64,000 nucleotides of DNA from Candidatus Gastranaerophilales bacterium (GTDB lineage: Bacteria; Cyanobacteriota; Vampirovibrionia; Gastranaerophilales; Gastranaerophilaceae), in NCBI GenBank assembly GCA_905234865.1, contig CAJOJE010000001.1, forward strand, positions 178,021 through 242,020. The letters are read 5' to 3'. Below, in pieces: positions 1-64,000 of the stretch (position 1 is its first letter; each line of letters begins with the position of its first letter). The notes beneath the pieces were generated by a model. That model saw only the letters and a program-made list of their open reading frames with translations, ran no database searches and was not told the origin of the DNA. The translations under genes were made by a program, and so were the position numbers.

Positions 1-1125
1 TTACAATCAATCAAGGAATGCTTTGTAGGATTTGGCGGTCATGGCTTTGCGGGCGGATTTTCAGCAGACCCGAACAATATCGAAATTAATACTTTAATTA
101 AAAAAATTCAAGAAGCCGTCATTAATAATAAGGATGAATCAAAGGAAAATAATTCAAAAGAAGCGGATATTGAGCTTAAAGGCGATGACATCGACTTTGA
201 TTTTATCGATGACATTTATAAAATGGAACCGTTCGGGGAAGGAAACCCAAAACCCGTATTTTTATTTAAAGACGCAAAACTGCTTTCCGAAAGAGAAATC
301 GGAAAAGAAGGCGGACATCTTTCATATAAGATTTTGAAAGACAATCATGAATTCGATTGTTTATATTGGAAAAGAAAAATAACGGGTAAAAAAATAAATG
401 AAACTTTTGATTTTGTCTTTTATCCCGAAATAAGCGAGTTTAACGGCGAAAAAAAGATTAAACTGATAACTTCGTTCTTTCTTGACGATAAAATTTTAAA
501 TTCGACAAATTCGGGTGTAAAAATTTTTGATCACAGGCAAAAAACGGGAATTTTAGACAAAATAGAAGAATATGTACAAACCAAAAAGAATGATATTCAA
601 ATTTTCGCAAAAACAATCGGTACAAAAAAATTGCTTTCAAAGTACGCAAATATAACCGAAAACATTATGAAACAGCCAAACAAGTCATACGCAGTCATGT
701 TTTTTGATTATCCGACGTCATTGGATGAATTTGTATCAATAATAAAAGAAATTGAACCTGCGCATATACATTTAATGAAATCGGACATAATCAAAAACCC
801 TTATGAATATGTTCAATCCTGTATCGGAATGATAAAATACGCCATTAAACATAAAAACGGCCTTATTACAATAAAAAACATAGCTGATAATCTCGGCATC
901 GACGATTATTGCGCCGAATGCCTCATATTGGCTCTTGAAAAAACGGAATCAATTAAGATAAATCCGGACAGTAAAATTGATTTTATCAAACCTGTTACCG
1001 AGGAAAATCTTAAAAACGATTCCGCTTTTGAAATTTTTACGGATGAATTATCAAGAATCATCCGATTTAAAGAATATATAACAAAAATTGACATAGAAAC
1101 AATCAGAGAAAATATCACAAACTAA
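1..1125 (+). CDS. recJ: Single-stranded-DNA-specific exonuclease RecJ, C-terminal part (5' end outside window)
   Basis: The reading frame is open from the first base, so the gene starts upstream; 374 residues are visible. Near the start is a GGH-containing segment (VGFGGHGFAGGFS), the DHHA1-domain signature. Around residue 75 comes MEPFGEGNPKP, the typical entry to the RecJ OB-fold domain. The DHH catalytic core is not in the window. RecJ degrades 5'-ended single-stranded DNA in recombination and mismatch repair. The long tail after the OB fold (about residues 200-374) is not a part I recognise. The stop lies 10 bases from the converging next gene. Confidence 0.9.
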   Translation, partial: LQSIKECFVGFGGHGFAGGFSADPNNIEINTLIKKIQEAVINNKDESKENNSKEADIELKGDDIDFDFIDDIYKMEPFGEGNPKPVFLFKDAKLLSEREIGKEGGHLSYKILKDNHEFDCLYWKRKITGKKINETFDFVFYPEISEFNGEKKIKLITSFFLDDKILNSTNSGVKIFDHRQKTGILDKIEEYVQTKKNDIQIFAKTIGTKKLLSKYANITENIMKQPNKSYAVMFFDYPTSLDEFVSIIKEIEPAHIHLMKSDIIKNPYEYVQSCIGMIKYAIKHKNGLITIKNIADNLGIDDYCAECLILALEKTESIKINPDSKIDFIKPVTEENLKNDSAFEIFTDELSRIIRFKEYITKIDIETIRENITN

Positions 1126-1135
1126 TTGTTTTTGT

Positions 1136-1606
1136 TTATTTCGTGGTTGTATAGCTTTCAATATTTCCCTGAATAATTTTTTTGGATTTTTCTATTTGTC
1201 TGTTTTTCTTTTTTAGAGCGTTATATTGTTTTTTATAACTGTTGTATTGTTCTTTTTTGTTTATATAATCTTGTTTAGCTTGAGCCATAAGCGCAGAATA
1301 GCTTGTCAATTGTTCTCTTAATTCAACCTGCGCAGTATCAAGATTATTTACCGCATTGATAAAATTTTTATCGGATAAATTGGAATCCTGCGCTTTTGTC
1401 TGTAAATTCGTCGAAACCGATGGCGTCGGCGCCATTGTGTTTGAAGATATAATTGTTGAATTAGTCGTAACAAACGGCTTTGAATTATACCCTGAAGGCA
1501 ATAAATTAAAAGTTTCCGTTTCACTGTTTGAAAAAATTGCATCGGATGCAAAAACGGGAAGCGAAAAACTTGTTAATAATAAAACTGATGTAAAATACTT
1601 TCTCAT
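1136..1606 (-). CDS. Small secreted coiled-coil protein, unknown
   Basis: 156 residues. Residues 1-20 form a clear Sec signal peptide (MRK, hydrophobic core, cleavage after VFA-S). A Ser/Thr/Asn-rich stretch follows to about residue 75. The last 70 residues are Lys/Gln/Tyr-rich and predicted helical, with repeated YNSYKKQYNALKKK-like spacing that suggests a coiled coil. It is probably periplasmic or surface exposed. I recognise no family. It converges with recJ and has no partner gene in the same direction nearby. Confidence 0.7.
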   Translation of the reverse strand: MRKYFTSVLLLTSFSLPVFASDAIFSNSETETFNLLPSGYNSKPFVTTNSTIISSNTMAPTPSVSTNLQTKAQDSNLSDKNFINAVNNLDTAQVELREQLTSYSALMAQAKQDYINKKEQYNSYKKQYNALKKKNRQIEKSKKIIQGNIESYTTTK

Positions 1607-1668
1607 TCAATTTCTCCCATAAACTCAAAATTATTTTACATTTTTATATAAAGACCTGTCAATTTGAA

Positions 1669-1854
1669 TTAAAAAATATCATCTATCCAAATTGCATTGA
1701 CGGGGCAAATTAGGGCGGCATCTATACAATCATTCTCATTTCCTTCAATTTTGTCTTGATTTACGTTTGGTTTTACATCAATTGAAAAAACTCTTGAATT
1801 AATCGCTTCGCACGCTCCGCACAAAATACATTCTTCCGTTATCGTAACAAGCAT
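1669..1854 (-). CDS. Ferredoxin, single [4Fe-4S] type
   Basis: 61 residues from the chosen ATG. The motif CILCGAC (C-x2-C-x2-C) lies near the N-terminus and a fourth ligand in ICPVNAI near the C-terminus, so one [4Fe-4S] cluster is expected. It is a soluble electron carrier. The start at 1854 is preferred over an upstream one at 1893 because an AGGAGGT ribosome site lies just upstream of it. The radical SAM gene upstream on the same strand may be a customer for its electrons, though the gap between them shows no clear operon link. Confidence 0.88.
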   Translation of the reverse strand: MLVTITEECILCGACEAINSRVFSIDVKPNVNQDKIEGNENDCIDAALICPVNAIWIDDIF

Positions 1855-1930
1855 AAAACCTCCTTTTTTAACAATATAAACAAGAAGATACAAAATTAAA
1901 GTAATCTTATAAGTAATACTCTTTTAAGGA

Positions 1931-3331
1931 TTATTTTCTGAATAAAACTCGAAGTCCCGCTTTAAAATAATTGTAAAATTCTCTAAAACTTCGTATTTTA
2001 AATAACATCGAAAGAATGTAACGGGGTCTTGTATAATAAGATTTAACGGCGTTTTTGTGCATTTCAAAAACTCTTTCTTTTGAAAGATAATGAGTTCTGA
2101 TAGAAGGGTAATAATAAGGCATATCAAAATTTAACTCGCCCAAATCGTTTTCCTTAACATAATCATAAAATTTAGTTCCGATAAGCGCCGTTGCGGTATA
2201 AAAACTTACATATTCCGTATTAAGTTTTTTTGCAAAATCCATGGTTTCTTTATAAGTTTCTTCATTTTCCCATGGAAGCCCCAAAACATAATATCCGTAC
2301 ACTTTAATTTTATTTTTTTTAAAAAGTTTTACGGTATTTTCAATTTGCTGTTTGGTAATTTTTTTACCTATTTTATCCAACATAAATTGTGAGCCCGATT
2401 CAATTCCGATTGAAACAAGGCTGCAGCCAGCTTTTTTCATTAATTTTACGGTATCGAGATTGGCGCTGTCGGCTCTTGTATTGGTTGAAAAGGTAATTTT
2501 CATGCCGGAATTTATTATTTTATTACATAATTCATTTACCCATTCATTATCAAGGTTGAATAAATCCGACCAGAAAATAAAGTTTTTAATGTTATATTTT
2601 TCGTAGCACTCTTTAATTTCGCCTAAAATATTTTCAGGCGACCTTGTTCTTACTTTTGACCCTGAAACAGGAGTTGCCAAACAGAAAAAACAGTGGTAAG
2701 GACACCCTCTTGAAACCTTTATAACGGCTTGAACTTCGTTTGTATCGGGACGGGTATAAATTGAGTTATCAATACATTCTCTGAAAGGATACGGCAGTTT
2801 GTCCAAATTCTCAATAAAAGGTCGCCTTTCGTTTTGAATTATTTCGTTTCCGTTTCTGTAAGTCAGGCCCTTAATATTTTCTTTAGGTACATTATTTAAA
2901 ATTTCCGATAAAGTTTCTTCTACTTCCCCTCTTATTACCATATCAAGTTCGGGATAATCTTCAAGAGTTTTAACGTCAAAAATATTAAAATGAGCACCTT
3001 TTGCAACGGTAATAATATCTTTTGAAATCTCTTTAATTGATTTTAGTGCCAAAGTATCCGATAAAAGAGTTGTAGAAGCAATATTTAAGACAACATATCG
3101 AGGATTAAAAAGTAATAAGTCCGCTTTAAGGTCATCTTGAGTTTTAGCGCCAATGCTGTAATCTTTAATAATAGGGTCAAGCCCCGCTTCGTTTGCAATT
3201 GCTGCCATATACAATAAATCCGTCGGAGGCAGCGGCGGAATAACAACAAGATCATCCGTAGGCTGCTGGCATCTGTCCTCTCTGTTCATAACGGGAGAGG
3301 GCGGGTATATTAATAAAATTTTATCTTTCAT
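1931..3331 (-). CDS. B12-binding-domain radical SAM protein
   Basis: 466 residues. The N-terminal 170 residues have the layout of a cobalamin-binding domain (LLIYPPSP start, then alternating strands and helices). The radical SAM cysteine motif CPYHCFFC (C-x3-C-x2-C) follows around residue 210, then a barrel with GIESGSQ, a typical SAM-binding element. Relatives include BchE-like and methyltransferase enzymes acting on lipids, pigments or natural products; the substrate cannot be told. Its start overlaps the end of the upstream SDR-like gene by 11 bases, so the two are probably translated together. Confidence 0.88.
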   Translation of the reverse strand: MKDKILLIYPPSPVMNREDRCQQPTDDLVVIPPLPPTDLLYMAAIANEAGLDPIIKDYSIGAKTQDDLKADLLLFNPRYVVLNIASTTLLSDTLALKSIKEISKDIITVAKGAHFNIFDVKTLEDYPELDMVIRGEVEETLSEILNNVPKENIKGLTYRNGNEIIQNERRPFIENLDKLPYPFRECIDNSIYTRPDTNEVQAVIKVSRGCPYHCFFCLATPVSGSKVRTRSPENILGEIKECYEKYNIKNFIFWSDLFNLDNEWVNELCNKIINSGMKITFSTNTRADSANLDTVKLMKKAGCSLVSIGIESGSQFMLDKIGKKITKQQIENTVKLFKKNKIKVYGYYVLGLPWENEETYKETMDFAKKLNTEYVSFYTATALIGTKFYDYVKENDLGELNFDMPYYYPSIRTHYLSKERVFEMHKNAVKSYYTRPRYILSMLFKIRSFREFYNYFKAGLRVLFRK

Positions 3332-4133
3332 TGTTCATCCTTTTACCAAGAAATTTTCTTATAATTGAATTTAAAAAATGTGATTTAAAATTAGATACAA
3401 ATTTTGCGGCAATAGAATCAATTCCGATACAATACGAGGTTTTCGGATTGTTTTTATACAGAATATTATAAATTAATTTTGAAACATCTTCGGGAGACAG
3501 TCCTCTATTTGCATTTTTAAGAGCGTTTTTCTTTAAAAATATACCGACATCATAATATCTGTCTTTAAATTTTTCAAAATTCTTTTCGTTTTCCCGAACG
3601 GAAAATTGCCAAAATTTTGTGCCTACAACACCGGGTTTTATTGAAACCGTTTTAATGCCCGTTTCAATTTCAAAACAATTCAAAAGAGTGTCAACCGAAG
3701 ATTTTGAAATTGAATAAGGAGCCAAAAAAGGATAAATGCCGAATGCCGCCATAGATGAAAGACCGATAACAATTCCGTCTTTATTCATTTTGTTTGGCAA
3801 ATTTTTCAAAATATAAAGATAAGAAAATAAGGAATTATCAAGTTGTTTTTGAAGTTCCCTTTTATCGAGAAATTCAACCGGAGATGAAATTGCAACGCCC
3901 TGAAAACAAATAACCGCATCAAATTTTACGTCAACGGAGTTAAAATAGGCATTAATTTCATCTTCGTTTGACAAATCGACCTTATCAACTCTTAAATTTT
4001 TATGGGTAAAATTGTAGTCACTTCTTTTTGTCCCATAAACAAAAACATCTTCTTCAAGAAGTTTCTTAACGACAAAATCCGCCATGGAAGAAGTTATGGC
4101 AAATACCAAAACATTTTTTAATTTCTTTTTCAT
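3321..4133 (-). CDS. Short-chain dehydrogenase/reductase-like protein with an atypical cofactor motif
   Basis: 270 residues with the overall SDR order. Catalytic Ser in GLSSMAAF and the YxxxK pair in PYSISK (around residues 128 and 141) are present. The N-terminal glycine-rich nucleotide loop, normally TGxxxGxG, reads AITSSMAD here and lacks the glycines. It may therefore bind NAD(P) poorly or use another ligand. It is first in a two-gene minus-strand unit with the radical SAM gene, and divergent from the PfkB-like gene. Confidence 0.75.
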   Translation of the reverse strand: MKKKLKNVLVFAITSSMADFVVKKLLEEDVFVYGTKRSDYNFTHKNLRVDKVDLSNEDEINAYFNSVDVKFDAVICFQGVAISSPVEFLDKRELQKQLDNSLFSYLYILKNLPNKMNKDGIVIGLSSMAAFGIYPFLAPYSISKSSVDTLLNCFEIETGIKTVSIKPGVVGTKFWQFSVRENEKNFEKFKDRYYDVGIFLKKNALKNANRGLSPEDVSKLIYNILYKNNPKTSYCIGIDSIAAKFVSNFKSHFLNSIIRKFLGKRMNNER

Positions 4134-4180
4134 AAATTCAGCTTAACTCAAACATAATGCGAAGGCACTCATGTAACAAT

Positions 4181-4209
4181 TTGACACAAAATTAACGTCA
4201 TTATAAAAT
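4181..4209 (+). promoter_or_regulatory. Sigma70-type promoter for the PfkB-csaB-his run
   Basis: TTGACA at 4181-4186 is followed after 17 bases by TAAAAT at 4204-4209. The start codon at 4218 lies 9 bases after the -10 end, so the transcript would start at or within a few bases of the ATG. No Shine-Dalgarno fits in that gap. Confidence 0.65.
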
Positions 4210-4217
4210 TTGAAATT

Positions 4218-5150
4218 ATGTATGAAACACTTGATATTATAACAATAGGTGAAAGTTTAATCGAATTTTCTTCAGAAAAATCGCTTCTGCAAGCCGAAAA
4301 TTTTTCCAAATATTACGGCGGTGATACACTCTCGGTCGCAATTGCGGCACTCAGAAGCGGTTCTAAAGTAGGGTATATTACAAAAGTCAAAAATGATTCT
4401 TTCGGCGAATATCTTCTTGATTGCTGGCAATCGGAAGGACTTGATTCTTCGCAGGTTAAATTCTCGGATTTACAAAACGGAGTTTATTTTTGCGGATTAA
4501 AAAACGGCGAAGTCGAAATGGAATTTTACAGGAAAAAAACCGCTGCCTCAAGACTTGATGTATCGGACATTGATTTTAATTACATAAAATCTTCAAAATT
4601 CATTTTCGCAACGGGTTTTGTCCAGTCATTATCCTTAAATTGCAGAGAAGTCGTAAAAGAAGTATTTAAGTTTGCAAAAAATAACGGAATATTAACCGGT
4701 TACTACCCGAATTTCAGGCACACAGACCTTCTTGAACCCGAAGCAAGAGAGATGTTTTTAGAAATTAAAGATTATATTGATTACATTTTTATTAACGTAA
4801 AAGACAACATAATTTTTGATACAAATTCGCCCGATAACTTAATTGCAAAACTGCATGATATCCAAATACATAATGCCGTAATCATAAAAAACCATGACGG
4901 AATTTACGTAACAAACGGAACCGAAACAAATTACACAAAAACATTAAACGTCGATACGGTAGACATAACGGGAAATACTTCCGCAATTATAGGTGCTTTT
5001 ATAAGTTCAAAACTGCAGGGCAATTCCGATATCGAAGCGATTAAATATGCAAACGTATTAGGAGCAATGCAAGCATCAAAGCTCGGCGCCATAAAATCAA
5101 TTCCGAAAAAAAACGAAGTTTACGATTTAATGAGAAGGTTTTATGAGTAA
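4218..5150 (+). CDS. PfkB/ribokinase-fold protein, probable pseudokinase
   Basis: 310 residues. The N-terminal signature (TIGESLIEF, then YYGGDTLSVAIAALRSG) and the order of elements match sugar kinases of the PfkB family, closest in look to 2-keto-3-deoxygluconate kinases. The catalytic loop, normally DTTGAGD, reads DITGNTS at residues 249-255, so Ser255 replaces the catalytic Asp. The usual DxNxR motif reads YYPNFR. Kinase activity is doubtful; a sugar-binding or regulatory role is possible. The csaB-like gene starts inside its last 8 bases. Confidence 0.8.
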   Translation: MYETLDIITIGESLIEFSSEKSLLQAENFSKYYGGDTLSVAIAALRSGSKVGYITKVKNDSFGEYLLDCWQSEGLDSSQVKFSDLQNGVYFCGLKNGEVEMEFYRKKTAASRLDVSDIDFNYIKSSKFIFATGFVQSLSLNCREVVKEVFKFAKNNGILTGYYPNFRHTDLLEPEAREMFLEIKDYIDYIFINVKDNIIFDTNSPDNLIAKLHDIQIHNAVIIKNHDGIYVTNGTETNYTKTLNVDTVDITGNTSAIIGAFISSKLQGNSDIEAIKYANVLGAMQASKLGAIKSIPKKNEVYDLMRRFYE

Positions 5151-6153
5151 AAAAATTCTCCTGTCGGGCTACATCGGCTTTTCAAACTTTGGTGACGATG
5201 TTTTGCATGAAGTATTAATTTCTCACCTCAAAAAGTTGGATTGCAAAATTACGGCACTTTCTTCAAATCCGAAATTAACCGAAGAAACTTTCGGTATCAA
5301 ATCTTTTTACTATAAAGATTTATTCAAGGTCATATCATCAATTTTCAAAACCGACATATTGATTTTTTCGGGCGGTAATCTACTGCAAAACGAAACAAGC
5401 AATTTATCCTTATTTTACTATCTTTTTATTGCAATATGTTCAAAAATATTTTTTAAAAAAACGGTATTTTATTCTAACGGCATTGGACCGATTGACGGTT
5501 TTTTACAAAACTTATTAACAAAAATTGTTTTAAAGACGGCGGATTTTGTTTCCGTAAGAGATGAATTTTCAATCGAATATCTTAAAAACAATAAAATAAC
5601 GGGCGAACTAACCGTTGACGGATTATGGGAATTAAAAGTGCCCGAATATTGCCCGAAAAACTTAATCGGAATTCAATTGAGGGATTATAAAAATATCGCA
5701 CCCGACTTGTATGAAAAAATTGCCGAATTAATTTCAAAAAATTTACCCGAATATGAAGTCGAAATTTTTTCTTTACAAAATAAGCAAGATATTGCGGAGT
5801 GCGAAAAATTTCAAACAATATTAAATAAAATCAACCCGAACATTGTAAGCAAAATTATTCCGTATGAAACACCCAAAAAATTGTCGGAAGAATTTTCAAA
5901 ATTAAAATATTTGATTGGTATGCGATATCATGCTAACATGCTTGGGTTAAAACTCGGTGTTAAAATACTTCCGATTTCGTATTCAATAAAAGTAACAAAC
6001 CTTGCGAAAGATTTTGGAATTGAATATATTAAAGGAGAAGAAACGAGCAATCTTGACAGCGCCTTTCATAATTTAATCGACGAAAAATTTACTATAAAAC
6101 CTGCCTTGAAAAATTATGAATGGCAAAATATAGACAAAATTATTAATAATTAA
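5143..6153 (+). CDS. csaB: Polysaccharide pyruvyl transferase family protein, CsaB-like
   Basis: 336 residues. The start GYIGFSNFGDDVLHE matches the CsaB opening (GYYGFGNxGDE). FSGGNLLQ, FYSNGIGPI and the C-terminal GMRYHANMLGL are also family hallmarks. CsaB-type enzymes put a pyruvyl ketal on cell-wall-linked polysaccharide, which in Firmicutes and cyanobacteria anchors SLH-domain surface proteins. That role is by family only; no SLH protein is visible here. The start overlaps the preceding gene by 8 bases and the his fusion gene follows after 10 bases. Confidence 0.82.
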   Translation: MSKKILLSGYIGFSNFGDDVLHEVLISHLKKLDCKITALSSNPKLTEETFGIKSFYYKDLFKVISSIFKTDILIFSGGNLLQNETSNLSLFYYLFIAICSKIFFKKTVFYSNGIGPIDGFLQNLLTKIVLKTADFVSVRDEFSIEYLKNNKITGELTVDGLWELKVPEYCPKNLIGIQLRDYKNIAPDLYEKIAELISKNLPEYEVEIFSLQNKQDIAECEKFQTILNKINPNIVSKIIPYETPKKLSEEFSKLKYLIGMRYHANMLGLKLGVKILPISYSIKVTNLAKDFGIEYIKGEETSNLDSAFHNLIDEKFTIKPALKNYEWQNIDKIINN

Positions 6154-6163
6154 GGAAAAAGAT

Positions 6164-7396
6164 ATGATTATTCCAAGCATAGATTTAATGGACGGAAAAG
6201 CCGTTCAATTAAGACAGGGCAAAGAAAAAGTTCTTGAAAGAGAAAATGTACTTGAACTTGCAAAATATTATTCAAGATTTGGCGAAATTGCCGTCATTGA
6301 CCTTGATAGCGCAATGAATACGGGAAAAAACAACGAAGAGTTAATAACCAAAATTTGCAAAATTGCAAAATGCAGAGTAGGCGGGGGAATAAGAACCGTT
6401 GAAAAAGCAAAAAGGATGATTGCAAACGGCGCACATAAAATTATCATAGGAACTGCAGCAAACGAAGAATTTTTATCCAAACTGCCAAAAGACCGATTAA
6501 TTGTTGCAATAGACTCGAGAAACGGTAAAATTACCCTGAACGGCTGGATGAAAGATACCGAATTTTCTACGGAAGAATATGTAAAAAGATTTTCAAATTA
6601 TTGCTCAGGATTTTTATACACTATCGTCGAAAAAGAAGGAATGCTTGAAGGTACAAATATCGATGCGTTCAAAAAAATAAGAGAAATTACAAAGCTTCCG
6701 ATTGTTGCGGCAGGCGGAATTACAACGTTAGAAGAAATAAAAGAACTTGATAAATTAAATATTTCTTCACAGCTCGGAATGTCTGTTTATACGGGTAAAA
6801 TTTCATTAGAGGACGCTTTTATATCCTGCCTTGATTTCAAAAAATCTCCTGACGGCTTAATACCCACGATTGTGCAGGATATTGATACAAAACAAGTGTT
6901 AATGCTCGCTTATTCAAATGAAAAATCTTTGCAAAAAACTTTTAAAGATGGGCTTGCAACTTATTTTTCAAGATCAAGACAAGAGCTTTGGACAAAAGGC
7001 TTAACTTCGGGCAATACACAAGAATTAATCAGCGCAAAGTTCGACTGCGACGGCGACAGTCTTTTGTTTTACGTAAAACAAAAAGGAAATGCCTGCCATT
7101 ACGAAAGATACAGTTGTTTTGAAGAAAAAAGTTTTTGCATAAACGACTTATATGAGTTGATATTGGACAGAAAAGAAAAACTGCCCGAAGGCTCTTACAC
7201 CACAAAATTATTTAATAACGAATTTTACCTTAAAAGAAAAATTATGGAAGAAGCGTTTGAATCTGTTAATTTTGAATTGGGTGACGGGCTTGGTTGGGAG
7301 GCTTCCGATTTAATTTATCATTTACTTGTATTTATGGCAATGAAAAATGTAACACCTCAGGATATTGTTCACAACTTGGCTTCAAGGGCAAAATAA
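6164..7396 (+). CDS. hisA-hisIE: Trifunctional histidine biosynthesis fusion HisA-HisI-HisE
   Basis: 410 residues with three consecutive enzymes. Residues 1-223 are HisA (ProFAR isomerase), with catalytic Asp7 in IPSID and Asp117 in VAIDSRNG. Residues 224-322 are HisI (PRA-CH), with the CDGD metal site at 295-298 and Cys311/Cys318 in NACHYERYSCF. Residues 328-410 are HisE (PRA-PH), with EE at 362-363 and the ASDLIYHLLV helix. The protein covers steps 2-4, from PR-ATP to PRFAR. HisI-HisE fusions are common; adding HisA at the front is not. An AAGGAAAAAG ribosome site precedes it and hisD follows after 2 bases. Confidence 0.93.
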   Translation: MIIPSIDLMDGKAVQLRQGKEKVLERENVLELAKYYSRFGEIAVIDLDSAMNTGKNNEELITKICKIAKCRVGGGIRTVEKAKRMIANGAHKIIIGTAANEEFLSKLPKDRLIVAIDSRNGKITLNGWMKDTEFSTEEYVKRFSNYCSGFLYTIVEKEGMLEGTNIDAFKKIREITKLPIVAAGGITTLEEIKELDKLNISSQLGMSVYTGKISLEDAFISCLDFKKSPDGLIPTIVQDIDTKQVLMLAYSNEKSLQKTFKDGLATYFSRSRQELWTKGLTSGNTQELISAKFDCDGDSLLFYVKQKGNACHYERYSCFEEKSFCINDLYELILDRKEKLPEGSYTTKLFNNEFYLKRKIMEEAFESVNFELGDGLGWEASDLIYHLLVFMAMKNVTPQDIVHNLASRAK

Positions 7397-7398
7397 CC

Positions 7399-8649
7399 AT
7401 GAAAATTTGTAATTACGATAAGCTTGATAAAGATTTTTTTGACTCTGTCGGATATGACAACATGCCTGACATTGATTTACTTATAAATAACGTCAAAAAT
7501 CATGGCGATAATTATATTATTGAATTGTCAAAAAAATTTAATGACGGGGATTTTAAAAGTTCCAAAGATTTTTTGGTTTCAAAAGATGAAATAAAAGACG
7601 CTTATAATAAAGTTGATAAAAATTTTATAAATCATATTGAAATTTCAAAAGCCAATGTTAAAGAGTTTTCCGAAAAGCAGCTGAAAAGTTTAAAAGAGCT
7701 TGAATATAAAAAAGAAAATTCAATTTTAGGACATAAAATTATCCCTTTATCAAGAGTTTTATCTTATGCACCCGGCGGAAATTATCCGCTTCCGTCATCT
7801 TGCATTATGACAATTGTTCCCGCAAAAGTTGCGGGAGTAAGCGAAGTTATTTTAACATCTCCCAAAATAAAACCCGAAACAATTGTTGCTGCAGATATTG
7901 CAGGTGCGGATAAAATATATAAATTGGGCGGAGCACAAGCAATAAGTGCCTTTGCGTACGGCACGCAAACGATTAAACCGGTTGATAAAATTGTGGGCCC
8001 GGGCAATAAATTTGTAAATTATGCAAAAAAACACGTTTTTGGTACGGTTGATATAGATTTTATCGCAGGACCGTCCGAAGTTTTAATTATAGCGGATGAA
8101 ACCGCCAATCCAAAGTTAATTGCAGCGGATATGCTCGCTCAATCGGAACACGATAAAGATGCAAGGGCATATTTAATAACAAATTCAATCAAACTTGCAA
8201 AAAATGTACAAATAGAAGCCGAAAACTTTTTAAAAACGCTTCCCACATCAAAAATTGCATCAATTTCTTTTGAAAAAGCAATTTGCGTTGTGGTTGACAA
8301 TTATAATAAAATGGCGGAACTTTCAAATTTAAGAGCGCCTGAACATCTTGAAATCATGGTGCGTGACGAAAACTTAATTTTACCATATCTTGTTAATTAC
8401 GGCTCGCTTTTTATAGGCGAAAACTGCGCAGAAGTTTTCGGAGATTATGTATCGGGAACAAACCATGTACTCCCCACTAATCGTGCCGCAAGATATACCG
8501 GCGGATTATCGGTTTTTGACTTTGTTAAAATCGTAACATATCAAAAAATTAATAAAGAATATGCAAAAGAACTTTCAAAAACGGCTTCGTACATAGCCGA
8601 AAAAGAGGGTTTATTTGCACACAAATTAGCTTCTGATTTAAGGATATAA
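7399..8649 (+). CDS. hisD: Histidinol dehydrogenase
   Basis: 416 residues from ATG 7399, two bases after the fusion gene's stop; an in-frame extension back to 7294 would overlap hisE and is rejected. Family blocks are intact: GADKIYKLGGAQA, KIVGPGNKFV, DFIAGPSEV, the zinc-ligand segment AQSEHD and the catalytic PEHLE. The enzyme oxidises L-histidinol twice to histidine using NAD+ and Zn2+. It sits with hisA-hisIE, but hisG, B, C, F and H are not in this window. Confidence 0.96.
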   Translation: MKICNYDKLDKDFFDSVGYDNMPDIDLLINNVKNHGDNYIIELSKKFNDGDFKSSKDFLVSKDEIKDAYNKVDKNFINHIEISKANVKEFSEKQLKSLKELEYKKENSILGHKIIPLSRVLSYAPGGNYPLPSSCIMTIVPAKVAGVSEVILTSPKIKPETIVAADIAGADKIYKLGGAQAISAFAYGTQTIKPVDKIVGPGNKFVNYAKKHVFGTVDIDFIAGPSEVLIIADETANPKLIAADMLAQSEHDKDARAYLITNSIKLAKNVQIEAENFLKTLPTSKIASISFEKAICVVVDNYNKMAELSNLRAPEHLEIMVRDENLILPYLVNYGSLFIGENCAEVFGDYVSGTNHVLPTNRAARYTGGLSVFDFVKIVTYQKINKEYAKELSKTASYIAEKEGLFAHKLASDLRI

Positions 8650-8654
8650 ACAAT

Positions 8655-9296
8655 ATGGAAAATCAAAAACCTTTTAAAACTCGACTTTTAGCTAAGTTAT
8701 GCACAATATATTTTGAATTTAAAAGACATTTTTATTATTGCAAAAATATAAATTATCCCGAAAATCAGTGCATTTTTGCACTCTGGCATGCTCACCAATG
8801 CGGCTTATATGCTCTAAAAGAAAGAGAGAAAACAACCGTTATGATATCAAAATCCAACGACGGTGAGATTATTGCCCAAGCAGGAGCTGCCATGGGGTTA
8901 AAAGTCGTAAGAGGTTCGCAAAACAGAAAAGGTGCAACCGCAGCATTAGAATTAATCGATGCAATCAAAAAAGGAAATAACGGCGCACTCACGATAGATG
9001 GTCCGAGAGGCCCTAAATACAAAGTAAAAAAAGGAATAATAGAAATTGCAAAATTAACCGGTGTTCCGATAGTTCCCATGAGTTGGTACTCACCGTCGCC
9101 ATTTTTTCTTAAATTTAAAACATGGGATGAATTTTGCTTCCCTCTAAATTGTATAAAAATGAAAGCAATATACGGAAATCCGATATACGTTCCGATTGAT
9201 TCAAACGACGATGAAATGGAAAAAATAAGACAACAAGTCGAAGACGAGCTGTTTGCATTGCATTCTAAACTTGTAAACGATTGGAAAAAATTATAA
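8655..9296 (+). CDS. DUF374 lysophospholipid acyltransferase-like protein
   Basis: 213 residues. Recognisable DUF374 blocks are FALWHAHQ near residue 42, SKSNDGEIIA, GSQNRKGATAAL, the TIDGPRGP motif around 115-122 and IVPMSWY. These proteins resemble LpxL-type acyltransferases and are thought to acylate a membrane lipid or lipid A precursor; the substrate is unproven. It begins 5 bases after hisD and ends the plus-strand run before a bidirectional terminator. Confidence 0.82.
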   Translation: MENQKPFKTRLLAKLCTIYFEFKRHFYYCKNINYPENQCIFALWHAHQCGLYALKEREKTTVMISKSNDGEIIAQAGAAMGLKVVRGSQNRKGATAALELIDAIKKGNNGALTIDGPRGPKYKVKKGIIEIAKLTGVPIVPMSWYSPSPFFLKFKTWDEFCFPLNCIKMKAIYGNPIYVPIDSNDDEMEKIRQQVEDELFALHSKLVNDWKKL

Positions 9297-9336
9297 AATT
9301 TAAAGCGCAAAAAGTACAAATTGTTAAATTCCGATA

Positions 9337-9370
9337 AAAAAGCGGCATTTTTAAATTATGCCGCCTTTTT
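9337..9370. terminator. Bidirectional Rho-independent terminator
   Basis: A perfect 7-bp stem (GCGGCAT at 9342-9348, ATGCCGC at 9358-9364) is flanked by AAAAAA on the left and TTTTT on the right. It can therefore end both the hisD-DUF374 transcript and the converging ftsH transcript. Confidence 0.8.
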
Positions 9371-9390
9371 AACATAATAATAAAATATAT

Positions 9391-11343
9391 TTATGAATTT
9401 CTTCTTTCTCTGACTTTTTCTACAAGCTCGATAAATTCGGAAGCTTCCATTGTTTCCTTTTCAAGAAGTTCATGCGATAAAGTGTCGAGCATATCTCTGT
9501 TTTCGTTTAAAAGGTTAATCACTCTTGAGTATTGAGTATCGACGATTGATTTAACTTCTTCGTCAATTTGATATGCTATTTGTTCGGAATAATCTCTTTG
9601 GTGTCCGAAATCCCTGCCCATAAATACATGTTCTTGAGATTTTCCGTATGTTAAATTACCCATTTTTTCGCTCATACCCCAAGACATAACCATTTTTCTT
9701 GCAGTTTCCGACACTTTGGATAAATCTGATGATGCACCCGTTGAAATGTTTTCTTTACCGTATACAACTTCTTCTGCGGCACGTCCGCCCAATGTTATTG
9801 CAATTTGGCACAATAAGTCATTTTTAGATGTATGCACTCTCTCATCCTTTGGTCTCGACCAAGTAATACCGAGGGCGTATCCTCTCGGTATTATTGAAAC
9901 TTTATGGAGTTCGTTGCTTGAATCTTTTAAAAGGACGTTTATCAAAGCATGCCCTACTTCGTGATATGCTGTTGTTTCTTTATCTTCTTCGGTTAAAACT
10001 TTACTTTTCTTTTCAATGCCGGCTTCAACCCTATCAATAGAATTATCAATGTCTTCCATTGAAATACTTTGCTCATTGTTTCTTGCGGCAAGTAAAGCCG
10101 CTTCGTTTAAAAGATTTCGTAAATCGGCGCCCGTAAACCCCGGAGTTCTTTTAGCGAGAACTTTCAAATCAACCGAGGGATTTAATACTTTATTTTTGCT
10201 GTGTACTTTTAAAATTTCTTCTCTGCCTTTAATGTCGGGCAAACTGATATAAATTTGTCTGTCAAAACGTCCGGGACGTAAAAGAGCCGTATCAAGAATA
10301 TCGGGTCTGTTTGTTGCGGCAATTACGATAATATTTGTATTTTCGTCAAAACCGTCCATTTCAACCAATAACTGATTTAAGGTTTGTTCTCTTTCATCAT
10401 GCCCGCCGCCGAGCCCTGCGCCTCTTTGACGACCAACCGCATCGATTTCATCTATAAATATAATACAAGGCTGATGTTTTTTTGCTTGTTCAAATAAATC
10501 TCTCACCCTTGAAGCGCCGACACCGACGAACATTTCGACAAAATCAGAACCCGATATCGAAAAGAACGGAACACCTGCTTCACCCGCAACTGCCTTTGCC
10601 ATTAAGGTTTTACCCGTCCCCGGAGCTCCGACAAGCAGTACGCCTTTAGGTATTTTAGCGCCGAGTTTTGTATATTTTTCGGGACTTTTAAGAAAATCTA
10701 CGATTTCTTCAAGTTCTTGTCTTTCTTCGTCAATCCCCGCAACATCGTTAAAAGTCATTTTAACTTTAGATTCTTGCAACATTTTGGCTCTCGATTTGCC
10801 AAAGTTCATAGCGGCAGAACCGCCCTGTTGAATACCTCTGAATATAAAAATTATCATTATAATAAAAAACAAAGGAACCAAAAAAGAGCCTAATGTTGAA
10901 AAAATAGAGCCCTCTTGAGGTTTTTTTACGTTTATGTCAACCGAATTATCTTCTAAAAGCTTATATAAAGAATCGGAATTTTCGGGGATAGTAACTTTAA
11001 ATCTATCCTCGAGAGTTTGAGAAGAAACACCCGTCAATGCTTCCATAATATCCGTATTTGAAGTATTTTGAGGAAGGGCTTGAGGTTGTTCCTTGTTCTT
11101 TAAATTATTGTCTTCCTGATTATCCGTACCGCTAACTTCCGTTTTTTCTTTTGCGGGTATTGCGTATAAAATGTCTTTTGCAATGGTAACCGATGAAATT
11201 TCGCCGTTTTCGACCTTTTTTATAAATTGCGAATAAGAAATTTCAACGGTGGATGTGTTGGGTCCCATAAACGCCATGCAGGCAATTGTTGCGGCAATAA
11301 TCGCAATAATGATATAAACACCGATTGATTGATTATTTTTCAT
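9391..11343 (-). CDS. ftsH: ATP-dependent zinc metalloprotease FtsH
   Basis: 650 residues. Two membrane helices (about 8-26 and 151-169) bracket a periplasmic domain with a low-complexity Lys/Glu/Asn insert. The AAA module has Walker A GAPGTGKT at 239-246, Walker B IIFIDEID and the second region of homology ATNRPDILD. The zinc site is HEVGH (around 455), a variant of the usual HEAGH that keeps both His and the Glu. It degrades membrane and short-lived proteins at the inner membrane. It is transcribed alone and divergently from folK. Confidence 0.97.
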
Positions 11344-11429
11344 TGTATCCCCTCAAAAAAGTATATTGATATTATAACAAAAGAATAATAAAATGTTAAA
11401 TATAGCAAGAGCATAATCACTGAGGTAAA

Positions 11430-11942
11430 ATGTCTACTGCCTTTTTATCACTGGGTTCAAATACGGGTGACAGGCTTTCCGTTATACAACAGGCGGTCAG
11501 CTTTCTCTCGAACGATAATTCAATTGAAATCCTTGCGGCTTCGTCATTTTATGAAACCGAACCATGGGGAAGAAAAAATCAGGCATGGTTTGTAAACGCC
11601 GTAATTGCCGTAAAAACCGAATTATCTCCCGTAGAGCTGCTCAGAGTATGTCAAGACATAGAATCCAAATTGGGTCGTGACAGATCAAATGAGGTGCGTT
11701 GGGGGGAGCGTCCGATAGATATAGATATTTTATTTTACGATGACCTTGTTATGTCTAATGAAATATTGACAATTCCCCACATGTTTGTGCATAAAAGAGC
11801 TTTTACCCTTGTTCCCATGCTTGAAATTAAGCCTGATTTTATACATCCGGTTTTAAATAAGACAATTCTTGATTTGCATTCCGAACTTGAAAACCCTGAA
11901 GATGTGTTTTTATACGGTACGGTTATCGGTATGGAAGAATGA
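11430..11942 (+). CDS. folK: 2-amino-4-hydroxy-6-hydroxymethyldihydropteridine diphosphokinase
   Basis: 170 residues. The start FLSLGSNTGDR and the block GRDRSNEVRWGERPIDIDIL with its metal-binding D-x-D are diagnostic of HPPK. The enzyme transfers pyrophosphate from ATP to 6-hydroxymethyl-dihydropterin, the step before FolP. folP lies 39 kb away, so folate genes are scattered. GAGGT precedes the ATG. The next gene overlaps by 4 bases (ATGA). Confidence 0.95.
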   Translation: MSTAFLSLGSNTGDRLSVIQQAVSFLSNDNSIEILAASSFYETEPWGRKNQAWFVNAVIAVKTELSPVELLRVCQDIESKLGRDRSNEVRWGERPIDIDILFYDDLVMSNEILTIPHMFVHKRAFTLVPMLEIKPDFIHPVLNKTILDLHSELENPEDVFLYGTVIGMEE

Positions 11943-12988
11943 AAAAAATAGCCGTAATCGGCGGAGGACCGTCAGGAGTTTTCTTCGCAATAAAAATATT
12001 ACAAAAAAATCAAAACGTTGATATAACGATTTTTGATAAATCTTCGTTGTTATCGACAATTTTACCGACAGGTAACGGAAGGTGCAATTTAACCTATAAC
12101 GAATTCAATCCGCTTGAACTTTCAAAATTTTACCCGAGAGGCGAAAAACAGCTTATATCGGCTTTTACAAAATATAACCCTTATGATGCGATTGAAGATT
12201 TTAAAAAATTAGGTATAGAAACTTACGTTCAGGATGATAACAGAATTTTCCCGAAATCGAATTCCTCGTCTTTTGTAAGAAAGAAAATGCTTGAATGTAT
12301 AAGCAACAAAGTGACAATTATAAAAAAAGAAATAAATGAAATCCCAAATAATTTTGATTATATAATTCTTGCAACCGGACTGAAACATGGGGCAAACCTT
12401 GCTAAATCGCTGGGACACACCATAATTCCGATTAAAAAGGCGCTTGTCGGGCTACAAATCAAAGAAAAGGAATTTTTAATTCTTGAAGGCGTTTCTTTTA
12501 ATGATACGATTTTTACAAAAAACGGAGTATCGGGACCATTTATATATAAGTTAAGTTCAATTAATGCTTATAAAAGTTTTCCTTATGAAATTAAAATCCC
12601 GCTTATAAATCCTATCGAGCTTGAAGAAAAAGTAAAAGAAAACCCTAAAAAGCTTTTTAAAAACGTTGTTTCCGATTTTTTACCGAAATCGCTGGCAAAA
12701 GTCTTAATTAAAGAAAATAAAAATTGCGCAAATACAACAAAAAAAGAAATTTACTCGTTGGAAAACTTAATCCTGACTGCAACAAATACGGATGAAAAGG
12801 GAGAAATCGTCCATGCGGGCGGAGTAGATTTGAGTGAAATCGACAAAAATTATAAATCCAAAAAATACGATAATGTATGGATTATAGGAGAACTATTGAA
12901 TATAGACGGTTTTACGGGCGGTTTTAATCTTCAAAATTGTTGGACGAGCGCCTCGATTTCGGCAGAAAATGTTTTAAAATTACTTTAA
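11939..12988 (+). CDS. YhiN/HI0933-family FAD-dependent oxidoreductase
   Basis: 349 residues. The N-terminal dinucleotide motif GGGPSG is followed by the family-specific TGNGRCNLT segment near residue 45. The C-terminus has GFTGGFNLQNCWTSA, where the flavin is bound. Proteins of this family are flavoproteins of uncertain reaction, sometimes annotated as aminoacetone oxidases. It is shorter than the roughly 400-residue family norm. It is translationally coupled to folK and ends 9 bases inside the converging radical SAM gene. Confidence 0.85.
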   Translation: MKKIAVIGGGPSGVFFAIKILQKNQNVDITIFDKSSLLSTILPTGNGRCNLTYNEFNPLELSKFYPRGEKQLISAFTKYNPYDAIEDFKKLGIETYVQDDNRIFPKSNSSSFVRKKMLECISNKVTIIKKEINEIPNNFDYIILATGLKHGANLAKSLGHTIIPIKKALVGLQIKEKEFLILEGVSFNDTIFTKNGVSGPFIYKLSSINAYKSFPYEIKIPLINPIELEEKVKENPKKLFKNVVSDFLPKSLAKVLIKENKNCANTTKKEIYSLENLILTATNTDEKGEIVHAGGVDLSEIDKNYKSKKYDNVWIIGELLNIDGFTGGFNLQNCWTSASISAENVLKLL

Positions 12989-13900
12989 ATTATACTTAAA
13001 GCCTTGGTGTGTTTGCCTTTCAAACAAAAATAAATCAATTTTATTTTGAGTTTCAAATTTATTTTTTACCCACAAAGGCGCAATCAGTTCATCAATCAAG
13101 CCCGTCCCCGCCGTTCTGTGAATTGTGGTATCAGGGGGTAAAAGTTCTAAAAAATCGCAAAGAATATTGCAATATTCATCTTCACTCATTAATTTTAATT
13201 TATTTTGAAGATATAATTCATGCAGCTTCGTACCTCTTAAAACGGTTAAAACATGAAATTTTACTCCATCGGGGCGTAGCTTTTGAAGGGTAAGCGCCGT
13301 TTGTATCATATCATCGTACGTTTCGTCAGGAAGTCCCAAAATAACATGAACGCAAACCTTAATGTCAAATTTTTTCGTTAGTTCATAGCTTCTTAAAAAA
13401 GTTTCAAAATCATGCCCTCTGTTTATCAATTTTAAAGTTTTATTATGTACTGATTGAAGCCCGTATTCAATCCAAGGATTGGGATAAGTTGAAATTAATT
13501 TTATTTTTTTAATATCTACGCAATCAGGTCTTGTACCTATTGAAATTCCAACAATCCTGTCGTCCGAAAAAGCTTCATCGTATGTTTTTTTTAGAAAATT
13601 AAGAGAACCGTATGTATTGGTATAGGCTTGAAAATATGCTAAAAACTTTTTTGCGTTATATCTTGCGGGAAGGTTTCTTATAGCTTCTTTGACTTGCTCT
13701 CTGATTGGGAGCAAAGAAGAATGAGAAAGAGAAAAACTTCCCTGCTCATCACAAAAAATACAGCCTTCCGATGATATTGTTCCATCCCTGTTAGGACAGG
13801 AAAAACCGGCATCAAGAGTAATTTTATATACTTTGGTGCCGAATTTTTCTTCTAAATATTTGCTGAATTTATAATATCTTGTATTAATTTTCGTATTCAT
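12980..13900 (-). CDS. TIGR01212/YhcC-family radical SAM protein
   Basis: 306 residues from ATG 13900. The N-terminal block ITLDAGFSCPNRDG followed by GCIFCDE carries the cluster cysteines in the spacing typical of the TIGR01212 group. GTRPDC and WIEYGLQSVHN are also family features. The function is unknown. A TTG 51 bases upstream would extend the frame, but the ATG lies inside the end of the zinc-ribbon gene, which suggests coupled translation. Its 3' end overlaps the converging flavoprotein gene. Confidence 0.85.
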   Translation of the reverse strand: MNTKINTRYYKFSKYLEEKFGTKVYKITLDAGFSCPNRDGTISSEGCIFCDEQGSFSLSHSSLLPIREQVKEAIRNLPARYNAKKFLAYFQAYTNTYGSLNFLKKTYDEAFSDDRIVGISIGTRPDCVDIKKIKLISTYPNPWIEYGLQSVHNKTLKLINRGHDFETFLRSYELTKKFDIKVCVHVILGLPDETYDDMIQTALTLQKLRPDGVKFHVLTVLRGTKLHELYLQNKLKLMSEDEYCNILCDFLELLPPDTTIHRTAGTGLIDELIAPLWVKNKFETQNKIDLFLFERQTHQGFKYNLK

Positions 13901-14054
13901 CGTTTTGTTTTGGGGGGTATGTATAATGTTCGCCGCATTTTGGGCAAACAACTTCCTGCTGTTGTCCTTCTTTTAATTGAACAACCTCAAAAAGCTCCCT
14001 GCAGCTTGAATTTGAACATCTTATAGCCCAAGTCGGTCTTACTATTCTTGCCAT
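13884..14054 (-). CDS. Small zinc-ribbon protein
   Basis: 56 residues, starting MARIVRPTWAIRCS. Two cysteine pairs are visible: C13-x4-C18 and C37-P-K-C40, a zinc-ribbon arrangement. AAGGAG lies 9 bases before the ATG at 14054. Its stop falls 17 bases inside the radical SAM gene in another frame. It is small enough to be missed by automatic calling. It may bind nucleic acid or simply accompany the radical SAM enzyme; no function can be assigned. Confidence 0.8.
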   Translation of the reverse strand: MARIVRPTWAIRCSNSSCRELFEVVQLKEGQQQEVVCPKCGEHYTYPPKQNDEYEN

Positions 14055-14129
14055 ATATTAAACTCCTTACATATAACGATATTATTGTATACTACCCCTA
14101 AGAAAATGGCAACAAAGGTTTATTTTTGT

Positions 14130-14135
14130 TATAAT
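14130..14135 (+). promoter_or_regulatory. -10 element for surE-purH-MFS
   Basis: TATAAT at 14130-14135 is followed by a short leader with a GGAG ribosome site before the surE ATG at 14158. The -35 is not obvious. Confidence 0.5.
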
Positions 14136-14157
14136 AATTTTAAAATCGGAGATAAAA

Positions 14158-14979
14158 ATGAAAATATTAATTTCAAACGATGACGGAATATCGGCAATAG
14201 GAATAAAAACCCTCATTAAAGAACTTTCAAAAATCCATGACATATATGTTATAGCACCGGATAGAGAAAGAAGCGCAGCAGGACACTCTTTAACTTTACA
14301 TACTCCGATTAGAGTCGAAGAATTGGAGCCGTATTTTGGTGCAAAAAGAGTTTTTGTAACATCGGGAACCCCGGGCGATTGTGTAAAAATCGGTATTAAT
14401 GCCGTCCTAGCCAAAGAAGAGCAACCCGATATCGTGATTTCAGGCATAAACCATGGTCCGAACCTCGGGATTGATATTTTATATTCGGGAACGGTAAGTT
14501 GTGCCATGGAAGGAGCAATGCTCGGGAAACCTTCAATAGCAGTCAGTTTAGCCGGTATGAGCATGGATGAAATTTATTTTCAATCAACGGCAAAATTTAT
14601 CCTTTCATTTTTAAAAAGAATAGAGAAAATCAGTTTTCCCGAAAAAACTATTTTAAATATAAATACTCCCGCTCTGGAAGAAGCCGATATTGCAGGAATA
14701 CAAATTACGAAACTCGGTTCAAAAATGTTTACGGATGACTATGAAAGATGGACTGACCCGAGAGGTAAGACATATTACCGGATGGCGGGACAATTAACCG
14801 CTAAACACGAAGATGACGGAACCGATATTGCTGCCGTCAGAAATAATTTAATTTCAATCACGCCGATTACTTTTGAAATGACGCATAAAGCAATTATGGC
14901 GGATCTGGAAAGAGAATTTTGTAAAGACGGAATTTGCGACTGGTGGGGTTTTTCACACATTAATAAAAAAGAGGAATAA
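14158..14979 (+). CDS. surE: 5'/3'-nucleotidase SurE
   Basis: 273 residues. The start ILISNDDGISAIG, then APDRERSAAGHSLTL and VISGINHGPNLGIDILYSGTV, are hallmark SurE blocks holding the metal-binding Asp, Asp, Ser and Asn. It dephosphorylates nucleoside monophosphates. It is first in a close-packed unit with purH (2-base gap) and an MFS transporter (2-base gap), which makes sense as a purine-nucleotide group. Confidence 0.96.
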   Translation: MKILISNDDGISAIGIKTLIKELSKIHDIYVIAPDRERSAAGHSLTLHTPIRVEELEPYFGAKRVFVTSGTPGDCVKIGINAVLAKEEQPDIVISGINHGPNLGIDILYSGTVSCAMEGAMLGKPSIAVSLAGMSMDEIYFQSTAKFILSFLKRIEKISFPEKTILNINTPALEEADIAGIQITKLGSKMFTDDYERWTDPRGKTYYRMAGQLTAKHEDDGTDIAAVRNNLISITPITFEMTHKAIMADLEREFCKDGICDWWGFSHINKKEE

Positions 14980-14981
14980 TT

Positions 14982-16481
14982 ATGAAAAAAAGAGCATACA
15001 TAAGCGTATTTAATAAAGAAAATATTGAAATACCCGCAAAAAAACTTATTAACTCGGGATATGAAATTATATCAACCGGAAACAGCGCAAAATACCTTGA
15101 ACAAAAAGGAATAAAAGTAACGGAAAGCTCTAAAATTACAGGCTTTAACGAACTTTTATCGGGTAAGGTAAAATCACTTCATCCTGAAATTTTTGCAGGA
15201 ATTTTAGCGGATGAAAACGAGGTTCAAACTCTCGATTTTCCGCCGATTGATGTCGTAATCGTTAATTTGTATCCTTTTGAAAGTTACGCAGGGCATGATT
15301 TTGAAATTGAAACATTAATCAAAAATATTGATATAGGCGGAGTTGCACTTTTAAGAGCAGGTGCAAAAAATTATCAAAATACGGTAGTTATTTGTGATAG
15401 CAAAGATTACGACATTGACTTTGAAAATATTACGCTTGAAGAAAAAGAAAGACTTGCTTTAAAAGTATTTAAGAAAACGTCAAACTATGATTTAACTATA
15501 TTTAACGAATTATTAAACAGATTTCAAATTCAAGAAAACACCGATTCAATAACATACAATTTGACTAAATTAAAAGATTTAAGATACGGGGAAAACCCCC
15601 ACCAAAAGGCAAGTTTATACGAATACGGCGATAAAATGGCGGAATATGAAATATTAAACGGAAAAGAACTGTCCTATAACAATATAATAGATATAACTTC
15701 AGCCGTTAATATAATGTCGGAATTTTACGACGTTCATTGTGCCGCAATTATTAAACATACAAATCCATGCGGAGTATCGCTCGGGGTAGATATAGAAAAT
15801 GCTTTTGATAAAGCTCTTGATTGCGACCCGTTAAGCGCATTCGGAGGTATTGTCGGATTAACTTCAAAAGTTAATTTGAATTTGGCAAAAAAATTAACTT
15901 CTATGTTTCTTGAAGTGGTTATTGCGCCCGAATTTGACGAAGATGCTCTCGAGCAATTAAAAGTTAAGAAAAATTTAAGGGTAATTAAGCTGAATACAAA
16001 ACTTGAAGATTATAAAAATCTCCTGCAGAGCGACATTAAAATTACACCTTTCGGAGTTCTTGTTCAAGAAACGGACAAAAAAGATTTTGATGTTGAAACC
16101 TTCAAGACGGTTACAAAAGAAAAGCCCACACAAGAAATGATTGAAGATATGGTTTTTGCATATAAAGTAGCAAAACATGTTAAATCAAACGCAATTGTTG
16201 TTGCAAAAGATTTAAAAACATTAGGTATATGCGGCGGACAAACTTCTCGTGTGGGGTCGGTTGAAATGGCGCTTTCAAGAGCAACGGACGGAGCAAAAGA
16301 TGCAATTTTAGCTTCAGACGGGTTCTTCCCCGCAACGGACAACATAACCGTCGCCGCACACTATCGAATAAAGGGTATAATTCAACCCGGCGGTTCAATT
16401 AAAGACAAAGACGTAATTGAACTTGCGGATAAACTAAATTTATGTATGGTAACAACGGGAATAAGACACTTTAGGCATTAA
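14982..16481 (+). CDS. purH: Bifunctional AICAR formyltransferase/IMP cyclohydrolase
   Basis: 499 residues. The N-terminal MGS-like cyclohydrolase domain (to about 190) contains SGKVKSLHPEIFAGIL and NLYPF. The transformylase domain follows with LRYGENPHQ, the catalytic KHTNPCG and the C-terminal DGFFPATDN and IQPGGSIKD. It performs the last two steps of IMP synthesis. It is packed tightly between surE and the MFS gene. Confidence 0.97.
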   Translation: MKKRAYISVFNKENIEIPAKKLINSGYEIISTGNSAKYLEQKGIKVTESSKITGFNELLSGKVKSLHPEIFAGILADENEVQTLDFPPIDVVIVNLYPFESYAGHDFEIETLIKNIDIGGVALLRAGAKNYQNTVVICDSKDYDIDFENITLEEKERLALKVFKKTSNYDLTIFNELLNRFQIQENTDSITYNLTKLKDLRYGENPHQKASLYEYGDKMAEYEILNGKELSYNNIIDITSAVNIMSEFYDVHCAAIIKHTNPCGVSLGVDIENAFDKALDCDPLSAFGGIVGLTSKVNLNLAKKLTSMFLEVVIAPEFDEDALEQLKVKKNLRVIKLNTKLEDYKNLLQSDIKITPFGVLVQETDKKDFDVETFKTVTKEKPTQEMIEDMVFAYKVAKHVKSNAIVVAKDLKTLGICGGQTSRVGSVEMALSRATDGAKDAILASDGFFPATDNITVAAHYRIKGIIQPGGSIKDKDVIELADKLNLCMVTTGIRHFRH

Positions 16482-16483
16482 TA

Positions 16484-17668
16484 ATGAACAAAAATTCAGA
16501 TAAAAAAGCAATCTTGGGGCTCTCTTCAGGACATTTTGTCGCAGATATGTATTCTTCCGCAATAATTCCTCTGTACCCGTATTTAGCTCAAAAATTAGGC
16601 ATTACGCTTTCCGTTATAAGCCTGATAGTATCGCTCGGGCATTTAACCTCCTCCATGCTGCAACCGCTATTTGGCTTTTATTCCGATAAAATGACAAAAA
16701 GGGCCTTTATGATAAACGGGCTTATAATCGGCGCAATCTTTATTCCGATGACAATTCTTGCGCAAAGTCCTTTTGTGCTTTGTTTATTTTTAATACTCGG
16801 TATGTTTGGAAATTCGCTTTTTCATCCTCAGGTTACAAGTTTAGTTAAAACTTTCTGTTTTAATAACCCTAATGTTACAAAATATATGGGAATTTTTATG
16901 GGGCTCGGAACAATAGGTTATGCGATAGGCCCGTATATTTCTTCTAATCTTGTCGAGCAATTCGGGGAAATAAGTTTATGCTATATTACGATTTTAGGCT
17001 TAATAACGGCATTAATTCTTTATTATGTCGTACCTAAAATTCCAAAAAGGTCAATCACAAGAACCAAAGATAGCTTTATTCAAATATTAAAAGATATTTT
17101 ATCAAATAAGGTATGTAATTCGCTTATTTTAATTTCAGTCGTAAAGTCTGCAATGGGCATTACTTTTGGAACCTTTATACCGTTTATTTTAAAAGATTAC
17201 GGATATAAACTTAACGAAATAGGATTAATAGTAACTTTGTTTTATTTGCTGTCGGGAATTTCCATGCTCACAAGCGCTAAGCTCGAAAAACTGATAGGAG
17301 CTTCAAATATAATAAGAGTTTCATTTTTTACAATTTTGCCGTTAGTTGCAATATTTAATAATTTACTTAAAATCAACCCCGATATTGCCGTTATTATATT
17401 TATATTATCAGGTTATTTTGTTTTTCTTTCGGTATCAGTCACAATCGTTGCGGCGCAAAAACTTGTTCCGAAACATTCCGGTGTTATCTCGGGCATTATG
17501 CAAGGCTTTTCTTGGGGGCTTGGTGCACTTACTTTAGCTCCCATGGGATATATCGGCGAAAAATTCGGTGTTATTACAATTCTTTTTATTATGTCGATTT
17601 TAGCCTTGATAACAGGTATTTTCGGGCTAACAAAAGGCGTTAGGGAAGCACTTTCAAATAATTATTAA
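16484..17668 (+). CDS. MFS transporter, fosmidomycin-resistance (Fsr)-like
   Basis: 394 residues with about 12 hydrophobic helices. The opening SSGHFVADMYSSAIIPLYPYLAQ and the loop FGFYSDKMTKR between helices 2 and 3 match the Fsr-type branch of the major facilitator superfamily. Such proteins export drugs or small metabolites. Being third behind surE-purH may point to a purine-related export role, but this is inference only. Confidence 0.82.
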   Translation: MNKNSDKKAILGLSSGHFVADMYSSAIIPLYPYLAQKLGITLSVISLIVSLGHLTSSMLQPLFGFYSDKMTKRAFMINGLIIGAIFIPMTILAQSPFVLCLFLILGMFGNSLFHPQVTSLVKTFCFNNPNVTKYMGIFMGLGTIGYAIGPYISSNLVEQFGEISLCYITILGLITALILYYVVPKIPKRSITRTKDSFIQILKDILSNKVCNSLILISVVKSAMGITFGTFIPFILKDYGYKLNEIGLIVTLFYLLSGISMLTSAKLEKLIGASNIIRVSFFTILPLVAIFNNLLKINPDIAVIIFILSGYFVFLSVSVTIVAAQKLVPKHSGVISGIMQGFSWGLGALTLAPMGYIGEKFGVITILFIMSILALITGIFGLTKGVREALSNNY

Positions 17669-17769
17669 CAAATGTTAAGCATTCTTTTTTGCAAAAGTAA
17701 ATTTTTAATATGCAAAATACTTTATTATAATACAAAGGGATAAAAGGGAAAATATCGGGGAGCTTTATT

Positions 17770-18063
17770 ATGGCTATCGGAGCAAAAGATAGAATAGACG
17801 TTTTACTTGTCAAAAAATACGCAACAATGAAAGTTGACAATCCGGTAGTGCAAACATCAATGATTAATCCGGAAAAAATGTATGAAGCAATGAATGATTA
17901 TGCACAAATGCACATTGCAATGATTAATTTACGGCAAAATTTAAAAGATACTTGCATAAAAGCAATATCGCAAAATATTCAGTATCGTAAATCAAGAAAT
18001 CTGAAAAAACGTATACCGAACGGCATGCCGCAACAAATAGAACAAACGGCAAACGCAGGGTAG
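17770..18063 (+). CDS. Conserved-looking small protein, unknown
   Basis: 97 residues, mostly helical, Met/Gln/Asn-rich, with a basic C-terminal third (RKSRNLKKRIP). There is no signal peptide or membrane helix. A GGGAG ribosome site precedes the ATG and a TTATAAT element lies about 45 bases upstream, so it looks expressed from its own promoter. I recognise no family. Confidence 0.65.
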   Translation: MAIGAKDRIDVLLVKKYATMKVDNPVVQTSMINPEKMYEAMNDYAQMHIAMINLRQNLKDTCIKAISQNIQYRKSRNLKKRIPNGMPQQIEQTANAG

Positions 18064-18083
18064 ACTAAAAATTTTATTGAAGC

Positions 18084-18089
18084 TAAAAT
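18084..18089 (+). promoter_or_regulatory. -10 element just upstream of maf
   Basis: TAAAAT at 18084-18089 ends 7 bases before the maf ATG at 18097. No Shine-Dalgarno is present between them, consistent with a leaderless transcript. Confidence 0.45.
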
Positions 18090-18096
18090 AATATCT

Positions 18097-18699
18097 ATGA
18101 AAGAGATAATTTTAGCTTCAAATTCACCCAGAAGAAAAGAACTTTTAAAAAAAACAGGAGTTAAATACAGAGTAATTTCAAAGAATGTAAAAGAAAAATA
18201 TTCTAAAAATTACTCAAAAGAAATTGTAGAGTACAATTCGTACACGAAAGCATCGGCTGCCGCAGAAGATTTTTGCGGTAAGAATGCCGTAATCATCGGC
18301 GCCGATACGGTAGTAGTCCTCGATAATATGTGTTTGGTTAAGCCTCAGAATATATTTGAGGCTATTTTTATGCTCAAAAAATTATCAGGCAAAACCCATA
18401 CGGTTTTTACTTCGCACACTTTTATCGATACAAGGGAAAAAATCGAAACAACTAAAATTTCCGAAACAAAAGTAACATTTAGGAAATTAAATTTAATTGA
18501 AATTATTAGATACATAATAACCAAAAACCCGCTTGATAAAGCGGGCAGCTACGGTATTCAAGACTTTTTAAGCGAAAATAACGTAACAAATCCACCCAAA
18601 AATTCTTTTATTTCAAAAATTGAAGGAAATTTCAACAACGTTGTCGGGCTTGATACGGATATTGTTTTTGAAATGCTTGATAATTTGCAATGTTTGTAG
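18097..18699 (+). CDS. maf: Maf-family nucleoside triphosphate pyrophosphatase
   Basis: 200 residues. The opening ILASNSPRRKELL, the central IIGADTVVVLD and LSGKTHTVFT, and DKAGSYGIQ near residue 145 are the conserved Maf blocks. Maf proteins hydrolyse non-canonical or excess NTPs to NMPs and affect septum formation. The family's usual Gly-Lys-Pro turn reads VKPQN. It stands between a small unknown gene and corA. Confidence 0.93.
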   Translation: MKEIILASNSPRRKELLKKTGVKYRVISKNVKEKYSKNYSKEIVEYNSYTKASAAAEDFCGKNAVIIGADTVVVLDNMCLVKPQNIFEAIFMLKKLSGKTHTVFTSHTFIDTREKIETTKISETKVTFRKLNLIEIIRYIITKNPLDKAGSYGIQDFLSENNVTNPPKNSFISKIEGNFNNVVGLDTDIVFEMLDNLQCL

Positions 18700-18734
18700 T
18701 CAAATGAAATAAGCCTTTAATAAAGGAAAAAACC

Positions 18735-19688
18735 ATGATAGAAATTTACAAAACACAGGACGATAAATCTTTAAAAGCGCTAAGCCTGAACGAAGCACAG
18801 TCCGGCTCATGGTTTAATTTGATAAACCCCACGTTTGAAGAAATACAAAAAGTTTCAATTATTCTTGATATTGAAGAAGATTTTTTAAGAAATTCTTTGG
18901 ACGCAGACGAATTATCCCGTACCGAATTTGAGGACGGTAATTTGCTTGTCATTACAAATGTTCCTATTCTCGATGATGAAGGTAATTTTGATACACTTCC
19001 GTTAGGTTTAATTTTTACCCATGAAGGAGTCATAACCGTTTGCTCGAAAGAAAATAAAATCATTAATTCTTTTAACCATGATACGTCAAAATTCTTTGAT
19101 ACAAGAGATAAGGCTAATTTTATGCTGAGTATACTGTTTAGAACGGCAAAATTTTATTTACGATATTTAAAAATAATAAATAAAAGAACCGACGAAATTG
19201 AAGATTCTCTGAGAAAAACTACCAATAACAAAGCGCTTTTTGAACTTATTGAGGCTCAAAAATCTCTTGTATATTTTACAACTGCGCTAAAAGACAACAG
19301 AATAATGCTTGAAAAAATCTTAAAATCCGTAAACAGTAAGAATATGCAAGGGTTGTTAAAGTTTGAAGAAGATGATATAGATATGCTTGAGGACGTCATA
19401 ATTGAAACAAAACAAGCGGAAGAAATGGTTGAAATGCACAGGACAATTCTTGAATCAATGATGGACGGTTTTGCTTCGATTATAAATAATAATGTAAATC
19501 AAGTGATGAAATTCTTGGCTGCAATTACAATTATTTTATCAATACCTACAATGCTCGGAAGTTTTTGGGGGATGAACGTTCCCGTTCCGTTTGCGGAGAA
19601 TGCAAACGGATTTATTTGCGTTATTATAATTTCAATTTTATGCACAATGGGTGCAGCAATATTTTTCAGAAAAAAGAGTCTTTTATAA
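18735..19688 (+). CDS. corA: CorA-family divalent cation (Mg2+) transporter
   Basis: 317 residues. A long cytoplasmic N-terminal domain ends in helices (EAQKSLVYFTTALKDNR). Two C-terminal membrane helices enclose the GMN signature (FWGMNVPVPF). The MMT superfamily pentamers carry Mg2+, Co2+ or Ni2+. An AAAGGAA ribosome site precedes the ATG. It converges with secA; I see no strong terminator in the 61-base gap. Confidence 0.94.
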   Translation: MIEIYKTQDDKSLKALSLNEAQSGSWFNLINPTFEEIQKVSIILDIEEDFLRNSLDADELSRTEFEDGNLLVITNVPILDDEGNFDTLPLGLIFTHEGVITVCSKENKIINSFNHDTSKFFDTRDKANFMLSILFRTAKFYLRYLKIINKRTDEIEDSLRKTTNNKALFELIEAQKSLVYFTTALKDNRIMLEKILKSVNSKNMQGLLKFEEDDIDMLEDVIIETKQAEEMVEMHRTILESMMDGFASIINNNVNQVMKFLAAITIILSIPTMLGSFWGMNVPVPFAENANGFICVIIISILCTMGAAIFFRKKSLL

Positions 19689-19749
19689 ACAAAAAAGTTT
19701 TTTTAAATTTTCTACAAATTAAATCGGGAACAAAACATTTTTAATTATA

Positions 19750-22368
19750 TTATTGTTCATCAACAAATTGAACACCGAATTTAACTCTAAAAATATGCTT
19801 CACAGTTTCTGATTGAATATCAAACATCATTTGATTAAAATAATCAAAGGCACGTTTTTTATATTCAAGAAGCGGGTCTTTTTGTCCGTAAGCAACAAGA
19901 CCGATTGAATCTTTAAGGTCATCTATATTATTTAAGTGTTCAATCCATTTTTGATCGACTACACGAAGCAATATATCTTTTTCAATATGTCTTACAATAT
20001 TATCATCATCAAAAGGAACCTGCGGAACATCAAGTTGCCCGTAACTTGCCATAACGTTATTAAACAAATTTACGGTTTCAACTTCATGGTCTTTGTATGC
20101 TTGAATTGCGAGTTTTTTCACCTTATCGAGCATATCGGGATATCTTAATTTTTTCAAAGTATAAATATCGATTTTATCCGAAAGTTGTGGGAAAACAGTA
20201 TGAATTTCGGTTGCAAGAAGTTTAATATCATCATCAATATATTCAGACGGTGACATATCCTTTGAAACATACTGGGTAAGCATTCTTTCGCACTCTTTTT
20301 CAATCATATAATACATATCGTCCAAAAGAGAAGCGTTGGATAAAACTTTCTTTCTTTGAGCATAGAATTTCTCTCTTTGGATATTAATAACATCATCATA
20401 TTCAAGAACCGATTTTCTAATGTCGAAGTTCCTTGTTTCAACCTTCTTTTGCACCGATTCAATTTGTCTTGAAATTAATTTTGATTCAATCGGAACATCG
20501 TCCGCCATAAAGTTCGCTATAATATTGCCGCCAAAAATTCTCATCAAATCATCTTCCAAAGAAAGATAAAATCTGGTAGAACCCGGGTCTCCCTGTCTTG
20601 CGGCACGACCCCTCAATTGGTTATCAATACGTCTCGATTCATGACGTTCCGTACCTATAACATGTAATCCTCCGAGCTTTACGACCAAGTCATGTTCTTT
20701 TTCGGTTATTTTTCTTGCTTCACACAACGCAGCTTCCTTTGCTCTTTCATAATCGGGATGATTTTCATTTATGCCCATTGAATCAAGCTTTTCTTTAGCA
20801 AGATATTCAGGGTTTCCGCCAAGAAGAATATCGGTTCCTCTGCCGGCCATATTAGTTGCAATGGTAACAGTACCGAGCCTTCCCGCTTGAGCAATTATAT
20901 ATGCTTCTTTTTCATGGTGTTTAGCGTTTAACACGTTATGTTTAATACCTTTTTGAGAAAGCAAAGAAGATAAATATTCGGATTTTTCAATACTTATTGT
21001 ACCCGCAAGAACGGGACGACCCTGTTTTGAAAATTCTTCAATTTCCTTTACGACGTTATCAAATTTTGCCTTTTGAGATTTATAGATAATATCGGGCATG
21101 TTTACCCTTATATCAGGTTTATTTGTCGGAATCATCGTGACTTCAAGGTTATATATTTTACCGAATTCGGCTTCCTCGGTCATGGCGGTGCCCGTCATGC
21201 CGGATAATTTGGGATAAAGCCTAAACAAATTTTGGAAAGTAATACTTGCAAGAGTTTGAGTTTCATCTTGAATGGGAACGTTTTCTTTTGCTTCAATTGA
21301 TTGATGAAGTCCCTCGGACCAACGTCTGCCCTGCATTAATCTTCCCGTAAATTCGTCAACAATCATAATTTCGTTGTTTCTGACAACATAATCGGTATCT
21401 TTAATAAAGAGCTCTTTTGCACGAAGCGCTTGTATTAAATAATGAGCATACTGTGTTTTAATATCGTATAAATCGTCAACTCCCAAAAGTTCTTGAGCTT
21501 TATCGATACCTTCTTCGGTAAAAATTACGTTTTTTGATTTTTCATCAACTTCGTAATGAATGTTTTTTTCAAGCTGCGGAGCAATTTTAGCCATTAAAAT
21601 ATAAGTTTCTGCGGATTGTTCGAGCCTGCCCGATATAATCAAAGGAGTTCTCGCTTCATCAATCAAAATACTGTCCACTTCGTCTATAATTGCATAATTA
21701 TAAGGTCTTTGTACAAGCATTCTGTTGGATGTTGCCATATTGTCTCTTAAATAATCAAACCCGAACTCGTTATTTGTACCGTATGTAATATCGCACATAT
21801 ATGCCGCATGTTTTTCTTCAAAATTAAAACCGCCCGTTGTAGAAGAAGATAAAATAACTCCGACGGTCAAACCCAAAAATTCAAAAATACGCCCCATCCA
21901 ATCTCTGTCACGTTTTGCAAGGTAATCGTTTACCGTAATAACATGAACTCCTTTTCCGGTCAGTGCGTTTAAATATGCAGGCAAAGTCGCAACGAGGGTT
22001 TTACCTTCTCCGGTTCTCATTTCCGCAATATGACCTTCATGAAGGAAAATACCGCCGATTAATTGAACGTCGAAATGGCGCATGTTAAGAACTCTTCGCC
22101 CGGCTTCCCTTACCGTTGCGAAGGCTTCGGGGAGAATTTTATCCAATGCCTGTTTTTCAAGAATTAAATCTTGTTTATAATCGTTTGATTTTTCACGTTT
22201 AGATAAAATTTCCTTAAACTCGAAAGTTTTAGCCCTCAATTGCTCATCGGTCAACTTAATGAATTCCGGTTCAAGATTGTTTATATGGTCAACAATCGGA
22301 AGAACTTTTTTAATCTTCCTGTCGTTCGGGTCGTGAAAAATTTTCAGCAGTAAGTCAATTGCTCCCAT
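19750..22368 (-). CDS. secA: Preprotein translocase ATPase SecA
   Basis: 872 residues from ATG 22368, chosen because GAGGGAG lies just upstream and the sequence opens with a normal SecA start (MGAIDLLLKIF); an in-frame start at 22416 is less likely. Motifs include MRTGEGKTLVA, YGTNNEFGFDYLRDN, DEVDSILIDEARTPL and TNMAGRGTDI. It drives proteins through SecYEG. The protein ends shortly after the helical scaffold, without the cysteine-rich zinc tail found in many SecA proteins. Confidence 0.97.
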   Translation of the reverse strand: MGAIDLLLKIFHDPNDRKIKKVLPIVDHINNLEPEFIKLTDEQLRAKTFEFKEILSKREKSNDYKQDLILEKQALDKILPEAFATVREAGRRVLNMRHFDVQLIGGIFLHEGHIAEMRTGEGKTLVATLPAYLNALTGKGVHVITVNDYLAKRDRDWMGRIFEFLGLTVGVILSSSTTGGFNFEEKHAAYMCDITYGTNNEFGFDYLRDNMATSNRMLVQRPYNYAIIDEVDSILIDEARTPLIISGRLEQSAETYILMAKIAPQLEKNIHYEVDEKSKNVIFTEEGIDKAQELLGVDDLYDIKTQYAHYLIQALRAKELFIKDTDYVVRNNEIMIVDEFTGRLMQGRRWSEGLHQSIEAKENVPIQDETQTLASITFQNLFRLYPKLSGMTGTAMTEEAEFGKIYNLEVTMIPTNKPDIRVNMPDIIYKSQKAKFDNVVKEIEEFSKQGRPVLAGTISIEKSEYLSSLLSQKGIKHNVLNAKHHEKEAYIIAQAGRLGTVTIATNMAGRGTDILLGGNPEYLAKEKLDSMGINENHPDYERAKEAALCEARKITEKEHDLVVKLGGLHVIGTERHESRRIDNQLRGRAARQGDPGSTRFYLSLEDDLMRIFGGNIIANFMADDVPIESKLISRQIESVQKKVETRNFDIRKSVLEYDDVINIQREKFYAQRKKVLSNASLLDDMYYMIEKECERMLTQYVSKDMSPSEYIDDDIKLLATEIHTVFPQLSDKIDIYTLKKLRYPDMLDKVKKLAIQAYKDHEVETVNLFNNVMASYGQLDVPQVPFDDDNIVRHIEKDILLRVVDQKWIEHLNNIDDLKDSIGLVAYGQKDPLLEYKKRAFDYFNQMMFDIQSETVKHIFRVKFGVQFVDEQ

Positions 22369-22547
22369 AAAATAAACTCCCTCATTAAAGTCTTTATTGA
22401 ATAATAACATAAACAAAAATCAAGAGATAATTATAACAACAATTAAATGTAACGATATGTAACAAAAAAAGTTAAATTTGAAATTAAATAACCTTTATAT
22501 ACTTTATATATACATCAAGAACATAATATGAAAGGTTTTGGTTTTCT

Positions 22548-24155
22548 ATGGCAATTAATTCTCTTTATTCAAATTACATTGACCTCACCAACAACAGTGG
22601 TACGGCAGGCTTTAAAGGCGGAGTCGAACTCAGCTATGAGGATGACATTTTAACATTCACCGAAGCTGACGGTGACACTTACAAAATGGATGCTAAAAAT
22701 TTATCCGACGCAGACATTGAACAACTTGCGGGTCAATTGGGCGGAACAATTAAAGGAGCTGAAAAAGCTGACGCAACAAACGGAACAACGGAAGCAAACG
22801 CTGAAGACGGTGACCTTGAAGCAAACAAAGCTAAAATGACCGAACTTCAAACACAACGTGAAGGTTTACAAACGGCAGCAGACACGCTTAAAAGCAACGT
22901 AGAAAAAATCAGCGACGAAATCGAAAAAAGCATAGAAGAAGCTCTTGATAAAGAAGAAAAAGCCACAGCTGACGAACAAAAGAGAATTAACAATCTCGTT
23001 CAGGAAGAAATCAAACAATTCAAAAAAGATAAAGAAAACGGAAAAGACGTAACGGTAGACGACCTTCAGCAATCAATCAAAACCGGAATGGCAAAAGGCG
23101 GTTTTGACGAAGAAATGCAAAACATTGTTTCGGGTTTACTCGTTACAAATACAAAAATGAATGAAATGGATGTTTTATTAACCGAACTCGGTACGTTAAA
23201 CAACCAAATCAAAGATATTGACAATGAAATGGAAACTCTTGCTCAAACAATCGAAAAACAAGAGAAAGAAGCTGAAGAAGCAGCTAAAAAAGCGGCACAA
23301 GCGGCAGCATCTTCTTCATCATCAAGCTGCTGTGACCCGATTGGATTTAAAGCCGACGACGGAAATAAATACGAATTTGTAATCGACAAAGACGAAAACG
23401 GCGAACTTTCCAACTTCTCCGAATTCTTGGGCTCCGAAAACTTCTTTGACGAAATGAAAGACTTGGACGCAGACGGCGACGGAAACGTTAATAAAGAAGA
23501 AATGGAAAAAGCAGGCGTTAAAGTTCTCGTAACGGATGCAGAAGGCAACCAAACAATGCAATCCTTGGCTGATGCATTCGGTGAAGATGCAATCAATGTA
23601 GACCTTAACAGCTACAACGAAGCTGCTGAAGGCGAAAAAGCCGAAAACGGACAGACGCTTCTCGGTAACTTCAATATTAATGTCGGTGACTCACAATACG
23701 AAGGATATTCAACATTAGATACCGAAGAATACTTAACGAGCAATTACAAATTCAGCGATGAAAACCCCGTAAATGCAGGAATTAATGTTGATAAAGCCGA
23801 CGGAGCAACAAAAGTTGCAGGCGCTACTACGGATAAAGCAGAAAAAGCGGCAGGCGAAGAAGCTGAAGCAAATGAATTAGACGCATTCATTGAAGATTAC
23901 ACCGCAAGACTTGAAAAATTCCACGAAGAATTCCAAAAAATCAATGAAATCTTAGGCTTGGACGAAGAATTAATCGACACAATGAATGAACTTGCAAAAA
24001 CAGAAGGAACTGCAGCTGCAAATCAAATAATTAAAGAAGCTAAAGCTGAAGAAGCAAAAGAAGAAAAAGAAGCTGAAAAAGCTCAAAAAGCCGAAGAAGA
24101 AAAAGAAGCCGAAAAAGAAAAAGAAGAAGAGGAAGAAGAAAAAGCAGCAGCTTAA
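22548..24155 (+). CDS. Acidic coiled-coil protein with EF-hand pair, unknown
   Basis: 535 residues. It opens MAINSLYSNYIDLTN without a signal peptide. Residues 85-260 are heptad-rich helix, ending in an Ala/Ser stretch and CC. A canonical EF-hand loop lies at 307-318 (D-A-D-G-D-G-N-V-N-K-E-E), preceded about 30 residues earlier by a weaker loop (DKDENGELSNFS), so a calcium-binding pair is likely. The last 50 residues are almost pure Lys/Glu/Ala. No family is recognised. It is monocistronic, with a strong terminator. Confidence 0.75.
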   Translation: MAINSLYSNYIDLTNNSGTAGFKGGVELSYEDDILTFTEADGDTYKMDAKNLSDADIEQLAGQLGGTIKGAEKADATNGTTEANAEDGDLEANKAKMTELQTQREGLQTAADTLKSNVEKISDEIEKSIEEALDKEEKATADEQKRINNLVQEEIKQFKKDKENGKDVTVDDLQQSIKTGMAKGGFDEEMQNIVSGLLVTNTKMNEMDVLLTELGTLNNQIKDIDNEMETLAQTIEKQEKEAEEAAKKAAQAAASSSSSSCCDPIGFKADDGNKYEFVIDKDENGELSNFSEFLGSENFFDEMKDLDADGDGNVNKEEMEKAGVKVLVTDAEGNQTMQSLADAFGEDAINVDLNSYNEAAEGEKAENGQTLLGNFNINVGDSQYEGYSTLDTEEYLTSNYKFSDENPVNAGINVDKADGATKVAGATTDKAEKAAGEEAEANELDAFIEDYTARLEKFHEEFQKINEILGLDEELIDTMNELAKTEGTAAANQIIKEAKAEEAKEEKEAEKAQKAEEEKEAEKEKEEEEEEKAAA

Positions 24156-24175
24156 TCTTCGACTCAAAGAATTTG

Positions 24176-24206
24176 AAAGGCGGGAATTATATCCCGCCTT
24201 TTTTCA
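24176..24206 (+). terminator. Rho-independent terminator of the EF-hand protein gene
   Basis: A 10-bp perfect stem (AAAGGCGGGA at 24176-24185, TCCCGCCTTT at 24192-24201) with a 6-base loop runs into a T tract. Confidence 0.9.
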
Positions 24207-24286
24207 TGAATAAAATCGTATTTTGACATTTCGTTTTGATTTAGTAGAATAAACGTGATTAAACTTTTTATGGAGGAGAAGGCTTA

Positions 24287-25597
24287 ATGGAATCATTACA
24301 CTATCTCGTGCAATTGAATCCCGTCATGGTAAGCGCAGTAATACTTATAATTGCATACATTTTCATTGCATGGGAAAAAATATCTAAAGTGACCGTAGCT
24401 CTTTTGGGTGCAGGCATAACGTTATTTCTGGGTTTGCTCGGACCATCAAAAGACATGCCGAATTATTTTGTAAATTACATTGATTTCAGCGTAATATTTT
24501 TACTTGTATCAATGATGATAATTGTGCATATTTCCGCACGCTCGGGAATTTTCAAATGGCTTGCAAACGAAATATTAAAATTTACAAAAGGAAAACCCAA
24601 ACTCGTCTTATTTGCCCTTGCCGTATTTACGGCGGTAGCAAGCGCATTTTTGGATAATGTTACGACTGTTATTCTTGTTATGCCTATTACGTTTGCGGTT
24701 TGCAAAAAATTAGACATAAATCCCGTTATTTTTCTTATAACGGAAATTCTTTGTTCAAATATTGGCGGCACGTCAACTCTTATCGGTGACCCTCCGAACA
24801 TTATCATAGGTTCGGCGGCAGGTTTTTCATTTATGGATTTTATAAACGAATTAACGGCAATTGTTCTTATAATAATGCTTGTTACGATAGGAATAATGAT
24901 TTTCTTATTCAGAAAGGATTTAAAAAGTACACAGGAAAAAATGGATGAAGTTGCAAAAATAGATAACTCAAGATCGGTCAGAAGCAAACCGCTTGCAATA
25001 CGTTCTGCCCTTGTGCTCGGATTTGTTATTATCGGTTTTGTAACTCATGATATTACGCACATCCCGACATATCTTATGGCAATGCTGGGTGCGGCATTAC
25101 TTTTAATATTTGAAAAACCGCAAAAAGTGTTGGTAAATGTAGAATGGAATACGATATTTTTCTTTATCGGTTTATTTATCATAATAGGCGGACTTGAAGC
25201 ATCGGGCGGAATAGATTTAATGGCAAAATGGCTTCTTGATGTCGCAAAAGGTTCGCAAACAACAATGTCATTAATAATTCTTTGGGCATCGGGTATTTTA
25301 TCCGGTATAATAGATAATATTCCATACACCGCAACCATGGCGCCAATGCTTGCAAAAATTCAAGCTATTGAAGGAAGCCGGTACACTCATCCTTTATGGT
25401 GGTGTTTATCGCTGGGTGCTTGCCTTGGCGGTAATATGACGTTAATCGGCGCTGCGGCTAACGTTATAGTTTGCGAAACGGCACAAAAACACGGTTGTAA
25501 GATATCTTTTGCGGAATACTTAAAATACGGTGTATCGATTACGTTTATTTCGCTTATTTTAAGCACTATATATATCTGGATTAGATATTTAAGATGA
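24287..25597 (+). CDS. ArsB/NhaD-type (SLC13-like) ion permease
   Basis: 436 residues with about 11-12 membrane helices. [15 protein letters not shown] and [19 protein letters not shown] are hallmark segments of the arsenite permease/NhaD/P-protein group in the ion transporter superfamily. The second-half repeat has [14 protein letters not shown] and [13 protein letters not shown]. The substrate could be arsenite, Na+/H+ or a carboxylate; no ars genes are near. GGAGGAG precedes the start. ruvB starts 4 bases inside its end. Confidence 0.88.
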
Positions 25598-26658
25598 TAA
25601 TTGACGATAATAATAACAAAAATACAAAAATCGCTGCCTCAAAGTCGAAAGACCTTGAGGCAGGTGAAATTGAATATGACAGAAATTATGATCTGAATAT
25701 TCGCCCTAAAACCTTTAAAGATTACATCGGGCAAGAAACAATAAAAAATACCCTAAAAATCACGATTGAGGCCTCAAAAAAAAGAAATGTACAGCTTGAT
25801 CATATTCTTTTATACGGACCTCCCGGGCTTGGAAAAACTACTTTAGCAAACATTATCGCAAATGAAACGGGCGTCGGCATAAAAATCACATCTGCACCTG
25901 CGCTTGAGCGCCCGAGGGATATAATAGGAATTTTAATGTCATTAAAAGAGGGGGAAATTCTTTTCATTGACGAAATACACAGATTGAATAAAATAGCCGA
26001 AGAAATTTTATATCCCGCAATGGAAGATTTTTTCATTGATTTAACAACAGGAAAATCTCAAACGGTAAAAACAATGAGAGTCCCCGTTAAAAAATTTACT
26101 CTAATCGGAGCAACGACAAAAGCAGGTGCGCTGTCAGGACCTTTAAGGGACAGGTTCGGCGTTATACACAGATTGGAGTTTTATACACCGTCCGAACTTT
26201 CAAGTGTAATAAAAAGAAGTGCCAAAATTTTAAATATCGAAATTGATAATGAAGGTGCAATGGAAATTGCAAAACGCTCAAGATCAACCCCGAGAATTGC
26301 AAACCGTTTAATTAAAAGAGCTTCCGACTGGGCGCTTGTTAAGGGCGACGGAGTAATTAATTTAAACATTGCTAAAGAAGCACTCAATTCCTTAAATATT
26401 GATGAATTCGGGCTTGATTATACGGACAGAGAACTTTTAAAGATGATTATAACAAACTACAACGGTGGTCCCGTCGGCGTTGAAACTTTAGGTGTAGCTT
26501 TGGGTGAAGATATAAGAACAATAGAAGATGTAATAGAACCTTATCTTTTACAATCCGGCTTTATTCAAAGAACACAAAGAGGAAGAATGGCAACACCGCT
26601 TGCATATAATCATTTGGGAATAAAAAACGGAAACCCGAACCAACTAGAGTTATTCTAA
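25594..26658 (+). CDS. ruvB: Holliday junction branch-migration helicase RuvB
   Basis: 354 residues. Walker A is [11 protein letters not shown], Walker [10 protein letters not shown], sensor 1 [18 protein letters not shown], and the C-terminal winged helix ends with [14 protein letters not shown]. RuvB pumps DNA through the RuvA-bound junction. It overlaps the transporter gene by 4 bases (ATGA) and the converging HDOD gene by 4 bases at its 3' end. ruvA and ruvC are not in the window. Confidence 0.97.
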
Positions 26659-27470
26659 ATATTTAAAACGTTAAAATAAGGTAAAGTCTGCCTGTCGCAT
26701 TCGGGGATAAAAGCTCCAAAGCCGCTTTTTGTAAAATGCATATAATCAAAAATTTCTAAATCATTTTTTGATAATCTTGTATTTTTTTTACACAAAATAT
26801 CGGATAAATAAAGAATTGAAGCAGCCTGAGGAAGCATAGCCTTTAAGGGTGAATGATGATATTTAACCGAATCACAAATAATCAGAGGCAAACGCCACTT
26901 TTTTAATATAAATTCGGATAAATCAGCATGATTACAGCCGAATTTTTGAATTTCTTTTTCAAAAGAATCCTCGTCCCTAAAATCCGAATAAGGAAATGCA
27001 GGAAGTAAATACTTATCTTTAAACTTATTTTTCATAACAATACGCCCTATATCATGCAAAAAGCCCAAAAGAAAGGCATCCTGCGGGTTAATTAAATTAT
27101 ATTCGAGAGCAATTTTTTTTGAATAAAAAGCGGATGTTAAAGAATATTTAAAAAGGTCGATACAGTTTGCTTCTTCAAAAAGGGGGAAAAGAGAAAAAAC
27201 AAGAACGATGTTTTTGGCTTCATGAAGCCCGACAAGTGACAAGCCTTTATTTAAAGACATATAACTCATATCGCCCTGGCACAAAGTTAAATTTATATAA
27301 GAAAACAATCTGGTTGATAAAAGCGCATCCGATAATAATAAATTTGCATAAAGTTTATTTACCGTATTTAATTGGCGAGTAAGAGCAATAAACTTCCCTG
27401 CCACTTCCGGAAGTTCAGGAATATACCCCAAAAAATCATTTTCAATATCAAGATGATTAGGGTCACTCAC
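26655..27470 (-). CDS. HDOD-domain protein
   Basis: 271 residues. The N-terminal [12 protein letters not shown] and the pattern through [15 protein letters not shown] fit the HDOD signalling domain. An HD-like pair occurs in [10 protein letters not shown] near residue 137. HDOD proteins act in signalling and stress responses, usually without demonstrated catalysis. No output domain is attached. It lies 3 bases downstream of ftsX on the same strand, so it may be co-transcribed with ftsEX. Confidence 0.82.
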
Positions 27471-27473
27471 AAT

Positions 27474-28388
27474 TTATACCCTCAAATGCTTTTTAATACA
27501 AATTAAACTTCCGCCGGCAGAAAACATAACACCAACCGCAAGAACGGAGAATATAACAATGGGTTGAGCCAGAACAAACGGCGGTATCATAAAGAAATCA
27601 TGCAATTTAAAAAGATAGACTTGTATTGCATTTATGGGAAAAATTGATATTATGGCGCCCAAAAGCCCGTAAATCGCCCCTTGAAGGACAAGAGGAAACT
27701 TGATATACCAGTTGGAAACACCCATTAATCGCATAATTTCAATTTCTTCTTTTCTACATTGTATTACAAGTTGAATGGTATTGTTTATAATTATTAAAGT
27801 TAACAAACAAGCAAAAATAACGACGACAAACGTCACCGTATGCGAAACTTTGTTCAACGTCTGAAGTTTTTTAACCCAGTCTTTGGCATAACTTGTATCA
27901 TTAACACCGTTAATCTCTTTAATTTTAAATAAAACGTCATCGAGGTTATTTACAACGTCGACTTTTACATGCAAAGTATCCGGCAAAGGATTTTCAACGT
28001 CAGGAACGTCAATATCTTTTTTTAAATTATTCCATGACCTATCTTTCGGAATAAATTTAACGCTTTTTACATGAGGAATATCCTTAACTCTTGAAATAAC
28101 CGCCTTTGTGTCGGCACTATCATCAAGATAAGCGGATATTTGGAGCGTTCCGCCCAAATCGTTTACGATTGTTTGAAAAGAAAGAGATGATCTGAAAAGA
28201 CATCCGAATATAGTCAAAATCGCAGCCATGGTCGTAACTATTGCAATATTAATAAGACCTGCTTGAGAAATTCCCTTACCGGTTTCGATTAACATGCGGT
28301 AAAAAATTCTGACTTCGGTTAACCAGTCTTTAGGAATGTGAGATTTAACCGTTTGTTTAAGTTTTTGTCTGGTTTTTCCTTTAGCCAT
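27474..28388 (-). CDS. ftsX: Cell division permease FtsX
   Basis: 304 residues from ATG 28388, which overlaps the end of ftsE by 8 bases; an upstream start at 28442 would sit deep in ftsE. One N-terminal membrane helix (about 45-70) is followed by a periplasmic domain with the FtsX pattern (LQISAYLDDSAD, FIPKDRSW), then three C-terminal helices. With FtsE it controls peptidoglycan hydrolases at the septum. No partner hydrolase gene is visible nearby. Confidence 0.92.
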   Translation of the reverse strand: MAKGKTRQKLKQTVKSHIPKDWLTEVRIFYRMLIETGKGISQAGLINIAIVTTMAAILTIFGCLFRSSLSFQTIVNDLGGTLQISAYLDDSADTKAVISRVKDIPHVKSVKFIPKDRSWNNLKKDIDVPDVENPLPDTLHVKVDVVNNLDDVLFKIKEINGVNDTSYAKDWVKKLQTLNKVSHTVTFVVVIFACLLTLIIINNTIQLVIQCRKEEIEIMRLMGVSNWYIKFPLVLQGAIYGLLGAIISIFPINAIQVYLFKLHDFFMIPPFVLAQPIVIFSVLAVGVMFSAGGSLICIKKHLRV

Positions 28389-29058
28389 AATATGTTCCTG
28401 CCTCTTGGTCTTTTTCAATCTGTCCGTCACGTAGCGCAACAACTCTCTTTCTTAAATAATTAACCATGTTGCTGTCATGAGTCGAAACGAGGACGGTAAT
28501 ACCTCTTTGATTAACTTCTTCGAGTATTTTCATAATTTCCTTGGAATTACTCGGGTCAAGGTTTCCCGTAGGTTCGTCCGCAATCAACAAAGGCGGACCG
28601 TTTACGATTGCCCTTGCGATTGAAACCCTTTGCTGCTCGCCGCCCGACAATTCGGTAGGCTTCGATTTTGCTTTATCGTCTAATCCGACGACTTTAAGAG
28701 CACTGTGCACTCTGGCTTGAATTTCTCTTGATGAAATGCCCAAAGTTCTTACAACGTACGCAATATTGTCATACACGCTATGATTTTGCAAAAGTTTATA
28801 ATCTTGAAACACAATCCCCATGCATCTTCTCAAATTCGGAATTTTATTGGGGTGAAGATTACCGATATTAATTCCGCCGATTAAAATAGTACCTCTTGTC
28901 GGTCTTTCTTCCATATACAGCATTTTCATCAAAGTTGATTTACCCGCACCCGACGGCCCCGTTAAAAAAACAAATTCACCGGGGCGAATGTGAAGATTAA
29001 TATTGTAAAGAGCGGGCTGCGCTTTATATTGTTTGGTCACATCTTTTAAAACTATCAT
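28381..29058 (-). CDS. ftsE: Cell division ATP-binding protein FtsE
   Basis: 225 residues. Walker A is GPSGAGKST, the ABC signature LSGGEQQRVSIARA and Walker B LLIADEPTGNLD; the last phrase is typical of the FtsE/LolD group. It supplies ATP hydrolysis for FtsX. It is 5 bases downstream of the WecG/TagA-type gene, so the three or four minus-strand genes probably form one unit. Confidence 0.95.
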   Translation of the reverse strand: MIVLKDVTKQYKAQPALYNINLHIRPGEFVFLTGPSGAGKSTLMKMLYMEERPTRGTILIGGINIGNLHPNKIPNLRRCMGIVFQDYKLLQNHSVYDNIAYVVRTLGISSREIQARVHSALKVVGLDDKAKSKPTELSGGEQQRVSIARAIVNGPPLLIADEPTGNLDPSNSKEIMKILEEVNQRGITVLVSTHDSNMVNYLRKRVVALRDGQIEKDQEAGTYYG

Positions 29059-29063
29059 GAAAA

Positions 29064-29792
29064 CTATCTCCTCACACTATCAATTATACTTTGAAAAAAG
29101 AATAATGGCAAAGTAGGAAATATACGCTTAAATCTTTCAGGCTGCATTAACGTACGATAAAGCCATTCCAACCCGATTTTTCTGAAAAATTTCGGAGCGA
29201 GTTTAACCTGACCCGACAGTACGTCGATTGTTCCGCCGACACCTATCATAACAAGACCCGTTTGTTTGTCTTTGAGTTTTTGTTTTAAACGGGAAATAAA
29301 AAATTCCTGTTTCGGAGAACCCATTGCACAGAATAAAAATTTTGCGCCTGATTTTTCAATTGAAGCAATAATATCGTCAAATGCGGTAAAATAACCGTCA
29401 TGAGCATAAACCACGTTAACTCCCTCGTATTTTAAATTTATATTTTTAACGGCAAGCTCCAAATTTTCGGGTTTTGCACCGACAATTGCAATATTTAAGC
29501 CTCTTTTGGAAGCAAGTTCAAGAATTCTTAAAGTTAAATCATATCCCGTTACCGCCTCTTGGTTAATACCTTTCATTTTAAGGGCAAGTCTTATGCCGAC
29601 GCCGTCGGGGGTAATTAATTCGGCATCGTTAATAATATCAAAAAGTTCTTTATTCTTTTTGGCGCTTTGAATTATTTCGGGATTAACGGTTACGACATGC
29701 GCATTGTATTTTGTATCGAACAAAAAGTCCAAAACCTCGTCAATCGTGTACAAATTAATCCTAAACCCTTGTATCTTTGCAATTCTTTCCAT
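29064..29792 (-). CDS. WecG/TagA/CpsF-family glycosyltransferase
   Basis: 242 residues. The pattern HVVTVNPEIIQSAKKN, then ITPDGVGIRLALK, IVGAKPENLE and FCAMGSPKQEFFI is diagnostic of the GT26 family. Members add N-acetylmannosamine or ManNAcA to a lipid-linked sugar in surface-polymer synthesis. The acceptor is unknown here. It is divergent from a Gfo/Idh/MocA oxidoreductase, which may also act in sugar metabolism. Confidence 0.9.
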   Translation of the reverse strand: MERIAKIQGFRINLYTIDEVLDFLFDTKYNAHVVTVNPEIIQSAKKNKELFDIINDAELITPDGVGIRLALKMKGINQEAVTGYDLTLRILELASKRGLNIAIVGAKPENLELAVKNINLKYEGVNVVYAHDGYFTAFDDIIASIEKSGAKFLFCAMGSPKQEFFISRLKQKLKDKQTGLVMIGVGGTIDVLSGQVKLAPKFFRKIGLEWLYRTLMQPERFKRIFPTLPLFFFQSIIDSVRR

Positions 29793-29895
29793 GGTTACAA
29801 TTATAATTCATAAAACAAGATATTCAAGTTTGACGAATTATCGGGTTTTAACTACAATATTAATGACATTATTATATATATTTTGGGGAATTAAA

Positions 29896-30903
29896 ATGAG
29901 TGAAAACAAATTTGTCGGAGTTATAGGATGCGGAATTTGGGGTAAAAACATCGTAAGGAATTTTTATGCCTTAAATGCGCTTCATACCGTATGTGACCTT
30001 GATTCGGACACATTAAAATCAATAGAAGAAAATTATAAAGGCACAAAAACTACAAAAAATTTCGACGATTTAATTAAAAATAAAGAAATTAAAGCAATTT
30101 GCGTTATAACCCCCAGTCACACTCATTTTAAACTGGTTCAAGCGGCATTAAACGCAGGAAAACATGTTTATGTCGAAAAACCCATTTCGATTAAAGCGGA
30201 TGAAGCGCTTAAATTAAAAGAATTGGCGGAAGAAAAAGGCTTAATTCTTATGGTAGGGCATCTTCTTTTATATCATCCTGCCGTAAACAGGTTAAAAATG
30301 TTAATAGAAGACGGTGTTTTGGGAAATATAAAATATGTTCAATCGGACAGATTAAACATAAACTATTTTAAAAACGACAGAAGCGTTATGTGGGATTTAG
30401 CTCCGCATGATGTTTCAATGGTATCTTATGTAATTAATTCGGAGCCCGAAAAAGTTGTAGCGGCAACGGGAACAAGCACGGAAGATAACAATATTTTTGA
30501 CATAACGCACATTACGATAAAATACAAAAACGGCGTTATAGCACAGCTTTCAGACAGTTGGATACATCCTCAAAAAAGAGTTACTCTGCTTGTAAGAGGC
30601 GACAAAAAAAGTGCAATACTGGATGATACTTTACCCGACCATAAGCTTTTGGTATATGACAATACTAAACCCGGACAGCAAAAAATAGAAATTCCCGATT
30701 ATATTGAAATAGAGCCTTTGAAACTTGAATGTCAACATTTTTTACATTGCATAGAAACGGGAAAAACTCCTCGCTCGGGCGGAGAAAACGGCTATATGAC
30801 GGTAAAAGCGCTGGAAGATGCCGAAAAAATCATGTTCGGCTCACACAGAGGCGAACTGGATTTGGTTGATTATGCGCTTTCAAGAGCCAAAAAGGGAAAT
30901 TAA
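29896..30903 (+). CDS. Gfo/Idh/MocA-family oxidoreductase
   Basis: 335 residues from ATG 29896, preceded by GGGGAA; an in-frame extension to 29704 would run over the divergent promoter and the glycosyltransferase start. The Rossmann motif GCGIWGKNI, the EKP motif (VYVEKPISI) and a C-terminal domain with LAPHDVSM fit the family. Members oxidise or reduce sugars, often nucleotide sugars, with NAD(P). The downstream lipoprotein gene starts one base inside its stop codon. Confidence 0.9.
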   Translation: MSENKFVGVIGCGIWGKNIVRNFYALNALHTVCDLDSDTLKSIEENYKGTKTTKNFDDLIKNKEIKAICVITPSHTHFKLVQAALNAGKHVYVEKPISIKADEALKLKELAEEKGLILMVGHLLLYHPAVNRLKMLIEDGVLGNIKYVQSDRLNINYFKNDRSVMWDLAPHDVSMVSYVINSEPEKVVAATGTSTEDNNIFDITHITIKYKNGVIAQLSDSWIHPQKRVTLLVRGDKKSAILDDTLPDHKLLVYDNTKPGQQKIEIPDYIEIEPLKLECQHFLHCIETGKTPRSGGENGYMTVKALEDAEKIMFGSHRGELDLVDYALSRAKKGN

Positions 30904-31550
30904 TGAAAGGCAGATTAATTTTAACGGCATTTTTTTGCATTGTACTATGTACGGGGTGTGAAAAATTTCAAGATAAAGATACATTTGAAATTATAAATAA
31001 AGAGGACATTGTAACCGAAAATTATTCGGGAAAAGAAATTAAATATCATAAGCTCAGTGCAGGCAATCTTCTTAACGGATATAAAAATTTAAGCGACGAA
31101 GAAGCGAATAAACTTGCTCAAAGCATTAAAAACAACCCGCATGAAACAAAACCTTTCTATTACATAGGAATAGCGGAAGACATTTTCCCGTTCGACAAAG
31201 AAGTTGCGGCGGTTACTTTTTTATACGGGCAGTATCGCTCAGCACAAGATGCAAATTGCTGCAAGGACGAAACAAGTTTTGATTTTATAAACAATCTTCC
31301 TTATTTTGCGCCCGAAACATCAAAATATATACAAAAAATTTCCAAAGAAGAATATAAGAAAATTTTTGAAAAAGTATTAGAGCTGGACGACAAATACTCG
31401 GAAAGAATTTCACCGATTTGGGCATGCTACAACGGGCAGGATGCCGTTACAAAAGACAAAATAGAAACATACCCGAAAGAAGAATGGGCTAAAAAAAGGC
31501 AAGAAGTAAGGATTGATTACATTTTTCAAGCAAAAAATTTAAGCAGATAA
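30903..31550 (+). CDS. Lipoprotein of unknown function
   Basis: 215 residues. The N-terminus MKGRLILTAFFCIVLCTGCEKF is a lipoprotein signal with lipobox LCTGC (Cys19 lipidated). The remainder is soluble and rich in Lys/Glu, with a CC pair in ANCCKDE. I recognise no domain. Its ATG overlaps the oxidoreductase stop by one base (TAATG), so it is translated from the same mRNA. A strong terminator follows. Confidence 0.75.
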   Translation: MKGRLILTAFFCIVLCTGCEKFQDKDTFEIINKEDIVTENYSGKEIKYHKLSAGNLLNGYKNLSDEEANKLAQSIKNNPHETKPFYYIGIAEDIFPFDKEVAAVTFLYGQYRSAQDANCCKDETSFDFINNLPYFAPETSKYIQKISKEEYKKIFEKVLELDDKYSERISPIWACYNGQDAVTKDKIETYPKEEWAKKRQEVRIDYIFQAKNLSR

Positions 31551-31572
31551 TAAACCGTATTTAATAAAAATG

Positions 31573-31604
31573 AGCCTGTTTTTGCAGTAAAAACAGGCTT
31601 AAAT
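31573..31604. terminator. Rho-independent terminator between converging genes
   Basis: An 11-bp perfect stem (31573-31583 and 31589-31599, AGCCTGTTTTT/AAAAACAGGCT) has a 5-base loop. It lies between the lipoprotein gene and proC and could serve both strands. Confidence 0.8.
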
Positions 31605-31619
31605 TACATAAAAATTTTC

Positions 31620-32426
31620 TTATTTTTTAGCGCCCAGTTCAAAAGCTCTTCGGTTTGTTTCCTTAATTGTTTTGAATAAAATTTCATCAATATCGGATTC
31701 GATTAAAACTTTATTTCCTTCCGCAGTTGTTCCGTTTGGTGTAGTTACTGCTTTAATTAAGTCTTTGGGCGGAATTTTAGTTTCCAAAATCATTTTTGAA
31801 GCGCCGAGCGCCGTTTGAGCGGACAATTGAAGCGAAGTTTCATAAGAAAGCCCCAATTTTTCGCCCGCTTTAGCAATTAAATCAATTATATAGTAATAAA
31901 ACGCAGGTCCCGAGCCCGATACCGCAGTAACCGCATTAATTTTATCTTCTTCAAGAATAATGCTCTTACCCAATTTTGAAAAAAGTTCTTTTACAAATTC
32001 CAAATCGGTATTATTTGCGGTTTTTCCTCCGCAAACAACACTCATGCCTTCATTTACCATAGCGGGGGTATTTGGCATGACTCTGACTATTCTTGCGCCT
32101 TTCAGCGAATTTTCATAAGTTTCTGTTGTAATTCCCGCTAAAATTGATATAACAAGTTTATTTCCGACATTATCTTTAATTTTTTCGATTACGTCGTTTA
32201 CAACGAAAGGTTTCGTAGCAATTAAAAGAGTGTCGACATTTTTCAATACATCAATTTCCTCTCTGACGGGATTAATGCCGAGTGATTTTGCGCATTCCTC
32301 AAGATGTTCAAAATTTATGTCATAAGCATAAATACTTTCCTTTTTAATAAAACCTGAATTAATTATGCCTTTACAAACAGCATTTGCCATTTTTCCGAAA
32401 CCGATAAATCCGAATGTTTTATCCAT
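31620..32426 (-). CDS. proC: Pyrroline-5-carboxylate reductase
   Basis: 268 residues. The N-terminal FGFIGFGKMANA is the NAD(P) motif, followed by RVMPNTPAMVNEGM and the C-terminal VSGSGPAFYYYIID and TPNGTTAEG blocks diagnostic of ProC. It makes proline from P5C at the last step. AGAGGT precedes the start. It is divergent from rpmH, sharing an 87-base promoter region. Confidence 0.96.
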   Translation of the reverse strand: MDKTFGFIGFGKMANAVCKGIINSGFIKKESIYAYDINFEHLEECAKSLGINPVREEIDVLKNVDTLLIATKPFVVNDVIEKIKDNVGNKLVISILAGITTETYENSLKGARIVRVMPNTPAMVNEGMSVVCGGKTANNTDLEFVKELFSKLGKSIILEEDKINAVTAVSGSGPAFYYYIIDLIAKAGEKLGLSYETSLQLSAQTALGASKMILETKIPPKDLIKAVTTPNGTTAEGNKVLIESDIDEILFKTIKETNRRAFELGAKK

Positions 32427-32443
32427 AATATTACCTCTATAAC

Positions 32444-32472
32444 TTGACGATGAATTATTTTTAACTTATCAT
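32444..32472 (+). promoter_or_regulatory. Sigma70-type promoter for rpmH-rnpA
   Basis: TTGACG at 32444-32449, a 17-base spacer, and TATCAT at 32467-32472. The rpmH ATG is at 32514, with AAGGAG between. Confidence 0.6.
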
Positions 32473-32513
32473 AATAAATACTGAAGTAAAAATCAATATC
32501 AAGGAGTAATAAA

Positions 32514-32666
32514 ATGCGTCGCACACTCGAAGGCACAAAAAGAAAAAGACAAAAAGTATCAGGTTTCAGAGCAAGAATGGCAACTCCCGAAGGACAGCAA
32601 ACAATCAACAGACGTCGTGCAAAAGGTCGCCATAAAGTTGCCATAACCGCTAAAAATCGTGCTTAG
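32514..32666 (+). CDS. rpmH: 50S ribosomal protein bL34
   Basis: 50 residues, starting [12 protein letters not shown] and ending [10 protein letters not shown], with the highly basic L34 pattern [25 protein letters not shown] sits a few bases before the ATG. It is too short for many gene callers. The rnpA start codon overlaps its last 8 bases, the usual rpmH-rnpA pairing. dnaA is not upstream here; proC is. Confidence 0.95.
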
Positions 32667-33012
32667 TAAAAAAAACAGATTACAAAAAAACTCATCTTTT
32701 ATCGCTACTTATCATCAAAACAGGGTAGTGTCGGATGAGTTTTTTGTATTATATGCAGGGAAAAATAAAACCGAAGGATACGACACAAAATTCGGTTTCA
32801 TAGTAAGCAAAAAAGTTCATAAAAGAGCCGTTGTCAGAAATAAAATCAAAAGACATTTAAGAGAAGCCGTTAAGCTTTACATTAAAGAGAATGATTGCGC
32901 TTTTATGAGCGTGATTTTAAAAGCAAAACCGGCCTCAATCGAGGCGGATTTTCAGACTTCTTTAAAAAGTGTTAACAAATTACTATCAAAATTAGCAATT
33001 AAATTTATTTAG
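32659..33012 (+). CDS. rnpA: Ribonuclease P protein component
   Basis: 117 residues. The signature [27 protein letters not shown] contains the RNR-type motif of RnpA. It helps the RNase P RNA bind pre-tRNA. The start is GTG at 32659, overlapping the rpmH stop by 8 bases; no good ribosome site or other start is seen, so coupled translation is likely. yidD and yidC, which usually follow, are replaced by a uridine-kinase-like gene. Confidence 0.93.
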
Positions 33013-33031
33013 ATGTATTATCTAACTTGTA

Positions 33032-33901
33032 ATGAACGCATTAATCAGCAAAATAGAAACACATTCTAAAGACGAAAAGATACAAAAGCCTAATTTTAAT
33101 ACAAAAATAGGCAGAGAGTTTCTTGCATTCTATCTTCAAACAAAATTTAAGCAAATTTTAAATTTTGATTCTAAGCAGGATGTAAAACTTTTTAATTCGG
33201 TTAAAGATGACTTTATTCCAAACTTTTTAAACAGATTAGTTAATTCACCCGACAAAAAAATTCTAATCGGCATAACGGGCGAATCGGCATCCGGAAAATC
33301 AACGATTTGCAACAAAATAACCGAAAAAATCGAAAGCATGAACATGCCGATTTCAATAATAAATGCGGATAATTACTTTAGAGATATATCGGATTTAATT
33401 AAGAAGTACGGTTCATTTGATAAATTAAGAGATATGGGGCATGATGTCGACGCTCCCGAGAATTTTCTTTTGGACCACCTGTATAATCAGGCATTAGAAC
33501 TGAAAGAAGGGCGAGATGTTAAAATTCCGAAGTATCTCACAAACGGAACGGGCGTAAGCGTACTTGACACAACTTTGGTGAAATCAAATAAAATCATTGT
33601 GATTGAAGGTATGGCAACAATGTTTGAACCGGTCAGAGATTTATTTGATATTAAAATTTATGTGGATACAACAAAAAAAACGAGAAGAAAAAGATTTTTA
33701 AACAGAGCGGAATCAAGAAATCAAGATATGGAAAATGCTCTTAAACATTGGAACTATATCGAAGAAGCAGGCAAAAAGTATATTCAGCCCGCAATGGAAT
33801 TTTCGGATATTATCATTAACGGCGAAGCCGACATTGAATATTTTGTTCAGGTTGTCGAATTTATAAACCATATTACAAATTCGTTTCAAAATCCGGAATA
33901 A
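33032..33901 (+). CDS. Uridine kinase-like P-loop kinase with N-terminal extension
   Basis: 289 residues. Walker A GESASGKST is at 83-91. Downstream, NADNYFRD, DAPENFLLDHLY and VIEGMATMF match the uridine kinase/phosphoribulokinase family. The first 75 residues are an extra helical region without a match I know. The likely reaction is ATP-dependent phosphorylation of uridine or cytidine, but a related substrate is possible. No Shine-Dalgarno is seen. It converges with the next kinase-like gene. Confidence 0.82.
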   Translation: MNALISKIETHSKDEKIQKPNFNTKIGREFLAFYLQTKFKQILNFDSKQDVKLFNSVKDDFIPNFLNRLVNSPDKKILIGITGESASGKSTICNKITEKIESMNMPISIINADNYFRDISDLIKKYGSFDKLRDMGHDVDAPENFLLDHLYNQALELKEGRDVKIPKYLTNGTGVSVLDTTLVKSNKIIVIEGMATMFEPVRDLFDIKIYVDTTKKTRRKRFLNRAESRNQDMENALKHWNYIEEAGKKYIQPAMEFSDIIINGEADIEYFVQVVEFINHITNSFQNPE

Positions 33902-33911
33902 TTCAAACAGA

Positions 33912-34430
33912 TTAAAATTTAGTTTTAAGGATTTTTAATAAAGGTTTTGAATTTTCAATTAAGCAATTAAAATCGGAATTATTTTCAATAACATAATTAA
34001 ATCCTTTATAATCATCAAGCGCTGTTTCCGTTAAATCATTTGCATTAGTTATAACGCCCCTTTTTGACCTTGTTTCAAAACTTGACTCCACACGAATTAA
34101 ATAAGCACCGTATTGTTTAAAAATCTCTATTTCGTGAATTAAACGCACATCAGGAATAATAACATCATAATCAAGCTCAAGAATTTTTTTAAGCCAAAAA
34201 TCGGGGTCGATTTTTCTTCCCTTATCCCCGAGTTCAATTAAACCCGTTCTGTACAGACTTTTATTTTTTTCAATCACGTCAAACGTGAGATTGTGGATTT
34301 TGCCGTATTCAATTTTAATCGAATCGCCAATTCCTACTCTTTTAAAATTCGGAAGATTTTCGAGCAAAATTTTTGCAAGAGTATCTTTTCCCGAATATTG
34401 TTTTCCCGATATGCAAATAATATTTTTCAT
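33912..34430 (-). CDS. P-loop nucleoside/nucleotide kinase-like protein
   Basis: 172 residues from ATG 34430. Walker A is GKQYSGKDT at about residues 8-16; DVRLIHEIEIFKQYGAYLIRV is a late strand-helix pair typical of dNMP kinase-like or dephospho-CoA kinase-like folds. The substrate is uncertain. The frame continues to a start at 34508, but that extension spans a hairpin and would add a hydrophobic leader not expected of a cytosolic kinase. Confidence 0.75.
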   Translation of the reverse strand: MKNIICISGKQYSGKDTLAKILLENLPNFKRVGIGDSIKIEYGKIHNLTFDVIEKNKSLYRTGLIELGDKGRKIDPDFWLKKILELDYDVIIPDVRLIHEIEIFKQYGAYLIRVESSFETRSKRGVITNANDLTETALDDYKGFNYVIENNSDFNCLIENSKPLLKILKTKF

Positions 34431-34464
34431 AGAAAAATTATATATCAAAAGTATAAATAAATAA

Positions 34465-34492
34465 AAAATCGGATTAATTAAAATCCGATTTT
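34465..34492. terminator. Hairpin with T-rich flank upstream of the P-loop kinase gene
   Basis: An 11-bp perfect stem (34465-34475 and 34482-34492) has a 6-base loop. Read on the minus strand it is followed by TTTATTTATTT. As it precedes rather than follows the kinase gene, it may be a 5' leader hairpin or terminate a short minus-strand transcript. Confidence 0.45.
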
Positions 34493-34592
34493 GTACCTTT
34501 TTCTCCATAAGTCCGTAGCCGAAATTGGCTTTATATCAAATGTCAGAATTATTGGTAAGTTAAGTAAATTAAGGGAATCAAAGCTTTTTGTC

Positions 34593-34714
34593 TACATTTA
34601 TATAAAAACAAAAAGTATATACTGATTTCATATTTAATATATATCTTTACAAAAGTTCACAAACTGAAAATAAAAAGGCAATTTTACAAAGTATATTTTT
34701 TTTATATAAATGTA
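34593..34714. repeat. Inverted repeat of 16 bp in the long leader before the tandem coiled-coil genes
   Basis: Arm 34593-34608 (TACATTTATATAAAAA) is the exact reverse complement of 34699-34714. Ninety AT-rich bases lie between. Each arm contains a TATATAAA-like stretch, so the arms may be paired promoter or regulator sites. Confidence 0.65.
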
Positions 34715-34765
34715 CGAGAGATTAAAAGTTAATCAAGAGAGAAAATAAGAAAGAGGAGATAACCG

Positions 34766-35251
34766 ATGGGCTGGGTAACACTGTCGCTCAGAAAAATGGT
34801 TATGACTCAAAAGGTATCGGCATTAGAACACAGATTAACCAAGTTGAGTCAAGAGCAACAGAGTTTAGCCAACAGCTCCGCATACGAGGAGAGAATAATC
34901 GGTATCAACAAAGAAGAAGCTTATAATTCTCTGATGAACGACTACTCGGACAACATCAGCAACATTGCTCAAGGCTTTAATAACGGCGATGCAGATGTTC
35001 AAGACCTTTATGAATATCAAGTTCAACTTCAACAATCAAACTTAGATTACATCTACAACAAAATGATGATTGACTCGATATTCACTCAAGAAGAAAAAAT
35101 CCTTCAAGACAAAGTAAATCAAAAACAAACATACTTATCACTGGAACAAGAACAAATGGAAACACAACTTGAAGCAGCAAGAGCAGAGCTTCAACAGTTA
35201 GACCAAGCGGTAAGTCAAGATATCAAACAAAGTACAATCAGTTTAGTATAA
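34766..35251 (+). CDS. Coiled-coil protein of a lineage-type family, copy 1
   Basis: 161 residues. It opens MGWVTLSLRKMVMTQKVSALEHRL, has no signal peptide or membrane helix, and is predicted almost wholly helical. Gln/Glu-rich heptads dominate (LEQEQMETQLEAARAELQQL near the C-terminus). GAGGAG precedes the ATG. The next gene is a paralog of the same length with the same termini. I know no function; the shape would suit a filament, scaffold or partner-binding protein. Confidence 0.75.
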   Translation: MGWVTLSLRKMVMTQKVSALEHRLTKLSQEQQSLANSSAYEERIIGINKEEAYNSLMNDYSDNISNIAQGFNNGDADVQDLYEYQVQLQQSNLDYIYNKMMIDSIFTQEEKILQDKVNQKQTYLSLEQEQMETQLEAARAELQQLDQAVSQDIKQSTISLV

Positions 35252-35296
35252 CACCAAAAATAACGAGTAACACTAGAAAGAAAGAGGAGAAACACT

Positions 35297-35782
35297 ATGG
35301 GCTGGGCAGCATTATCATTAAGGAAGATGACGCTGAAACAAAGAATCAACAATTTGGAACAAAGACTTGTAAACATAAGTCAAGAGCTCCAATCGATGTA
35401 CGATTCGTCATCATACGCAGAACAAGCATTGGGAGTAGAAAAAAATCAAGCAATGGCAAACTTGCAAAATACTTTTGCAACAAACAATGCAACATTAGCA
35501 AGTACGTACGGCGGAGCAACCGATGCGGCAGGTTTAGCGGAATACAATACGCAATTACAACAACAACAAATGTCATTAATGTACAGTCAAATGATACAAA
35601 ATTCAATGTTCTCTGCAAAAGAACAAGCAATGCAAGAAGCCGTAAACCAAGCAGAAACCCAATTGCAGCTTGAACAGGAACAGGTTGAAACACAACTTGC
35701 CGCAGCAAGAGCAGAATATCAGGCACTCGGTCAAGCAGTATCGCAAGACATTCAACAAGGAGCAATCCACTTAGTTTCATAA
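35297..35782 (+). CDS. Coiled-coil protein of the same family, copy 2
   Basis: 161 residues, starting MGWAALSLRKMTLKQRINNLEQRL and ending LGQAVSQDIQQGAIHLVS. It matches copy 1 at both ends (MGWxxLSLRKM, LEQEQxETQLxAARAE, QAVSQDI), while the middle has diverged to an Ala/Thr/Asn-rich stretch. The leader GAAAGAGGAGA is shared with copy 1, so the duplication included the ribosome site. The 45-base gap has no terminator. Function unknown. Confidence 0.75.
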   Translation: MGWAALSLRKMTLKQRINNLEQRLVNISQELQSMYDSSSYAEQALGVEKNQAMANLQNTFATNNATLASTYGGATDAAGLAEYNTQLQQQQMSLMYSQMIQNSMFSAKEQAMQEAVNQAETQLQLEQEQVETQLAAARAEYQALGQAVSQDIQQGAIHLVS

Positions 35783-35808
35783 AATGTGCAAACTAAAAAT
35801 GTTTCAAC

Positions 35809-35814
35809 TATAAT
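35809..35814 (+). promoter_or_regulatory. -10 element six bases before the glcD-like start
   Basis: TATAAT at 35809-35814, then 6 bases, then ATG at 35821. The -35 is weak. There is no ribosome site, so a leaderless mRNA is expected. Confidence 0.55.
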
Positions 35815-35820
35815 ATCGGT

Positions 35821-37185
35821 ATGACACCGATATCGGACTTGAAAAAAGCAAATATAGAAATATTAACCGACAGGGCTGAATTATATCCGTACGCATACGA
35901 TACGGCGCCCGTTAAGGATAATGTGATTTTGCCTAAAATTGCGGCGTTTCCGAAATCATCGGAAGAAGTTGCAAAAATAGTTCAAGTTGCAAACAAATAC
36001 GGTATGAAAATAATTTCAAGAGGTTCGGGAACATGCCACACGTCAGGCTGTAAGCCTGTGGAAAATTCAATCGTGGTGCATTTTTCCAAGATGAACCGAA
36101 TACTTGAAATTAACAAAGAAAATCTTACAGCAATAGTGTATCCCGGTGTTATCGTCGGTCAACTACAAAAAGCAGTTGACCGTTTTGGTTTGTTTTTTCC
36201 GCCTGACCCGTCGAACTTAAAAGTATCAACGATAGGGGGCGGAATAAGTTTATCTTCGGGAGGTCCGAGGGCCTTCAAATACGGTACAATGAAAGATTAT
36301 GTAATTAATCTTGAAGTAGTATTGGCTGACGGAACAATTATAGAAACAGGAAAAAACGTTGCAAAAAACGTAACGGGATATAATTTAACAAACTTGTTTA
36401 CGGGTTCTGAAGGAACATTGGGAATAATTACAAAAGCAACCTTAAAGTTAATCACAAAACCCGAATCGAAATCTCTTACAATGGCATATTTTAATTCGCT
36501 GGAAGATTCCGCACAAGCCGTAAATAACATTATAAATTCGCTTATAACCCCCTCAACGATTGATTTAATAGACAAAAACACGATTGATACGATTGAAAAA
36601 TTCAATCCTCAAGGCTGGCTTTCAAAAGAAGGCATGCTTATGATTGAATTGGACGGCTCGAAGGAAGATGTTGAAGCAAAAACGGAAAAATTAAAAACAA
36701 TTTTAAAAAATTCAAATGCGGAAAATATTATCCAAGCCAAAACGGAAGAAGAAGCCGAAAAAATCTGGATGGCAAGAAGATCGGCTTACGCTTGCTGCAC
36801 AAAGTTAAAACCGAACGTTATAACGGAAGATATTGTTGTTCCGAGGGAAAATATAGTTCAAATCACAAAAGAAATTAAAAAACTCTGCAAAGAAAACAAT
36901 TTAACCGTCTGCATAATGGGTCATGCAGGGGATGGTAATATTCATCCGAATTTTCCCGTAGATTTTAGAGATAAAGATGAGGTAAAAAGGCTAAATACGG
37001 TAAAAGATAAGCTGTTTGAACTTGCAATTCAATACAACGGAACGTTATCCGGAGAGCATGGGATAGGGTATGAAAAAAAACAATATCTCAATATGGCTTT
37101 AGATAAAGGAGCGTACGAGTATATGAAAAAAATTAAAAAAGTTTTCGACCCGAATAATATTTTAAATCCGGAATTAATGTTTTAG
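35821..37185 (+). CDS. FAD-linked oxidase, glycolate/D-lactate dehydrogenase (GlcD) type
   Basis: 454 residues. The N-terminal FAD_binding_4 domain has RGSGTCHTSGC and GGGISLSSGGPRAFKYGTMKDYV. The C-terminal domain has the MGHAGDGNIHPN metal/substrate site and SGEHGIGYEKK. It oxidises a 2-hydroxyacid; glycolate and D-lactate are both candidates. The partner iron-sulfur subunit GlcF is not adjacent. The MATE gene begins directly after its stop codon (TAGATG). Confidence 0.92.
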   Translation: MTPISDLKKANIEILTDRAELYPYAYDTAPVKDNVILPKIAAFPKSSEEVAKIVQVANKYGMKIISRGSGTCHTSGCKPVENSIVVHFSKMNRILEINKENLTAIVYPGVIVGQLQKAVDRFGLFFPPDPSNLKVSTIGGGISLSSGGPRAFKYGTMKDYVINLEVVLADGTIIETGKNVAKNVTGYNLTNLFTGSEGTLGIITKATLKLITKPESKSLTMAYFNSLEDSAQAVNNIINSLITPSTIDLIDKNTIDTIEKFNPQGWLSKEGMLMIELDGSKEDVEAKTEKLKTILKNSNAENIIQAKTEEEAEKIWMARRSAYACCTKLKPNVITEDIVVPRENIVQITKEIKKLCKENNLTVCIMGHAGDGNIHPNFPVDFRDKDEVKRLNTVKDKLFELAIQYNGTLSGEHGIGYEKKQYLNMALDKGAYEYMKKIKKVFDPNNILNPELMF

Positions 37186-38502
37186 ATGTTAAAGCAAAAT
37201 ATAAAAGAACTTTTAAAACTCTCAATACCGATATTGTTAGGCAATGTGGGACACATGTTAATAAATATCGGGGACGTATATGTTGCAGGAAAATATAATA
37301 CCGAAGCACTTGCCGCAATTAGCGTTGCAAGCGCAATTTTTATGGTTGTCATAATAGCGGGATTAGGCATATTGAGTGCAATAACACCTGTTTTATCAAA
37401 TTATAGGGGAGAAAAGAAATCATCAAAAAAATATTATGGAATTACGGTTATATTTACTCAAATTTTAGGACTTGTTTTTTTTCTGATTACGATTTTATTT
37501 GTTCCTTTAATTAAAATATCAGGCATAAACCCTTTAATTATTGACGACGTAATAATTTATACGGTAATTTCCGCCTTTTCGGTATTTGGAATATTTTTAT
37601 ACGCAGGATTGAAAGAATTTTTACAAAGTGTTGAAAAAGTAATTTTTCCGAATATTTTAATGGGTTTTGGAGTTATTTTAAATCTTTCGTTAAATTATCT
37701 GTTCGTGTTCGGATACGGGGAATTAAGGGGATTTGGAACAACGGGACTTGCAATATCGAGTTTAATCGTAAGATTTATGCTTGGAATAATTCTTTTAATT
37801 TCAACCGCAAAATTTTTTAAAAGGAGTATATATAAAAACACAAAAAATTATTTAAAAGAAATAATTAAAACAGGTTTACCGATTGGCGGAGCATTATTTA
37901 CGGAATTTCTCGGTTTTAACTTGGTAGCGGTTATAATAGGAAGGTTTGAAACATATTATACCGCAGCGCATGAAATAATTTTAATGTATGCAAGTTTATC
38001 GTATATGCTCCCTTTTTCAATGGCTCAAAGTTTATCAATAAAAGTAGGATACGCTAACGGCGCCAAAAATTTAAAAATGATGAAAAATTACTCGCTGGCT
38101 TCGTTTTATTTTATTTTAGGATATTCGATTTTTATAGTCATGCTGTATACATATTTGAAATATCCCTTAATTTCATTTTTCTCAAAGGATACGGATGTTA
38201 TAAACGCCGCAATAAAAGTAATGCCCGTTATTTGTTCGTATATGGTTTTTGATTGCCTGCAAGGGTTGTTTACCGGTGCATTAAAAGGAATTAAAAAAAC
38301 AAAAGAAGTTTTTATAATAATGAATATAAGCCACCTTTTCATAAGCATTCCAATCGGAATATTTTTGGGAATTATATTAAATCAAAAATTATCGGGGTTC
38401 TGGATTGGGCTTGCTTTCGGAATATTATCCGCAGCAGTATTATCAATAACGGTCTTTGTAAAAAATATTTTAAGATTTCAAAAAACCGGTTTTTCAAATT
38501 AA
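37186..38502 (+). CDS. MATE-family efflux transporter
   Basis: 438 residues with about 12 hydrophobic helices in two related halves. The opening LSIPILLGNVGHMLINIGDVYVAGKYNTEALAAIS is the MATE signature. MATE proteins export drugs or metabolites in exchange for Na+ or H+. The ATG abuts the stop of the upstream oxidase, so the two are on one transcript and the transporter is translated by reinitiation. Confidence 0.93.
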   Translation: MLKQNIKELLKLSIPILLGNVGHMLINIGDVYVAGKYNTEALAAISVASAIFMVVIIAGLGILSAITPVLSNYRGEKKSSKKYYGITVIFTQILGLVFFLITILFVPLIKISGINPLIIDDVIIYTVISAFSVFGIFLYAGLKEFLQSVEKVIFPNILMGFGVILNLSLNYLFVFGYGELRGFGTTGLAISSLIVRFMLGIILLISTAKFFKRSIYKNTKNYLKEIIKTGLPIGGALFTEFLGFNLVAVIIGRFETYYTAAHEIILMYASLSYMLPFSMAQSLSIKVGYANGAKNLKMMKNYSLASFYFILGYSIFIVMLYTYLKYPLISFFSKDTDVINAAIKVMPVICSYMVFDCLQGLFTGALKGIKKTKEVFIIMNISHLFISIPIGIFLGIILNQKLSGFWIGLAFGILSAAVLSITVFVKNILRFQKTGFSN

Positions 38503-38578
38503 AAAGAAAAATAATATACCCGACTAAATTGTTTTTAAAGCCGATAAAAAAAATAATTTAAAACACATAATATTAAAT

Positions 38579-39133
38579 ATGAAGAATAATTTATATTTGA
38601 TAAAAAACGCCATAGCAGGCGACAACAGAGCAATTGAAGAACTTTTAAGACAAACGGAAAAAGAAATTATATCGTCATTATATTTTATCCCCAATGATAA
38701 TATAGACCTTTACGACATCGTTCAGGACGTGTTAATTAAAATACAAAAAAATATTAAAAAATTAAAAAATCCGAAATCATATAAATCATGGGTAAGTAAA
38801 ATAACGATGAATAAATATTACGATTACGTCAGAAAAAACAAAAAACTGAAAAATAAAAATTTTGAGAATATTTGTGATTGTAAAGATGATATAAAAGATG
38901 AAAAAAATTCACCTATTGAAAAATGTATGAACGATGAAGCATTATACGCACTTAAAAAGGGACTTTGTTCCATTAAAGAACAATACAGGAACGCTCTTAT
39001 AATGAGAGAATTCGGCGGATTAAGTTACAATGAAATTTCAAAAATTACAAAAACCGAAATCGGAACGGTAAAATCAAGAATTTCAAGAGCGAGAAAATAT
39101 TTAAAAGAAGAAATTAAAAACCTTATGGAGTAA
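38579..39133 (+). CDS. ECF-type RNA polymerase sigma factor
   Basis: 184 residues. Region 2 (LYDIVQDVLIKIQKNIKKLKNPKSYKSWV) recognises the -10 and binds core enzyme. Region 4 (EQYRNALIMREFGGLSYNEISKITKTEIGTVKSRISRAR) is a clear helix-turn-helix. There is no region 1 or 3. TAATAT at 38568-38573 ends 5 bases before the ATG. The next gene, a zinc-motif protein, follows after 2 bases and is likely its anti-sigma factor. Confidence 0.92.
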   Translation: MKNNLYLIKNAIAGDNRAIEELLRQTEKEIISSLYFIPNDNIDLYDIVQDVLIKIQKNIKKLKNPKSYKSWVSKITMNKYYDYVRKNKKLKNKNFENICDCKDDIKDEKNSPIEKCMNDEALYALKKGLCSIKEQYRNALIMREFGGLSYNEISKITKTEIGTVKSRISRARKYLKEEIKNLME

Positions 39134-39135
39134 AA

Positions 39136-39597
39136 ATGTTAAAAGGATATTTAAGCTGCGCTCAAGCGCAAAACAATTTAATCGGTTTTATTCACTATGA
39201 TTTAGAAAGAAAAACCATGAAAAAAACAGCAATACATTTAAGGAACTGCCCGATTTGCATGGAAAAATATTCATCATTACAAAGGAGAAAAAAGGAATTA
39301 AGAGAAAAATTGTACGAAATTCAAAATAAACTTAAAATAGAAAACGACGTATCCTGTTATATTGACTGTGAAACCGAGAAAGAAAACCTGTTTTTAATAA
39401 ACGAATTAATTAAATGGGATGAAAAATATAAAAAAGAATATAAAGAACAGCTTAACTTAAAAAATTTTATGCAATATTGCAAATTAAAAGTCAGAGAAAA
39501 TTTAATTAAGGAGAATATTAAAAACAAGAGTATGGTCAAAAAGGATTTTAAAGGTTTATTCGGCGATTTTTTCAACAACAACGCCATGAGAGTTTAG
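39136..39597 (+). CDS. Putative soluble zinc-type anti-sigma factor
   Basis: 153 residues. H34-x3-C38-x2-C41 (IHLRNCPIC), with C8 or H20 as a further ligand, matches the ZAS anti-sigma zinc motif, and the position directly after an ECF sigma gene supports this. No membrane helix follows; the remaining 110 residues are charged helix. A cytoplasmic, possibly redox-sensing, regulator is likely. Its last 42 bases overlap the converging gene. Confidence 0.7.
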   Translation: MLKGYLSCAQAQNNLIGFIHYDLERKTMKKTAIHLRNCPICMEKYSSLQRRKKELREKLYEIQNKLKIENDVSCYIDCETEKENLFLINELIKWDEKYKKEYKEQLNLKNFMQYCKLKVRENLIKENIKNKSMVKKDFKGLFGDFFNNNAMRV

Positions 39598-39900
39598 AAT
39601 GTCAATAAAATTATTTGCAGCTTGACGTTGAATATCTCTCGGAACAACTCTTAAAAGTTCAATAGTTAAAGACAAAACAGGATCTTTATCGTACCACCTG
39701 TTTCCTTTAATCATCGGTTTAACGACGGAATAGAATCGGTCGATTGCTTCTTTTGAAACTCTTTCTTCAACTTTTTGAAGAAAAATGACGGCTTGCGATT
39801 TTAATTCATCAGGGTAAGAACGCAACAATTCAACAACCTGTAAAAGTAAAGGATCGTAATCGTACCATCTTTTATAATTCGGTTGTTTGGTTTCAGTCAT
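39556..39900 (-). CDS. Two-repeat protein with RWYDxDP motifs, unknown
   Basis: 114 residues made of two copies of a unit of about 57 residues: residues 11-43 start RWYDYDPLLLQVVELLR, residues 68-101 start RWYDKDPVLSLTIELLR. Each unit is a WYD turn followed by amphipathic helices. No signal or membrane segment. I know no function. It is 10 bases downstream of murA on the same strand, so it may be part of the cell-wall transcript. Its 3' end overlaps the anti-sigma candidate by 42 bases. Confidence 0.75.
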   Translation of the reverse strand: MTETKQPNYKRWYDYDPLLLQVVELLRSYPDELKSQAVIFLQKVEERVSKEAIDRFYSVVKPMIKGNRWYDKDPVLSLTIELLRVVPRDIQRQAANNFIDILNSHGVVVEKIAE

Positions 39901-39910
39901 TTTACCCTCG

Positions 39911-41230
39911 CTAAACTAATGTTTTTTGAATAATTTCATCGTTTTGATAATCAACAGGAACTCTTATTACGTTTGCGCCCAAGGATGAGAGCTTATAGGT
40001 GAATTTTTCATAACCCCTGTCGATATGACGCAAAGTTTTTATAACAGATTCGCCTTTTGCGCTTAGTGCGGCTACAACAAGCGCTGCGCCTGCCCTGAGG
40101 TCCGTACAATTAACATCTGTGCCAAAAAGAGAATCTACTCCTTTTATTATAGCATGATTATTATTTAATCGTATATTAGCACCCATTCTCCAAAGTTCGC
40201 TTACATGCATAAACCTGTTTTCATAAAGGCTCTCCGTTACGACAGAAATCCCGAGAGCAGTCGAAAGCAAAGTCATTGCAAGTGCCTGAAGATCGGTCGG
40301 GAACCCCGGATACGGTTGAGTTATAAAATTCATGGCATGAAGTCTTTCATTTGAAGAAACTTCCATGGTATGAGGTTCAACAAGTTTAATTTTAGCGCCC
40401 ATTTCAAGAAGTTTACCCGTAAATATGGTCAGATGATTGGGATAGACGTTTTTAATGTAAGCATGACCGCCGGTTGCGATAATTGCGGACATATAGGTTC
40501 CGGCTTCAATTCTGTCAGGTATTGTGGTATGTTCAACGCCATGCAAATCTTCCTGCTTAACACCTGTTATTATAATATTATTTGTGCCCGCACCTTCAAT
40601 TTTAGCACCCATTGTATTTAAAAAATTTGCCAAATCGACAATTTCGGGTTCCTGAGCGGCATTTTTAATATCGGTAACACCGTCAGCCAAGACGGCAGCC
40701 ATCATAATGTTTTCGGTAGCGCCGACAGAAGGTATGTCAAAGCAAATCTCGGCACCTTTTAATTCGTTTGCAACAGCATAAACATAACCGTCTTTAATGT
40801 CACATTTACAACCCATGGATTGCAAACCCTTAATATGAAAATTTACACGTCTTTCGCCGATTTGACAACCGCCGGGCATGGCAACGCAGGCTTCCCTCAT
40901 TCTCCCTACCAAAGGACCCAAAACAACAAAAGATGCGCGCATTTTTGAAACGAAAATATCGGAAGCGACAACGCTTGTTATGTTTCTTGAGTCAATTGTC
41001 AGAACGCCGTTAGTTTTATCATAATCAATAACGGCACCCAATTCTTGGAGAACATCAATCATAATTTCAACATCGGAAAGACACGGAACATTTTTAATAA
41101 CGGAAATATCGTTTGGAAGCAAACTTGCCGCCATCAACTTTAAGACCGCATTTTTTGCGCCTGAAATGCTAACCTCGCCTTTTAGAGGGTAGCCGCCTTG
41201 TATGATTAATTTTTCCTCGATTGTTTGCAT
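39911..41230 (-). CDS. murA: UDP-N-acetylglucosamine 1-carboxyvinyltransferase
   Basis: 439 residues. The SGAKNAVLKLMAASLL start (Lys27, Asn28) binds substrate. The catalytic Cys122 lies in PGGCQIGERRVNFH, so the enzyme is expected to be sensitive to fosfomycin. C-terminal ENRFMHVSELWRMGANI and LRAGAALVVAAL are conserved. It does the first committed step of peptidoglycan synthesis. It follows murE with a 38-base gap that has its own -10-like element. Confidence 0.97.
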   Translation of the reverse strand: MQTIEEKLIIQGGYPLKGEVSISGAKNAVLKLMAASLLPNDISVIKNVPCLSDVEIMIDVLQELGAVIDYDKTNGVLTIDSRNITSVVASDIFVSKMRASFVVLGPLVGRMREACVAMPGGCQIGERRVNFHIKGLQSMGCKCDIKDGYVYAVANELKGAEICFDIPSVGATENIMMAAVLADGVTDIKNAAQEPEIVDLANFLNTMGAKIEGAGTNNIIITGVKQEDLHGVEHTTIPDRIEAGTYMSAIIATGGHAYIKNVYPNHLTIFTGKLLEMGAKIKLVEPHTMEVSSNERLHAMNFITQPYPGFPTDLQALAMTLLSTALGISVVTESLYENRFMHVSELWRMGANIRLNNNHAIIKGVDSLFGTDVNCTDLRAGAALVVAALSAKGESVIKTLRHIDRGYEKFTYKLSSLGANVIRVPVDYQNDEIIQKTLV

Positions 41231-41236
41231 AATAAT

Positions 41237-41242
41237 ATTCTA
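41237..41242 (-). promoter_or_regulatory. -10 element six bases before murA
   Basis: On the minus strand TAGAAT is followed by 6 bases and then the murA ATG at 41230. There is no Shine-Dalgarno, consistent with leaderless initiation for murA inside the cell-wall cluster. Confidence 0.45.
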
Positions 41243-41268
41243 TTACAAGATAAAAATATTTTAAAGGT

Positions 41269-42729
41269 TTAAGAATTAAATACTTTTTGAACTTCTTCTC
41301 TATCATCAAAATGTATTGTCTTGTCTTTTAAAATTTGATAATCCTCATGCCCTTTACCCGCAACAATTAAAACATCCTTATCGGTTGAAATTTTCTTTAA
41401 CAATTCAATTGCAAGCTTTCTGTCAGGTTCAACAAAAACGGTTTTTGGATTAATTAATTTAAGACCGGATAAAATATCCGTTATAATTTGCTGAGGATCT
41501 TCAGAACGTGGATTATCAGACGTAACAACGATTTTATCGCTCAAAGATTGCGCAATAAGTCCCATTTTCGGTCTTTTTGTAGCGTCTCTGTCACCGCCGC
41601 AGCCGAATAAACAAATTAATTCCGCATCTTTTGGCGTTAATTCTCTTGCGGCTCTTAAAATATTTTCAAGTCCGTCCGGCGTATGAGCATAATCAACAAT
41701 TACCATAGGATCGGAGTGTACGATTTCAAACCTTCCCGCAACGGACTTAGTAGCTTCAAGAGCTTCAATACAGGACTTTAAAGGAATATTGGACTTAAGC
41801 CCGACCCCTATTGCACAAAGTGCGTTATATACGCTGAACATTCCGTTTAACATTAATTTAATCGGAATTTTTTCATCTTTGTAACAACAATTAAAAGATA
41901 CTCCTCGAGATGTAAACACAATATCTCCTGCGGAGAGGTCACATTCATTTTTAACGCCGTACGTTAAAACATCAACATCATTATTTATAACGGACAAAAA
42001 TTTTGAGGCATACTTATCATCTTTATTAATAACGGCAAAAGAGCCCTTTTGAAGCCCGGAAAACAATTTTGCTTTAGCCTTAAAATAATTTTCCATTGTA
42101 ATATGAAAATCAAGATGATCCTGAGTTAAATTAGTGAAAGCAGCACCTTTAAATTTGCAATTTTTAACCCTAAACTGTTCAAGCGCATGGGAAGATACTT
42201 CCATTGCAACGTTTGAAATATCGGAATTTAAAATTGTGGATAAAGTTGCTTGAAGTTCAGGCGCCTGCGGAGTTGTATGTTTTGCTTCAAGATAATCCGA
42301 GGTAGAATTTAATTTATACCCTAAAGTTCCTATAAGAGCGCATTTTTTATTTTCATGTTCAAAGATTTTTTGAACAAGGTGAGTTACGGTAGTTTTTCCG
42401 TTAGTACCCGTAATTCCGAATAAATTCAAAGAATAAGAAGGATTGTGATAAAAAAGTGCGGCAAGATCGGAAATTTTTTCTTGGGTAGAATCAACAATAA
42501 TTTGAGGAATTTCAATATTTAAAGGAAATTCCGACATAATTGCAACAGCGCCTTTTTCAAAGGCACTTTGAGCAAAATTATGACCGTCAACATGTTCGCC
42601 TTTCAAACATACGAAAAGTTCATGACTTTTAATTGTATTTGAATTATAGGAAATACCTTTTATATCAATATTTTTAAAATTTAAGACATCTTTATATTCA
42701 ATATGATTAATAATTTCAGCTAATTCCAT
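41269..42729 (-). CDS. murE: UDP-MurNAc-L-Ala-D-Glu:meso-diaminopimelate ligase
   Basis: 486 residues. The ATP loop GTNGKTT is at 108-114. The central domain has HTTPQAPELQATLS and MEVSSHALEQFRV, and the C-terminal SDNPRSEDP motif (around residue 405) is the DNPR signature for diaminopimelate rather than lysine. It adds the third residue to the peptidoglycan stem peptide. It is downstream of ftsI in the same direction. Confidence 0.96.
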   Translation of the reverse strand: MELAEIINHIEYKDVLNFKNIDIKGISYNSNTIKSHELFVCLKGEHVDGHNFAQSAFEKGAVAIMSEFPLNIEIPQIIVDSTQEKISDLAALFYHNPSYSLNLFGITGTNGKTTVTHLVQKIFEHENKKCALIGTLGYKLNSTSDYLEAKHTTPQAPELQATLSTILNSDISNVAMEVSSHALEQFRVKNCKFKGAAFTNLTQDHLDFHITMENYFKAKAKLFSGLQKGSFAVINKDDKYASKFLSVINNDVDVLTYGVKNECDLSAGDIVFTSRGVSFNCCYKDEKIPIKLMLNGMFSVYNALCAIGVGLKSNIPLKSCIEALEATKSVAGRFEIVHSDPMVIVDYAHTPDGLENILRAARELTPKDAELICLFGCGGDRDATKRPKMGLIAQSLSDKIVVTSDNPRSEDPQQIITDILSGLKLINPKTVFVEPDRKLAIELLKKISTDKDVLIVAGKGHEDYQILKDKTIHFDDREEVQKVFNS

Positions 42730-42787
42730 ATTATACCCTCACTAAATATCAAATATATTCTACGACTGTTTAAAAGACATGTAAATA

Positions 42788-44506
42788 TCAGTTTTTAGAT
42801 TTTTTTAGGGGATTGGGATTTTCTTTATCAGGGTTCAAATTTAAAATACGAATAATTTCGGTTGCAACGTCACGAAAAACCGGTGCAGCAACGGTTGAAC
42901 CCCAAACGGCGCCTTTTTGAGCAGAGTCAATAACAACATAAATCGTAACTTTAGGGTTGCTTGCAGGCAGAAAGCCTATCATTGAAGCATAAACCTTATT
43001 TGAATAACCAACCCCGTTATCGTTCGGACGTCTTGAAGTACCTGTTTTTGCCGCAATTTGATAATCGTCCATTTTCGAAGCAGATAAATCTATTGATTTA
43101 ACAAGTATATCCCTGAGATCATGTGCTTGTTCTTCGGTCATGATTCTTCTTTTAATGACTTTTTCTTTTGCAGAATCATCGGAATATTTAATTACATGAG
43201 GAGTTATCCAAACACCGTCATTAGCAATGGCATTAACCGCAGCAGCCATTTGAATTGCGGTAACCGATGAGCCGTAACCGTATCCCATTGATGCATGCAT
43301 TGCGGTATCCCACATTGAAGGTTTAGACAATAATCCCGTTGATTCACCCGGAAGGTCAATTCCCGTTCTTTGACCATAGCCGAACAATTGCAACGCATCG
43401 TAAAATTCTTCCGACGACATTTTTTGAGCAACTTTAATACTTGCAATATTGCTTGAGTGTTGAAATAAGTAGACAAGGTCAATCAACCCCGGGGCACCTT
43501 TATCGTAGTAATCGTAGTTTAAAATTTCCCACCAGCCGACTTTCATTTTGCCCGTATCCATTATTTTTTCGTTTTTAGTAATTTTATTGGTTAAAAAGGC
43601 ACAAGCAACCGTTATGATTTTAAAGGTTGACCCCGGAGGATAAACATCGGTTAATGCCCAGTTTTTCATTTCCAATAAAGAATATTTTGAATAATTATTG
43701 GGATCATAATTCGGGTAAACGGCAAAAGCCAAAATATCGCCGGTTTTAGGTTCCATAACTATAACCGCACCACGAAGCGCATTTGTTTTTTGAATCATCT
43801 GTGTCAGATATTTTTCGCAAATATGCTGAATTGCAGAATCAATAGTCAACTGCAAAGTTTTCCCAACTGCCGGAGTACTTACATCCTCGGGATCAAGAGA
43901 TAAATTATATATTATATCGCCGTTTGGAGTTTTTTCATATCGAATTGATTTATCAATATATTTAAGATAATCCCCTGCAACATATTCAACACCGCCCGCC
44001 ATATCGGCATCGGGATTATAAAACCCTAAAACATGCGAAGCTAAAGAGCCTTGAGGATAAACACGCTTATTCTTAACTTCAAAAGAAAGTTCTCTTAATC
44101 TCAATTCTTTTATTTTATCGGCAGTTTTCCTGTCTATTCCTTTTTTCAAAAGAATAACGGAATCTGTCGAAGAAAGTTTTTTTTCAAGCTCACCTTCAGG
44201 CATGTTCAATAAAGGCGATAAAGTTTGCGCAAGCTCGCTTGGTGAATTATCGTAATATTGAGGATGAGCATAAAGATTAAAAGAAGTATCGTCAGAAGCA
44301 AGCTTTATGCCGTTTCTGTCAACAATACCGCCTCTTAAAACAAACGGAGTTAAGGTTCTTTGGTATTTTGCCCTGTCTTTATATCCTCTTATATCAAAAA
44401 CCTGAGTTAAAAAAAGATATCCCAAAAGAAGAAAAATACACGCATTAAGAACAAACTGCAAGCAGCCAATCCTTGTTTCAAATTGTCTTTTATTTTGCTT
44501 ATGCAA
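42788..44506 (-). CDS. ftsI: Peptidoglycan D,D-transpeptidase FtsI (PBP3)
   Basis: 572 residues. A short cytoplasmic start and one membrane helix (about 17-35) precede the class B PBP dimerisation domain (VDRNGIKLA). The transpeptidase motifs are STFK (PPGSTFKI), SSN and KTG (AAKTGTSRR). It crosslinks septal peptidoglycan. It stands between the ftsL-like gene and murE, the normal dcw order. No PASTA domain is present. Confidence 0.94.
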   Translation of the reverse strand: MHKQNKRQFETRIGCLQFVLNACIFLLLGYLFLTQVFDIRGYKDRAKYQRTLTPFVLRGGIVDRNGIKLASDDTSFNLYAHPQYYDNSPSELAQTLSPLLNMPEGELEKKLSSTDSVILLKKGIDRKTADKIKELRLRELSFEVKNKRVYPQGSLASHVLGFYNPDADMAGGVEYVAGDYLKYIDKSIRYEKTPNGDIIYNLSLDPEDVSTPAVGKTLQLTIDSAIQHICEKYLTQMIQKTNALRGAVIVMEPKTGDILAFAVYPNYDPNNYSKYSLLEMKNWALTDVYPPGSTFKIITVACAFLTNKITKNEKIMDTGKMKVGWWEILNYDYYDKGAPGLIDLVYLFQHSSNIASIKVAQKMSSEEFYDALQLFGYGQRTGIDLPGESTGLLSKPSMWDTAMHASMGYGYGSSVTAIQMAAAVNAIANDGVWITPHVIKYSDDSAKEKVIKRRIMTEEQAHDLRDILVKSIDLSASKMDDYQIAAKTGTSRRPNDNGVGYSNKVYASMIGFLPASNPKVTIYVVIDSAQKGAVWGSTVAAPVFRDVATEIIRILNLNPDKENPNPLKKSKN

Positions 44507-44535
44507 TTTTTTCTCCCCACCCCTTTAAATAAAAA

Positions 44536-45060
44536 TTAATACCCTAAATAAGTATTCACGATATCATCCTGCTTTGCTTTATCGTAATTTACGCTGGGTA
44601 AATCGGCAGCAGGAAGCTCAATAACTTTTTTAGCACGCTGCAAAATATTTAATTTTGAAACCTGAAAATCAACGTTTGAAAACGATTGTAGGTTATCCAA
44701 AGTATTTTGCATGTCCGAATTATCCAAATTAAGCGCAATTGTTGCCTTTGTAATTTTGCGAAGCTCGATTTCTTTTTGAACGACAAAATAATAGCTGATA
44801 AGACAAACCATGACGAAAAAGCCTAAAATACAGCAAAGAGCGGTATTAATTCTTGAAATAATAATCTCTTTATAAGACTTTTCTTTAACAAAATAACCGT
44901 TAATAACCGAATTGGACCGAGTAGAAGAATAGCCGCCGTATTTATATCTGTCTTTTTTCTCATAAGGAGTATACATTACGGGATTTGAAGCAGAGTTTAC
45001 GGAAGTATTTGAACTTCTCATCTTAGAATCGGTATTATTGTTAATTTTATTAGAATTCAA
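44536..45060 (-). CDS. FtsL-like septum protein (by position and topology)
   Basis: 174 residues. An Asn/Ser/Thr-rich, Tyr-containing cytoplasmic region of about 90 residues precedes one membrane helix (TALCCILGFFVMVCLISYYFVV). A short extracytoplasmic helix with heptads follows (LDNSDMQNTLDNLQSFSNVDF). This bitopic layout between rsmH and ftsI matches FtsL, which recruits FtsI with FtsB. Sequence identity alone would not identify it. Confidence 0.65.
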   Translation of the reverse strand: MNSNKINNNTDSKMRSSNTSVNSASNPVMYTPYEKKDRYKYGGYSSTRSNSVINGYFVKEKSYKEIIISRINTALCCILGFFVMVCLISYYFVVQKEIELRKITKATIALNLDNSDMQNTLDNLQSFSNVDFQVSKLNILQRAKKVIELPAADLPSVNYDKAKQDDIVNTYLGY

Positions 45061-45072
45061 AACTTTTCGCTC

Positions 45073-46032
45073 CTAGTCGTTAACTTTTCTTGCCGCTCTT
45101 AATTTTGCACTCCTTGAAGGAGGATTTTTTCTCAGTTCATCTTCAGAACAATAAATCGGTTTTTTTGTCAGTATTTCAAGTTTTTTTCCGCCGCAATTGC
45201 ATTTGATTTGGTGAAGCGGACACCTGCAAGTTTTAGAAAATTCCTTAAAATAATGCTTTGCAACTCTGTCTTCTAATGAATGAAAAGTCAACACACTTAT
45301 TATACCACCATCGGATAATAAAGTAATCACATCATTAAGAGTATTTTCAAAATTTAACAACTCTTTATTTACTTCAATTCTTAATGCCTGAAAAACCCTT
45401 GTGGCAGGGTGTATGGCAGATTTTACTTTTGGGGTTGACTTAACGATTAAATCCGCTAATTGTAAAGTTGAATTAATCGGACGGTTGTTTACAACTGCTT
45501 TTGCAATGCGTTTAGAAAAATGTTCTTCTCCATATTTTGAAAAAATTTCAACCAGTTCATTTTCGGAATATTTGTTAATAACTTCATGCGCCGTCAAATC
45601 TTGATTAAGATTAAATCTCATATCCAAAGGAGAATCCTTTTTAAAACTGAATCCTCTGGAGCATGATGTTAGTTGATTATACGAAGCGCCCAAATCAAAA
45701 AGGACTCCACCCGTTATTTTTTCAATTCCGAATTCGTGTAATACATCTTTAATCTCCGTATAGCTTCTGTTTACCGGAAAAAAATTCGGATAATCTCCCA
45801 AACGATTTTTAGCAGCTTCGATTGCTTCAATATCAACATCAAAAGAAATTAATTTACCTTTTTTTGATAACTTGGATAAAATATATCCGCTGTGTCCGCC
45901 ACCGCCCAAAGTAGCATCAATATATATTCCGTCGGGATTTTTTTCAATTTCCATAATATCGACGGCTTCTTTTAGCATAACGGTATAATGTTTAAATTTG
46001 CCGTCGAAAAAATCGGGGTTAAATTCTTCCAT
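45073..46032 (-). CDS. rsmH: 16S rRNA (cytosine-1402-N4)-methyltransferase RsmH
   Basis: 319 residues. Conserved blocks are HYTVMLKEAVD, YIDATLGGGGHSGYIL (SAM site), GVLFDLGASYNQL, RGFSFKKDSPLDMR and the C-terminal LTFHSLEDRVAKHYFKE. It methylates C1402 in the ribosomal P site. It opens the dcw-type run; mraZ, usually upstream, is absent, and a glycosyltransferase gene ends one base into its start. Confidence 0.96.
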   Translation of the reverse strand: MEEFNPDFFDGKFKHYTVMLKEAVDIMEIEKNPDGIYIDATLGGGGHSGYILSKLSKKGKLISFDVDIEAIEAAKNRLGDYPNFFPVNRSYTEIKDVLHEFGIEKITGGVLFDLGASYNQLTSCSRGFSFKKDSPLDMRFNLNQDLTAHEVINKYSENELVEIFSKYGEEHFSKRIAKAVVNNRPINSTLQLADLIVKSTPKVKSAIHPATRVFQALRIEVNKELLNFENTLNDVITLLSDGGIISVLTFHSLEDRVAKHYFKEFSKTCRCPLHQIKCNCGGKKLEILTKKPIYCSEDELRKNPPSRSAKLRAARKVND

Positions 46033-46721
46033 TAATCAACAAACCTGTACTTAAATAAAGCGCAAATTGCCATAATTCCGTCTTTATACGTAATTTTTTT
46101 ACCGGTTTCATAATTTCTGGCATTATAAGAAATCGGGAGCTCTTTAAATTTTGCACCTTTTTTTACAAGTTTTGCGGTTAATTCAGGCTCTAAATCAAAT
46201 TTTCTTGATTTTATGGTAATGCCTTCCACAAACTCTCTTTTCATAGCTTTGTAACATGTTTCCATATCGGTTAATTTCGTACCGTAGAGAATATTTGTAA
46301 GGCATGTTAAAAATTTATTGGCAAGGAAAGATAAAACCATAAAATTTTTAAACGGATTATTTAAAAAACGTGAGCCGAAAACAACGTCGGCTTCATCCTT
46401 CATTAAAAGTTCGACAAGTTTAACATAATCATTCGGGTCGTATTCCAAATCGGCGTCTTGAATTAAAACAATATCCGAAGTTGCGTTTTGAAAACCGACG
46501 GATACCGCAGAACCTTTTCCGCCGTTTTTATCCTTATAGATTATTTTAAATTTGTCTTCGTATTTTTTTAAAATTGTTCTTGTTGAATCGGTTGAATAAT
46601 CGTCTACAACGATAATATTCTTTCTTAATCCGCAAAAATCAACATTATTTACAATTTCTAAAATATTTTCAATGGTATCTTCTTCATTAAATACCGGAAT
46701 AATTATATCAACAGATTCCAC
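46032..46721 (-). CDS. Family 2 glycosyltransferase, dolichyl-phosphate mannose synthase-like
   Basis: 229 residues. It opens VDIIIPVFNEEDTIENIL, carries DDYSTDSTR, and the metal-binding DxD equivalent is IQDADLEYDP. FGSRFLNN follows. Such enzymes transfer a sugar from a nucleotide to polyprenyl phosphate. No C-terminal membrane helices are attached. Its stop overlaps the rsmH start (TAATG). Confidence 0.9.
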   Translation of the reverse strand: MESVDIIIPVFNEEDTIENILEIVNNVDFCGLRKNIIVVDDYSTDSTRTILKKYEDKFKIIYKDKNGGKGSAVSVGFQNATSDIVLIQDADLEYDPNDYVKLVELLMKDEADVVFGSRFLNNPFKNFMVLSFLANKFLTCLTNILYGTKLTDMETCYKAMKREFVEGITIKSRKFDLEPELTAKLVKKGAKFKELPISYNARNYETGKKITYKDGIMAICALFKYRFVD

Positions 46722-46782
46722 TTACCTTAAGCTCCTTAAAATTTTCTATATAGTAGCATTTTAAATTAAAACGGGCAATATT

Positions 46783-47247
46783 TTAATAATAAATATTATT
46801 TACGGCAGGATTAGAATTTATGTATGCGGTTGATTTAAAAATAAATAAACCCTTATATTTGTATGAAAAATTGGTCATAATCGGAGAAGCGGAATTTTTA
46901 CAAATAACGGAAAAGACGTACTCACCCTCACCGCCCTTGGAATTTTCGGAAATAAAAATGTAGCCCGGGTATTTTGCTACGACATTTCTTGTTATGAAAG
47001 AAGGAATATTTCCGCTATGTAAATTATAAAAACTTCTTACAACCGAAGAAAGGTAATTCTTTACTTCGTCCGAGGAGGAACATGTACCGTCAGAGGACAA
47101 TTTTTGTAATGTTTCATCAGCTATTGTCTGCACCAAATAAGTTTGCCTGTAATAAAGAGCAATATCTGTTGCAAGCAAGGCAAACATAATCAAAGATACA
47201 ACTATAACTATAAATTCGATTGAATTTTGAGCATGGATTTTTTTCAT
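46783..47247 (-). CDS. TadE/pilin-like membrane-anchored protein
   Basis: 154 residues. Near the N-terminus AQNSIEFIVIVVSLIMFALLATDIALYYRQ shows a Glu just before a single membrane helix, as in TadE-like and pilin-like minor subunits. The exported part has two Cys (GTCSSS and SVICKN) that may pair. I call it by this N-terminal pattern only. It overlaps the preceding gene by 4 bases. Confidence 0.6.
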   Translation of the reverse strand: MKKIHAQNSIEFIVIVVSLIMFALLATDIALYYRQTYLVQTIADETLQKLSSDGTCSSSDEVKNYLSSVVRSFYNLHSGNIPSFITRNVVAKYPGYIFISENSKGGEGEYVFSVICKNSASPIMTNFSYKYKGLFIFKSTAYINSNPAVNNIYY

Positions 47248-47609
47248 AAATTTATACTTTTTAAAAGCCTTTTTAATAAATTCTCGCTTGTGGGTTTTTT
47301 ATAAAACAAATCGGAACCGTAAAATTCCTTATATTCTGCTATGATATTTGCAGGCAAAGGATTACCTTTTGATAAAGTTTGTGCGGTTTCAATCAAAAAA
47401 TCCTCCTGAACTTCTTTGTAGAGAATATCTTTTTTTCTAATGTCCGCATCCGACTCATAGTGTACAAGAATATGAAAGCATGTATTTACGGAAGCGTCAA
47501 CCGAGTCTTTCGGAAAATTTTTTAAAGCTTCAAGTACGGATGATTTTTCGAGCAAAACGTCAAAAATGAGCTTTGAAACTTTAATTCTATCCTCGATTAT
47601 ATTACTCAA
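47244..47609 (-). CDS. Small helical protein, unknown
   Basis: 121 residues, soluble, predicted helical, with no signal peptide. No motif is recognised (MSNIIEDRIKVSKLIFDVLLEK start). It lies 9 bases after a BlaI-type regulator gene and overlaps the TadE-like gene by 4 bases, so the three are one unit. It may be a cytoplasmic partner of the membrane protein. Confidence 0.65.
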   Translation of the reverse strand: MSNIIEDRIKVSKLIFDVLLEKSSVLEALKNFPKDSVDASVNTCFHILVHYESDADIRKKDILYKEVQEDFLIETAQTLSKGNPLPANIIAEYKEFYGSDLFYKKPTSENLLKRLLKSINL

Positions 47610-47618
47610 AATAAAGCC

Positions 47619-47987
47619 TTAAACATTAATATTTGCAACTTCTCTCTCAAAATCGCTTTGAATAGACCTTGCAATTTGAATTAATTTATTCATATCCGAA
47701 TTACAATATTGGAGAGCAATTTTTTTAAGAGCATTGGAAACAACATCGGTGTTTGAATAAGCCGTTCTGTAAAAGAATTTTTTGCCTTGCTTAATTCTTA
47801 TTAAAACTTCTTTTTCGTATAATCTGTCCATAACGGTTTTTATTGTCGTATAAGCACGCTTTGTTTTTTCCGACGAGCTTATATAATCAAAAACGTCCTT
47901 TACAGAATTTTTATACATACCTTCCGCTTCCAATTCCCATAAAGCGCCGAGTATTATACTCTCTAGAGAACCATGCCTGAAATTCAT
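47619..47987 (-). CDS. BlaI/MecI-family transcriptional repressor
   Basis: 122 residues. The winged-helix pattern LESIILGALWELEAEG, then TTIKTVMDRLYEKEVLIRIKQGKKFFYR, matches BlaI/MecI/CopY repressors. The C-terminal helix would dimerise. No BlaR1/MecR1-type protease-sensor gene is adjacent. It probably regulates its own operon with the unknown and TadE-like genes. Confidence 0.85.
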   Translation of the reverse strand: MNFRHGSLESIILGALWELEAEGMYKNSVKDVFDYISSSEKTKRAYTTIKTVMDRLYEKEVLIRIKQGKKFFYRTAYSNTDVVSNALKKIALQYCNSDMNKLIQIARSIQSDFEREVANINV

Positions 47988-48072
47988 TATCTTTTCCTAT
48001 ATTTTACCCAAAATAATTATATCACTTTTCAATAAAATAAAAACCCCTGAAAATTTTTTTTATCCGAACGAC

Positions 48073-49743
48073 TTACTCCAACATGGTTTTGGAGCGGAGT
48101 TTTCTATGAAATGTAATTGCAAACCTGTGGGCTTCATCTCTTATTTGTTGAAAAAAATGAAGTGCGCTTGAAGTTTTTGAAAAAACGACAGGATTGGATT
48201 TTCCGATAATAAAAACTTCTTCCTCTCTTTTTGCAAGAGAAACCATATCAATTTTAAGATTAAATTTGTCCATAGCCGCCTTTGCGCTCGACAATTGTCC
48301 TTTGCCGCCGTCAATTATAATAAGATCCGGAACATAATCTTTTTTTTCGGCAATTCTTTTAAAACGGCGCAAAAGAATTTCATTCATGGATTTAAAGTCA
48401 TTCACTTCGCCTTTTTCAATTGTTTTTAATTTATATTTTCTGTACAGACTTTTTTTCGGAACTCCGTTTTCAAAAACAACCTGTGACGCAACGGTATTTG
48501 TTCCTTGAATATGTGAAATATCATAGCACTCTGCTATATGGGGAAATTTTTTAAGCCCCAACTTTTCCATTATGTAGCCGCCTACAACGTTATAATCATC
48601 CTGTATTTCCCTTAAATTCTTTAATTTTATCTGTTCTAAATTATAAACTGCGTTCTTTCCCGCAAGCTCTAAAATTTCTCTGTCTTTTTCGGTTTTAGGG
48701 GAAATTATTTTAACGGGGGCGCCTTTTCTTGTCGTAAGCCATTGCTCGTATAAAGATTTATCGGACGGAACTTCGTGTACAATAATATTTTTCGGTATAT
48801 CGGTATCGGACAAAACTGAGTAATATTCTCTCATAACCGCTTTAATAACTTCATTGACATCAAAAGAAAATTCGGTTGAAACACCGGTAAAATCAAAATC
48901 TTTTTTATTAATCAAGCATCCGTCACGAATTTCCAAAATTGCGGCGCAAAATATGTCGTTTTCGCTTATGACACCCAAATAATCGGCATTAACGGATGTT
49001 TTTTCGGAAACTATTTTTTGCTTTTCCATGGTTTTTACAATGTCATTATAAGAGTTTCTGTAATTTGCGGCTTTTTCAAATTCTAAATTGTCGGAAGCAT
49101 TTTTCATTTGCTGCTCTATGATTTTTAAAAGTTCGGATTTTCTTCCGGTTAAAAAAAGCTCAACATCTTTTATAACCTTTTTATATTCTTCGGAAGAAAC
49201 AAGTCTTTGACATGGCGCCATACATTGACCCATATCGTAATACAGGCATGGACGGGAATTAAATTTAGGGGTTTTGCATTTTTTTAAAGGAAAAACTTTT
49301 TGTATAACTTCAAGTGTTGCCCACATTGCCCTTGAATCGGTGTAAGGTCCGAAATATTTACCTTTGACGGGATTTCTGTTAGCTTTTCTTACAACCGTAA
49401 TTCTAGGATAATCTTCATCCGTTATCACAAAATAGGGGAATTTTTTATCGTCTTTTAAAAGAATATTATATCTGGGCTTATATTTTTTAATCAGTTCCGA
49501 TTCTAAAATTAAAGCTTCAACTTCATTGTCAACCACGATGCACTCTATCTTTGCGATTTTTGGAACCATGACATTAACTTTTATTGAATTATTTGAAACA
49601 AAATAACTTCTTACCCTGTTAAATAAATTTTTTGCCTTTCCGACGTAAATAACGTTGCCGTCCTTATCGTAAAACTGATAAGAACCGGGAAGTTTCGGCA
49701 TGAGCTTAACTTGAGAGAGAACATTTTTATCAATATCTTTCAT
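48073..49743 (-). CDS. uvrC: UvrABC system protein C lacking the C-terminal helix-hairpin-helix domain
   Basis: 556 residues. The N-terminal GIY-YIG nuclease has VIYVGKAKNLFNRVRSYF. The Cys cluster and UVR motif follow (LEFEKAANYRNSYNDI), then the RNase H-like nuclease with CYDISHIQGT, IIDGGKGQL and DEAHRFAITFHRK. The protein stops 9 residues after this last motif, so the usual tandem HhH domain of about 50 residues is absent; no such sequence lies downstream in any frame. It makes both incisions in nucleotide excision repair. Confidence 0.93.
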   Translation of the reverse strand: MKDIDKNVLSQVKLMPKLPGSYQFYDKDGNVIYVGKAKNLFNRVRSYFVSNNSIKVNVMVPKIAKIECIVVDNEVEALILESELIKKYKPRYNILLKDDKKFPYFVITDEDYPRITVVRKANRNPVKGKYFGPYTDSRAMWATLEVIQKVFPLKKCKTPKFNSRPCLYYDMGQCMAPCQRLVSSEEYKKVIKDVELFLTGRKSELLKIIEQQMKNASDNLEFEKAANYRNSYNDIVKTMEKQKIVSEKTSVNADYLGVISENDIFCAAILEIRDGCLINKKDFDFTGVSTEFSFDVNEVIKAVMREYYSVLSDTDIPKNIIVHEVPSDKSLYEQWLTTRKGAPVKIISPKTEKDREILELAGKNAVYNLEQIKLKNLREIQDDYNVVGGYIMEKLGLKKFPHIAECYDISHIQGTNTVASQVVFENGVPKKSLYRKYKLKTIEKGEVNDFKSMNEILLRRFKRIAEKKDYVPDLIIIDGGKGQLSSAKAAMDKFNLKIDMVSLAKREEEVFIIGKSNPVVFSKTSSALHFFQQIRDEAHRFAITFHRKLRSKTMLE

Positions 49744-50090
49744 TAATTGAAATTAACCTTTAATTTGTCGCCCTTATTAAATTTATAAGACTCGTCAAAA
49801 AATTCTATCACATATTTTGCACCCCAAACGGGAGGAAGAATTTTATTCGGCTTAACATTGTAAAAAGTTTCAATTACATTAAAGTTTTCATCTAAAAAGA
49901 CGATATGAAATATTACAAAACAAAAAAATGAGTGCATCCAATAACAATCACGAAACAATAAGGCTTTATAGGAAAATTTCTTTTGAAACATAATGCCTGT
50001 CAATTTAGTAAAAAAGGAATCGGCAACAACACAGTCGAAAACCTTGTCACCGGATTGAAATAAAACTTCACAAACCTTGTCTTTACCCAT
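49743..50090 (-). CDS. DUF192 family protein
   Basis: 115 residues. The pattern DSFFTKLTGIMFQKKF, then DCYWMHSFFCFVIFHIVFLDENFNVIE, matches the small beta-barrel DUF192 family. Unlike many members it has no signal peptide here. Function unknown. uvrC starts one base inside its stop codon (TAATG), so the two are coupled. Confidence 0.78.
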   Translation of the reverse strand: MGKDKVCEVLFQSGDKVFDCVVADSFFTKLTGIMFQKKFSYKALLFRDCYWMHSFFCFVIFHIVFLDENFNVIETFYNVKPNKILPPVWGAKYVIEFFDESYKFNKGDKLKVNFN

Positions 50091-50237
50091 TATAATCCCT
50101 CATGAAATATGCTATTATTATATTTGGTATTGTAATTGATGTCACGCCATTTTTAAAGTATTAACCAAGTAAATTATACCCCTTTTTAACCGAAAAACGC
50201 AAACTAAAATGCCCTAACAAGGCAAGGAGCAATAAAA

Positions 50238-50519
50238 ATGTACTTAGAGTATCGAATTGACAACGACGAGCTTCAGGACGCCTGGCTTCAAACTCTGCTT
50301 GGTTTAATCGACGAATTAAACTGCAAATACCAAATGTTTTTTGAAGAAGGGTATTCGGCGAAGAAAAAATGCTTCACCCAGACAAGAATTATTAAAATAA
50401 CCGGTTCTAACCCTATGCTTGGCTGGCTGAAGCTAAGAATGGAACGTTATTCACATGTTATAAACACATTGAATAACTATGCCGAATTATATATTTCAAA
50501 ACTCGACGAAGAAAATTAA
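50238..50519 (+). CDS. Small protein of unknown function
   Basis: 93 residues (MYLEYRIDNDELQ start), mixed alpha/beta with a basic helix (LGWLKLRMERYSH). No signal or membrane segment. AAGGAG lies a few bases before the ATG. It stands alone on the plus strand with a 147-base leader region and ends one base from the converging bL25 gene. I recognise no family. Confidence 0.65.
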   Translation: MYLEYRIDNDELQDAWLQTLLGLIDELNCKYQMFFEEGYSAKKKCFTQTRIIKITGSNPMLGWLKLRMERYSHVINTLNNYAELYISKLDEEN

Positions 50520-50520
50520 C

Positions 50521-50799
50521 CTATTTTACAACTGCAAATTCTGCGGACATAATTTCGGACGTTGCATAGTTTATTTGAACATTTTTTGTAACGGTTGAAT
50601 ATGTCTTGTTATTGTAGTCGATTTCAAAAGAGGTTTCTTTATCTTTTGCATAAGCAATTTTAAACGCATGAGTATCAAGAACGATATTCAAGCTTAAGTC
50701 TTTTCCGTATACTGTGACGGGAAGAAGCCCTTTTTGTCTTAATTGACGGGGATTTAAACCTTGTTCTCTGTCTTTTGCTTCCAATTTAACGGTAGTCAT
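50521..50799 (-). CDS. rplY: Ribosomal protein bL25, short form
   Basis: 92 residues. The opening VKLEAKDREQGLNPRQLRQKGLLPVTVYGKD matches the L25 start (lone N-terminal domain, as in E. coli RplY), and the ending with alternating strands fits the 5S-rRNA-binding beta-barrel. The Ctc-type C-terminal extension is absent. It is monocistronic and converges with a small unknown gene. Confidence 0.85.
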   Translation of the reverse strand: MTTVKLEAKDREQGLNPRQLRQKGLLPVTVYGKDLSLNIVLDTHAFKIAYAKDKETSFEIDYNNKTYSTVTKNVQINYATSEIMSAEFAVVK

Positions 50800-50828
50800 T
50801 TTATAATCTCCTTAATTTGAATTTACTG

Positions 50829-50856
50829 TTGCATTTTATTATTGTACCCGTAAAAT
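50829..50856 (+). promoter_or_regulatory. Promoter placed to give a leaderless folP mRNA
   Basis: TTGCAT at 50829-50834, a 16-base spacer, and TAAAAT at 50851-50856. The folP ATG at 50863 lies 6 bases after the -10, at the expected transcription start. No ribosome site is possible. Confidence 0.6.
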
Positions 50857-50862
50857 AATTAA

Positions 50863-52005
50863 ATGCAATTTAATGTAAAAATAATTAATTCTGAAAATAT
50901 AAAAGAAGAAATCGAAAAAATCGGTTTTGATTTAAGATATATATCAGAAGGGGTTAAAAAACACGAATTTTTAAACATTAAAATTTCGGATATCAAACCC
51001 CACATTTCAACGATTATAAAAGAAACGGCACTGTCGAAAGGGTGCGATGCGGCCGTTCATAAAGGAGTTTTATTAAGAACGACCGAAAGCTCCGATTTAA
51101 TTTTATCGGGAAGTCTTAAACAGATTGAAGAAGTTGCATTTTCACTTCAAAAACAACAATTTAATCTAAATATTTTATCGGATGAAATATTATCTTTAAT
51201 CGGAAACAAAAAGTGCTATTGCCCCAAAATTATGGGCATTTTAAACGTAACCGAAGATTCGTTTTCGGACGGCGGAAAATTTATAGACCCCAAAAAAGCA
51301 ATAGCTCATGGCAAGAAATTAATTAATGAAGGAGCAGATATTATTGATATAGGAGCGGAATCAACGGCGCCGAACAGAAAGGAAATTCCCTTTGAAACGG
51401 AAATTGAAAGGCTCTTGCCCGTTATAAGAGAATTAAAAAAAGAAAATATACCGATTTCAATTGATACAAGACACCATAAAACGGCAGAAATCATGATAAA
51501 AGAAGGAGCCGATATCATAAACGATGTATCGGGAATGAATTTTGACCCAAAAATGCTTGAAGTTATAAAAAACTTCGATGTTAAAATTTGCATTGTACAT
51601 TCCAAAGGTAATCCCGACAATATGGACGCTTTAGATACATATAACGATTTAAAAAAAGAAGTTTTTAATTTTCTTCAATCAAAAATTATTCTTCTTAACG
51701 AAAACGGAATAAGTAATGACAGAATAATTACCGATGTCGGATTCGGCTTTGCAAAAAATATAGACCAAAATTTTGAACTTATGAAATCGGTTAAAGAATT
51801 TAACTCGCTTAAAACAGAAACCCTTGCGGGAGTTTCAAGAAAAAGATTTATAAAAAGCATATCAAATGACGATATTGACGATGTAACAATGCTTGCAAGT
51901 TTTTATTTCATGCAAAATAATGTCGACATAATAAGAGTTCATAACGTTTCTAAGACGATTGAAGCCAAAAATTTATACGAAAAACTTTATTTATCGGCAA
52001 AATAA
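50863..52005 (+). CDS. folP: Dihydropteroate synthase with N-terminal extension
   Basis: 380 residues. The DHPS barrel begins near residue 122 with MGILNVTEDSFSDGGKF, followed by GADIIDIGAESTAPN, ISIDTRHHKTA and DVSGMNFD. It joins DHPP with p-aminobenzoate, and is the sulfonamide target. The first 120 residues are an extra domain seen in the longer DHPS type. Its 3' end overlaps the converging gene by 19 bases. Confidence 0.93.
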   Translation: MQFNVKIINSENIKEEIEKIGFDLRYISEGVKKHEFLNIKISDIKPHISTIIKETALSKGCDAAVHKGVLLRTTESSDLILSGSLKQIEEVAFSLQKQQFNLNILSDEILSLIGNKKCYCPKIMGILNVTEDSFSDGGKFIDPKKAIAHGKKLINEGADIIDIGAESTAPNRKEIPFETEIERLLPVIRELKKENIPISIDTRHHKTAEIMIKEGADIINDVSGMNFDPKMLEVIKNFDVKICIVHSKGNPDNMDALDTYNDLKKEVFNFLQSKIILLNENGISNDRIITDVGFGFAKNIDQNFELMKSVKEFNSLKTETLAGVSRKRFIKSISNDDIDDVTMLASFYFMQNNVDIIRVHNVSKTIEAKNLYEKLYLSAK

Positions 52006-52775
52006 TAATCTTGATATTCTATTTTTAAGTTTGCAATTTCAATGTCGTCATAATCGGTGTAAGTATATTGAAACAGGTTTTTACCCGTCTTTATCACAAT
52101 TTCGTTTTTCTCTTTTATAAGTTCTTTCGGAATTATGATTTTTAAATTATCGCCGTTTAGTTTCAACTCGCCAATTGTATGAGAATTAAAAATAACAAGA
52201 GCAGGCGAAGAGTATGAAGTACTTATGGAATTTTGACCCGTTTCCCTTGCTTCTTTTGTATCAAGACCGATAACGGAACCGAAAACAAGATATGGAGATT
52301 TTGCATAATCAGGGTTTTCTATTGAAAAAGTTTTAGAATAATAAGGGCCGATCGATTTCACTTTAAATTGACTGCAATTAGCGGAATGCTTGGAATAAAC
52401 GTTATCCCCGAGGTGGAATACGCCCTTTTCTATAATAATTTTGTTTTTATTTAATTTTTCGATACCTATTTTAAGCGGAGAGGACGAATTAATTGTAATT
52501 GAAAAGGGGCTGTATCCTTCTTTTTCAACCTGCAAAATAAGGGGTTTATCAATATTTATATTAAGTTTAAAATTCCCCTTATCATCAGTTACGGTTGAAA
52601 AGCTGCCGTCTTGAAGATAAATTTTTGCACCCGAAACGGGGGAATTACTCGATAAATCAAAGACCGTCGATTTATTTTGAACAAAATCATCATGCCTGAT
52701 ATTACCCGATATTGTATCGGTGCAAAACCCCTTTGAAAATAAAAATATCAAAAAAACCAAAAGATATTTTTTCAA
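51987..52775 (-). CDS. Secreted protein with carboxypeptidase-regulatory-like domain
   Basis: 262 residues. A signal peptide of about 18 residues (MKKYLLVFLIFLFSKGFC) comes first. Residues 35-100 form a CarboxypepD_reg-like beta-sandwich (SPVSGAKIYLQDG, DDKGNFKLNI, VEKEGYSPFSI). The rest is beta-rich without a known motif. Such domains occur in surface and periplasmic proteins and bind rather than catalyse. The 3' end overlaps folP by 19 bases. Confidence 0.75.
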   Translation of the reverse strand: MKKYLLVFLIFLFSKGFCTDTISGNIRHDDFVQNKSTVFDLSSNSPVSGAKIYLQDGSFSTVTDDKGNFKLNINIDKPLILQVEKEGYSPFSITINSSSPLKIGIEKLNKNKIIIEKGVFHLGDNVYSKHSANCSQFKVKSIGPYYSKTFSIENPDYAKSPYLVFGSVIGLDTKEARETGQNSISTSYSSPALVIFNSHTIGELKLNGDNLKIIIPKELIKEKNEIVIKTGKNLFQYTYTDYDDIEIANLKIEYQDYYFADK

Positions 52776-52839
52776 AACACTGTCTCCTTTTATATAAGTC
52801 TAAAAGGAGTTAAACGAATTAAAATCGGAAAAGCATATA

Positions 52840-54408
52840 TCAGGCGGTTAAATTTTTATTTTGATTATTGTCGGAAGATAAATTATATCCTTTTGTTCCT
52901 GTCAGCATGTCAGACACGACATATTGGAGTTTTGGAATAAGATAAGCAAGCCCGAATATTGCAAAACCTACTCCGAGCATGTGGAAACAAAGATTTTTTC
53001 TGTTTAGGTGTTTAGTATATTTATCAATAATTTCATCATTTATAACACCGTTTTGCGCTTTATCTTTCGCAAATCTTTCAAGACCGAATATGTACTCATC
53101 AAAACTGTTTCTGATTTTTTCCAGACTGCTTCTTGAAACAAAGGAACGGACATTATCGGATTTCCCGTCCGTAACGCTTGAAATTGCGGATTTCAAAAAT
53201 TCAGGATCCGAAGTATGAGAATTTGACATAATATCTTGAACTTGCCTTTTTGACAAAACAGATGCTCTGACTCCGCTTTCATTCAATAATTGAGGCTGGA
53301 GCAAGGACATTTTTTGAGCTTTATCGCTAAAAAGGTTTCCCGTCTGACGATTAAATTCATCAAGCCAAATTGTGCCGTTATCTTTGAATTTAATGTTTGA
53401 CGTAAGAGCGTTAAGTTCTTCGTTAGACATAATAGAAGAAGAAAAATACGTGTTTGAAACGCCCGATTGCGAAAGATTTGCTCCTTTAAGAACGTTTTTT
53501 AACATCTCACCCGTTGCTTCAGCGCCTTTCGGGTGAATATCCGGAGTATTTGTCAATTTTCTAAGGCCGGATGAAAAAATGGGAGCGGCAAAAATATAAA
53601 AGAAACTTGAAACGGAATCTCTAAAGCCGTATTCGATTGCCTCTTTTGAATTTCTTGACGTACCTACCCTGCCTGCAAGCATGCCGACATCGGAAGATAA
53701 AAGTCTCCAAGCGTTATCGTTTTCAAGATTATGAGAAGCATGCAAAATTCCGTTCAAAAGCTCACCGCCGCCTTTAAAAGAAATATTGCCCGATGATTTT
53801 GCCTTTTCTACAAATTGATTTATGTTTACATAATTTGAATTTGAAAACAAATCACCGTTATCAGGATTATTTTTCGGCTCGGGAGCGGTTTTTTTATCGG
53901 TATTAATAAAAAACCTAACGATTTTATCAGCCAAACCTTGTTTATATTCACCGTTTTTATCGGGGATAGGAGGAAGGTTTTGTTGTTCCCTGAAAGCATT
54001 GGTCATAGCTTTTTTAAGTGCGGGAACGGCTCCTCCCATGGCAATAACACCCAAAATCGTTGCCGTTGCGATTTTTGTAAATTTAAACCCTGCAGTAAGA
54101 GCTTTTTTATCTTTTACATGAGAAAAAGGATCACGTAGAGAGTCTTTACCGACATCAGTTCCAAGCTCTTTTAAACCGAGTATTTTCTCGCCTATAAAAT
54201 CTCCGACTTTATTAAACGCTTTAATACCGAAAAGCCAAACGGCAGCACCTAAAGTTTCTTCACAAATTCGTTCTCTGCCTTCCTGAACACCCCCGTGTTG
54301 ATACCCCTGATAAGTGCGACCGAGCGTTGTCGGAACCTCTATCAAGAGCATGGGAAGAGTATTTTCTGAGTTTTGTAAATAAGACAATACGGGTGTAACT
54401 GAAGGCAT
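52840..54408 (-). CDS. Large membrane-associated protein, unknown
   Basis: 522 residues. No signal peptide. A weakly hydrophobic segment near residue 110 (ATATILGVIAMGGAVPALKKA) and one clear membrane helix near the C-terminus (LGVGFAIFGLAYLI) are visible; between them is a Ser/Asn/Asp-rich soluble region. No known domain. It may be a lineage-specific envelope protein. A Met20 start is possible. No Shine-Dalgarno is seen at 54408. Confidence 0.65.
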   Translation of the reverse strand: MPSVTPVLSYLQNSENTLPMLLIEVPTTLGRTYQGYQHGGVQEGRERICEETLGAAVWLFGIKAFNKVGDFIGEKILGLKELGTDVGKDSLRDPFSHVKDKKALTAGFKFTKIATATILGVIAMGGAVPALKKAMTNAFREQQNLPPIPDKNGEYKQGLADKIVRFFINTDKKTAPEPKNNPDNGDLFSNSNYVNINQFVEKAKSSGNISFKGGGELLNGILHASHNLENDNAWRLLSSDVGMLAGRVGTSRNSKEAIEYGFRDSVSSFFYIFAAPIFSSGLRKLTNTPDIHPKGAEATGEMLKNVLKGANLSQSGVSNTYFSSSIMSNEELNALTSNIKFKDNGTIWLDEFNRQTGNLFSDKAQKMSLLQPQLLNESGVRASVLSKRQVQDIMSNSHTSDPEFLKSAISSVTDGKSDNVRSFVSRSSLEKIRNSFDEYIFGLERFAKDKAQNGVINDEIIDKYTKHLNRKNLCFHMLGVGFAIFGLAYLIPKLQYVVSDMLTGTKGYNLSSDNNQNKNLTA

Positions 54409-54486
54409 ATTTCGTTGTTAATACTAATCTCGTTTTCAATTGTAGTAAAAACAATAAAAAAAATTATTTGCCAAAAAATATTACAA

Positions 54487-55152
54487 TTATAACAATTCGT
54501 AACCTGTTAATTCGGAAATTTGCTTTCTCCAGTTTTGAATTATCTCATCGTCATCAAGTTGATATGAGATTAATTTGCCCGTTTTAACCTCGACAAGAGG
54601 GCGTTTAAACGGATTCCAGTTATACTTTTCAAGTCCCGAGATTGCAACGGGAAGTATATCAGTTTTGGTCATTTTTGCGATTACGACAAAACCTTTGTTG
54701 ATTTCTTCGATTTTCTTATTTTTTCTTATTCCGCCTTGAGGAAAAATACAAAGACTCCAGCCTTTTTTCAAAACCGCATTTGCGGTTTTAATCGTTGAAA
54801 CTTCGAGTTTTTCACGATTAACGGGGAATCCGCCCAATCTTGAAATATTAACCGAAAGATACTCGGAAATTTCAAAAAGTTCTTTTTTTGCCATAAAAGC
54901 AAGTTTTGTATTGGTCGCCCAAGACATAATAAAAGGGTCAAAATAGCAAATATGATTCCCAGCGGCAATACATGGGATATTTGGTAAAAGTTTCGTATTA
55001 CGGGTAAGTTTAAAATTATAAAAGATTGAAGCAATGAGAGGTATAAAAAGAATTCTCAGTGCGTAAATCTGGTAAAGACGCGTTAAGATATTAAAATCTT
55101 TTCCGGTTTTTCCCGTATAATCCTTATAATTTAATTTTTTTTCTTCGCCCAT
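54487..55152 (-). CDS. plsC: 1-acyl-glycerol-3-phosphate acyltransferase (PlsC family), copy A
   Basis: 221 residues from ATG 55152. The catalytic NHxxxxD motif is NHICYFDP; FPQGG and VAISGLEKYN are later blocks. It transfers an acyl chain to lysophosphatidic acid at the inner membrane. An upstream in-frame start at 55200 lies inside the preceding gene. GAGGGGT precedes the chosen ATG. It follows a paralog by 7 bases. Confidence 0.88.
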   Translation of the reverse strand: MGEEKKLNYKDYTGKTGKDFNILTRLYQIYALRILFIPLIASIFYNFKLTRNTKLLPNIPCIAAGNHICYFDPFIMSWATNTKLAFMAKKELFEISEYLSVNISRLGGFPVNREKLEVSTIKTANAVLKKGWSLCIFPQGGIRKNKKIEEINKGFVVIAKMTKTDILPVAISGLEKYNWNPFKRPLVEVKTGKLISYQLDDDEIIQNWRKQISELTGYELL

Positions 55153-55159
55153 ACAAAAA

Positions 55160-55783
55160 CTACCCCTCGTTAAGTTCCGAAACAGCCTTAATCCACTCAT
55201 CTTCCATAGTTTTAGGATCCGAAAAAGGAATCATTTTTCCTATGTTAATTTTCATATGCCCCTTAAAAGCATGCCTTTCATCTTTTGCCGCACCGCTTAT
55301 AAAAACAGGCAATATCGGAGCCTTTGTGGCTTTTGCGAGAGCCGTAAAACCTCTTGAAATATTTTCCATGCTTCCGTCAACTTGTCTCGTACCTTGAGGA
55401 AAAAGCCCCAAAACCCAATCGGTATTCTTAATTCCGATTGCGGTTTTAATGGTAGAAACGTCGAGCTTATCCCTGTTTACGGCAAAAGCACCCAAAAAAT
55501 CCAAAAATAAGCTCATAATTTTATTTTCAAACAGTTCTTTTTTAGCCATATAAGCAATGGGTCTGCCTACCGCAGATACGATTAAAAAAGGATCGACAGC
55601 GCTCACATGGTTTGAAGCTACAATGAAAAACCCTTTTTTCGGCACATTTTCTCTGCCTTTAATTTTAAGGTTGCATGCAATTTTGTAATATAAACCGTAA
55701 ACCCAATTACAGGTTATATATATAAAGAATGTTCTAAACCGGTTATATTCGGACGGTTTTCTTTGAGAATAACTTCTTGTCAT
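55160..55783 (-). CDS. 1-acyl-glycerol-3-phosphate acyltransferase (PlsC family), copy B
   Basis: 207 residues from ATG 55783, chosen for the upstream GGAG; an in-frame start at 55837 would add a Met-rich hydrophobic leader. The motif is NHVSAVDP, then FPQGTR and PVFISGAAK. Shared with copy A is the stretch VNRxKLxVSTIKTA, so the pair arose by duplication. FPQGTR is canonical here but FPQGGIR in copy A, so the copies may prefer different acceptors. Confidence 0.86.
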   Translation of the reverse strand: MTRSYSQRKPSEYNRFRTFFIYITCNWVYGLYYKIACNLKIKGRENVPKKGFFIVASNHVSAVDPFLIVSAVGRPIAYMAKKELFENKIMSLFLDFLGAFAVNRDKLDVSTIKTAIGIKNTDWVLGLFPQGTRQVDGSMENISRGFTALAKATKAPILPVFISGAAKDERHAFKGHMKINIGKMIPFSDPKTMEDEWIKAVSELNEG

Positions 55784-55898
55784 GATTTTATAAACTCCAA
55801 TGAACATCATCATACACAAAAATACCATGCCGTACAAGAAAACGGTTTACTTAAAACCATTATTTGATATAATGTTTTTGTAATCAGAGGAAAAAATA

Positions 55899-56342
55899 AT
55901 GAAAAAAAATTTAATAGCTTCCGTATTATTAAGCTTGATGACCATGCCCGTTTTTGCGGACACAATCGGAACGGTTAATTACAGAGAACTTTTGGAAAAT
56001 TATTCTAAAGCAAAAACCGTCATGAGCGAATTGGAAGATAAATCAAACGATCTTCAACGTTTTCTTTTAGATAAAGAACAGGAATTTAAAAAGCTGGATT
56101 CTGCAGTACAAAAGAAAAACTTTGAAGACCAAACCGCAAAACAACTTGCACAAAAACAAGATGCAATCGAAAAATACAGAATTAAAAAAGAAAATGAAAT
56201 TGATGCCGCAATTACAAACGCAATTAAACAGGTTGCGGTTGAAAACAATATTCAAAGCGTAGTTGATTCAAGAGTTATGTTCTACGGCGGAATCGACATT
56301 ACGGATAAAGTTTTGAAGAAATTGAATTTTGTTGCAAATTAG
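55899..56342 (+). CDS. OmpH/Skp-like periplasmic chaperone
   Basis: 147 residues. A signal peptide of about 20 residues (cleavage after VFA) is followed by IGTVNYRELLENYSKA, a long charged coiled coil (about 45-105), and a C-terminal IDITDKVLKKLN, the typical OmpH ending. Skp holds unfolded outer-membrane proteins in the periplasm, which implies an outer membrane. Lies directly upstream of tRNA-Ser. Confidence 0.88.
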   Translation: MKKNLIASVLLSLMTMPVFADTIGTVNYRELLENYSKAKTVMSELEDKSNDLQRFLLDKEQEFKKLDSAVQKKNFEDQTAKQLAQKQDAIEKYRIKKENEIDAAITNAIKQVAVENNIQSVVDSRVMFYGGIDITDKVLKKLNFVAN

Positions 56343-56397
56343 TCTTTACAAAAAATTATTTTCAAAGATAATATTAAAGTAGCCGATTAATATTTTT

Positions 56398-56485
56398 GGA
56401 GAAGTGCCGGAGTGGTTGATCGGAGCGGTCTTGAAAACCGTCGTACGTGAATAACGTACCAAGGGTTCGAATCCCTTCTTCTCCT
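56398..56485 (+). tRNA. tRNA-Ser (anticodon UGA)
   Basis: Acceptor GGAGAAG (56398-56404) pairs fully with CTTCTCC (56478-56484). D stem CCG/CGG, anticodon stem GCGGT/ACCGT with loop CTTGAAA (anticodon TGA). A long variable arm (stem GTACGT around GAAT) is typical of class II tRNA-Ser. T arm AAGGG-TTCGAAT-CCCTT. The base after the acceptor is T, where bacterial tRNA-Ser usually has G. CCA is not encoded. Confidence 0.97.
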
Positions 56486-56521
56486 ATTTTAAAAGACACC
56501 ATTTTTGGTGTCTTTTAAAAT
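56486..56521 (+). terminator. Terminator after tRNA-Ser
   Basis: A 16-bp perfect inverted repeat (56486-56501 and 56506-56521) with a TTTT loop directly follows the tRNA. Bidirectional by sequence. Confidence 0.9.
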
Positions 56522-56983
56522 ATAAAGACTTTTATACGCAAAATAATTAAGAAATTAAAAAATATTTGTCAAAAACATCTTTTTTAAAGTAATATAAAGC
56601 AAATAAACAAGAATTTATTTTATATTTTTGCTTGTATTTTTTCGGACATGATAATATTTTTTTGGTAAAGTGATAATTCGCCTCATTTGCTCTCGTTGTC
56701 TGCTTTTTCTCGGTCGGATGTTCCAATATATTCTCATATCGCATGGGAGGCAAAGTCCGATTTTTTTCCAAAAAAGTCGGATAGGGGGACATTGAACTCA
56801 AAAAGCAATATTGGCATAGCCTTTGCCCTGTTTGAGTTCTGTTCGCTTGAAATGAGATGAAATTGGAGGACATAACTTCGGAAGAGCAATTTTTTTGTTT
56901 GAAATTTTCAAAAAGAAAAAGGTCGGAAATTTTGAGCAAAGGTCGGATTGCTCTCTTTTTTTAATTTGTGATAATATAAATTT
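56522..56983. other. 462-base stretch with no convincing gene
   Basis: Open frames exist on the minus strand (56547-56939) but have odd composition and no ribosome site. The stretch holds a short direct repeat (AAGGTCGGA, near 56925 and 56938) and an inverted GAGCAAT/ATTGCTC pair. It may be a non-coding repeat element or decayed DNA at the tRNA-Ser edge. Confidence 0.5.
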
Positions 56984-57334
56984 ATGGATTACAGATACAA
57001 GCCATTTTATTTGGAATTTCCTATTTTCCAAATTGTATATATTATTTATTGGATACCGATTGGTTTCTTTGTATCCAACATTCTTTCTGCGGTTATAGTT
57101 TCTGTTGTATTTCATATTTTATCCGCAATTTTAGGAGCAATTTTTTCTTTTGCTTTTGAGATGTTTGTTATTTCAGGAAGAATGCAAGCAATGGTTCAAC
57201 CTTATTATTTTATAGCTATGATCTTTTTTGATTTTATGCTTTTAATAATTGGCTTGGAATTAATAAGTTATTTTCTCAATAAGAAGAGAAAAGAGGGAGG
57301 CTTTGATGAGTATTCAAGTGATGAGCAGAATTAA
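56984..57334 (+). CDS. Multi-pass membrane protein, unknown
   Basis: 116 residues. Two or three hydrophobic helices are evident (FQIVYIIYWIPIGFFVSNIL; AVIVSVVFHILSAILGAIF; FIAMIFFDFMLLIIGLEL) and the end is charged (KKRKEGGFDEYSSDEQN). No family known. It is Phe/Ile-rich, with a base composition unlike the neighbouring housekeeping genes. The next membrane gene starts 29 bases inside its 3' end. Confidence 0.65.
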   Translation: MDYRYKPFYLEFPIFQIVYIIYWIPIGFFVSNILSAVIVSVVFHILSAILGAIFSFAFEMFVISGRMQAMVQPYYFIAMIFFDFMLLIIGLELISYFLNKKRKEGGFDEYSSDEQN

Positions 57335-58037
57335 GGATTTTTATAAAAACCCGATTAAACTTTTTGGATTAGTGGCAATATTATTAAGTTTAGTTTTATT
57401 ATTTGGTTGCCAATTCCACTTCCCGGACTTTTTTACAAACCGAGAACTCGCAGATCAAATCGCTCAAACCGTTGCTCCAAGAGAAGTATCAGAAGCGGTC
57501 AAACATTTATTAAATCCACAATATAATATATATAATTGGATTTTCCAAATTTGGGGTTGGGTTATAACTCTGCTTATTTTTTCTGCTTGCTTCAGGGTTA
57601 ATGAATTCAAAAAATTCAAAGAATTAACTGTTTTGAATAGAAAGCTCTTTGTTTATCTTTGGATCAATATTTCTTATTTAATTTGGAGCTTCGCTTATGT
57701 TTCAGGTTATATGATTAATCTTGAAAAATATGTTTATAACGGAGCGGCAGATTCAATGGGCATTCCTTTATTTGGTATGATTGGAATGCTAACTTTCATC
57801 GGTATAATTTATTATCCTTTTATGAACCTTCTATCGCTCGTAACATTCAATACTAAAATTAAAAGAATTTTTTATAATTTTCTTTGGGCTTTTGCTTTTC
57901 TCTTTTGGGTGATTCTTGCCCTCGATAGCTTCTCATGGAAATTTACTTATTTTCATTTAATTTTGGATTTATATTATTTTATCTCGCTCATCTTTATAAT
58001 TTATGCTATGGGCTTTACTAAAAATAAGGCAAATTAA
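57306..58037 (+). CDS. Multi-pass membrane protein, unknown
   Basis: 243 residues from ATG 57306, with GGGAGG just upstream; a TTG at 57303 is an alternative. Six to seven hydrophobic helices, with an N-terminal lipobox-like LLFGC (Cys near residue 35) inside the first helix and a periplasmic loop (FFTNRELADQIAQTVAPREVSEAV). It overlaps the preceding membrane gene by 29 bases. No family known. Probably acquired together with it. Confidence 0.65.
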   Translation: MSIQVMSRIKDFYKNPIKLFGLVAILLSLVLLFGCQFHFPDFFTNRELADQIAQTVAPREVSEAVKHLLNPQYNIYNWIFQIWGWVITLLIFSACFRVNEFKKFKELTVLNRKLFVYLWINISYLIWSFAYVSGYMINLEKYVYNGAADSMGIPLFGMIGMLTFIGIIYYPFMNLLSLVTFNTKIKRIFYNFLWAFAFLFWVILALDSFSWKFTYFHLILDLYYFISLIFIIYAMGFTKNKAN

Positions 58038-58114
58038 TTCAATTAATTTTTCGTACACATAACAACACAATGCTCGGATATGGTGTTCCAATTTCCCCTG
58101 TTTGATTGTAATGT

Positions 58115-59618
58115 GTGTGTACCTTGGAACAGGAATATATAAATATTAAAGAGGTGGCGAAAGCCAAAGGATTAACAACAACTCGCTCTATAAGAATTGC
58201 AATATCAAAATTAACCTTTGACAACGGTTGGACGACAAACGAAGCAAAAATAACATCGGATGCAAATACCAATAACGAATTAATCGTAGGTAACGCCAAT
58301 TCTACGACATTAACCCTTAAAGAAGGTTCGGACCTAAATACGGGAACGGATGTTACGATAAATTCAAAGGGAACGTTGAATACCGTTGCAAATTACGTAA
58401 ACGGCACCGTTACAAATGACGGCAGTTTATGTATTGACGGAAAAACAGGAACGGACCTTGCGTTTAACATATCGAACAGCAGTAACGATACTACTAAAGG
58501 AACAACATACGCAAAATTGGCACAATCAATACTCCGGTCGGAAAAACAATAATGCAATCAACCGTAAATACAGGAGATGATACTTTAGCAGTTCCGGTTA
58601 CATCAATTTTAAATCAAAGCGGAACAATTACGGCAAGCTCGATTAATGTTGCGGCACAAGTCGGGGGTTATTTAGCGCAAATGAATTCTTATGATGAAAC
58701 ATTTCACAATATGGATGCATATATGCTTATGACCAAAAAACAGCGTCAATACTTGAAAATGAAAAATCATTATGCGGCGGCAGATAGCGGGCTCATATAT
58801 GACAATACCGTTTCAAGACGGGAAACGGCGTAGGTTGGTTCAGACCGTACGGAACATTTGAAAAAGTCGGTTTAGATAACGGCCCGAAAGTTGAAAATAT
58901 AGGTTACGGAACATACCTTGGCGGAGATTCCGAGCTTTACGATTTAGGCCATGGATTTGACGGCATGTGGGGCGCATACATCGGCTATAACGGCTCACAC
59001 CAAAATTACGACGGGGTATCGACTTATCAAAACGGCGGCACATTGGGCTTAACAGGCATGTTATATAAAAACAATTTCTTTACCGGCTTAACGATTAACT
59101 CGGGAGCAAACGCAGGCAAGGTAAGCACAATGTACGGTGATGAAGACTTTACGATGATTATGGGCGGAATTGCTTCAAAGACAGGGTACAACTTAGAACT
59201 TGCAAACGGCAAATTCATTATTCAACCGAGCATGTTAACGGCATATTCATTTGTTAAAACCCATGATTATACAAATTCCGCAGGCATAAGAACAGATTCT
59301 GAACCTCTGTATTCACTTCAAACGCAGCCTGAGCTAAAATTTGTCGACAACTTTGAAAACGGGTTGCAGCCTTACGCAAGCGTCGCCATGGTTTGGAACA
59401 TAATGGATGAAACTCACTTTAAAGCAAATGACATAGCGCTTCCCGAGATGTCTGTCAAACCTTACGTTAAATACGGCGTCGGTTTGAAAAAAACTTGGGG
59501 TGAAAGATTAACGGGCTTCACACAAGCATTTATGACAGGGGGCGGAAGAAACGGCGTCGATGTACAAGCAGGTTTGACCCGGGCATTTGGCGGAAAAAGC
59601 AAAAAATATAAAACATAA
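58115..59618 (+). pseudogene. Decayed autotransporter/adhesin, with transposase-like 5' fragment
   Basis: Three frames in series encode one protein: a Thr/Asn-rich beta-helix piece (58200-58510), a linker (about 58520-58800) and a C-terminal barrel (about 58812-59618, GWFRPYGTFEKV then MWGAYIGYNG). Frame shifts lie near 58510-58530 and 58800-58830, and the 5' passenger is missing. The first 28 residues (LEQEYINIKEVAKAKGLTTTR) look like the N-terminus of a Mu-type transposase, not an adhesin, so two decayed genes may be joined here. The intact product would sit in the outer membrane. Confidence 0.75.
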
Positions 59619-59636
59619 TAATAATTCCTGTATTTT

Positions 59637-59668
59637 AAAAAGCTCTCTTACCAAGAGAGCTTTTTAGC
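59637..59668. terminator. Rho-independent terminator after the adhesin remnant
   Basis: A 13-bp perfect stem (59637-59649 and 59653-59665, core AGCTCTCTT/AAGAGAGCT) with a 3-base loop and T tract. Confidence 0.9.
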
Positions 59669-59741
59669 ATAAAAAATTATAAAATAATAGCAAAATTTTA
59701 TATTTACAACCTTTGTATAACCGCACAAAAAAGGAAAAACC

Positions 59742-60716
59742 ATGCAAAATTCAATTATCGGAAGTATTAACCAACCTGTCTTTAACAGCTTTAAAGAAAA
59801 CGCCAATAATATGGCATTAAAATCGCAAAACTTCAATCAGGGAACAAAGGATAACGCAACGCCCGTTATCGGTATGAAAAACAACTTAAATCAACCCTAT
59901 GAAGACGAATTTATTAATAACAAGTATGAATACAATAATAACGAAGAAAATACGGACGGCCCGAAAGATAAAAAATTAAGAAAAATTCTTATAGGAACGG
60001 GTGTTGGAATAATTACCGTTGCAGGAGCGGTTGTTGCAGGCAAAAAAGGACTTTTGGGTTCAAAAATCCAAAGCTTTTTAGGCGGAAAAAATGTCATGAA
60101 AGCGGATAATTTAGGATATGAAATTCCTGCCCCAAAGATAGATGACATAGCGCCAAACCTCGACACCGTTGCACGCTTCGGTCAAGACTATCCGCTCGAA
60201 ATAGAATACCAAAAAATTTCCGATGACATACAAAGAAACCCTAATGCGCAAAGAAGATTTAATGAAGTGGTAAGCAATTTAAGAAATACCGCAAGTGAAA
60301 TTAATCAAAAATTTAAAGAAGTCTTGCCTGACGGAGAAGATTTTGAAGGCGGAGTAATTGAAAGAGCAATTTTGCAAAAAAGATATTTTTCAATTCCCGA
60401 AAACAAAACCGAAAATTATTGCTGCCTTGACCCGCTATTACATAGGCAGGCAAGAGAAGAAGCGCTTGACATACAGACAGGCTATCATATTTTAGAACCT
60501 TTACAATCGGGAGGAAAGGAAAATCCGCTCTTAAACGCTCTTAGAGGAAAATATCAAGGCATAAGCAAAGAAGATAATTCATTTATTGATACATGCGTAC
60601 AAAAATTGGCGGATGATGATGCGCTATGTTGCGGACATAATTCCAAATTACACGCACATGAGCTTTCAAGAGTAGGAAAAATATTCAGAGAGGCAATGGG
60701 AATAGCCGTACAATAA
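59742..60716 (+). CDS. Single-helix membrane protein, unknown
   Basis: 324 residues. An Asn/Gln-rich N-terminal region (MQNSIIGSINQPVFNSF) precedes one Gly/Ala/Val-rich membrane helix (about residues 83-103). The soluble C-terminal domain has CC pairs (YCCLDP, LCCGHNSKLHAHE) and several His, which could bind metal. No family known; the layout (Asn-rich start, weak Gly-rich helix) recalls the 52.8-kb gene. AAAGGAA precedes the start. Confidence 0.7.
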   Translation: MQNSIIGSINQPVFNSFKENANNMALKSQNFNQGTKDNATPVIGMKNNLNQPYEDEFINNKYEYNNNEENTDGPKDKKLRKILIGTGVGIITVAGAVVAGKKGLLGSKIQSFLGGKNVMKADNLGYEIPAPKIDDIAPNLDTVARFGQDYPLEIEYQKISDDIQRNPNAQRRFNEVVSNLRNTASEINQKFKEVLPDGEDFEGGVIERAILQKRYFSIPENKTENYCCLDPLLHRQAREEALDIQTGYHILEPLQSGGKENPLLNALRGKYQGISKEDNSFIDTCVQKLADDDALCCGHNSKLHAHELSRVGKIFREAMGIAVQ

Positions 60717-60738
60717 AAAATTAAATTAATAATAAAAT

Positions 60739-61335
60739 TTAAGACACAAAACCATAGCTTAAAAAAAGTTTGACAGTAACTATTAAAAAGCGGGCATAAA
60801 AGAACCCTAAAAGAACGGAAACAGGGACATAAACGGAGCAAAAAAGCTTCCTGAAAAGCGATTTATTGAAATATTGTCTGCAAGAATATATGCTGAATGA
60901 AGCTGCGGCAGCAAAAGTCATAAACAGTAAAATATAAGAGAGAATAAGGGGCTCTTTGATTTTTGTTATAATTTTAACTGATTCAAAATCAAAAGAAATC
61001 ACCGTAAGTGAAGCGTATCCAAGCCTTAAAATCGTTGAAACAATAAGAAAATCACAAAAAAGATAAATAATCTTCTTTAATTTACCGTAATTTAGAGGAT
61101 TAAACTTATCAAAGACAATCAAAACGGATTTTTTTAAACAAAAATACAATAAAAAAAGCAGAACAAAAGACGGTATAATTGTGTAAAAAATTTGAACAAA
61201 TAAATCAGAAAATAACAATTTTGTTAACGGCAAATTTAAAGTTGAAATCAACAAAAATTGATACACTCCGCACAAAGCAAAAGCAGTCAGGCAAGAATAA
61301 GACATACCGAGCACAAAAAGCAAAAATTTTCTCAT
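60739..61335 (-). CDS. Membrane protein, paralog of the 62.3-kb gene
   Basis: 198 residues with five to six hydrophobic helices and few charged residues. The central IIYLFCDFLIVSTILRLGY and the C-terminal RQYFNKSLFRKLFCSVYVPVSVLLGFFYARF align with the gene at 62329-62937. No known family. It is divergent from the pseudopilin-like gene, with a 179-base spacer. Confidence 0.72.
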   Translation of the reverse strand: MRKFLLFVLGMSYSCLTAFALCGVYQFLLISTLNLPLTKLLFSDLFVQIFYTIIPSFVLLFLLYFCLKKSVLIVFDKFNPLNYGKLKKIIYLFCDFLIVSTILRLGYASLTVISFDFESVKIITKIKEPLILSYILLFMTFAAAASFSIYSCRQYFNKSLFRKLFCSVYVPVSVLLGFFYARFLIVTVKLFLSYGFVS

Positions 61336-61514
61336 AAATCCTCACGAAAATAAGCAATATACTAACATAAGCATGGAGCAACTGTCAACAAAAACGGCTA
61401 AAATCAAGACTCGAAATTATATTCGTCTATGATAAACAAAATTGACACATAAGAAAAATAAAGATAAAATGAAAATATAAATTTTCATATAATTCAAAAA
61501 ATTAAAAATTATTT

Positions 61515-62198
61515 ATGCAACACAAAAAAGGTAAAAAGCTAAATTCATTCACCTTAACCGAACTATTGACCGCACTTGCCATAATCGGGGTATGCGCAGT
61601 TCTTTTAATTTCATTGGTTATTCCTTGTGTCAGAAAAGCAAAATTGGAATCGCAGCTTGTTTCTTTTTTCATCAGAATAAATTCCGCCCTTAGAACATCT
61701 TACGCAGAATCGGGTATAGTTGCAACGCTACCGAGAAAAGATTATACATACAAAGAAAATAAAGACTGGCTTGAAAATAATATTTTACCTTACATACATT
61801 ACAAAAAAATAGAAAAATGCAATGACCCCAATATATACAGAAGAAATGCGGCATGCGTAGAAATGCACAACGGAACGTTATTCGAGTTTGTAGTTGATAA
61901 CAACGGTGCAGATTTTTTGTATTTTCCGCATGGAAAATGGTTTAACATAGAAGACATACACAGTGCGGGAAATAACGTTTTTGCATTCCAATTTTCAAAA
62001 AGATTAATCAAGAATTCGGACAAAAAAATTGTTTCTCAGCTAACAATCGACCCGTACACAATGAACTGGGACGGAACAATGAGCGATTTATACAATGACC
62101 CGGTTTACGGGTGTACAAAAGGAACCAAGAAATTCTTCTGTGCAAAAATAATTGAACTTAACGGTTGGAAAATTCCAAAAGAATATCCGGTAAGATAA
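61515..62198 (+). CDS. Type II secretion/type IV pseudopilin-like protein
   Basis: 227 residues. The N-terminal prepilin motif is SFTLTELLTALAIIGVCAVLL: short basic leader, cleavage before FTL, Glu+5 equivalent, then the hydrophobic stalk. The -1 residue is Ser rather than Gly. The C-terminus (YGCTKGTKKFFCAKIIELNGWKIPKEYP) has a Cys pair and an ending I associate with Gastranaerophilales pilin-like proteins. It would be part of a pilus or secretion pseudopilus; no assembly genes are in the window. Confidence 0.8.
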   Translation: MQHKKGKKLNSFTLTELLTALAIIGVCAVLLISLVIPCVRKAKLESQLVSFFIRINSALRTSYAESGIVATLPRKDYTYKENKDWLENNILPYIHYKKIEKCNDPNIYRRNAACVEMHNGTLFEFVVDNNGADFLYFPHGKWFNIEDIHSAGNNVFAFQFSKRLIKNSDKKIVSQLTIDPYTMNWDGTMSDLYNDPVYGCTKGTKKFFCAKIIELNGWKIPKEYPVR

Positions 62199-62277
62199 AA
62201 TTCATAAAAATACAAATATCAAAAGGGCTGAAAATCAAGTTCCATATTAGTTTAATATCGGATGAAAAGTTTAAACC

Positions 62278-62303
62278 AAAAGGCGCAAGATAAAGCGCCT
62301 TTT
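62278..62303. terminator. Rho-independent terminator after the pseudopilin gene
   Basis: A 9-bp stem (AAAAGGCGC at 62278-62286, GCGCCTTTT at 62295-62303) with an 8-base loop lies between converging genes. Confidence 0.8.
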
Positions 62304-62328
62304 AATATTATACAACTCCAAACAAAAA

Positions 62329-62937
62329 TTAAATAACCCCAAATTGATGAAGCCAAACCATATACCTTAGTATAATCGAATAGAAATATCCGACAATAAT
62401 TGCAAAAGGCACAAACGTAAACGATAAAATATTTTTAACTCTTTTTGTTTCAAAATATCTTCTTGAAATAAAAATTGAATAAAAAAGAACAACAAAAAAC
62501 ACAACAAGCAATATAGAATAAGTAATAAAAGGCGTATACCTCGGCAAAAGGTAGATATCATCAAAAGCAAGCGCATACAAAAGAGAATATCTTATTAACC
62601 CTGTTATAGCAATAAAATCACAAAATATATAGAATACTTTTCTTTGAATATCAAGTTTTTCAACATCAAATTTATTCATAAAAAGAAGTATGATTTTTTT
62701 ACCCGAATAAAAAATAAGAAGAAGAATAACAGGTAAAACCATAATAAGTTCAATGACAGTCACCAAAGGATTATCGTATCCTAAAAAGCTCATTAAAATA
62801 TTTGAAACAAAATACCCTATAAAGCCAAACAAGCCTGCTATTCCCTTAATTGCGCAATAGCCGTATATTAAAGCGGCAACAATTAAAGACAACCTTTTTA
62901 AAATTTTAGTATAAGAAACATCTTTAACTTGAAACAT
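62329..62937 (-). CDS. Membrane protein, paralog of the 60.7-kb gene
   Basis: 202 residues with five to six hydrophobic helices. KVFYIFCDFIAITGLIRYSL and SRRYFETKRVKNILSFTFVPFAIIVGYFYSII align with its paralog, sharing the FCDF motif, the RxYF turn and the VP-x6-GxFY segment. Function unknown. No ribosome site is strong; AGGAG lies just upstream of the ATG. Confidence 0.72.
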   Translation of the reverse strand: MFQVKDVSYTKILKRLSLIVAALIYGYCAIKGIAGLFGFIGYFVSNILMSFLGYDNPLVTVIELIMVLPVILLLIFYSGKKIILLFMNKFDVEKLDIQRKVFYIFCDFIAITGLIRYSLLYALAFDDIYLLPRYTPFITYSILLVVFFVVLFYSIFISRRYFETKRVKNILSFTFVPFAIIVGYFYSIILRYMVWLHQFGVI

Positions 62938-63149
62938 TTGAACTCCTAATAATTGTCAATCGTAAAATTTTCATTATTTTTATTTATCGTTTAATTTTAT
63001 TTATCGGCTCGATATCTGAATTTAATTAGACTGTCATTTCAAGTAAACTCATCCGGGAAATTCTTATAATCATTTATTAAATTTTCTTTATTATTTTCTG
63101 AAACGGCATTTAGCTACCATAACAAATAATACACAAACTTAACTATAAA

Positions 63150-63182
63150 AAATAACCGCCCAAAGCTCAAGGGCGGTTATTT
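63150..63182 (-). terminator. Rho-independent terminator of pckA
   Basis: A 12-bp perfect stem (63150-63161 and 63171-63182) with a 9-base loop; on the minus strand a T tract follows. Confidence 0.9.
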
Positions 63183-63202
63183 AAAAACTTAAACTTATAA
63201 AA

Positions 63203-64000
63203 TTATCTTACGGATAATTTTTTGGGTTGAGGACCTGCCAAAACGATTTCGGAAGGCATATTAGGATACTTTTCTTTGAAATTATCAGAGAACATTTGAG
63301 CTAATTTGTTGGCAGATTCGTCATAAGCATTTTTATCGGCCCACATACCTCTTGCATCTAACATTTCATTCGGAACATCAGGGCAAGATGTCGGATAATC
63401 AACGTTAAAGATATCATGGTGTTTAAATTCGACTTTGTCGAACGAGCCGTTTAATGCGGCAGTTACCATAGCTCTTGTGTATGATAATTTCATACGTTTA
63501 GCACCTGAAGCGGCACTTCCGCCTGCCCAACCGGTATTAACGAGATAAACTTTCGTTCCGTATTTATCAAGTTTGTCACCGAGCATTTTAGCATAAACGG
63601 AAGCATCCATCGGCATAAAGGGTTCGCCGAATAATGTTGAGAAAGTTGGTTGCGGTTCTGTTACGCCACGTTCCGTACCTGCAAGTTTGGATGTAAAACC
63701 TGTTACAAAGTGATACATGGCAGCGTTTTTATCCAATCTTGAGATAGGAGGCAATACGCCGAACGCATCGGCCGTTAAGAAGATAACGACCTTAGGTATT
63801 CCGCCTTTTGAAGGAATTTGAGCATTATTAATATAATCAATCGGGTAACCTACTCTGGTATTTTCGGTTAATGAACCGTCGTTAAAGTCAAATTCTCTTG
63901 TTTCACTGTCCATAACAACGTTTTCAACCAATGAACCGAATTTAATCGCATTATAAATATCGGGTTCGTTTTCAGCAGATAAGTTAATACATTTAGCGTA
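63203..64000 (-). CDS. pckA: Phosphoenolpyruvate carboxykinase (ATP), C-terminal half (5' end outside window)
   Basis: 266 residues are visible, open to the right edge, about half of the usual 530. The segment YAKCINLSAENEPDIYNAIKFG is where the family lies just after the ATP loop, which itself is outside. ENTRVGYPIDYI contains the substrate Arg. FLTADAFGVLPPIS and LVNTGWAGG follow. It interconverts oxaloacetate and PEP with ATP/ADP, for gluconeogenesis or, in fermenters, CO2 fixation. A strong terminator follows. Confidence 0.96.
   Translation of the reverse strand, partial: YAKCINLSAENEPDIYNAIKFGSLVENVVMDSETREFDFNDGSLTENTRVGYPIDYINNAQIPSKGGIPKVVIFLTADAFGVLPPISRLDKNAAMYHFVTGFTSKLAGTERGVTEPQPTFSTLFGEPFMPMDASVYAKMLGDKLDKYGTKVYLVNTGWAGGSAASGAKRMKLSYTRAMVTAALNGSFDKVEFKHHDIFNVDYPTSCPDVPNEMLDARGMWADKNAYDESANKLAQMFSDNFKEKYPNMPSEIVLAGPQPKKLSVR

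What the first reader, a model, noticed from the sequence alone, without database searches (positions are those of the whole stretch)
34766..35782. Tandem duplicated coiled-coil family with conserved ends and a diverged middle
Two 161-residue proteins share MGWxxLSLRKM at the start and QETQLxAARAE...QAVSQDI at the end, even the ribosome site, but their middles differ. Conserved termini with a variable centre suggest a fixed docking or secretion signal and a changing payload. No known family fits, so this is a candidate new system.
Basis: partly seen in the sequence, partly recalled or inferred. Interest (0 to 1): 0.55.

Follow-up and report, generated by a model that had tools for sequence, protein, structure and literature searches.

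The report
Gut-bacterium proteins tied to secretion machine
Two neighbouring genes in a gut bacterium belong to a large undescribed protein family with fixed ends and changing middles; relatives of the family sit beside the genes of a second flagellum-like export machine, so they may be parts or cargo of that machine.

Summary
Both 161-aa ORFs are real, 48% identical, with a conserved start and end and a weaker middle. They are an old tandem duplication in a Gastranaerophilales genus (non-photosynthetic relatives of Cyanobacteria). They are two of at least nine members in this genome of an unnamed superfamily: an N-terminal helix, a C-terminal helix, and a middle that makes the whole 108 to 984 aa. 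No Pfam, NCBIfam or PHROGs family fits.

The superfamily tracks a second, flagellum-derived type III export apparatus (T3SS2) with its own FlhA, FliP, FliQ and FliR. All 26 order genomes without flagellin (of 57 examined) have FlhA2 and FliP2 and lack the flagellar FlhA/FliP. Long members lie 10-11 kb from FlhA2 in five genera and beside the FliP2 run in a sixth. In 117 genomes of the class, all 56 with long members have a FliP; none of the 39 without FliP has them, but 22 have FliP without them.

Best reading: the proteins are exported by T3SS2 and the two end helices form an assembly or export module carrying a variable middle (inferred; no secretion data). The window pair itself is not beside T3SS2 genes; its link rests on homology.

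The parts
34766..35251 (+). upstream copy (P0001), 161 aa, MGWVTLSLRKM...QAVSQDIKQSTISLV; superfamily member of the short MGW type
   Evidence: profile E 5.4e-58 (it is in that profile); found at E 7.7e-5 by a profile of the long members' ends that contains no MGW-type sequence
35297..35782 (+). downstream copy (P0002), 161 aa, MGWAALSLRKM...QAVSQDIQQGAIHLVS; predicted helical hairpin
   Evidence: AlphaFold2 helices 2-71 and 77-160, pLDDT 87.3; found at E 2.3e-5 by the long-member end profile
34749..34759 (+). Shine-Dalgarno-like site GAAAGAGGAGA of the upstream copy (ordinary)
   Evidence: sequence
35280..35290 (+). Shine-Dalgarno-like site GAAAGAGGAGA of the downstream copy (ordinary)
   Evidence: sequence

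Best explanation
The two proteins are short members of a Gastranaerophilales superfamily that serves a second type III export apparatus (T3SS2), of flagellar descent but kept where flagellin is gone. Most likely they are made in the cytosol without a Sec signal, exported through the FlhA2/FliOPQR gate, and assembled outside by pairing of the N- and C-terminal helices into a coiled-coil core, as the end helices of flagellin, rod and hook proteins do. The middle, nearly absent in short members and hundreds of residues in long ones, would be the exposed and varied part. Shown: the family, its end-conserved architecture, the predicted hairpin, the second export gate and its retention without flagellin, genomic linkage of long and very short members to it, and co-occurrence. 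Inferred: that the MGW-type pair uses T3SS2, that the proteins are exported, and that they assemble.
For: (1) Superfamily: a profile of the two ends of 15 long members finds the window proteins at E 2.3e-5 and 7.7e-5; reversed-ORF decoys give 0 hits at E<=0.01 and 5 at E<=0.1 among 998 unique ORFs; hhalign of short against long family: probability 91.6, E 8.1e-7 over 51 C-terminal columns near the extreme end of both. (2) T3SS2: the own genome has a full FlhA (8.8e-215) and no flagellin match; FliE, FliF, FliH and FlhA in one run; FliM/N, FliO, FliP, FliQ and FliR in another. In flagellin-less G020 the FlhA2 run also has FlgB, FlgC, two FlgE/F/G-like proteins and a T3SS ATPase. (3) Two FlhA and two FliP score classes: of 57 order genomes the 26 without flagellin all have FlhA2 and FliP2 and none has FlhA1 or FliP1 (tallied by hand). 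FlhA2 of the own genome is 77-79% identical to that of four other genera, but 37-39% to the flagellar FlhA of G044, so it does not look decayed. (4) Linkage: long member - p272 - p90 - 108-111 aa member - p204, then FliE - FliF - x350 - FliH - FlhA2, in G014, G015, G018 and G021, and in G030 over two adjoining stretches (p90 not called in G018); a long member next to FliM/N-FliP-FliQ-FliR in G109, G153, G159, one genus. 6 of 11 genomes have a long member within 15 kb of FlhA2 (chance P 0.004 if ten loci per genome are assumed). (5) Co-occurrence in the class: 56 of 56 long-member genomes have a FliP of either class, 0 of 39 FliP-less genomes have long members. (6) No hydrophobic segment in the pair (max 19-residue hydropathy 0.5 and 0.38; no signal-peptide predictor was run).
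Against: The window pair lies away from T3SS2 genes: none of the T3SS2 query proteins matched elsewhere in the 64-kb window or, bar one generic transglycosylase in L059, in the flanks of ten named loci; only long members and the 108-111 aa members were found linked. Homology of short and long types rests on coiled-coil ends, which are prone to false similarity; the N-terminal profile alone does not reach the window proteins and hhalign aligned only the C-terminal part. 22 of 78 FliP-bearing class genomes (families f10, f11, f12) have no long member by this profile, and G049 and G053 of the order have FlhA2 and FliP2 but no hit of the short-type profile. Linkage and co-occurrence counts are not phylogenetically independent, and the linkage P runs from 8e-6 to 0.004 with the assumed number of loci. 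In flagellated genomes I showed a duplicated gate, but did not test whether the ring, rod and ATPase genes of the FlhA2 run are also those of the flagellum; in G044 and G024 that run includes rod-like genes. T3SS2 has rod-like proteins, so axial subunits are not wholly missing. No sequence or fold match to a known axial protein: Foldseek best E 0.027, generic coiled coils. FlhB2 was not sought. No export data of any kind.
Confidence: 0.43

Rival explanations
1. They are secreted T3SS2 effectors or translocators, not structural subunits; the shared ends are export and chaperone-binding signals.
For: Many copies per genome with diverse middles: 12-13 profile matches, some of them pieces of one protein and only 12 candidates scored, in the 37 other same-family genomes, 7 in the own genome. 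A glycine/serine-rich protein of about 272 aa (p272) with modest hydrophobic stretches is present in all six mapped blocks.
Against: Conservation of the extreme C-terminus is not needed for T3SS export signals (established knowledge). No enzyme domain reached a cut-off in 14 long members.
Confidence: 0.2
2. They are cytosolic coiled-coil accessory proteins of T3SS2, such as FliJ/SctO-like stalks or chaperones; the 108-111 aa members fit this best.
For: FliJ/SctO is also an antiparallel helical hairpin (recalled); YscO (4mh6) is among the Foldseek rows (rank 38, E 0.36, TM 0.50). The short members sit in the T3SS2-linked block.
Against: The match is not above unrelated coiled coils. A stalk is expected once per machine, whereas this genome has at least nine members and other genera carry members of 353 to 984 aa.
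Confidence: 0.15
3. The MGW-type pair is unrelated to T3SS2: a lineage-specific coiled-coil family whose similarity to the linked long members is coiled-coil convergence.
For: The pair lies between a small kinase gene and an FAD-oxidoreductase gene here and in all six related genomes with named loci (L051-L056), with no T3SS2 homologue in the stretches read. The N-terminal profile does not reach it.
Against: End-anchored profile hits without decoy hits at E<=0.01, intermediate members matched by both profiles (108 aa: 6e-9 by the short profile, 1.3e-7 by the long-end profile), and an MGW-like member directly beside a long member in L060.
Confidence: 0.2

Closest known systems
Flagellin and other flagellar axial proteins (rod, hook, FlgK/FlgL)
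   Same: Conserved N- and C-terminal helices with a variable exposed middle (recalled for the known proteins); members encoded near a flagellar-type export apparatus.
   Different: No flagellin, rod or hook domain match in the Pfam rows shown for members; 26 order genomes without flagellin all match the short-type profile. One of 26 short members matched the FlgL model NF005980 at 3.2e-5; the other 25 did not at E<=1.
Flagellar basal body / injectisome T3SS (for T3SS2)
   Same: Own genome: FlhA, FliP, FliQ, FliR, FliO, FliE, FliF, FliH and FliM/N homologues; G020 also FliI-type ATPase and rod-like proteins.
   Different: FlhA2 scores below NCBIfam cut-offs for both FlhA (684.8 against 772.1) and SctV (589.6 against 692.25); FliF2 is below those for FliF and SctJ. 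Rod-domain matches number 2-4 in all 26 flagellin-less order genomes against 6-9 in 28 of 31 flagellated ones.
FliJ/SctO stalk proteins
   Same: Antiparallel two-helix coiled coil of about 150 aa (recalled; weak YscO row).
   Different: Multi-copy, length 108 to 984 aa, conserved tips at both ends.

Membership tests
Flagellin (PF00669) | Flagellin_N domain | tested here: not met
   No Pfam match of the pair to flagellin; none in the rows shown for 26 short members (first 25 of 50 families) or for 14 long members; own genome has no PF00669 match although 4 control genomes ring
Flagellin (PF00669) | polymerises into an extracellular filament | not testable with these tools
   no experiment available
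Flagellar rod/hook proteins (PF00460/PF06429) | Flg_bb_rod or Flg_bbr_C domain | tested here: not met
   absent for the pair and for 14 long members, and from the 25 families shown of 50 for short members; found instead in separate FlgB/C/FlgE-F-G-like proteins of the FlhA2 run of G020
FliJ/SctO | two-helix coiled-coil hairpin fold | tested here: inconclusive
   hairpin predicted; YscO only a weak row among generic coiled coils
FliJ/SctO | one copy per export apparatus | tested here: not met
   at least nine superfamily members in the own genome
Flagellar FlhA (T3SS2 gate) | score over the NCBIfam FlhA equivalog cut-off | tested here: not met
   684.8 bits against 772.1
Injectisome SctV (T3SS2 gate) | score over the NCBIfam SctV equivalog cut-off | tested here: not met
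   589.6 bits against 692.25
Type III export apparatus (superclass) | FlhA, FliP, FliQ and FliR homologues together in one genome | tested here: met
   own genome: PF00771; PF00813, PF01313, PF01311
Type III export apparatus (superclass) | FlhB/SctU switch protein for T3SS2 | not tested

The most novel reading that the evidence does not exclude
Gastranaerophilales carry a distinct class of type III secretion machine, neither motility flagellum nor known injectisome, kept when flagella are lost. The end-conserved superfamily forms its extracellular fibre or tips and displays a large, fast-changing set of middle domains in the animal gut.
Probability: 0.3. Interest if true: 0.85.

Novelty: new variant of a known kind. 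Interest (0 to 1): 0.6.

Why it matters
Partial flagellar gene sets in gut relatives of Cyanobacteria have been read as flagella on the way to loss (Di Rienzi 2013, PMC3787301; Soo 2014, PMC4040986; passages seen). Here the retained part includes a second, well-conserved export gate. FlhA2 and FliP2 are present in all 26 flagellin-less order genomes examined and beside the flagellar gate in most of the 31 with flagellin (FlhA2 27, FliP2 30), and a multi-copy protein family goes with them. That makes a secretion function in a common, hardly cultured gut lineage directly testable.

Tried and rejected
Recent gene conversion of the ends: rejected, codons of identical residues agree at the chance level. 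Phage origin: no PHROGs match at E<=0.001 for five members. Known coiled-coil families: only scattered weak hits; none reached a cut-off where one is shown. PADLOC was not searched. Known solved relatives by sequence: the best PDB row is influenza HA2 at E 0.05, taken as a coiled-coil chance match. Fold search: no Foldseek row at E<=0.001; VIA rows are mainly SMC, chemoreceptor, SH3BP5 and PI3K coiled coils with Z up to 11.9, uninformative for a helical hairpin; a stalk or axial fold did not stand out there. Low cysteine content (5.2 against 11.4 per 1000 residues) was considered as a sign of export, but T3SS2 machinery proteins are also low (6.6), so I do not use it. The 794-aa weak hit on contig C9 (E 0.06) was not counted as a member. 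The single-sequence model of a 388-aa long member has a middle under pLDDT 50, so no fold search was made with it. Literature: searches pairing Gastranaerophilales, Melainabacteria, Vampirovibrio or Vampirovibrionia with type III secretion, secretion system, flagell or coiled-coil, and two wider FlhA searches, gave by the titles and abstracts listed (lists capped) no paper on a second T3SS in this group; three papers were seen in passages only. Di Rienzi 2013 lists two flhA genes in its tree set without naming a second system in the passages seen. Most subscription papers and preprints are not covered.

Full report
What is there. Two 161-residue ORFs at 34766-35251 and 35297-35782 on the + strand start MGW..LSLRKM and end with ETQL.AARAE...QAVSQDI. 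They are 48% identical: 54% over the first 35 alignment columns, 33% over columns 36-105, 75% over the last 36 aligned residues. Codons of identical residues agree at 0.51 against 0.54 expected, so the ends are kept by selection on the protein. Orthologues from seven genomes show the same pattern, and a tree puts the upstream and downstream copies in separate groups (98/95 and 99/98 support), so the duplication precedes the split of those seven. Of nine genus genomes searched, own included, seven have the pair; G001 and G007 do not. The same kinase and FAD-oxidoreductase genes flank the pair in all six related named loci, and a single copy in the more distant L058.

Host. The window is G000:C1:178021-242020 of a 1.87-Mb, 99.6% complete genome. 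Of the ten genome-contig loci found with the pair's alignment, nine carry titles naming Gastranaerophilales, Galligastranaerophilus, Melainabacteria or Cyanobacteria MAGs and one is titled only uncultured bacterium.

The family is larger than the pair. A single-protein search finds a third copy in the genome (G000:C19:20292-20825) and matches in 17 of 58 genomes, own included. A profile of 26 members adds weaker hits in the own genome and matches 55 of 58 genomes at E<=0.01. Reading the own loci gives ORFs of 432, 330 and 108 aa (C1, about 110.4-114.6 kb), 138 aa (C19), 232 aa (C7) and 286 aa (C18) with the same plan: an MG-initial start, a variable middle and a conserved end. With the pair and the third copy that is nine members. 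In other genera members reach 984 aa. A profile from the ends of 15 long members, containing no MGW-type sequence, recovers the window proteins at E 2.3e-5 and 7.7e-5; reversed decoys give no hit at E<=0.01 among 998 unique ORFs, and five at E<=0.1. hhalign joins the two types over 51 C-terminal columns (probability 91.6, E 8.1e-7). Against this, the N-terminal profile alone does not reach the window pair; 18 ORFs carry both end hits in place, of which three are short-type members of 157-180 aa with weak N-terminal scores (E 0.18-0.83).

Fold. AlphaFold2 with 20 rows predicts a two-helix hairpin for the downstream protein, pLDDT 87.3, pTM 0.61. For a 388-aa long member folded from its single sequence, only the end helices (2-46, 313-387) are confident; the middle, under pLDDT 50, has some predicted strands. 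Fold searches give generic coiled coils.

A second type III export apparatus. The own genome has a full FlhA-family protein (8.8e-215) but no flagellin match. Around it lie FliE, FliF and FliH homologues and a lytic transglycosylase. Elsewhere are FliM/N, FliO, FliP, FliQ and FliR homologues in one run. Over 58 genomes (own included) FlhA falls into two full-length score classes: about 858-891 bits in 29 genomes, and about 668-736 bits in 53, one of these (G008) split over two contigs. FliP does so too: 257-277 bits in 27 genomes plus two cut-short copies (G031, G054) that I assigned by their contig, which also carries the flagellar FlhA; and 244 bits or less in 56, G008 again in two pieces (tallied by hand). 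Flagellin is in 31 of 58. The 26 order genomes without flagellin all have FlhA2 and FliP2 and none has FlhA1 or FliP1; the 31 with flagellin have FlhA1 in 29, FliP1 in 29, FlhA2 in 27 and FliP2 in 30. In flagellated G044 FlhA, FliP, FliQ and FliR are all present twice (L091 and L153). FlhA2 of the own genome is 77-79% identical to that of four other genera but 37-39% to the flagellar FlhA of G044. It scores below the NCBIfam cut-offs for both FlhA and SctV, and phmmer ranks FlhA chains (2.1e-121, 8.6e-116) and a 'low calcium response protein' chain (1.8e-115) close together. In flagellin-less G020 the run reads: two FlgE/F/G-like proteins, FlgB, FlgC, transglycosylase, FliE, FliF, a 319-aa unknown, FliH, FlhA2 and a T3SS ATPase. 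Rod-domain matches number 2-4 in all 26 flagellin-less order genomes (3 in the own) and 6-9 in 28 of 31 flagellated ones. FlhB2 was not looked for genome-wide, and whether flagellated genomes have a second FliF or rod set was not tested.

Link between family and system. In G014, G015, G018 and G021 one stretch holds a long member, p272, p90, a 108-111 aa member and p204, then, about 2-5 kb further on, FliE-FliF-x350-FliH-FlhA2; in G018 p90 was not called. G030 has the same order over two adjoining stretches. In three genomes of another genus (G109, G153, G159) a long member is the direct neighbour of the FliM/N-FliP-FliQ-FliR run, and in G015 another lies 5.6 kb from it. Of the 11 genomes for which both positions were at hand, 6 have a long member within 15 kb of FlhA2 (9.9-13.7 kb); the own genome is among the 5 that do not, its block being on another contig. 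In 117 genomes of the class the long-member profile matches 56, all with FliP; 22 have FliP without it and 39 have neither (the non-matching genomes are partly unlisted, so this takes both calls to have drawn the same 117, as the listed handles suggest). Fisher P is 2e-15 overall and 6e-7 outside the own family, but clades are not independent samples and FliP here is of either class.

How it probably works. The pair has no hydrophobic segment, and its superfamily is tied to an export machine that, in flagellin-less species, has no recognised filament protein. Two conserved end helices around a variable middle are the plan of flagellar axial proteins (established knowledge). I therefore favour exported subunits that assemble through their ends. 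Effectors and cytosolic stalk or chaperone proteins remain possible. For the MGW-type pair the link is by homology only.

What is known. Soo 2014 reports that three of nine Gastranaerophilales genomes had complete flagellar sets and the rest a subset that would not make a flagellum (PMC4040986, passages). [quoted passage not shown] The termite paper restates the debate (PMC5877343, passages). I found no paper describing a second T3SS or this protein family in the searches named under Tried and rejected.

Noticed in passing
L050:9679-11130 (G000:C3:29678-31129, - strand): An orphan 483-aa protein with a different N-terminus joined to only the cytosolic C-terminal part of FlhA; such FlhA-C-only matches occur in 53 of 58 genomes by my tally. 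Possibly a soluble competitor or adaptor for export substrates.
   Followed up: partly
L043:8994-9812 and L086, L087, L089, L151, L152: A glycine/serine-rich protein of about 272 aa (p272) follows the long member in all six mapped blocks; no Pfam match for two of them; could be a translocator-like component.
   Followed up: partly
L060:6555-7085, L103:8628-9170, L015:2414-2983: A protein of about 180 aa with EF hands (Pfam match shown for L060) recurs near superfamily members in three genomes.
   Followed up: partly
L049:14550-15602 and orthologues (x350): A conserved 307-355 aa protein between FliF2 and FliH2, where flagellar operons usually have FliG (recalled), with no Pfam family over a cut-off for the two scanned.
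   Followed up: no
L018:232-621 (G030), L068, L074, L077: Another small family, starting MAISNI.ETLL.YTKQK and ending NDF.YGG or similar, about 130 aa, gives weak hits to the long-member end profile (E 2.3e-5 to 0.005) and lies near superfamily members.
   Followed up: no
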